36,456 bases of DNA from Falciphora oryzae. Taxonomy: Eukaryota; Ascomycota; Sordariomycetes; Magnaporthales; Magnaporthaceae. Made by a program: the position numbers and the translations under genes. The stretch spans positions 112,657-149,112 of the forward strand of contig JNVV01000071.1 in NCBI GenBank assembly GCA_000733355.1, read 5' to 3'. This document shows positions 1 through 36,456 of this stretch, piece by piece; the stretch's first letter is position 1; the number at the start of each line of letters is the position of its first letter. The notes below the pieces were generated by a model. It saw only the letters and a list, made by a program, of their open reading frames with translations, was not told the DNA's origin and searched no databases.

Positions 1-655
1 CCTCGTGCCCGTTTTCCGCGGCATACGATAGCGGCGTCCACGCAAACCCGTCTTTCGAATTGACGTCGACTTTGCCTGTAGCGAGCAGCAGTTTGACGAC
101 GGCCTCGTGCCCGTTCTCCGCGGCACACGACAGCGGCGTCCGCCCGTCCCCCTTCGAATTGACGTCGACCTTGCCTGTAGCGAGCAGCAGCTTGACGACG
201 GCCTCGTGCCCGTTCTTCGCGGCACGCCATAGCGGCGTCCGCCCGTACCGGTCTTTCGAGTCGGCGTCGGCCTTGCCTGCAGCGAGCAGCAGTTTGACGA
301 CGGCTTCGTGCCCGTTATTCGCGGCATACGACAGCGGCGTCCGCCCGTACCGGTCTTTCGAGTCGGCGTCGGCCTTGCCTGCAGCGAGCAGCAGTTTGAC
401 GACGGCTTCGTGCCCGTTATTCGCGGCATACGACAGCGGCGTCCGCCCGTACCGGTCTTTCGATTTGCCGTCGACCTTGCCTGTAGCGAGCAGCAGCTTG
501 ACGACGGCCGATAGCGGTGTCCGCCCGTACCGGGCTTTCGATTTGCCGTCGACTTTGCCTGCATCGAGCAGCAGCTTGACGACGGCCCCGTGCCCGTTCT
601 CGGCGGCCCACGACAGCGGCGTCCGGCCATTTCCATCTTTAGTGTCAATAATAGT
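1..655 (-). repeat. Tandem 102-bp ankyrin-coding repeats
   Basis: Six complete repeats and one cut by the window edge encode the ankyrin part of the receptor. The period is 102 bp (34 codons), once 99 bp. The blocks starting at 241 and 343 are identical over a full period, so they were duplicated or converted recently. One repeat (about 470-545) lacks 24 bp in frame, removing the helix YAANNGHE. Such homogeneity is typical of fungal NLR repeats under concerted evolution. Confidence 0.85.
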
Positions 656-2465
656 GTGGTCCGCCCTCCGCAAAATGACCCCTAACGCCCCTACCACTCC
701 ATACCTCGACAAAACGTGTACCAAACTGGTCCCTTCTGGCGGACAATCACCAGAATATTTTTCCAATATCCCGTAAACACATACCCACCGCTCCACAAAA
801 GCCTCCGATGGCCAATAAAAGCATTCCAAAAAATCCTCTTGACGGACATCCCTAGCGTCGCTTTGTTTCGCGTGTGCCACCCACGAAGTTGTGGCGTAAT
901 GCAAAAAAGGAAAGTCGCGACGCTTATAGCTTGTTAACTGACCGATCTCCTCCATCGCTAAATAGCGTATGCAGATCTTGGACAGCCGGTGATGTGCCAT
1001 TCCGATTATCGCATCGGTCGACGTTGCGCTGCCGCCCAGAACCGAAAGGCCCTTTTCGACGAAGAAGTCCTTGACGGACTGGTGGATGAACTGGACAACC
1101 TGCGTATAGGATGACGACGTGACTTCGGCAAGACCGCGGCTGAGCGTTTGAACTTTCCTCTTCATCCTGTCGCTATCGGACACATAATCTTTCGCGCCCT
1201 GGCATTCCTGGAATGACCGGTATGGGCAATCGGCGTCGATAACCATAGCCCATCGCAATTCGGCTAATGATAAGGGCCGCGTGGCAAAGCAGATCCACTG
1301 GATCAGCTTTAGGGAGTCCGATTTCATGCTTTGGAGGACTGTACGGTATAATTCGTCGAGATCCGGAGGGATAGAATGGATTGCCGCTTCGATCGCCCCT
1401 AACCCTTCACCCTCGCGGTCAAGGTCCAGAATTTGCTTCACCACAAGACACGCCCACAGGAAAACACCCGAAGCTCGAGTTTTAATAAGGCTCGACATTC
1501 GGGTTAGGCGTACCGAAAGTCGAGCTTGTACGTAGGCCGAAATATCCTTATCGTTTTCGTGCTCGAGGCATATCGCCAACCCGTTCTCAGACGTCAAAAT
1601 GGGGTAATAACGACAGGTAAAGCAGATGCTGCATCGAGAGGCAGTCGATGGAAGCCTTTGAAGCAGTGCCTCGAAAGCCTCTACCAGCTCGATGGCATTT
1701 TCTTTACCACATTCGTCCAAGGCATCAATAAATAATTGAACTGGGCGTCTCTTTAGGACCTTTGGGAGTGATGACTCGAAAAAGCCCTGCAGTTCGTGTG
1801 GATGCCATCGCCAATTCTCGCCTGGGTTTCCAATAGTTTTTTGTCGATGTTCAAATGTGTCGACGAGGTCCGACAGTGCGCTGGGGTCCTTGGTGAGGAG
1901 TTGGTGAAGAAGTGACCTGTAAAGGCCAAACGGGGTCCTTTGGAGCTCATCACCGCGACCATGGAAGAAGAACGAGAGAACGAGAGTGTTGTCTCCGGCG
2001 CCGTGCTCGGCTCCATTGTCGAGAACGTATTTTAGCAATGTCGACTTCCCAGAGCCCGGCTTCCCCTTGATCCAGAGCAGGCCTCGATCGCAGGCGGCCC
2101 AGCTCCGATATGTCTCGTGTCGAAGCAGCCACTCGCATGTCCCCTTAACGGCGCGGTCAATATTATGGGAGCGATTCTGCATTTGCGGAAAGGCTAGCGA
2201 TCTGAGACAATCTTGTCTGAGACGTTCTGGGGACGGCTGTGAAGGTTCGTGTGGGCCTGAGCGATATGGTGAGTTGAGAATCTCTAAATTGTCGATTAAA
2301 AGGCCCGTTCTTACCAATATGCACATTCCCATGGAAAGTAGCCCCAGGGAATTGGGGACCGTTGCCTTTGCTGATGCTTTGAGTACCACTAAGAGCGTTG
2401 AATTGGTCGCCAGTGCCATGGCTGTGATAGGATGGCCTTTGGGAAGAGGGCCCAGCGTGTTCCAT
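1..2465 (-). CDS. Sigma-motif NACHT-ankyrin STAND receptor (NLR), 3' end off the window
   Basis: NLR-type receptor, the presumed sensor of the sesA/sesB-like cluster beside it. Exon 1 is 2465-2315, the intron 2314-2257 (58 bp, donor GTAAGA, acceptor GCTCAG), and exon 2 runs from 2256 to the edge, open throughout. At least 802 residues are visible. The start is the first ATG after an in-frame TAA. Residues about 17-50 are the amyloid motif (GTGDQFNALSGTQ, then QFPGATFHGNVHIG). After the intron comes the pre-NACHT segment CLRSLAFPQMQNR, then Walker A GKPGSGKST (115-123), Walker B LFIDALDEC, sensor TCRYYP, and the usual HQSVKDFF winged-helix segment. From about residue 585 there are seven ankyrin-type repeats of 34 residues (GRTPLSYAANNGHEAVVKLL), nearly identical to each other. 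The second lacks 8 residues. The C-terminus lies outside the window. Ligand unknown; the repeats should bind it. Confidence 0.9.
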
Positions 2466-3307
2466 CTCTTGGAACCGGTCTAGCTCACGTTAGATCAATT
2501 GAAAAAGGACGAAACGAGGGAAACGTGAGTGGGGTTGTACCGGCGAGGGCGAGATCGCCGCGTCGGTTGGCTCGTTGGCGGTCGCTCCAGGCCTGAGGGC
2601 GGCCAGCTGTTGCCAAGAGGGTTCCGCGGAATTGTGGCGACGTAATCAGATGGATACAAACGAGATCAAGTCGTCTTGAGAAGATCAAAGGGCGTGCAAT
2701 ATTTCGGGGCTTCACTCGCGAGCCGAACAAGAGTTTGACGCTGTTGGGAGGCGGGGAGGCTGGGTCGGAACAAGGTCGTTTGAGAGCGGAGGCTCCTTCC
2801 CAATGCTTCGAGGCCCGACAGGTGCACCTGCTGATTAGGCCGACGTGCGGAATGGATTGGGCTCCGGCCTGCGCCCGGCCTGCGCGTCTTCTGGGCTGGA
2901 TGCTTCGGCCATTGGCTTCATGCTTATGCTCTTGCATTGCGCTAACATGCATGAGGTCGACCTGATCGCCAATCAGTCAAGCATCAACAAGTGTCGGCAT
3001 CCCAAGCCAAATCCGGGGCCGCCGCCCTGCAGTTAGCGTCACACGTAGCCACTGCGTACACATACCTAGCAAATAAGAATCGAGACTCTCACGGGAGACG
3101 CCAAGTAATATTGTTGTTATTGAACGCTCTAAGCGCTTTGCTTTCCATTCGCTAATCCTGTACGACATAATTCATTCCACGAACATGCCTTGTTTCTGTA
3201 GACGTTGAAGACCCGACTTTTGGGGGAAAATATCGACAGTTACAAGACTTCCAGACATTAGCAGCGTCGGAGCCCACCCACAACCCGGATGCCGCCCTCC
3301 GCCTAAG
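2466..3307. promoter_or_regulatory. Divergent intergenic region between the NLR and the SesA-like gene
   Basis: This 842-bp gap lies between the start codons of two head-to-head genes and must hold both promoters. I see no convincing TATA box or operator in it. Open frames inside it (for example minus 2485-2952) have no recognisable protein character. The head-to-head layout would allow joint transcription of sensor and effector, which is an inference from position only. Confidence 0.5.
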
Positions 3308-3952
3308 ATGGCAGCCAACTCGATCTCGAGCACGGTCACCACTCTCGGGGCCGCCAGACAGCACTACGATGTCGTCAAAAATGACAAGGGACTCCGAGAG
3401 GCTTTCCATGAAGCGGGCCGGGGGCTGCTCCTTACCGAGCAGGCTCTTCAAACCGTTAGCACCCAACTAGCCAGACGCAACCCAGCCGGGGAGCCCCAAA
3501 GCGCCGTGGCTTGCAACATCAAAGCAAGGCTATCCGAGACCATATTCAAGCGCGTCGCTCAAGCAGCAGAGACTTTGAGGGTCCACAAGTACAAAGCTGC
3601 CGTACAAGACGGCAATGGAAATACGGTGGAGGCCTTGATGATGGGTATGATGAAAGACGTATGTGCCCTGGCCGAAAACGATGCGATTAAGGGCATGGAA
3701 GACCAAGTCAAGGGACTGCGCGATGCGATCGAGAGGTTGTCAAAGGTGGAGCCGTCCGTACCAGAGGAGGGGTCGGGCTGTACTTTTACCCTCTCTGGCC
3801 CTGGCAAGATGTTTACCGCTCTCGAGGGCGCTGTTCAAAACATCGCCACCGATAGCACTGGTCCCAGTTTCCCCGGGGCTACTTTCTCTGGGACGGTGAC
3901 CTTTGGGTTCCCGTCGCCCCAATATCCGCCGCCCGAGCATCCGAAGAAGTAG
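3308..3952 (+). CDS. SesA-like protein with C-terminal sigma-type amyloid motif
   Basis: Single-exon protein of 214 residues. Residues about 1-150 look like the helical SesA domain found on fungal death-pathway proteins: SSTVTTLGAARQHYDVV, GLREAFHEAGRGLLLTEQAL, then helices ending near AIERLSKV. A short linker follows, and residues about 164-200 are the amyloid motif. The second half is well kept (SFPGATFSGTVTFG). The first half (GPGKMFTALEGAVQ) has lost the QFN core and carries two extra residues before the second half. Unlike its two partners, the protein continues 14 residues past the motif with a Pro-rich tail (FPSPQYPPPEHPKK). It sits head to head with the NLR and convergent with the hydrolase gene, 221 bp away. 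The likely role is an adaptor or effector seeded by the NLR motif. The domain call is by pattern only. Confidence 0.8.
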   Translation: MAANSISSTVTTLGAARQHYDVVKNDKGLREAFHEAGRGLLLTEQALQTVSTQLARRNPAGEPQSAVACNIKARLSETIFKRVAQAAETLRVHKYKAAVQDGNGNTVEALMMGMMKDVCALAENDAIKGMEDQVKGLRDAIERLSKVEPSVPEEGSGCTFTLSGPGKMFTALEGAVQNIATDSTGPSFPGATFSGTVTFGFPSPQYPPPEHPKK

Positions 3953-4173
3953 CCCTTCACGCTGCCACGACACTAGCAAATGCCGAAGATTAATTCTCGA
4001 TGGGTGCCATTCGTTGTTGGCCGGGCAGGTTGTGCGGGTAGGCGTGTTGTTCGTCTGGTGGCATGGCTCGATGATGGTTAGTTCAACGAAACGAACCACA
4101 GAAGGTAGATTCAATCCGAAGCTAGCATATCGACCCCTGCCCAAAGGTTTTTGAACGGCTCTCGAGCACCCTC

Positions 4174-5295
4174 CTAGCCAAACTGCACAGGCCCATGGAA
4201 AACAGCCCCAGGGAATTGGTTGCCACTGCCTTCGCTAATGTTCTGAGTGCCGCCAAAAGCGTTGAATTGGCCGCCGGGGCCACAGTTGTCAAAGGATGTG
4301 ATGGCCGGCTTCTTTATTTGTGCTCCTTCTATCGATCGTGTTGGCCCACTGGCAGCTGGATTCCTGCTTTGTGATTCCCATCTGATCAGCTCGCCAACCA
4401 GCCTTTTGAATCCATTATCTTCCGTGGAGCCAAACCTGACCATGTCTTTATGGTTGGCGTGAATGCTGAAGGAGCTGTAGCCTTCAAGGGTGGCTGACTC
4501 CTTGGACACGACCTTCCCGACCACGGGCAGAGGCAGTTCTTCAAAGAAGCATGTGACCTCGATTCGCCTGCCGGCTTCTCGCAGTTCCCGCATCATGGAC
4601 CAAAACCTGGCTTGAACGGACTCTAAGAACTGGCTATCCGTCTCCAAGATCTCTAGAAGTAACTTGTTGGTGGACTTTACGTGGCCAAGAGCCGAGACCG
4701 GTATCTTGGCCCACTCGGTCATCCGCGAACCCTCGTGAGGGGTGCCCATAAATATGATGCCTTTGGTGCAATCGAATATGCCGCGGAGATGAGGTTCCGG
4801 GTTGTTTCGCGAGAGCAGAATAGCCTCCTTGCAGGCAAGGCCGCCCAGGCTGTGGGCGACGAAGATGAGGGGACGAAATGACGCATTGCAGCCGGCTCTG
4901 TCCGTTGTCAGGTCGTGCACAAGGTTCGTGGCATGGTCGATCAGCCGATTTGACGATGCAACCGATTTTCGCACAATGTATGCGTTGTAGCCGTACGTGA
5001 GTATGCGGGCTCTATCGAGCCTCGGTGGGAGGAGGGTCTTTGGCCAGGGCTCAGACTGCCCGGAGGCGGTCCAGGTGCTGTCCCGGTCCCCGGTCAGGCC
5101 GTGGACAAAACAGATGTCGACTGTGGCGTCGGGGCAGTCGTGCAGGACTTTGACTCCATCCGGGAAGGAGGGTAGGGGAGCGCTCTCGGAAGACGGGCCT
5201 GGGCCCATCGCGGGGGGCGGTTGGGGATGAGATGGCGCAGAGTTGGGGCGGCGCTGCTTCCGCCATGGGAGTTTCCATCGGCATCCTCCCATCAT
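4174..5295 (-). CDS. SesB-like alpha/beta hydrolase with C-terminal sigma-type amyloid motif
   Basis: Single-exon protein of 373 residues, a serine esterase/lipase-type alpha/beta hydrolase. VDICFVHGLTGD (59-70) is the oxyanion-loop strand, and WPKTLLPPRL...RILTYGYNA (84-105) follows. FVAHSLGG gives nucleophile Ser149, IIFMGTPHEGS (180-190) is the family signature after it, and His282 in NHKDMVRF is the likely catalytic His. Residues 339-373 are the amyloid motif (GPGGQFNAFGGTQ, then QFPGAVFHGPVQFG), and the chain ends exactly there. It aligns with the NLR motif without gaps. The first about 45 residues are basic and Pro-rich, outside the fold, so Met30 is an alternative start. SesB-type proteins are proposed effectors switched on when the NLR templates their motif; the substrate is unknown. 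Confidence 0.88.
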   Translation of the reverse strand: MMGGCRWKLPWRKQRRPNSAPSHPQPPPAMGPGPSSESAPLPSFPDGVKVLHDCPDATVDICFVHGLTGDRDSTWTASGQSEPWPKTLLPPRLDRARILTYGYNAYIVRKSVASSNRLIDHATNLVHDLTTDRAGCNASFRPLIFVAHSLGGLACKEAILLSRNNPEPHLRGIFDCTKGIIFMGTPHEGSRMTEWAKIPVSALGHVKSTNKLLLEILETDSQFLESVQARFWSMMRELREAGRRIEVTCFFEELPLPVVGKVVSKESATLEGYSSFSIHANHKDMVRFGSTEDNGFKRLVGELIRWESQSRNPAASGPTRSIEGAQIKKPAITSFDNCGPGGQFNAFGGTQNISEGSGNQFPGAVFHGPVQFG

Positions 5296-5654
5296 CCAGG
5301 GTGCGCATTCGAATCTTTCAGAGAGGCTAGCCCACGACCAAATGTAGGTACTCGCAATTTCGCTAGATGTTAGTTACCGAACCTCGTCGCCTCGAAGGAA
5401 AATAACAGCATGAGAGAAATGCAAGGTTGTGAGGAGAGGAGGAAAGGCGGAGTGAGGGCCGGCCGAACACGCAGAGCCATCCAATGGTTTTGGGCTCCTA
5501 CGAAAAAGGAAATCCGTCTTGGGGCGGGCTGCCACGTCGGCGTGATTCTAACGGAGACTGTCCAATCCGGCGCGGCAGACTTAACACTGTCAACCAGACC
5601 CGCAGTCGGCTGTGTACGGTCGTGTCAACCACCCGGGTCGGCCGCACCACTTTA

Positions 5655-5711
5655 CCGGTCGGCTGTACTCTGACCGGTCGGCTGTACTCTGACCGGTCGG
5701 CTGCACCGGTG
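5655..5711 (+). repeat. 19-bp tandem repeat, two copies and a partial third
   Basis: The unit CCGGTCGGCTGTACTCTGA occurs exactly at 5655-5673 and 5674-5692. A partial third copy (CCGGTCGGCTG) starts at 5693 and degenerates into further GTCGGCTGCA copies. Confidence 0.8.
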
Positions 5712-5983
5712 TCGGCTGCAGCACCGTCACCCAGTTGGATGCACCGCTGTCCATCTGCACGTCGCGGACCCACTGTCAACCAGCACCCACCGTCAACCAG
5801 GGGCCTTATTTGGTCGGCTTGCATCCAGAACCAGGGTGCAGTACCGTCCAATCCCTGCTTGAGCTTGCCCCGAGCCGATCTGGCTGGGTGCCACCCCGGC
5901 AAAAAAGGGACGACCGGACAGGGACAGGTAGGCGAAGAGGGTCGGCAAGCGGCTCTATTCGGCGCAGCAACCGAGAAGAGACA

Positions 5984-6140
5984 TGCCGTCAGCATCGCGC
6001 ACCCGCACGTCGGCGCGGCCCCGCTCAACCAGCAGCCGGCACATCTTGACGTGGGCGAGCCCATCCGGGCTCGGGTGGCCGAAGCGGTGGTGCCAAAGGC
6101 TGCCGTCACCTGGGGGACCACGTCGCGGAATACGAGAATT
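5984..6140 (-). other. Possible coding relic, ankyrin-like or copia gag-pre-integrase-like
   Basis: The minus frame reads SLWHHRFGHPSPDGL, then HVKMCRLLVERG and ADVRVRDADGMSLL, then a stop. The first half resembles the LWHxRLGHPS signature of copia-type gag-pre-integrase domains. The second half resembles an ankyrin repeat. The frame is not flanked by more of either family, so this is at best an old scrap and may be chance. Confidence 0.25.
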
Positions 6141-6926
6141 CCACTGTTCCTTTGGTGGATCCGTGGCGGCAAACGCCCCGGGCGTCGCTATCACGGCAGG
6201 TAGGGTGGCTGCAAAAGGTGGCCAAAAGAGAGATGTATTGGGAAGAAATCGAGGCCGGAGGCCTGGGCGCACTCTCTCTGCCTTGGAGGGGCGTATCTAA
6301 TCGGCTGCCAGGCCCGTGCGCCTGGGAGACCCCCCGAATATACATATCAAATTGATGCTGCCCACGCAAGAATGCAGGATCTCTGTCACGGCCGCTAGGG
6401 CCTCCAGTAGAACCACCTACAGCTGCTGCATGCCAGCCTAATACCCCGGGGTTCGCCCTGATTTTGAAACTTTTGGTGTGGTTCCACGCCGCTGGGTGTC
6501 AATCCATGCTTCCTTTTTCTCCCCAAAGCGAAATTTGTGATGAGTTAAAAAAAAAAAAAACTATGCCTTCCGGTGAGGGTGGCCTCTAGATCGATGCCAC
6601 GACGAAAATACACCATATACGAGCGCGTGGACGCGACTGCCGATTAAATTCTCCAAGTTTATGCCGCCCAAATTAGCTACACTCAACCCTTTGCGTGCGA
6701 CGTGTCAGTGCCTCCGGCTCCGCGCCTCATCAGTGGCGGGTTGCAACTCGCTGGGGAGCGGGTACCAAGGCACCCTGCTTGACTTGCCCCAAGCCGAGTT
6801 GACTGCGGATTGTTAGCTGGGCATTTATTGGTGCCAATACATCGAACGGCGAGGATGAGTCACTTGCTGCACGTTGTCTATCCCATACTACGTAGTGAGA
6901 AGCGAACGCGGCTCGAGGCGATCGCC

Positions 6927-6984
6927 GTGGCGCACGGGCCACACTACCTCACTTTGGGATGAGTTAATGTGGCCCGTGCGCCAC
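6927..6984. repeat. Perfect 17-bp inverted repeat with 24-bp loop
   Basis: GTGGCGCACGGGCCACA (6927-6943) is perfectly complementary to TGTGGCCCGTGCGCCAC (6968-6984). The loop contains a further short CTCA/TGAG pairing. As DNA or RNA it would form a strong GC-rich hairpin. There is no T-run and no neighbouring gene end that would make it a simple terminator. Confidence 0.85.
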
Positions 6985-7182
6985 CACAGACAACTCCCCC
7001 TTGCCCCGATCAGAATCCTATTTGCTTTCAATAAGAATACTGGGCGGCGGGGGGTCCGGCCGCGCCAACCGTTCAGTAGTTGGAGGGCCAGGTCCCCTGC
7101 ATAGCCATCGCCCTTGAGACAGTGCCGCGGGGATCCTGGGAAGGATTCACATCACAAGCCGCCGTACGTGACGAAAATCTAC

Positions 7183-10100
7183 CTAGAGATCCCTGCCTGC
7201 AACCAAGTCGAACAAATAATCCTCTTCCTTCTCTTCGAGTTCTTGAGGACGACAACCCGCCCAAAGTCCCCCGGGGAAAACGGTACCTTCCAAAATATGC
7301 CTCAGGAATGCGTTGCCAATGTCGGCTAGTACACCCGCTCGTTCGTTCTTGCCGAGGAGTTCGTGAAATTTCTCAACATCTTTATCAGACATCCTCCCGT
7401 AGTCCGAAACTAAAACCGGGCCGTCTTTGGCGAGGAAGCAGACGAAGGGTAAAAGACCTCGGTAGCGCTTGTTGAAAACCCTCGCGAGTTTGCGAGCCCG
7501 GGTTATCTGGTTGAGAAAAGCCGCCCTTTTTATCCCGCAGCCGACTCCCTTGAAGACCCTGTCCAACTCTTCAGTCGGCACCCTCTGGAACCCGGCGGGT
7601 ATGCGGGCTTTCAATTTTTCGGCGACTTCTATCGTAGCAACCGCGGACCGTAGCGCAGAGAAAGCAGAAGAGCGATCAAACTTGAGGCTGAGAAGATAGA
7701 GTCGAGCGGCTTGTTCGTGCCATTGTCCTTGGACGATGAATTCGGTTGGTATTTGCGGGGAGGCAACCATCTCTTTCGCAGCAATGAACTGTTTTACTCC
7801 TCGCAACATTGCCGCTTTGTCCGTCAGATTTTCTGCCAGCACTCTGAGAGGTGGCACCTCCCTCTGCTTTTTCAGTGGCTGCTCGGCCGCCGATTCGGAG
7901 CTTGCCGACGCTTGCTCGGCTGCGGTCCGCTTCCTAGGGGACGTCCTCACAGGTCCCGAGGGACCCTTGAGCCGTAGTGCACCGGTCCGTTTCGGGCGTG
8001 ACGGTGCCTGCTCCACACGTTTGAAGTTCCCGAGCTTCTCTTCCGCCGCGAACGAAAGGCCGCACCTTTTGCACACCTTTGTTATGCCCTTGGGGAACAA
8101 CGGCTCGCCGGGCAGCAGGAAGTTGATGGCTATAGCGAACGATGCGGTCTTGTTGATGACCATGTGGTATTGTCTCGGCAGTGTGACGACCATCTCGCCG
8201 GGCTGGGCGCACAGCACATCGAATTCGATATCCGCTGCACGGAGGTCGGCCGGCCTGATGAGCAGGTTGTGGTGGCGGAGCCATTGGTCGCAGTCGAGAC
8301 CGCCGTGGCGGTCCTTGACGTACTTTTCGAAACGTCTCGTAGACTCCGGGTTAATCAGAACCCACAGCTTCACTCCGAGCAGGCTGATATTGGCGGATCG
8401 GAACTCTGCATCTTCGCGATGCCAACCGGTGCCCGAATTCGCTTCACCGATGTGATCGTATGGGCTTGTCACGCCGGCAACGTGCCCATTATTCAGTCGA
8501 CCATTAGCTAGCCGCAGCTCCGCCAGCTTTGAAAGCTCGCCCGCGTGGAGCAGGCTGCTGAACTGCGCCGCAGAGTCCGTGACCGGGGGCCCGACGTAAT
8601 AACTGATCGGTCCTTTTGGGGGGTTGGCGCAAACGTCGTCGATGTACTTTTCGACATCTGCTTGGGAAAGGCGAGTATTTCGCTCCTCGGGAAAGTCCGG
8701 AAGCTGGAACTCGTCCTCTGTAGCGGCAAGATACAGCCTGTTTTCACGGCCGTATTCCACAGCACGCAGATCCCAACCCTCCACCGGCGGTTGAATAGTT
8801 TTTTTCAGTTGGTCTCGGGTAACCTCCTGCAAGCCTTCGATGCGGATGAGTCCGGTGAAATTGCGCCCGAACTTCTTCAACAGGTTTGAAGCAAACCCCT
8901 GCCCCATTTCGTCGACGTGCATGGCCGGCGGAGTGGCTCCTTGCGGACCGTCCCCGCACCCGCCAGCCGTCTGCTGTGGGGAATCGGGTGTATCAACGCC
9001 GAGGCTCCCGGGAAGGGCGGCTGCACCACGAGAGGGACTTCTGGGGGGGCCGCTGAGGGTATTGCTGGACGACGCCCATGCTTCGGGACGGCCGCCTTCG
9101 GATGCGGCGTGAGCATCGCCCGGCGGCGCGTTAATCGCGCGGAAGCCTCTAGGGTTCGTTGGGCCGGGGGCGGGGTCGGCTGCGGGTGCTGCGGACTTCG
9201 TTGGAGGCGCATCAGACTGTATCTCGCTGGGGGGGCTGCTGGCGGCGGAACTGGTGGAAGTGGAACTGCCGCTCCTCCCTGCCGGCTCGCTGCTCGTCGT
9301 CGACAACGCAAGCGCTGAGGCAGGCTCGCTGTCGGGCATGTCGACATCCAGGTTATGCGCCGAACTTGGAGAGTTCGGGCTCGGGTGAACTGGAGGCCTT
9401 GCGTTGGCGCCGCCTGGTGGGAACGGCGGGGTGCCGGAGGGGGAAGCCAGGAGACTGTGGCTGCTGCCGGCTTGGGCAGAGTTGGGCTCGCCCCCTGTCG
9501 AATCAGCTGAACCCAACAAGCCCGGGGTGGCCTGCGATGTGGCGTGTTCGCTGGGGAGGCTGCGGAAGCAGCTGGGGGATTTGCGGTAACTGCCGCCAGA
9601 GTCTGCAGGCTCGCTCCCCGTCGTCGAGGATGTCAAAGGACCGCTGTGGCTGCTGCCAGCTTGTTCACGCAGAGGTTCATCGGCACCGGAGCTGCGGAGG
9701 GGACTGCCGAGAACATTTTCCAGTGAGCCGACGGAGGCGATGTCGCCAATGTTGTCTCTGTCAGGAGGAGCATTCGGCAGCACTCCAAGGTCGGCGGAGC
9801 CGCCGCTGCGGGGACTGTGACCGGTGGGTGACGCCGGCGCTGTTGCAGTGTGGGGGCCGGGGTCACTGCCGGCAACCTGAGGTGGAGCGTGGCGAGCGGA
9901 GCGGCGCGAGTCTGCACGCTCTAGTTCGATGACTGCGTTCAAAATTGATGGTTAGCTTTTGTTTGACGGTTAACTAGCGTGGTTGCTTACCGGGCCCGGC
10001 TGCCTGGATATCGGCCAGCAGCTTCCTCTTTTGCCCGGCTAGCCGCTGGGCTCGCTGCAGCTCGGCTTGGAGTCGCTGTACCTCGGCTTCCTCCTGATCG

Positions 10101-10459
10101 TTTTCGCTTTGTAGTCTCGAGATCTCCTGCTGCCTGGCGTGCTGCTCGCCCTGCCGCTCGGCCTGCATCTGGGCCGTATCGTCGGGTGCACTGTTGGCCG
10201 GCGTGGGCTCGTGCTTAGGAGGGCCAACCCGTCGAAATCCAAAGTTTTTGAGAATACTGTCAGAATCACCCAGCCTCTCAAGGATATCGCTCAGTTGCCT
10301 TTGTAAATCCGGGTCGGCGCCGCGCTTGGTTGCGTTGCGGCCGCGGGGTTTCTTCCTGCTTTGCAATTTGCCAAGAAGATATTCCCGAACTCCGGGAGGC
10401 GCATCTTTAAGTTCATCTCTGGTGAACTCGATAACATCGTCCTCGGATTCGACCGACAT
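7183..10459 (-). CDS. JmjC-domain protein with N-terminal coiled coil and long disordered region
   Basis: Two exons: 10459-9991 and 9932-7183. The intron (9990-9933, 58 bp) has donor GTAAGC, branch GCTAAC and acceptor CGCAG. The product is 1072 residues, and the start follows an in-frame TGA. Residues about 95-150 form a Glu/Gln-rich coiled coil (QQEISRLQSENDQEEAEVQR). Residues about 160-490 are Ser/Pro/Gly-rich with degenerate SSHS and SEPA motifs, so probably disordered. The JmjC cupin spans about 640-770: TGWHREDAEFRSANISLLG gives His661 and Glu663, PRQYHMVINKTASFAIAINF gives His746, and together they complete an intact Fe(II) triad. A CKRC pair follows, then basic stretches (KRTAAEQ, PLKKQRE) that may be nuclear signals, and an uncharacterised C-terminus. 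JmjC enzymes are 2-oxoglutarate hydroxylases, often histone demethylases; the substrate here is unknown. Confidence 0.82.
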
Positions 10460-11100
10460 CGCGTCGAAGCCGGCTCAATTGAGCGACCGATGCAGGTGAG
10501 AGAGATTTGAAATTCCCGTGGGCAGCCGGTCGGCTGTTTGTTGCGACCGAAACCCAATGCGCGCGGCCATCGGTGGCGCCAGCAATTTGACTGGTGTGGC
10601 TAGCGGCTTGACCCTATCCGGCAGGCGAAAGCTGCTTCTATGAAGGCCAATTGGCTCTACCAGCCAATTGTAGTGGCATAATTCAGGCGCTCGCTCCACC
10701 TGGATGCACAATCAAACCTGTCGCGGGCAGGGAAGCCACTCCCACCTCCCCGCGGATAAAGAAGCCACCATCACGGTCAAAATGACCCAAAATCCTGACG
10801 CGGTTCGTGGCTTATTTCAAGCCGTGGGCTACTTTCCGGCAGCGTATTTCAGTTCAAGTGGTACGTTTCGGGGAAGCGCAGACAAGCTATCTACGGGAGA
10901 AGGATAGCTACTGTTGCTTGCGGCCTCCCTATTACGCGGGGAGTGACCTCAGCAAGTGGATGTAGGTCCCGGTCACGGGGTCCTTCGTGCTCGAGAGGGG
11001 ATGGAGAGGGACGAGGGGAAATACACGGCAGTGGCTTGAAATTTACGTGTCAATTAAAATCACATCTAAATAACAGGAAATTTTGTGCTAGGCCAGGCTC
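10460..11100. other. Intergenic region upstream of the JmjC gene
   Basis: Must contain the promoter of the JmjC gene. I see no gene, repeat or recognisable regulatory site. Confidence 0.4.
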
Positions 11101-11421
11101 TCAGAGCCGCCTGCCGTCGTAGAGAACATGCTCGTCGAACCTCTTGACGACGGCGCCGAGCACCGTCTTGGGCACGGCCTCCGAGGTCAGCATCGAAGTC
11201 CTGCCGTCCTGCGTGTCGAAGGTGCACGTATCGACGATGTCGCGCAGCTTGCCGCTGCACACCGTGCCCGACAGGTCGTCATCGAGCTCCTGGAGCGATT
11301 TCCTGGCGATGGGGTCGGTGCCGACCTGCAAGAACTGCACGTCAACCTGCCACCGGGGCGCCTTGGCGGCGTCGAGGCCCTTGGCGATGCGGTGCGGGAC
11401 GTGGTTCTCGTATTCCCAGCC
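11101..11421 (-). pseudogene. C-terminal fragment of a fungal vWA-domain protein
   Basis: A minus frame of 106 codons ends at the stop at 11103-11101. It reads WEYENHVPHRIAKGLDAAK, VDVQFLQVGTDPIARKSL, QELDDDLSG, RDIVDT, VLGAVVKRFDEHVL. This matches the last third of the von Willebrand A domain of a common fungal family (typically QFxQIGxDxxAxxxLxxLDDxL, then RDxVDT and a short tail). The metal-binding DxSxS half is missing. The frame is closed upstream by TAG at 11424-11422, which could also be read as an acceptor, CTAG then GGC. No earlier vWA exon is visible in the next 1.3 kb, so I call it a truncated remnant. Confidence 0.6.
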
Positions 11422-11424
11422 CTA

Positions 11425-12740
11425 GACTGCAAAGCAATTTATCTGCAGCGATAAGCCTCGGCCCGAGGGGTACCGGGTCTTCGGGATCCTGATAGCTGTG
11501 GTCAGCGTCGGCTTTCCTAATAGCTGCGGTCGGTCTGCGGCCGGTGTTGGCACCGCCGTAATCAGGAAGGACTTGGGCGGCCTGGCCCAGGTGGCCGCGG
11601 CAACACTGTGCCCGGAGCTCTACCCAGGGCATGTGGCAACCTTGACGATCCTGCTGGCTAGGACCCTGCACGTGGCTTTTACAGTAGGTAGTTAAGAGAG
11701 GCTAGAAGGGGGCACTTTCCACGACCACCTTCAACCGGGCCTGGAAAACCCCGGCGCGCTGTGTTGCATAACGGTTAACAATTGACCCCTCGTGGTTACG
11801 TGGTTTCCTGACAACCTGTTCTGCGCAAAGCGCCTGTTTTTCGGTACCAGAAGAGATAATCTGTCTACATACATAATGGGCCTGCGGGTTGCTCCCATTC
11901 ACTTTGTTCGTGGCACGCTGATATCGATATCAAAAAGGTGGGGTGAGAAGACTTTGGTATATTCTGTGTATCCAAAGTCGTCTGTCTTCTAAGTACAACG
12001 GAAGGGCTCCTCGTGCGAGCCCTCTGGATAGATATATCCCAATCACGGAGGCCGCGGGATGCGGCAGTACAAGCTGGATCTCGGTGCCGGGCCTGACTTG
12101 TAACTTGCACCGTCTCCGTGCATGACCGGTGACCCCCGTACATGACCGGTGATCCCCATTGCCGGACCCTCCGCGTTAGAGAGGCGGGGCCTCTCAGTCC
12201 CGGAGTCCCTGGCCATCGGGGATTCCCCGTGCTAATATCTTTGCCCGTCGTGCGACCTCTGGCTGCCCTTCCAACACACCTCATGCTGCGGGGGCGCTTA
12301 TTACTGTCGCGGCTGAACAACCTTCCTCGAACCTATCAATTCTTGGCATTGTGCTGTTAGTGCACACTGCCAAATTGCATACCTTTCTTTAACACCCGCC
12401 AAAACAAGTGACACAACACCAAACTCCACGACCGCCAAAGGCGCTGGCGACGGCAACATGCCGTTGCCAAAAACCCCCTTAGCCAACAGGGTGGCGCACG
12501 CTCTCCTCAACGGCCCGCCGGCCCTGAGGAGTGCAATGCTGCCGCCACGGCCCCCGCGCACAGCAGCGCAACCGACAACGCCGTCCCCCCTGCGGAACGT
12601 CCAATGCCCTAAACCCGATCAGGGCCAGGAAAGCTACTACGGCATCGGCACCGGTACAGGTGCCCCGATAAATCCGAACGCGCGACACGCAGCACGCGAC
12701 GGAACCTCTCCTTCCCCTTCCTTTCCCCTACCCTCCCCTT
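11425..12740. other. Gene-free spacer
   Basis: 1.3 kb with only short, compositionally biased open frames. Two imperfect 20-bp tandem units (CATGACCGGTGAYCCCC type) lie at about 12120-12160. Nothing else is recognisable. Confidence 0.4.
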
Positions 12741-13189
12741 GGACCAACAGTAGGCTCGTTGGTCCCCCGCATCTCCGGCCGGGCCCAGGGGGGGTCCCGA
12801 GNNNNNNNNNNNNNNNNNNNNNNNNNNNNNNNNNNNNNNNNNNNNNNNNNNNNNNNNNNNNNNNNNNNNCCCCGCCCAAACCCGGCCTCAACCCCCTTTT
12901 TCCGGCACACCCGCCGGCCGACAGCATCACTACCAACAGCAGCGCTTACAGCGCCCAGGCATTTACTCGCCCTTTTGCCGATTGCCCGCTCACCAACAAG
13001 GAGCGCCGGAATGCGGCCCGAACTCCGTGTGCCTTGGGCTTGCCCCATGGTTTGATTTGTTAGCCGCCTCGATAGCAACATGTAGCCCAATGTCAAGCTT
13101 AGGTAGCGCTAGCACGTCGTATGCCCCCTGGGAGGCAGGGACTGGTAGATCCCGATTTGATGACGTTAAATATACTCCTACTCCTCCCT
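12741..13189 (+). mobile_element. SINE-like retroelement, copy A (contains assembly gap)
   Basis: About 80% similar by eye to the reverse complement of 35605-35981. Both copies begin at the same 25-bp palindromic head (GGACCAAC, 9-nt loop, GTTGGTCC; here 12741-12765) and end at GACGTTAAATA followed by a pyrimidine-rich tail (CTCCTACTCCTCCC). Flanking sequences differ, so these are the true ends. Positions 12802-12869 are N. The tail ends about 67 bp from the stop of the following NLR gene. Confidence 0.7.
12802..12869. other. Assembly gap (68 N)
   Basis: A run of undetermined bases inside the GC-rich head of SINE-like copy A. Frames crossing it cannot be judged. Confidence 0.99.
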
Positions 13190-13256
13190 AGTCCGATCGA
13201 CGAGATGTCCTGATACAAACATTCTTGCAACACCCAAGACGAGGTTTACGAAATAG

Positions 13257-16091
13257 TCAACATGAGTTTCTGAGCTCGACTGCCGCCTGCAGGAGGGAGT
13301 TAATCGCCTGGTCTCCCTTCGATTCGTTTTCACACCGACTAGTAAGCGCGATCTGATCAATTGAGCCGGTGATCTCCAAAGGTCTCTTCCCGCGAAGGAC
13401 GGAGAACAGCTCCATCACGTGATCCTTTGGCCAGTCGGCCGCATCCACATCTTCAATTGAGAGAGGATCGGCCCCAGCCTGGAGCAGGGTCTGAACTCCC
13501 TCGAAATCGCGCCCCACAACGGCTATCTGAAGCGGCGTGCATGGCAACCCGCGGGCATTGGGATCCGCACCCATACTGAGGAGCCTTCGGAGCGGGCAAT
13601 CGTCCTTGCAAGATGATGATTCGTGGCAATGCCCCCCGATGTAGTAGAGCAGAGCTTTCGTGGGATCGAAAAGGCCCTGGGCGTGATCAAGAAGAAACTT
13701 GAGTGCGTCGGAATCGGTTTCACCGGTTGACACGGCGAATAAGTCGACGATGTTTCCAGAAAGAGTTCTCCACCGGTCCCCTGATCCGCTACCCCACTTG
13801 AAATATAACATGAAGTAGCGGGTTGACAATGACTCTGTCCACATCTGCTCCAAAGCGACGCCGTGCAGCAGAAGCTTAGCTGCCAAATCCAAACGGCTTA
13901 TCCAGAGCAGATATGCGAGAGTGGAGAGATTCGCATCGACGTTCGTGTCCATCTTCAGAACGTCTAGTCTCTGGATCGATTCGTCAAGAATATGGTCCCG
14001 GTCGGAACGCGCCATGGCATCTAGAAACCGGTGAAGATTGCCATTGGATGGGCCCATGAAGTCGAAGACAAGGTCCGGTCTAAGCCTAATGGTCTGGTTG
14101 CCCAAGGCTTGAAGGCTGCTTAGCAGGCAATATGGTGAGGTATCCACTCTCATCGCGTCCAGATAGTCCTGAACATTGCTCAAGTCGCCAACATCTGCTT
14201 GTTGTGCGGTCTCAAACATTACCGTAGCCAGGCTTTCGAATCCACCGTTCATCGGCATGGCGAAGAAAGCAGAGTGCCCCGAGGAGGCTCGGTCGGATTC
14301 AAGATATTCTCGGACGGTGTAGTGTGCAAGCGTTATGTTCCAGACTCCGTTGGCCCCAGTGTCGTCGTAATGGTAAGATAATAAACAACCGCAGCACTCT
14401 TTGATCATCTCGAGGTCGGAAACAAGGGGTTCGGCGACCGAATCTTCCAGACCGCACCGCTGATATGTGCCAACAAGCACAGAGGCTGAAAGAGTAACAC
14501 TCGAGGACCAGATGGTGTTGTGAAATATGACCCATCTTAGACAGTGTCTAACCAGTTCTCTGTCCTCGGGAGTAATATAGGAGTAGATGCGTTCGTATGT
14601 CTCGTCCAGCGTCTCGGGTAGGTTTCTGAGTGCTCCCCTGATTTTCGTCTTGTGCTTCAAGCGGCGCAGGATATCCAGTTGACAGACTGCCCAGCGGAAC
14701 ATGCCCTTAGCTCCTATCGATACAGCTTCTTCGACCTCGGCACGAAGCTCCTCTGGCCATTGTCGGAACACAGGATTGGATTGGATACGAGCGACAACGT
14801 AGCGTCTGATATCCTCTGCAACAAGGGAGTTGGACATGGACAATGGTGTTGCAATGTCTCCCATGACTCTTTCGATGCCGGCATACTCCCTGCTAGTCGC
14901 AAGGAGCTGGATCTTTCCAAACCGCAGAGGATCTTTCGCAAAGGTCTGGAGGATACCAAGTAGATGTTCGTGCGGCTGGCTTTCGTCGAGGGCATCGACC
15001 ACGACAAACACCCTGTCGAAGAGCTGAAGAATCGATTCCAGGTCCTGGAGGAGATCGGTTGGACGTGGTTCTAGTCCCTGGTCGTACAGTTTCTTTAGCT
15101 TGGTGGGGAGGCTTTGGGTCTGTCGACATAACTGGCAGAGAAGCCACCGTAAAAAGGGTGTAGCTTCATCCTGGTTATGCATATGATGGCAGTAGTAATA
15201 TACGGAGACCCATGTCTGATGCTTAGCGGCTTCGCATATTCGGGACAGCTCTTGGATAAGATGAGCGGCGAGTACCGTCTTGCCGGCGCCCGGAATTCCA
15301 TGGATCCAGAGGCAACGGCTGCGTGGCTTCTCAGCGATCCAGCTGCCCCAATGTGATGTTCGAAGCACCCAGTCCCCGGTCTTTTCTTCGTAGTCGGAAA
15401 TCGCCGTATTGTGAATTGGGGAAGGATCGGTATGTTGAAGCCACATGAGCACGTCACGCAGTCGCGTATCTTAATGTTAGTAGGTTGTCAGTAGTGACCA
15501 GGAGTAATCGCGTATGCAACGAGGGACGCACCGTTGAAGGATTTGGTAACCTCAAACAGGCCACGCTGGATTTCCTTGACGCTTTGGCTGCAACGGCTCA
15601 TTAGTTTAACCGCAGGGCATCTCAGTCAGCATCACGGCTTACAGAGATTCTGCGGATATCGCCAAGCTGATGGACGTCTTGTGCTGCACTAGTTGGCTGA
15701 GGAGAGCACGAGCCTTCTCCTCTCGAAAGGGCCATGCTAGGGCAGCTAAAGATAATTTGATCCTCTTCCTCCTTCCCCCTTCTTTGTCGTTTTGGAGCTG
15801 CTCTGGTGGAAATAACTTCTCCAGCTCGGAAGTCGTCTTCCGGCATCCTTCGACAGGACCGTTGTTACCGCCCAGGCCGGCGAGAAGGGTCGATGTGTTG
15901 CCATCACTCTCAATCAGAAAAGTCAGGTTTTCGAGAAGGACCTTAAGACTTGATATCTCGACGAGCATAACCCGCAGGTCCTTGGGATAATTTGTCAACC
16001 CCCCAATGTAGGCCTTGCAGAGTTCGGCGACGCGATCCGCGATCTGGATCACCGCAATGATGCCCGCGCAGAGCGCAAGCGCCTCGGCCAT
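13257..16091 (-). CDS. HeLo-like NACHT-ankyrin STAND receptor (NLR)
   Basis: Three exons: 16091-15643, 15587-15532 and 15469-13257. The introns are 15642-15588 (donor GTAAGC) and 15531-15470 (donor GTGCGT, branch CTACTAAC). They join in frame to give 905 residues. The N-terminus (MAEALALCAGIIAVIQIADR, then KDLRVMLVEISSLKVLLENL) is the fungal HeLo-like STAND N-terminal type. That family resembles membrane-attacking HeLo domains and can itself be the death effector. The linker DVLMWLQHTDPSPIHN is the conserved segment before NACHT. Walker A is GIPGAGKT (226-233) and Walker B VFVVVDALDE (322-331). After the winged-helix region, two or three diverged ankyrin repeats (about 805-865, for example RRLLSMGADPNARG and VQTLLQAGADP) are seen. 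No amyloid motif is present. Appears intact. Confidence 0.9.
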
Positions 16092-16320
16092 ATTAGGGTA
16101 TGTATCCTGACCGTGTATCGTAAGAAAAGAATGAGTTTAAAACCTTTGTCGCTGGGGGGAGTGGGCGTCGGAGTCGGGTTTGGATTTAAAAATCAAATGG
16201 CGCGGCTCAGCCCCGTCACAGCCACAGCCACACTCTTAGCAGGTTGTCACCCGGCGGGGCTGGCGGGGCTGGGGCGAGGGCTGACTGGCTTCTTATCGGC
16301 CTTGATTTAGATGTTGCCTT

Positions 16321-16321
<1 letters not shown>

Positions 16322-16360
<39 letters not shown>

Positions 16361-16385
16361 GAGAGTGAGTGAGTGAGTGAGTGAG
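16322..16385 (+). repeat. GA-rich microsatellite
   Basis: A run of (GA)n turning into GAGT/GTGA units over about 64 bp, directly joined to the TTTAACGTCGG end of SINE-like fragment C. It is best read as the simple-sequence tail of that element, lengthened. Confidence 0.85.
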
Positions 16386-16430
16386 TATATTTAACGTCGG
16401 TAAGTCGGGATCTACCGGTCCCTGCATCCT
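16386..16430 (-). mobile_element. SINE-like retroelement, truncated copy C
   Basis: On the plus strand, ATTTAACGTCGGTAAGTCGG and GATCTACCGGTCCCTGC match 35624-35664 almost base for base, after which similarity stops. The element is in minus sense. It keeps only the last about 45 bp plus its CT-type tail (read as GA on the plus strand), which looks like 5' truncation. Confidence 0.65.
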
Positions 16431-17243
16431 AAGGGGATTTGCTTCAACGAGCCGGCCAGGAAGGGCAGCACCTGTTGCAGGGCCGAGGACGTCGCCACCT
16501 TCTGCAAGCATGAGAGCGCCCAGACCCGCGGCGGGAAAGTGGGTCCGAACAAGGAAACCTCACCCTGGTACGTTAGCCACAACGACGAATTTAAGAATAC
16601 ACCGAGGGATCGTGTCGTTAAGTTGGTAAATTGAATGCTTCGTCGCGCCTCCGATGTTGTGCGCGGTGCGGCTTGGTCGTGGACACGTGCACCGAGCCTG
16701 GCCCGCAGGGACAGGTCGTGTCCGGACACAACCCGGCCTGGGACAACGGGAACCCCGTGGTCTATGCCGTTGGCTCCCAGCCGTTCCTTATATAAAGGGC
16801 ACTGGAAGTGGAGGGTACCGGGAGGGCGCCGCCGGCGCGTGGCCATTCCCATGTGTGACCGAGGCGTGTTCTCGCATATTCTCGTGCTTTTCCTAACGCT
16901 CACAGACCAAAAGACGAAGGAGTTAATGCCACACGGGGGGCTTCACATAGGCCAGGCAGCAACTGTGGATCACAAGAAAGTCATGTTTGGGGGCAGAGGA
17001 GACTGGTATGCAGCTCAGTCCCAGGCCAACGGTGCGGGGAAAAGTATAAAAAGCACATATATTTTATCACAGTGACAGAGCAGTATAAAGCGTACTGGGC
17101 GGTAAAACCAACTCAATATGACGAAACTAGCATTATGGCGCGCCGCCCTCCCAAAGGCAAGTCTGATGGAGTGATAATCTCTGACTGCACGTCACGTCTC
17201 CGTAATTATTTGTAGCGGCGCATCCGGGGGCGAGTAGCTTGTT

Positions 17244-18077
17244 TTAGATGGGCGACTTCTGTTCTTCGCCGCCGAACTTCTTGTTGATGAACTCCTTGAA
17301 GCCCTGGTTGAAAACATACAGCAGCGCCAGGACAACCAGGGCGACGAAGACCACCCCGCCCACCGCGATGCCGGTGATGGCGCCATTCCCCAGCGGGCTA
17401 CCTGATGATGAAGGAGAAGATGGCGATGGCGTATCGGTGGGGCTTATCGTGGGTTTGGCGGTTGCCGATGCGGTGCCGGCGCCGGTGCCCGTGGCTTTCA
17501 TACGAAAAAAGAAAAAAAGTTAGTACCCCTAATCTCAACGGTATTTATTATAATATATCCAAGGCATGTAGATGCAAGAGAGAGAGAGGGCCGATACGAA
17601 TGAGAGAAGTGAAAACGGGAGGAGGGGGGAAGCGAAAAGGAAGATGAACGCACCGGTAACGGCGGCGGCGCCGAGGACCTGGCCGCAGTACGAGTTGTAA
17701 ACGGCCACGGCTGTCGGGATCTCGAGGGCGGCGACACGAGAGTACCAGTAGGTCAGGCAGCCGGTGACAGCGGCAGAGGCGCTGGCGAGGTGCACGGGGT
17801 CGGTGGGGCAGTAGCAAGCGTTATAAACGGTGGCGCCCTTGATGGGTATGCAGGACATGGTCGCGGCCACGTCGCTGGTTCCGCCGTTCCACAGACACTT
17901 CTTGATGTCGATCGTCACCGTCTGGTACGCCGGGAAGGCGTCGATGGACAGGGTGCCCGTTGCCGCGGGCGGGGGAGTGGTAGACTGGCCCGCCGCTTGC
18001 CGGAGCGGGAGGAGCGTGAGGGCGGTGGCGGCAAGAAACCAGAAGGCCCCGGGCTGGGTCGGGCTGCTGGGGAACAT
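17244..18077 (-). CDS. Secreted Cys-rich single-pass membrane protein
   Basis: Two exons, 18077-17654 and 17494-17244, giving 224 residues. The intron (17653-17495, 159 bp) has donor GTGCGT, a perfect branch TACTAAC and acceptor GAAAG. The N-terminus is a signal peptide (WFLAATALTLLPLRQAAG). The ectodomain has six cysteines (CLW, MSC, ACYC, GCL, SYC), a pattern common in fungal surface proteins, followed by a Ser/Thr/Pro-rich linker. One membrane span (AITGIAVGGVVFVALVVLAL) and a short basic cytosolic tail (FINKKFGGEEQKSPI) end the chain. The layout is like cell-wall sensors, but no named domain is recognised. Function unknown; probably an anchored surface protein. Confidence 0.8.
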
Positions 18078-19567
18078 GGCGGCGGTGGAGACGGAGCTGC
18101 TTGTCTGCCCGACGAGGAGTCGTGGTACGTCGGATCAAAGGTGGAGTGGATGGAAAAGCGAGCTCCGGGGGGTGGTGCGCGAGAGACGGAGAGAAACACT
18201 CTGAGACCGGTCGGGGTAATAAATCTGGGGTGGGATGCTCAGGCTACCCCCGGACGAGGGGAATCGCGAAGCTGTGAGCCTGATTTGGAAGTTCGCCGCT
18301 GTCAAGCGGTCCGGGGCAAACAGGACCCGAAAAAGGCCTGCCTGTACCTTCTCCGCGTCCCCCCCGCCCTCTTTCGAACCGGAAAGCCACTAAGGACGAT
18401 AGTTCGTCCCTTGCGGCCGGGCCATTGGCTTGTGGTGCGAATGTGAGAGATAGGCTTACAGCACCAGCCAACGGGGCGTCATCGGAAGGATGCAGCTTCA
18501 CCTGGGCTGGCACCCCCGGGCGACCCTCCTCCCAGTCCATGTCACCCCCATGTTGCTCTGATTCCGCCGCTCTCGTCGTTCTCGCTTTCTGACGCAAAGA
18601 ATGGCAATGGCCCGGAGCCTCTGGTTCGGCGGGGCTCACCTACGCCAGATGCCCGCCACACGGCCCAATTTCCCACCAGGTGGTTACCAGGGCAAAGTAT
18701 TTCGTTATTTCAACCGGTCACACGAGGCTATCCGCTCCCCACAGCAGGGCAAATCCCCGCGTTCGTCTTCCGGCAGCTGATCTTAGCTGCGTTTAGTTCG
18801 CTGCAGGGTCCCAGGCAGTTGACAGGGAGACAGGCTGGGCAGCGCTAGGCTGCTGGTGTCCTAGTGGCGTTGGAGGCGCTGTTCACGCGAGCCACGAGGA
18901 ATGTGTCATGGCGCCGTTGGCTGCCGAGGAGACTGTGCATTCCGACACTTTCGCCCGTCGCCGCCTCTCGACGAAGCCTATAGGCCGGCAATAGGAGATT
19001 CGATGGGGCAGGCCGTTGGCCGGGCTGAAATTGGGACCAAAAGGCGTTCCAACGCCGGTTGCCCGTGTCGTGTCGGCAAAGAGCAAATGACAGCACCTTG
19101 CAGCCCCGCTTTCAGCCGCTGCGGATGCGGCGGCTGGCATCATATTGAGCGGTTACCGTATATGCAACGGGATCGCGAGGATCTGAGAGAATTTAGGGAG
19201 AGAAGCATAGAATTGAGCGTGAGTCTAGATATCCTTTCTGTCTGGAAGGGCACGAGGTTCCCCTATTTATGCTCAGGATCTCCCGTACGAAGGGACCCCT
19301 GCCGTGGCACGGGGGACGACTTTTCGTCCACTCGACTGGTCGGGCACATCTGTCTGGCCATCGTCGACGAACATTGGGGTAGGGGGCTCAACTCCGAATA
19401 TCGGATGATCAGATTCTCATTGGTTGACTGGGCGGCGGGTTCCCCCTCCGGCGTTGCCTCTTCGGGTCTGCCACTCCACACACACATAGACTAGCCCATC
19501 AATTCTACTCCGTACTAACAGTAGCCCAAATACGAAGGATGCGGAAGACGGGAGCTAGGATAGCGCA
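18078..19567. other. Gene-free spacer
   Basis: About 1.5 kb lies between two minus-strand genes. Short frames on both strands show no protein family. It must hold the promoter of the Cys-rich membrane protein gene at its left end. Confidence 0.4.
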
Positions 19568-20940
19568 CTACATGACCGAGCAGGTCACTACTCCGGCGAT
19601 GGCTGCGGCACCAAGGATCTTGCCGACAACGGCGCCAGCTTGGATAACTGCCTTGGCGGCGCCCGCCAGAGCGTCCGGGTCGTCGTCGACGGCGCGGCTC
19701 GCGGCGGCCATGGGGCTGGCACCGCTCACTCGGCCGTATAGGGCGCGCGGGCTCACCACCTCGCGCTCGCGCAGCACCACGTCCGTGGTCACGATGCCCT
19801 CGGCGTTGAGCACTTCGCGTAGCCGCTCGCCAAAGGCCTCCGACACCTGGAACGACGACGTCCGGGTCGACTCCTCGTACACGAAGTAGTCGCCCTGCCG
19901 GAACGGGTTCAGCGCCACCCACTGCGCCGCCCGTCTCGTTAGCACTTCTTCCGTCTGGCCGCCAGCTTACCCGACCGAGAGTCACCGTGTATGGTGTACA
20001 TAGGTATAGACATGGATGGGGAGGGAGGAAGGGAAGGAGGGCTTGGGTAAGCAGTTAGACATTCAGGCAGATAGACAGGTAGGTATGTAAAAGGGGGAAG
20101 AGAGGCACGGAAGACCGGCGAAATATCGGTTTGGATACCGAGTCGGCTCACCGTGATGGCCTCACCGCTCTTCCCAAAGTCGCGCAGCTTGGCGGCCAGG
20201 CGCGGGTACTCGTCCTTGAGATCGTGGCGCATCTCGCCGTCCTCCCAGATGACCAGCCAGGTGTCATTGGTGCCCAGGGCCGCACAACGCACGCCGACGT
20301 CGCCCTTGCCGATGACGGCTTGCGTCATGCGGTCCGTCGTCTTCGGGCCGGCCAGGAAGTCTCCGTGCATCATCCACGCGAACCACTTGCCGGCCTCGGG
20401 GCCTAGCACGAACCGCAGCGGCGCGTGCACCCGCTGCTCTACCCACGCGTAGAGGGGGTTGTTGCTCGACGGCTCAGTGACTGCGCTGGAGGAGAATCAT
20501 CCCCCATTACCGTCAGCGGGACACCCCTTTCCTTCCTGCTTCGTTGGTGGCTCGACGGTCCCGGAACGGGGCCTCACTGACAGTTCTGGTTGATGCGGTC
20601 GCTCTTGTGCCGACACGCGAAGTAGAATCCCTCCTTCCACGCGACGCAGTCGAACTTGACCCATTTGCCCGGCTCTATCCATTTCGGATTGGGATCACCG
20701 TTGAAGTTGCCTTGGCTGCCGCATAAGAACCGGCATCAGCACTTTGAGACTATACATTCCTGGAGGTATATAGGGGAGGAGGGGTCTGGAAAAGGAGCGG
20801 AAAGAGGATATGGCGGGGGAGAGGAGGGGAGGGCAGAGGACAGAGACGTGCCTAGTATGCTGAGACCCGCACCGCAGGAAGTAGGACTCGGACGGTCCGA
20901 AGTTGAAGTAGATGTTCTGTTTCTTCTCCTTGTCCAGCAT
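19568..20940 (-). CDS. Uncharacterised protein with hydrophobic Gly/Ala C-terminus
   Basis: Proposed four-exon gene of 297 residues. Exons are 20940-20873, 20715-20578, 20485-20152 and 19921-19568. Intron donors are GTGCGG, GTGAGG and GTGAGC, and the last acceptor has branch GCTAAC. All joins keep the frame, which supports the model. I do not recognise the family. The core has Trp-rich segments: PKWIEPGKWVKFDCVAWKEG, WLVIWEDGEMRHDL and WVALNPFRQGDYFVYEE. The last about 30 residues (AGAAKAVIQAGAVVGKILGA and on) are hydrophobic and could be a membrane segment. There is no signal peptide. The first join is the weakest: a GT 6 bp further on is also in frame. The long last intron (230 bp) carries purine-rich low-complexity sequence. 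Confidence 0.6.
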
Positions 20941-20980
20941 AATTGAGTAGTGAATATCGCGGGGTAATTTGGGAATGGCC

Positions 20981-20990
20981 AGTATATATT
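20981..20990 (-). promoter_or_regulatory. TATA-like box
   Basis: The minus strand reads AATATATACT, 41-50 bp upstream of the proposed start codon at 20940. It suits a core promoter with a short leader. Sequence match only. Confidence 0.35.
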
Positions 20991-21360
20991 ACGTATGTAG
21001 TAGCGGGTGAGAGAAAAACCAGAAAGAGTATGCCGAAAAATCGCAGCCCAACGTATATACGCGGGGACAGCTGGCTTTGCTACCCCAGGACACCTAGAGA
21101 TGAGGGTATGGCGACAAGGTAGCGCGCTAACGGCAGCTCGTGAGGTGGTTTCGAGATGACTGGCGGGGGAAGACTACGTGCGTAAAAGCCGAGAAGTAAT
21201 ATAAGGAGGTAATGTTTTCGTAAAGAGGCTGGGCTTACAACTTGTGACTGCACTGTATGAGATCTGTTTCCTTCTCTAAGCTCTCCTGTTCAGTCCACAA
21301 AGTAGCATAGTACGGAACGCTTTCAAGGCCGAAGAACCCGACTTAGTTTGACGAAGCCGG
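20991..21360. other. Short intergenic region
   Basis: No gene or repeat seen. Confidence 0.35.
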
Positions 21361-21361
21361 T

Positions 21362-21480
21362 TGCGGAAGTGGGATGAAATGGCCGACCTGCCTGCACACA
21401 CCAGAGCACGGCAGCGCTCATTCAGCCGCATTCTCGCCCGACGGCGCACAGGTGGCGTCGGCGTCGTCCGACCAGTCCGA
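21362..21480 (+). pseudogene. WD40-repeat remnant
   Basis: The plus frame reads HSAAFSPDGAQVASASSDQS, the hallmark of a WD40 repeat as found in fungal NACHT-WD40 (HET-E/HET-D type) receptors. Similarity stops where DQTVRxWD would be expected (here DQSDRAGG), and no second repeat or NACHT follows on this strand. It is a single stranded scrap of a former NLR or WD protein. Confidence 0.65.
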
Positions 21481-22679
21481 CCGGGCGGGAGGGGGAGAGG
21501 AGCGTCAAGAAGGGGAGGCAGCCTACGGGCTCGGCGTGCGGGCCGGCATTTACCTGCCAGTGGGGGGACGTCCGTTGTCGCCGAGAAGTTCCACGAGCCA
21601 GCCGTCAAGTCGACGCGGGCGGCCAACATGGCCTACTAACTGGCAATGCCGGCCCGATTCTTATCATTGCAGGTGGCCACGCCGACACGCGGGCCATTGA
21701 AGGCAACATCACCCTGCTTTTCTGCTTCGCTAGCGTTTGGATCGCTTCCTTCCGGGAACCTGCTCGCTACGTAGGGTAAGGGGCTTGGGCCTTCGCCCAG
21801 GTCGAGAGTCGCTGTGGTCGTGGCCTCCCGTGTTTGGGGATAGGATGTGACCATGTGCTGGGAATTGGATAATTGCCCTTGTCAGCAGGTGGAAGTGGAG
21901 GTGGGGGTGGCCTGAAGGAGCATGGGAGGAGCAGTGGCTCGACCGGTGGAGTCGGCACTGCAATTTCTCGCATTTCAGCCAATGGTGAGAGGCCAAGATT
22001 GACAGCGCGATGGATTGCAGGCTGCCGCTGTCACTCTGGGCGTGCAGCCACTAGGAGGGCTCTCGAGAATACAAAGACGCGAGGCGAGTGTCGTTATGGT
22101 CGGCGTCCTCTGCTCGCCGATGTGACGCATCGATTGCTAGTGTGCGCCCGAAGACACAGGCTCATCGCCATTCGTTGGGCCAGCCCGCTCCTGCAAGTTG
22201 GTGGGGCTGACCTTGTCAGGTTCGAGCTTCAAGGTAGAGAGAGGCTTCCCGCGGCGTTTGGAATTTTCAAATATTTGCAGCTAGCAAGCTAGCCCTGCTG
22301 TCAAAGTGACGAAAGGCTGTCCGTATTCGAACCGGGTCCTTCCCTAAAGGGGAAAGGGACGCGCGGGGTTTCGAGGAAGGAGATGCATGCCGAGCCCGTC
22401 AAAAGGCCCGCAGGCCCCCGCTGTGCGCGGACCATCCGCGGACAAGGGTTGCATGTCCGGCTCCGAGCGTTCAAGACCGCCAGATGCCAGAATCCAATCG
22501 TAGTAAAAATGGCGTAAGTCTGTTACGGTCCCCGTACGGCAGGGTTACGTGAAGGGTTTATGTTGGCAGAAGGGTTGCGGCTTCACTGCGCACAAAGGGC
22601 CTTGGGGTTTCACTCGAAGGTAGAACTGATAATGCAACGGGTGCTAGGAATTGACTACTGGAGAGCAGAACTTTACAGG
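21481..22679. other. Gene-free spacer
   Basis: 1.2 kb with short frames only, such as a Gly-rich plus frame 21873-22292 with no family resemblance. It may be the eroded 3' part of the broken receptor that follows, but nothing is recognisable. Confidence 0.35.
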
Positions 22680-23945
22680 CTTCGAGGCGATCTATATACT
22701 TTTGAAGAAGAAGCTAGCGCCGAGACGCCTTCTACAACGGGGGAGTTCCTGATCAAACTTGTGGGCCACGGTGCGAGAAATGGTAGACTTGCCAGCACGG
22801 CCATTCCACATAGCCAGTATATGTGCTCACGACTTGGGTCTCCGGCCCACTCGTCGATTTCCCGGAGGAGGTCGACGCGGGTGCCCGGAAGGCATCTCTC
22901 CCCGTGCCTCTCGGCGTGAGAGTCGAACATAGCGACGTCCGGGGGGCTCAACTTACCCACGACGAACAGCTGGCCCCGGTTCAGCGTTGGTTTGCCGGTC
23001 CTATTGCGCCTGTGGCGTCAGCTGAAATATCCCCTCAAACAACGGCGCCGCGATAACATACACTGAAAGCCTCTTTAGCTCCTCTGTAGGCGTCTCCTCG
23101 CCGACACTTGTTCAGGTCGGAATGGTCGGTGTCAATATAGACGGTCTTGTCGGCATGGCGGCCCCAAGCTGACGCTCTAGTGACAACCTAGGATGGTGTT
23201 AGATGGATGTCGATGCGCAGGTCGGTTACACTTACGAGACCGATCGAGAGCCACCCAAGCAAGCACGTGGGCTTGGTTTCGCTGAAGGATACAATCTCCG
23301 CCCTTTGTCTTCGACTCTCTTTCTACTTCATGCGTTCGCTAAAGCGCTCCTCCAAATCCAAAAGCCCTTCCTGATGATGCCTCAGCGCGAGGAGCAGCGT
23401 GGTGTTGGACCCGAAAAAGCCGGTTAGGAAGGCGGCAACGACTCCGGCGAGCGATACGGGCGAACTGAGATGGGGGATTCCGAGGAAAAAGATGCTATGC
23501 GTGGCGTCGACGATGCTTTCCCGGTCGTCGCGGAGCCTGCACAGGGCCTTCCGGGGGCGGTGTGCTGGATCTGGACAGGCAACGAACTTGGGGTGTCCAT
23601 TTACCTCTTTTATGATTGTCCTTCCAAAGCTGTGGCCGATGAAGATGATCGGGACGTGCTGGTGCGGTGTCAGTAAGGGCATCTCCGGTGGCTTTGGGGT
23701 TTATACAGTGCGGTTCGAGCGATGTTTGCCAGCTGGTCGAGCTGCTTGTCGCATATTTGTTGGGCAGTTTTGACTGGGGCATTAATCAACCAGTCGGAAT
23801 TGTAGGCAAAGGTCAGGATTCGTGCGTTCGGGAAGTCGGGCTTCAGGAGGTCACTGGGCGGGTGGGTACGCCGTGCGTCGGCGTCGCCTGCCGACTTCGT
23901 CGGAGCTCGGTGCGTCCATGTATACTGGCACTGTTGCGCCATAGC
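22680..23945 (-). pseudogene. Broken esterase-NACHT STAND receptor
   Basis: Remains of an NLR with an N-terminal serine-esterase-like domain, read on the minus strand in several frames. In order: FPNARILTFAYNSDWL, a frameshift near 23680, IIFIGHSFGRTIIKE (nucleophile Ser kept, following Gly changed), and an intron (23604-23548, in frame, still spliceable). Then come ALCRLRDDRE and FFLGIPH...GVVAAFLTGFFGS, several stops, HADKTVYIDTDHSDLNKC, more stops, and FDSHAERHGERCLPGTRVDL with YWLCGMA at the NACHT start. The Walker A is broken by a one-base shift at about 22800: the GKSTISRTVAHKF continuation is in another frame. That frame then meets TAG after SFFFKSI. Nothing of the rest of NACHT or any repeat domain is visible. 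Clearly non-functional. Confidence 0.82.
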
Positions 23946-25338
23946 AGTGATCGCCGGAGAGGCAGGGAGGAAAAGCTTCTGATTTACGATTGCGAGCCTG
24001 TATTCTGGTCACCTCAGCTCCGCTGCCGAGACATCAAAGAGCGCGGGCTAATGGACTGTATCAAGCACAGGGGAAAGGGAAGATACCAAACATATCGTGT
24101 GGCACAATAAAGACCGGTCGATGGCTGGCCAGGAACGGTGCGTGGGTCTGTCGCTGGAAAAATTGGCGTTTTGGGCAACATACGGGGATAAGACCTTCAC
24201 GGGTGAAAAAGACCCAAGGGCAAAGAGCTTTAGGAAAATACTTTAGGGGAAAGCCAGGGCGAGGTGTCAGACTTTTTAGCCCCAAGATGAAATCTATTAT
24301 ATTCTACCGTGCCTGTCTTCTCTTCGGATGGCTAAGCTATCCTCGCAAAACAGTCGGAGGACATGGCCTGTTACGGCGTGTCATTTCGTGGCCGAGGGCC
24401 GCACCTTTGCCTTGTCGTCCTTCCATAATTATCTCCAGCCAGTCGGGCAATTATTAACTCTGTCAACCGCCACTCGCAGTGACGTGCTATAAACTCGGCC
24501 AGTGCAACGCACTAGGCCCTGCGTTGTCTTCCAACTTCAAATGGAAGGTGTAAACACCCCAAGCGTTTGCTCCTTGTCGCAATCGACTCCTGCATCAGCA
24601 AGCCCATCACGGTTTCACTTTATTACCACGCCTCGGCTCTATGTTTGGTATTTAAACACCCCCAAATCTTATTCCCTCCTGCGAGCTGAGTTTGGGCGTG
24701 GGGATGGGTGCGACTGTTGATACTATTAAGTGGTGGAGGGGCCGGGAAATCCGAAACCCGCGGGGCATGGGTTTGATGGAAATGTCCTGAATCTACGTTC
24801 AAAGATTCGGTTCTTGTTTATGGGCGTACGTAGGGTGCGCAGGGCAACGGCGTGAGCCCGTCACATTCTGAGTCTGGGCTTCTGTGACTACTTTGGAGTA
24901 AGTTTTCGTATTCGAACCGGTGGCCTACAACGTGGCCTGAAAGAGTCTATTTTTTGTATAGGGAGGAAGGGGAGGAAATACAAAAAGGGGCGCCGTACGT
25001 CAAAGTCGAAAGGTTTGCCCTGGGTGAGTCGCTGCGAAAGCGCCACGCCGTGGCTGCTCGGGGGTGGCGTTCTCAATCCGTCGGCCAGGGATGGCCAGAG
25101 CAATTATGGCGGCGCCCAGGCTAGGTCCTGCCTGCCTTCGGATTAGGGTCACGGAGCCATCACCCGAAACAAATCCCCTGGGCGGCTACCAGCACTCTCG
25201 ACAGGGCGTGCGTTGTCCTGTGCTAGTAATACCAGACGCGAAGCAGTTTTCCAAGATGTACTTAATTGAAATATGGCTTTTCATGATTTGCCCCCTACAC
25301 GAGCTACTGACGAAACCGTACCTACAGTCTCGGGCTCG
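23946..25338. other. Gene-free spacer
   Basis: 1.4 kb between the broken receptor and the glucanase gene. No coding region, repeat or RNA gene that I can support. Confidence 0.4.
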
Positions 25339-27687
25339 TCATCCTCGGACCGTCGAGTTTGCAAAAGTCGAGTTTTTGGAACCTAGACTCCCGCCTAGTG
25401 CGGCCGTGTACGCAATGTCCCATGCCAGGCTCACCCCGTTGAGGTAGACGCTGTCGGGCGTCTGACTCCTCATGAACCTGTAGCTCTCGACCGCCCCGGC
25501 CTCGTCGGCGATGGCGAGGTTAACGTAGACGTGCCCCGTGAAGCCGCCCGCGGGGAGGTTGCCGCTCTTGTTTCCCGCAAAGTACTGGTCCCACTCCTCG
25601 CGGACGAACGCGGGCCTGCGGACGTAGGCGCTGCTGGGCACTATGGGCAGCATGTGGATGCCCTGGATGAAGGCGACGTCGTCGCCAAAGTAGGTGGTGT
25701 GGTTGCACTTGCGGTCCCAGAGGATCCCCACGGCGCGGTTGCCGACGAAGGATGGCGGCTGCACGTCGTTGTCGCTCGCGAGGAGGAAGTAGGACTGCAG
25801 GCTGCGGGCCGTGACGGCGAGCTGGAGGTTTCCGCGCGCCTCGGCGGCCGGGTTGTTGGTCGCGCGCCCCCACATCTTGATGGCGTACGTCGAGAAGGCG
25901 TCCTCGGCGGAGGATTCCTGGTCCTTGCCGTCGGGGGCCTCGAGCACGCCGCGCGCCCAGCTGTGGCCGTGGAACCAGTCGAAGCTGCGGGAAAAGGGGA
26001 AATAAGGGTCCTGAGTAGAGGGGTTGGACCAGTCGCGGATCAGGTTGTCGACCCAGACACGGTTGACGCCGTTCTTGCGCGTCAGCCAGGACGGGTCAAA
26101 GTGCGCAATGACGGCCGCCGTGTAGACGTAGTAGCCGTAGTGGAAGTTGTGGTCGTTGTAGAAGGTGTTGCCAAAGTCGATGCCGGAGTCGCCGTTGCCG
26201 TACGAACCCGAAGACACGAGGCCCTTCCATACGTCGTCGTAGAACAGCGGGTTCGGCTCCTGGTTGTCGACGTAGCGGTCGAAGGCGGCCTCGAGCTTGC
26301 GCAGGGACTCGCCCTTGAACGAGGCGTCGCCCGCTATCTCGGTGGCGGCGTAGAGGGCCCGAGCGTAGACGGAGAAGGCGATGCCGCTGTAGTACTTGGA
26401 GGTCAGGTTGGTGAGCTTGACGATGTCGCGGGCGAGCTCGACCTTCGCGGCTTGCACGACGGCGGCCTTGGCCTCGTCTGAGATGGCGCCGCCGGGAGCG
26501 CCTTTGGATCCCACGGAGCCCAGGCGGGGTGACCAAGGGTCGAAGCTGATGTCGGTTGGAAGGTCGTTCTCGACCATGGTGAAGGCGTCGGCAAAGGTGG
26601 CAGTCGCCACGCCCTTGGTCGTGCTGGCCAGCTTGACGTTGGTGACACCGCTGGCAGTCTTGGCGTCAAAGGACTTGACGTGGTGAGGCAGGGCATACAT
26701 CAACAGCGGCTTCTGCTTGGCACCCTTCTTCTCCCAGGCCAGCGTGTACGTCCCCGTTTTGCCCGAGACGGACCCAGAGACGGTGCCGCCCGCTGGATAC
26801 GCCCCGGCTGCCTTGTTGAACACCTGGATGCCTGACGCTCCGCTGGGGTTCTTGGCTACCTGAACAGTTCCAGTGAAACCCCGAGGTCCCAGCAGCGTTG
26901 CTCCATCGTCCGTTATGGTGAGAGTCAGTCTTGCGGAGGAGGCGTTGTTGCTTGGGTTGAGATAGATCAACCAGTTCGACCTATCGCCCAGCCGAGCACT
27001 CCAGCCGTATACGGTAGCATTGCGGCCATAGGAGCCACTCATTCGAAGGTCGGTAATGTTGGAAAAGCGCCTCTGGGACTGGATGAGGACCGTGGCGTCG
27101 CTGTAGACGCCCGTCACGAACGCCATCCCCTGGACGAGGGGGAACGAAACAATCGGCTTGGCATCTTTCCTCGGCGCCAGGTTGACGTTGACGGCAAAGG
27201 CCGTCAACGTGTCCGTCGTCAGGGCCGTGCCGTTCTGGAGCTCCCGGGCAGAGAGGGCGATTGACTGCCGGAAGAAGGGGTCCTCGAACGACTGCGCCGC
27301 GGGCTTGCCTGGGCCGTACACGAAGTCGGCATGGCCCGTGTGGGAGACCGACAGCCCGTGGCCCTGCCTGGCCGTGTCGTTGGACCACCACACCGAGTAG
27401 GGGTGCGTCCACGTGGCGTTGTCCTGGTTGCCGGCGAAGAAGTTGGCGTAGAACTTGTTGGTCTGGATCGGGCGGCGGCCGGCATCCTTAACGCCGACTG
27501 GCAACTGCGGGTGATCATCGCGGGTGGGGACCAAGATGGGCCGGTCGTGGGAGACGGGCACGAAGACGTTTGTCTCGGGGCCCCGCTTGCGGTGTGCCTG
27601 CGTTGCGGGACCGTACGGGACCGGGTTCAGATGGCCGCAAGCCAGCTCCGCCAACAGGACGGCGGCTGTAAGAAGGCAGGAAACCAT
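25339..27687 (-). CDS. Secreted GH81 endo-beta-1,3-glucanase
   Basis: Single-exon protein of 782 residues, typical for family GH81, which hydrolyses internal beta-1,3-glucan bonds in fungal walls (septum splitting, remodelling, or attack on other fungi). A signal peptide (SCLLTAAVLLAELACG) starts the chain. The N-terminal beta part shows the family signatures PIQTNKFYANFFAGNQ and YSVWWSND. The catalytic barrel shows NDHNFHYGYYVYTAAVIAHF with Asp512, then DWFHGHSWARGV and KDQESSAEDAF with Glu591 and Glu595, the expected acidic pair. All key residues are present. There are several N-glycosylation sequons, and the C-terminus is Ser/Gly-rich (GSLGSKNSTFANS). No carbohydrate-binding module is seen. 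It is an ordinary housekeeping or secreted enzyme among NLR genes. Confidence 0.95.
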   Translation of the reverse strand: MVSCLLTAAVLLAELACGHLNPVPYGPATQAHRKRGPETNVFVPVSHDRPILVPTRDDHPQLPVGVKDAGRRPIQTNKFYANFFAGNQDNATWTHPYSVWWSNDTARQGHGLSVSHTGHADFVYGPGKPAAQSFEDPFFRQSIALSARELQNGTALTTDTLTAFAVNVNLAPRKDAKPIVSFPLVQGMAFVTGVYSDATVLIQSQRRFSNITDLRMSGSYGRNATVYGWSARLGDRSNWLIYLNPSNNASSARLTLTITDDGATLLGPRGFTGTVQVAKNPSGASGIQVFNKAAGAYPAGGTVSGSVSGKTGTYTLAWEKKGAKQKPLLMYALPHHVKSFDAKTASGVTNVKLASTTKGVATATFADAFTMVENDLPTDISFDPWSPRLGSVGSKGAPGGAISDEAKAAVVQAAKVELARDIVKLTNLTSKYYSGIAFSVYARALYAATEIAGDASFKGESLRKLEAAFDRYVDNQEPNPLFYDDVWKGLVSSGSYGNGDSGIDFGNTFYNDHNFHYGYYVYTAAVIAHFDPSWLTRKNGVNRVWVDNLIRDWSNPSTQDPYFPFSRSFDWFHGHSWARGVLEAPDGKDQESSAEDAFSTYAIKMWGRATNNPAAEARGNLQLAVTARSLQSYFLLASDNDVQPPSFVGNRAVGILWDRKCNHTTYFGDDVAFIQGIHMLPIVPSSAYVRRPAFVREEWDQYFAGNKSGNLPAGGFTGHVYVNLAIADEAGAVESYRFMRSQTPDSVYLNGVSLAWDIAYTAALGGSLGSKNSTFANSTVRG

Positions 27688-30469
27688 GGTAAAGACCGTG
27701 ATGTTGCAGACAAAAAATGAGCGACTGGGTTGAGTTGTTAACGAAAGAAATGCTCAAGGGACGGACGTCTCGGCCATCGTAGACTCCGGATAACCTTGGA
27801 AGAATCCCTAAAGAACGGCGCTCCCTCAGCGCTGTGCCAGAAAATGTTGGACTAATGCTCGCAGCGTCGGTAGCTGTCAGGGGTTTTTAAGTTTTTCCGT
27901 CGCATGCACATTATGCGACATTAATATAAGATCCTGGCCTAGTCAAATCCAAGGGACGGTCGTATCCACCCCTTAACCCGTCAGCCCGGCGCACTCGGGG
28001 ACCGCGCATCTTGTAAGCATAAGCATCCTGGCCGAACATAGCGTGGAATGATAACCTGACACAGTTCCTCCCTAACACAGATCTTCCCTGACACAGTAAC
28101 ACCGGGCTTCGAGGAAGGCGACGCGACGCGATAGTACTCTGCCTCTCCCTCCATGTGACAAGGGTGCTAATTGCAGGCTTGGAAGTGGTGCTTCAATTCC
28201 GCTAATAACTTCTATGGTCTCGTAGGAGCATGAAGAGGGAGAAGAAGAGATGTGAGAGGTCCTTCCAGAGGCCTATCGTAGGCCAGTGCACCCCCGGCCT
28301 CGGCCTTCCAATTTGGGGCCGTCGATCCAATGGTCACCGACGCCGGCTTTAGCATCGTTGGGTGTATTCCACTGGCTTCAAATCCGTGTGACACTCCATG
28401 ATCCCCTCCGGGGTTCCGATATATGAGTTGGCGCACTCCACATCTCGACCCTGCCATCTTGACAACCGAGCTTGGCAAACGCGACGGCGTCGAGACTTAC
28501 TGCCGTCGACATCGGTGGCCACCTCTTGTATCATCTCACTGACAAGGGTACAAACTTCCTCGGCGGCGTGATTCGGAGGAATTGATCATCGCTCCCGCCA
28601 AGGGGTATCCCACTGTATCCCGGAACGGGAGTCTGGCACGATAATCACCGAAGCCGTAGCCCTAGACAATGTGGTCAAACTGCCCTTTTCGGGTTCGCCA
28701 CGTGTATTTCAAGTGGGCCTTGGGCTCTGGGGGCGAGGGCCATGGCCGAGATATTCTTGCCGGACTTCTTCCCCCGGCAACCCCCTCCTACACCCACGCA
28801 CGGGTGATGCGGGGATATGGATATGGGGAAGGAAACGAGAGAGGAAGAAGGGAAGGATGGGCCGTGTGTGAGATAAGGCCCTACCGGCACTTGCGTGGCC
28901 GCCTTGATGCTGTGGGATCTTTCATGGAAATCTGGCATCGCCTGCTGAGCCCTGTCCGTAGCATGCACTGTAGATAATCTGAGGTACCACAGCCCCTTGC
29001 TCGGAAGTACAACAGTGGACGTTGGTCACGCCTGGTGAGACGACCTTCGGGAGCGGCCCGTCCCGCAGGCCGTCTGTCAGGCCGCTGACGAGGTTGCCTA
29101 CTATGAAGACAGTCGGACATGGGCTTAGTTCGACGCATTGTCCGGATGGCACCCCATCAGCAGCCGCTAATTTCCTTCGATAACGAGGTTTTTAACCTTG
29201 GGAGCTTCCAAAGCGCAAGATCCGCTTAACCTGATCAATTATGTAGCGCCGGACAGCCGCAACATCTCGGCTGAGGATGATGATATTTTTGGGAGGCAGC
29301 GATTTGGTGACGGCAGGGCGGGTGGTGCCGATAATTAAGCCCAAGCAGGTCGCGATGAGCGGCGCTTCTCGGGTTGACCGCCGTCCGATGAGAGCAATTC
29401 CGTCAGCTTGTTGGCGCCCTGGTAGATTACGTCGTCCCGTGAACTTGGACGGAGGGCCACGTGACGGAAGCGCCCCTCAGAGGACAGAGAGGAGACCCCA
29501 TTTCGCCCGTTCAAATCTCGACCGGGCACGCGAAAGGCCCGGCCGATGCGGGCCCAAATTCGAGCTGCAAATACGTCGTTATTTGTAACGCCATAGTACG
29601 GGTTTTAGTAAATGGTTATGTGGCGAACTGCTCTACCAAAATGACTAATATTGGTACCTTTTTCCGTGCCAGATGGAGACGCGCCCATTAGCCGCTTCCG
29701 GGAACATCCTCACGTATCGAACTCCCCACCTGCGAAGTCCCTTACTCTCCATTTGGATCCAACCAATACCTGTCAGGCATTCACGTCAGGCAAGGAACCC
29801 CTCCACTAGATAGTGCCTGGTGCTCGTGAATCTATACTTCTGTCGCGCCCGAATTCCGAGCACATAAGGGACGGGAAGCGAGCCTGTCTTCGCGAAAAGG
29901 GCGCTCGGTCGGGCGTCGCGATGGGGGGGCCCTGGCCATGGGTGGGTGGTATGTGGCTGCCACTGAATGGTTGGCCAGGAATTCTCGTCCGCAGCCGGCT
30001 GCCGCCCTGAAGAACCCCGAAGGACAGGTGTGTGTTGGCTGCACTGCCATCGAGGCATGCGTGCGGGAGGCTTGATGAGGCATTCTTTGAGGCGCATTTG
30101 TGGTTTCACATGGAGATTGGGGTGCGCGCTCATACTCATCCTTGGGCTGCACGGTATGTGGCTCAAACTGACACCTGGGGTTGGTTACCATCGAGGAGGT
30201 ATTCTCCATCGATGACCACCAGCAATCAACGTGGCCCTTCCAGAACCTTTAACAAGCAACACAGCATCCTGGTGACTTGCCTCCCGCGACTTAGCGACGC
30301 ATGCATATGTGGCTAAGTGTGGTGCATCGCCTGCATGTACGGCCACACCACACGCTGGTGGCTATGCAAAGTCACCCAGCATCGTGGCTCCGGCTGACGC
30401 GACACCATTCCCGTCTGCTCTTTCCAATCCAGAGATTGTTGCAAGCTCCCTTGCGAACACACAGCAAAC
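27688..30469. other. Long gene-poor spacer
   Basis: 2.8 kb without a gene I can name. A minus-strand stretch around 28460-28560 reads AAEEVCTLVSEMIQEVATDV and is followed by a GTAAGT donor, so it may be a leftover exon of an unrecognised gene. A small minus frame 28922-29152 has paired cysteines (NVHCCTSE) but too few for a hydrophobin. A minus frame 29335-29529 (RHVALRPSSRDDVIYQG) also has some protein character. None is supported enough to call. Confidence 0.35.
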
Positions 30470-33400
30470 ATGGAGGCCCTCACGGCCCTTTCCGTCGCCA
30501 CCAGCGTGATCCAGTTCCTCGACTTCGGCAGCAAGCTGCTGTCCAATTCTCGCAAGTTCTACAGGTCCTCCAGCGGGGTGCTGTCGGAGCACATCGACGT
30601 CGGGAATGTCGTCAGGGACCTCGTGACCCTCGTCCGGGCGCTGGAGCGAAAGCTCCCGGAGAACCGCGCGCAGTCGGAGCCGGGCGCGTGGGGTGACGAA
30701 CGCAACATCCTCGGCGACGTGGCGACGCACGAGGACGTCGTCTTCCTGGACGGCCTCTGCAAGCGCTGCGTAGAGATCGCCGACGAGCTGCTGGGGCGGC
30801 ACGAGAAGCTCAAGGTGGACAGGGACAGCAAGGCGACGACGGGGCAGACGCCGGGCGACCGCACGCCGATCTTGCCATCGCGCACCGCTGGAGGCGACAA
30901 ATTAGACCTGGGGGGCCCGAGTCTGCTGGGGCGCAAGGCCTACAGACTGTTCCATGGCTGGCGCAGCTTCCGGAAGGCGCTCGAGGCGGCCTGGAGCAAG
31001 AAGGAGATTGAAGGGTTGCTGGAGACGCTGCGAGAGTTCAGGAGCGAAATAGAATTTCGCATGATTATCATCTTCCGGTTCGCGCAGCCCCAAACTCAGC
31101 TCCTACCTACCTTACACATCCTGCTCACCCTAAAGACATCGAGGAACTGACGTCGCACGGCACACTGTGTGGTTCAGGGGCTCTCTCAACTCGCTGGCCA
31201 TCGACCAGTCCCGCTCGTCCCAGCAGCTGATCCAGTCGACACAGGCGATACTCGACAGCTTCCTGCAGGCCCGAGACTGCTTTGCGGACCAGCTCCGGAT
31301 CCAGACCGAGCACCTGCTGAAGATCCAGAACCCGGAACGGTTCGGCACGAAGCAGATCCAGAAGATCGAAGACTCCCTGAAGGGCAAGCTGGATCCCATC
31401 GGCAACTTCCAGTCGCCCAGGGGAAACAGGGAAGCTCAAGACCCCGACTCGGAGCCGTCGGCGGCCTGGGACCCCAAGATCCAGGAGGAGGTCCGCCTGC
31501 TCATGGCCGAGGCCGGCATCCTGCGGAGCCTGTCGTTCGCGACGCTGAGGGACCGCGAGCGGAGCGTGGAGCTCCCGCACCGGCAGACGTTCGAGTGGAT
31601 CTACCGCGAGTCCGACAAGGTCGGCTTCTCGGCCTGGCTGCGCGAGGGCGACGGGATCTTCTGGATTAACGGCAAGCTCGGGTCCGGAAAGTCGACCCTC
31701 ATGAAGTACATCTCCGACAGCGAGCGCACGAGGACGGAGCTCGCCAGGTGGTCCAAGGACAGCGGCCTGCCTGTCGAGACGTCCAGCTTCTTCTTCTGGA
31801 ACAGCGGCACCGAGGACCAGAAATCGCAGCAGGGCCTCTTGAGGTCGCTTCTCGTCGGCATCCTGCAGAGCCGCCGCGAGCTGCTCCCCCGGGTCTTCCC
31901 GCAGGCCTGGTCCGCGTGGTCGGCCCGGGCCACCGCCCTGGTCGTCAATAACATCCACCCCTACTCCGACCTGCTGCCCCCTGAGCCGGCACCCTGGACC
32001 ATGGAGGAGCTCAAGAGCGGCTTTCGGGCCGTGATCGACGCTCTCCGCGGTAAAGTGAAGCTTTGCCTCTTCATCGACGGACTTGACGAATACGCCGGGG
32101 AGTATTTCGACATCACCGAGTTTTTTCTAGAATACGCCGGGTCGCCGGACCTCAAGCTCTGCATATCCAGCAGGCCCATATTGGCCCTAACGCAGGCGTT
32201 CGGCGGCATGCCGGGCATCCGGCTGCAGGACCTGACCAAGAGCGACATCAGCTACTACGTCAAGAACCGGCTCGAGAGTCACGCGTACTTGGCGCTGCTG
32301 TCCGCGAGGAAGCCCGAGGACGTCGCGTCGCTTGTGGATGAAATCGTGAGCAAGGCGAACGGCGTCTTCCTCTGGGTCAAGCTTGTCGTCAGGTCCCTCC
32401 TGCGCGGCATGTCCGACTACAGCCGCGTCTCGGACCTGCGCAGGCGCGTGAGGCACCTGCCCGAGGACCTCGAGGCGCTCTACGCGCACATGTTGAAGAA
32501 CACCGAGCCGTTTTACCACCAGCAGGCGTCGGAGCTGTTCCAGATCGCCCGCCTAGCCCACGAGCGCTCGCGCAGCAGGCTTACTCTCCTGACCCTCTCG
32601 TGGGCGGAGGAGGAGGACGTGACCCTGGCCGAGACGGCGCCCATCAAGCCCCTGTCCGCCGAGGAACTGGCGGCGCGGTGCGAGACCATGGACGCGCGGC
32701 TGAAGAGCGTCTGCGCGGGGCTGCTGGAGTCGACCGACCGCAAATTCTCCGACATCGCGCCGGACGCCAAGGTCGACTTCCTCCACCGCACCGTCTCGGA
32801 CTGGATGACCAAGGCGGAGGTCTGGGACGCGCTCTGCTCCCGGACGGCCAGGTCGGGATTCAGCGCGAACCTCGCCATGCTGAGGTCGTGCGTCCTGGGG
32901 CTCAAGACGACGCAGCCCGGAGCATCGCTAGTCGGCATACAGATCCCCTCCGAGGCACTCGCCTACGCGCAGGCAGCCGAGGCAGAGATGGGAGTCGGCT
33001 TCCCGAGGCTGCTGGACCAGCTGGACGTCGCCGTTTCGTACCACTGGCGCATGACGCACAGGAACACGACCACGGTCGGCGCCCCGGACAAGACCGCGCA
33101 GTCGATTCCCGGGACGTTGTCGTCGAGGATAGTAACGTCCGACATGCCGTATCATTGGTCGTACGGACTCCATATACCAGGCGTGACGGCTCCAGGAGAG
33201 GCGCCGACCTTTTACGAGCTGGCCCGCGCCCTGGGCCTGTCCCACTACATCGCGGCCAAGGACGATTCGGGCGTTATCATCGACCAGGACGTTAACCAGC
33301 ACCTCCTGTCGCACGCCATGGCCACCGCCGCCGCCGCCGTCGCTGTGGGCAACGAAGGGCACGGCGGACGGGGGGCGGTGCCGGACCCGCGCTTCGTCGA

Positions 33401-33866
33401 CACGGCCCTCGAGGCCGGCGCGAACCCCAACTTCTCGTACCACGGCGCCTCGCCCTGGGAGACGGCGCTGTCGGCCGCGGCGCGCCACTTCAGCCTCGGC
33501 AGCGCCCCAGCTACCGTGGGGGATGTCGACTCGCAGTGGGAGCTGACGGCCAGGGGATGGGCGGGCGTCCTCGAGGCCTTCATCAGGCACGGCGCCGACA
33601 CGGGCCTCGTGGTCAGAATCAGGCAGCGGCATGGCGGCTCGCTGAGCCTGTCGCCGCGGGCCGTCCTCGAGCTGTTCCCGGCGTGCATGGCCGACAAGGC
33701 CGACGGTCTCCACGCTCTGCTTGACGAAAGAGGGAGGGGCCGAAAGTACACGGCTGCTCGCGAAATTGTGGAAAAGGCGCCAGGTTTGGTACCGGCGGTA
33801 GAGAATAGACGCGAGGCTAAAGACGTAGTTTCATGGACGGGCTGGGCTCTCTCTTGGTTTCGTTGA
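30470..33866 (+). CDS. NACHT-DUF7791-type STAND receptor (NLR)
   Basis: Two exons, 30470-31077 and 31178-33866, giving 1098 residues. The intron is 100 bp, with an unusual donor GTTCGC, branch ACTGAC and acceptor TTCAG. The join CG|G restores the frame (IIFRGSLNSLAIDQ). The N-terminus (MEALTALSVATSVIQFLDFG, then SKLLSNSRKFY) is the usual helical domain in front of this NACHT class. Walker A is GKLGSGKST (from 368) and Walker B LFIDGLDEY (500-508), with SRP sensor and ANGVFLWVKLVVRSLLRGM. The segment VDFLHRTVSDWM belongs to the DUF7791-like region after NACHT. The last third carries weak ankyrin-like traces (ALEAGANPNFSYHGASPWE and AFIRHGADTGLV) but no regular array. No amyloid motif. The first intron should be confirmed by RNA because of its donor. 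Confidence 0.88.
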
Positions 33867-34091
33867 GGTTGGAAACCGGACATAATGGCGATACGATGCA
33901 CATTACGACAGACAAATGGAAGAACGCTCTTGTTTACCGGCGCGGCAAAATGGATATCACTGAAGCTAGACAAAAGATCGAGGCAGGGCGTAATTTATGG
34001 TGACCGTTCATCCCTGCTGGACCGCTGCAGTCTCCGGCAGCTCTTGAGGCGCTGGCCGAACATCCTCCTCATGTAACTCTCGGGGGGCCGG
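33867..34091. other. Intergenic region
   Basis: Short region with no recognisable feature. Confidence 0.35.
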
Positions 34092-34470
34092 TTAAACACC
34101 CCCATTGTGCAGCCCCATTGGTTGAGGCCAGTCCTTGTAAGCTGAGGACTGCGGCGAGACCCACGGTGTCCCCTGGCCCTGCCCCTCTCCTTGCATCTCG
34201 GCATCATGCTCTGCCGATGGTCGGCGTCGGCGTGGGGCCTCCTGTTTTCCCCGCGGGCGGCGCGTCGTGGCTTGTAAACGCAAAAGTATATCATGCCCGC
34301 TGCGGCCAGCTCGAGCGCCAGGACGCCTCCGACGACGCCGCCCACGATGGCTGCGACGTTGGGTCCGGGAGCGGTATCGGGAGGCGATGGTGGTGGCTCG
34401 GTGAGCGGGTTGTTGAGCGCGCCCGCAAACAGCTCCCTGACGCCGTTGCTCCACTCGACATTTTTATGCT
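34092..34470 (-). pseudogene. C-terminal remnant of a single-pass membrane protein
   Basis: The minus strand reads NVEWSNGVRELFAGALNNPL, a Pro-rich linker (TEPPPSPPDTAPGP), a membrane span (IVGGVVGGVLALELAAAGMI) and a basic stop-transfer segment (YKPRRAARG). The natural-looking cytosolic tail (EMQGEGQGQGTPWVSPQ, then GLHNGGV and stop at 34092) lies in another frame, so a frameshift occurs near 34250. The frame is closed by a TGA just upstream and runs into the PRP22-like fragment, with no room for a signal peptide or ectodomain. It looks like the tail of a surface protein similar in plan to the gene at 17244-18077, now disconnected. Confidence 0.55.
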
Positions 34471-34547
34471 TACTGCAGTTGCGGTGTCAAGCCGCATAGC
34501 CAAGCTCCCAGTCGTGCTTTCATTCTTCGTTGCAGGGGAGGGGTGCA

Positions 34548-35604
34548 TCAAACTATGACTGTAATATCGTACCCGCTCTTGTACCACTCCCTGATCATTC
34601 CGTGCTGCTCGTAGGGCTGAGCGGTGTGGATCATCTGGCGGATCTCCCAGCGCTCCGGGGATGTCGTGCGCTCCTTGTGGCGCTTCTCGGGCAGGATGTT
34701 TTTGATGTTGTCGAGCGATGGCCCGGCATCGGGTGGCAGGAGCCCGTTGTTGAAGTTGTTCCTGGATCCCAGGGCACCGGGTTGGACGCGCAGCTCGGGG
34801 ACGAGGTTCATGCTCGTTTCCTGGTCAACGTCCTTCATAAAGAGGCCTATCCTATTGCCCTCGATCTTGACGAACTTGACCCTGACGGGCTGGCTCTTGG
34901 ACACGAAATTAATGGGGTGGTTAACCCGCTGCTTTTCGGCCATGACCGAAACATGCGCCAGGCCGTCGGTCTTTCTCCGGACGCCGTAATGGCTAACAAA
35001 TGCGCCGAAATCCTTAACGCCCGTAATGTGGCCGTCGTAGACTTTGTTGAGAATCGGCGCGTCGTCGATCTCGGCCCTTAGCGGCCGAAACATCTCCTGG
35101 TCCGACCAAACTCGTCGTCGTATTTGCGCTCCCTCCGACCCCTGCGCTCGTTGCCGGACCAGCCACCAGCACCACCACGGCGATCCTGCGCGGGTGACCG
35201 CAGCGGCGAGCGCGAGCGGCGGCGGTCTTTCCTCCGGTGTTTCGAATCGCCGTAATCGTTTTGGGGGCTGTGCGACCGTCTCTTACGGCCACGCCTGTCG
35301 TCGTCGCCGTCACCGTGGCTATCGCGCTTTTTGGCACTTTGTCTCTTTTTCACCGCTTTCCACTCCAGGTTCTCCAGCAGGGGGAGGGTATCATCGATGG
35401 CATCGGGGCCCTCGTTGTCGTCGGCTGCTGTCGGGACCTCGCGGTTCGCAACGGCAAGGCCCTTAAAGATCTGGTCTTTCTGCTCCTGGGTGCGGCCGGT
35501 GCTCGACGGGGCGGCGTCGCTCAAGCGGCTGTTCTTGAATTTGGGGTGCATAGTAAGCACCAGTCGGTCGATACTCTCCAGGAGGGTGTCGGGGAGTAAG
35601 TGAA
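34548..35604 (-). pseudogene. Truncated duplicate of splicing helicase PRP22/DHX8 (N-terminal and S1 part)
   Basis: Two overlapping minus frames. The first (to 35078) reads LLESIDRLVLTMHPKFK, an acidic linker, then an Arg/Ser-rich stretch and KYDDEFGRTRR before a stop. The second reads RAEIDDAPILNKVYDGHITG, VKDFGAFVSHYGV, DGLAHVSVMAEKQRVNHP, EGNRIGLFMKDVDQE and TSPERWEIRQMI, then a foreign-looking tail and stop at 34548. This is the RS-like region, S1 RNA-binding domain and start of the helicase linker of PRP22, the DEAH ATPase that releases spliced mRNA. A frameshift separates the two parts near 35085. The real N-terminus is cut off at the SINE-like tail (35605), and the whole helicase core is absent. 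As PRP22 is essential, an intact copy must exist elsewhere. Confidence 0.82.
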
Positions 35605-35981
35605 AGAGAGAGAGAGAAAGTTTATTTAACGTCGGTATAGTCGGGATCTACCAGTCCCTGCTTCCCAGGGGGCATACGACGTGCTAGCACTACCCAAGCT
35701 TATTTACACCAGGCTACAGTGCTGCTATCGAGGCGGCTAGCAAATTAAACCCGAAGGCACACGGGGGTTGGCCGCATTCCGGCGCTCCTTGTTGGTAAGC
35801 GGACGATCAGCAGTAGGGCGTATATACGCCGGGGCGTTGTAAGCGCAGCGGGTGGTAGTAGTGCGTTCGGCCGACGAGTGTGCCGGAAGAGGGGTAGGGC
35901 CAGGTTTGGGCCGGAGGGTCCTCGGGACCACCCCTGGGCCCGGCCGGGGTTGCGGGGGACCAACGAGCCTACTGTTGGTCC
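35605..35981 (-). mobile_element. SINE-like retroelement, full-length copy B
   Basis: In minus sense, the element starts with the palindromic head at 35981-35957 (stems GGACCAAC and GTTGGTCC) and ends with ACGTTAAATAAA and a CT-rich tail (read as GA at 35605-35620). The head has a tRNA-like layout: TAGGCTCGTTGG resembles box A at element positions 11-22, and GGTCCCGAGGACC resembles box B at 53-65. It matches copy A over its whole length apart from the gap there. The tail abuts the PRP22-like fragment directly. Confidence 0.65.
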
Positions 35982-36456
35982 GAGGCATGCGTATTAGCCT
36001 CGGAAGCGGAGGATTATATATAAACGGTTTGACGATAAATCGCCGTCGTCTCCTTAGCCACGGGCCGCGTCGTGAGCACTTGAGCGCCTGGCTGAGAAAT
36101 ATGCCATGCCCGCCAAGATGTGGCGACACGCATCCTTCGAATCTGCCTGGCTCGGACAGGTGACGACCACACTGGATTACGACAAAACTGTCGAAAAAAT
36201 GTGGCAAAAGGAACGGCACAAGCGCCGGTGGGGCGAAACAACTTCAGGGAGGTCCGCGGCGGGAGCTTCGATGAATATGTCGAGGCTGCACGCCGCCGCC
36301 TGGCCATGGCTTTATGATGTCGATGGTAGAGCATAGAGAGCAGTGGGCTCATCGTGGTAAGATTTCCAGCCCAGTAGACTCCCTGCGTGACAGGGTGGTT
36401 GGTGCCTGCATGGAGTCTCGAGCCCAACAAGCCGTCTGGCTCTTCTGATCTTATCT
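35982..36456. other. Unassigned right edge
   Basis: A TATA-like ATTATATATAAACGG lies at about 36013-36027. A plus frame (36106-36336, KMWQKERHKRRWGETTSG) and overlapping minus frames are open but match nothing I recognise. The window ends here. Confidence 0.3.

What the first reader, a model, noticed from the sequence alone, without database searches (positions are those of the whole stretch)
1..5295. Complete three-gene amyloid death-signalling cluster (NLR, SesA-like, SesB-like)
Three adjacent genes of unrelated architecture share one two-part motif: N-terminal on the NACHT receptor, C-terminal on a SesA-like protein and an alpha/beta hydrolase. This is the arrangement in which an NLR triggers effectors by prion-like templating (sigma element of Nectria haematococca, HET-S/NWD2, PP-motif systems). 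What I see is the motif and the gene order; the family name sigma is from memory of those systems; signalling is inferred. Having two different effector types under one receptor suggests a branched output.
Basis: partly seen in the sequence, partly recalled or inferred. Interest (0 to 1): 0.88.

Follow-up and report, generated by a model that had tools for sequence, protein, structure and literature searches.

The report
Fungal sigma-type amyloid immune gene trio
A fungal genome carries a receptor gene and two partner genes that share a short amyloid-type tag, a known kind of immune or cell-death switch; this trio has a duplicate elsewhere in the genome in which the receptor and one partner appear to have copied part of the tag from each other.

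Summary
Window 1-5295 encodes a NACHT-ankyrin NLR (minus), a SesA protein (plus) and a SesB alpha/beta hydrolase (minus) that share the Pfam NACHT_sigma motif: 60.6 bits in NLR exon 1, 58.5 in SesB, only 25.6 (cut-off 27.6) in SesA. This matches the published het-eN/sesA/sesB locus of Nectria haematococca, including a 5' intron behind the NLR motif. One NLR serving two effectors is already in print for sigma. Corrections: the NLR is not complete (it runs into a 5,946-base assembly gap) and SesA's motif is divergent. New here: a scan of the 50-Mb genome gives six sigma hits, all in two paralogous triads, this one and one on contig C102. Motif codons are far more alike between these unrelated genes than codon usage predicts, and in C102 the NLR and SesB share an identical 70-nt tract, evidence of gene conversion. 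The window's cluster shows no such tract: its SesB motif matches the other cluster's NLR (83%) better than its own (66%), so cross-talk is predicted. Amyloid formation and signalling are inferred. New member of a known kind.

The parts
2315..2465 (-). NLR exon 1 (start codon at 2465), carrying the N-terminal sigma motif at 2417-2315 (residues 17-51; residue 51 spans the intron)
   Evidence: NACHT_sigma 60.6 bits; gene model and residues; the C102 paralogue has the same exon
2257..2314 (-). predicted 58-nt GT-AG intron between motif exon and NACHT exon
   Evidence: Keeps the frame open, as it does in the C102 paralogue at the same place; other acceptors (31, 88, 103 or 121 nt here) also keep it open. 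The 58-nt choice gives a junction like that of many of the 31 annotated relatives that carry the motif. A missed 5' intron is described for het-eN (PMC3321046 passage)
1..2256 (-). NLR exon 2: NPHP3_N/NACHT domain with GKPGSGKST and LFIDALDE stretches, then ankyrin repeats; runs off the window into a 5,946-base N gap
   Evidence: Pfam; gap; ankyrin DNA period 102 bases, 5 copies, 89% match
3308..3952 (+). SesA: SesA-family helical domain (residues 6-121) plus degenerate C-terminal sigma motif at 3797-3907 (residues 164-200)
   Evidence: SesA PF17107 96.4 bits; NACHT_sigma 25.6 bits; AF2 model: helices to residue 146, then a low-confidence tail
4174..5295 (-). SesB: alpha/beta hydrolase with C-terminal sigma motif at 4281-4177 (residues 339-373)
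   Evidence: NACHT_sigma 58.5 bits, DUF676 20.3 bits, at its cut-off; H148, S149, G151, G152 and H282 invariant in 35 of 35 aligned proteins; fold matches to alpha/beta hydrolases
2484..2529 (.). conserved inverted repeat (CTCACGTT...AACGTGAG), 18 bases from the NLR start codon
   Evidence: Also upstream of the C102 NLR; three places in the whole genome; the 65 bases around it are 94% identical between clusters, against 76-77% for the two long alignments of the cluster

Best explanation
This is a sigma-type NLR/effector triad of the het-eN/sesA/sesB kind. Shown by sequence: an ankyrin-repeat NACHT receptor with a sigma motif instead of an effector domain at its N-terminus, next to a helical SesA-domain protein and a SesB alpha/beta hydrolase, each ending in a sigma motif. 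Inferred: on ligand binding by the ankyrin array the NACHT domain oligomerises, its N-terminal motifs fold into an amyloid nucleus, this templates the C-terminal motifs of SesB (and, less surely, of the divergent SesA), and clustering switches on the hydrolase and the SesA helical domain, giving growth arrest, cell death or a self-propagating sigma-like state. A paralogous triad on contig C102 is a second, partly parallel circuit.
For: Pfam hits on all three, SesA below the cut-off. The six NACHT_sigma hits of the genome scan fall in two triads with the same gene order and relative orientation. The predicted intron after the motif exon is at the same place in both clusters. All 58 listed SesA relatives and 74 of 120 listed SesB relatives carry the motif; organisms named span Sordario-, Leotio-, Eurotio- and Dothideomycetes (classes recalled). 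SesA and SesB have consecutive locus tags in four annotated genomes. In 13 linked SesA/SesB pairs the motifs are on average more alike than in unlinked pairings (0.642 against 0.563, permutation p at its floor of 5e-5). Genetics of the homologous N. haematococca locus: SesA is needed for sigma, SesB mutants lose the growth effect only (PMC516043 passages). The triad was described as a unit in 2012 (PMC3321046 passages).
Against: SesA's motif is below the Pfam cut-off by hmmscan and near the bottom of 58 relatives. In this cluster NLR and SesB motifs are only 66% identical, less than SesB to the other cluster's NLR (83%), contrary to the published rule that motifs group by cluster; and the rule is loose among the 13 linked pairs too. 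The NLR's 3' part is unassembled, so its integrity is unknown. Other splice acceptors are possible. No expression, fibril or phenotype data.
Confidence: 0.82

Rival explanations
1. The window's triad is drifting out of use: its NLR and effectors no longer pair well, and the C102 receptor may now drive SesB of both clusters.
For: SesB71 motif 0.83 to NLR102 against 0.66 to its own NLR71; SesA71 motif degenerate. The only significant conversion tract lies in C102.
Against: SesA and SesB reading frames are intact and the NLR frame is open to the assembly gap. The functional N. haematococca SesA scores as low as this SesA. Cross-seeding tolerance of sigma motifs is unknown.
Confidence: 0.3
2. SesA is a regulator of SesB rather than a second parallel output, so the pathway is not branched.
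For: Graziani 2004 infers that SesA is most likely a regulatory factor for SesB, one model having modified SesA convert SesB (PMC516043 passages). SesA here has the weakest motif of the three.
Against: Pigment and growth phenotypes separate between SesA and SesB; SesA domains also occur as N-terminal effectors of NLRs (PMC4518210 passage).
Confidence: 0.3
3. The shared motif is only a low-complexity Gly/Asn/Gln tail with no amyloid role.
For: The motif is G/N/Q-rich and of low confidence in both AF2 models.
Against: Six genome hits, confined to two triads; motif similarity follows linkage across species on average; codon identity between the unrelated genes exceeds the codon-usage expectation. 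PMC3321046 mentions, as unpublished, fibrils of the het-eN motif peptide (passage).
Confidence: 0.06

Closest known systems
het-eN/sesA/sesB (sigma element) locus of Nectria haematococca (PMC516043, PMC3321046, PMC5485727; passages seen)
   Same: NACHT-ankyrin NLR with N-terminal sigma motif and a 5' intron; SesA and SesB with C-terminal motifs on opposite strands; SesB 68% and SesA 54% identical (P0099, P0045).
   Different: A duplicated triad in the same genome; receptor-effector motif mismatch in the window's copy; unknown phenotype; NLR 3' end unassembled.
PNT1/HELLP/SBP (PP-motif) triad of Chaetomium globosum (PMC5485727 passages)
   Same: One NLR, one HeLo-like protein and one lipase-like protein sharing an amyloid motif.
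   Different: Different motif (PP, not sigma) and a HeLo-like rather than SesA domain. PP was not searched for here.
NWD2/HET-S of Podospora anserina (PMC4344463 passages)
   Same: NLR N-terminal motif templates an effector encoded next door.
   Different: The HET-s motif (PF11558) passes its cut-off nowhere in this genome (best 17.4 bits against 32.2); single effector; WD repeats.

Membership tests
sigma-motif NLR/effector triad (het-eN/sesA/sesB) | NACHT_sigma motif at the NLR N-terminus | tested here: met
   60.6 bits, cut-off 27.6
sigma-motif NLR/effector triad (het-eN/sesA/sesB) | NACHT_sigma motif at the SesB C-terminus | tested here: met
   58.5 bits
sigma-motif NLR/effector triad (het-eN/sesA/sesB) | NACHT_sigma motif at the SesA C-terminus | tested here: inconclusive
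   25.6 bits against 27.6; 27.3 alone, 27.8 with its neighbours, in the genome scan; 34.5 bits with an HMM built from external relatives, inside the range of 58 external SesA (34.0-72.7)
sigma-motif NLR/effector triad (het-eN/sesA/sesB) | SesA-family N-terminal domain on the small effector | tested here: met
   PF17107, 96.4 bits, model positions 1-122 of 122
sigma-motif NLR/effector triad (het-eN/sesA/sesB) | SesB alpha/beta hydrolase with nucleophile elbow | tested here: met
   DUF676 20.3 bits, at its cut-off; S149 and H282 invariant in 35 of 35; 170 Foldseek PDB matches at E <= 0.001, thioesterases and other alpha/beta hydrolases at the top, but with low TM-scores (0.35 for the first) from a model of pLDDT 64.5
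sigma-motif NLR/effector triad (het-eN/sesA/sesB) | the three genes are adjacent | tested here: met
   same in the C102 paralogue
sigma-motif NLR/effector triad (het-eN/sesA/sesB) | motifs more alike within a cluster than between clusters | tested here: inconclusive
   Holds as a mean over 13 linked SesA/SesB pairs and for NLR102/SesB102 (0.86), fails for NLR71/SesB71; in only 5 of 13 pairs is the linked SesB the best match of its SesA
sigma-motif NLR/effector triad (het-eN/sesA/sesB) | amyloid formation and cross-seeding of the motifs | not testable with these tools
   needs fibril and dot assays
HET-S/NWD2 (HET-s motif) | HET-s motif PF11558 | tested here: not met
   no hit over the cut-off in the whole genome; best 17.4 bits against 32.2
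MLKL/HeLo-type pore-forming helical bundle (for SesA) | fold match to the MLKL executioner domain | tested here: inconclusive

The most novel reading that the evidence does not exclude
Receptor-effector matching in amyloid signalling is maintained by DNA copying (gene conversion) of the short motif between genes that are otherwise unrelated. This genome catches it in two states after one cluster duplication: in C102 the NLR and SesB motifs share a freshly copied 70-nt tract, while in the window's cluster copying has lapsed, the receptor has drifted, and its SesB now fits the other cluster's receptor better, so the two circuits should cross-talk.
Probability: 0.35. Interest if true: 0.55.

Novelty: new member of a known kind. 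Interest (0 to 1): 0.32.

Why it matters
It adds a well-resolved member to the sigma class. Two paralogous triads in one genome, one with a freshly shared tract and one diverged, make a natural test of how much motif mismatch amyloid signalling tolerates and whether duplicated prion-like circuits are insulated. The DNA-level result offers a mechanism for the concerted evolution of receptor and effector motifs, which the passages I saw report at protein level only.

Tried and rejected
Rejected: a HET-s-type motif. Rejected: chance, or a genome-wide spread of the motif. Rejected: 'SesA motif is dead', because the N. haematococca SesA with demonstrated genetics scores lower (34.0 against 34.5). 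Rejected for the window's own cluster: recent conversion. The run test was significant only for NLR102/SesB102 (permutation p 1e-4, the floor of 10,000 shuffles; 0.0015 after correction for 15 pairs; third positions alone 7e-4, about 0.01 after the same correction), and no pair that involves a window gene was significant after correction (lowest uncorrected p 0.023, NLR71/SesB102).

I therefore looked at the junction in annotated relatives, which favours the 58-nt intron. The draft also called the window's cluster 'the exception' to motif matching; one search shows several loose pairs, and the text says so now.

Led nowhere: SesA against PDB sequences (three matches at E 0.072 or worse); SesA fold search (no Foldseek match at E <= 0.001; inconclusive). 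The organism was not identified; the closest NLR hits are in Gaeumannomyces (67%). The tools for phage, plasmid, E. coli, viral and prokaryote collections were not used because the genome is fungal. In one search the printed label 'cross' for nlr71/nlr102 is a script labelling slip; that pair is the same gene.

Literature on DNA-level conversion between amyloid motifs of an NLR and its effector: searches were the searches (listings). Term finds for 'gene conversion' gave none in PMC3321046, PMC4518210 and PMC4344463, and two mentions about NLR clusters in general in PMC12258605. No paper was read whole; most papers of subscription journals are not held.
Full report
WHAT IS THERE. The window is part of a 50.18-Mb fungal assembly (G000, contig C71:112657-149112). 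Its first 5.3 kb hold three genes. On the minus strand, an NLR starts at 2465: a 151-nt first exon (2465-2315), a predicted 58-nt GT-AG intron (2314-2257), then a long exon with NPHP3_N and NACHT (120.7 and 27.8 bits) and ankyrin repeats. Acceptors giving introns of 31, 88, 103 or 121 nt also keep the frame open; the 58-nt choice gives the junction that many of the 31 annotated relatives with the motif show. Exon 1 encodes the sigma motif (Pfam NACHT_sigma, 60.6 bits, cut-off 27.6). On the plus strand, 3308-3952 encodes SesA (PF17107, 96.4 bits) with a weaker motif at its end (25.6 bits). On the minus strand, 4174-5295 encodes SesB, an alpha/beta hydrolase (DUF676, 20.3 bits, at its cut-off) with the motif at its end (58.5 bits). 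The NLR is not complete: its ankyrin array runs off the window into a 5,946-base run of N. The visible array is repetitive (period 102 bases, 5 copies, 89% match), which may be why the assembly broke there.

NOT CHANCE, AND DUPLICATED. A six-frame scan of the whole genome with NACHT_sigma (E <= 1) gives six hits: three in this cluster and three in a second cluster on contig C102. Five pass the cut-off alone; SesA71 (27.3 bits) passes only with its neighbours in the frame (27.8). Of 14 control genomes one, E. coli, rings below the cut-off. C102 has the same gene order and relative orientation, and its NLR is cut by the contig end. DNA similarity between the loci covers window 1-5228, at 76-77% in the two long alignments; at E <= 1e-3 only short matches near window 21.4 kb and 35.9 kb link the rest of the window to C102:26000-46546. 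So the triad is duplicated as a unit, and not recently: same-residue codons differ in 47 of 182 (NLR residues 52-300) and 57 of 209 (SesB hydrolase) cases. The NACHT query gives 113 matching stretches in this genome, some of them fragments or motif-only.

WHAT IT IS. PMC3321046 (passages) describes at the s locus of N. haematococca the same trio: an ankyrin NACHT STAND protein (het-eN), sesA and sesB, with a shared motif missed at first because of an unnoticed 5' intron in het-eN. PMC516043 (passages) places SesB on the strand opposite SesA, as here. SesA and SesB of that species were retrieved at 54% and 68% identity (P0045, P0099). Relatives occur in many filamentous ascomycetes: all 58 SesA proteins and 74 of the 120 listed SesB proteins carry the motif by an HMM of external relatives. 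SesA and SesB have consecutive locus tags in four annotated genomes (FBEOM_7900/7899, FALBO_5004/5005, K4K60_005894/005893, DL764_008236/008237). Filing it as a sigma triad is therefore safe. PMC5485727 states for sigma, as for PP, that one NLR appears to control two effectors (passage), and PMC9815663 notes that sigma goes with both pore-forming and enzymatic effectors (passage); the branched-output idea is not new.

MOTIF EVOLUTION. Between genes that are unrelated outside the motif, motif codons are identical far more often than codon usage in the six gene bodies predicts: NLR71/SesB71 19 of 23 (8.5 expected), NLR102/SesB102 26 of 30 (11.1), NLR102/SesA102 20 of 22 (7.9). Of the 12 pairs of unrelated genes, ten have p 0.0002 or less, SesB71/SesA71 has 0.013 and NLR102/SesA71 fails (0.06), uncorrected; the divergent SesA71 is thus the weak member. 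The motif copies share DNA ancestry. A run-length permutation test finds one significant tract among 15 pairs, NLR102/SesB102: 39 concordant polymorphic sites, p 1e-4 (floor), 0.0015 after correction; 13 third-position sites alone, p 7e-4, about 0.01 after correction. It is an exact 70-nt match between two otherwise unrelated genes, with 22 whole codons in frame in both. Given the divergence of same-residue codons between the clusters, 22 identical ones in a row have probability about 0.001. This points to gene conversion after the cluster duplication. Alternatives are unrecognised nucleotide constraint, assembly error, or a recent origin of the triad by motif copying; the spread of the triad across ascomycetes speaks against the last.

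THE WINDOW'S OWN CLUSTER FITS THE RULE POORLY. Its SesB motif is 83% identical to NLR102 but 66% to its own NLR71; NLR71 is 71% identical to NLR102; SesA71 is at most 57% identical to any of the other five. Over 13 linked SesA/SesB pairs (11 external, picked by eye, plus two own) linked motifs are on average more alike (0.642 against 0.563; p 5e-5, floor), so the published pattern holds as a mean. It is loose: the linked SesB is the best match of its SesA in 5 of 13 pairs and the linked SesA the best match of its SesB in 3 of 13; SesA71 ranks 12th of 13 for SesB71, and SesA102 ranks 9th for SesB102. NLR motifs of other species were not put through this test. Reading: matching may be lapsing in C71, or sigma tolerates such differences. 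The second cannot be excluded: SesA71 scores 34.5 bits with the HMM of external relatives, and the genetically functional N. haematococca SesA 34.0, the lowest of 58.

MECHANISM, SHOWN AND INFERRED. Shown: domains, motif placement, adjacency, duplication, codon-level homology. Inferred from published relatives: ligand-driven NACHT oligomerisation, amyloid nucleation, templating of SesB and SesA, and activation of a hydrolase and a helical effector. Unknown: ligand, phenotype, whether SesA acts in parallel with or upstream of SesB, and whether the two clusters cross-talk.

ANNOTATION NOTE. Of the 120 NLR relatives listed (the best of 1,683), 31 carry the motif, 33 have another N-terminal region and 56 have neither; 41 of the 120 begin exactly at the residue aligned with the same internal methionine (M76 of this NLR), as expected if gene callers skip the motif exon. 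In three cases such an NLR has a locus tag next to or two away from a SesB with sigma (RB596_000186/000184, BFJ70_g16744/16745, FOMA001_g9748/9747). Surveys based on predicted proteins may undercount sigma NLRs.

VERDICT. Real, correctly recognised, and a new member of a known kind. The added interest lies in the paired clusters and the DNA-level evidence for motif copying.

Noticed in passing
window 2484-2529; C102:44316-44362; C13:448763-448808: An inverted repeat CTCACGTT-N30/31-AACGTGAG lies upstream of both sigma NLR start codons; with 25-45 bases between the arms it occurs at three places in 50 Mb, and the pattern read backwards gives none. It may be a shared regulatory element; the C13 place was not looked at.
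   Followed up: partly
G000 C5:551300-553100 (L033, L034): A third locus has a SesB-like frame (71% identical, no sigma hit) directly followed on the same strand by a homologous NACHT-ankyrin frame, resembling the all-in-one SesB-NLR architecture; the NACHT frame contains a stop codon, so it may be broken.
   Followed up: partly
L036 6146-6847 minus (C2:644145-644846): A SesA-like protein (26% identical to the window's SesA) with a G/N/Q-rich tail that looks sigma-like by eye and is not among the NACHT_sigma hits, upstream of NACHT-like and (by eye) WD-like frames on the same strand; possibly a divergent sigma-type or all-in-one system.
   Followed up: partly
window 13257-16091 (minus) and 30470-33866 (plus): Two further NACHT-type NLR-like genes (NACHT with a PigL_N-like stretch below its cut-off and weak ankyrin hits; NPHP3_N with DUF7791), so the window is NLR-rich; no sigma hit lies in them.
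   Followed up: no
window 7183-9942 (minus): A JmjC-domain protein (66.8 bits) with a long Ser/Pro-rich N-terminus lies next to the cluster; it has no match in the C102 stretch compared.
   Followed up: no
window 25339-27687 (minus): Glycosyl hydrolase family 81 protein with both Pfam domains nearly full length.
   Followed up: no
window 12802-12869: A 68-base run of N inside the window, probably a second assembly gap.
   Followed up: no
public NLR relatives listed: 41 of 120 listed relatives start at the same internal methionine, suggesting that gene callers often skip the sigma motif exon.
   Followed up: partly
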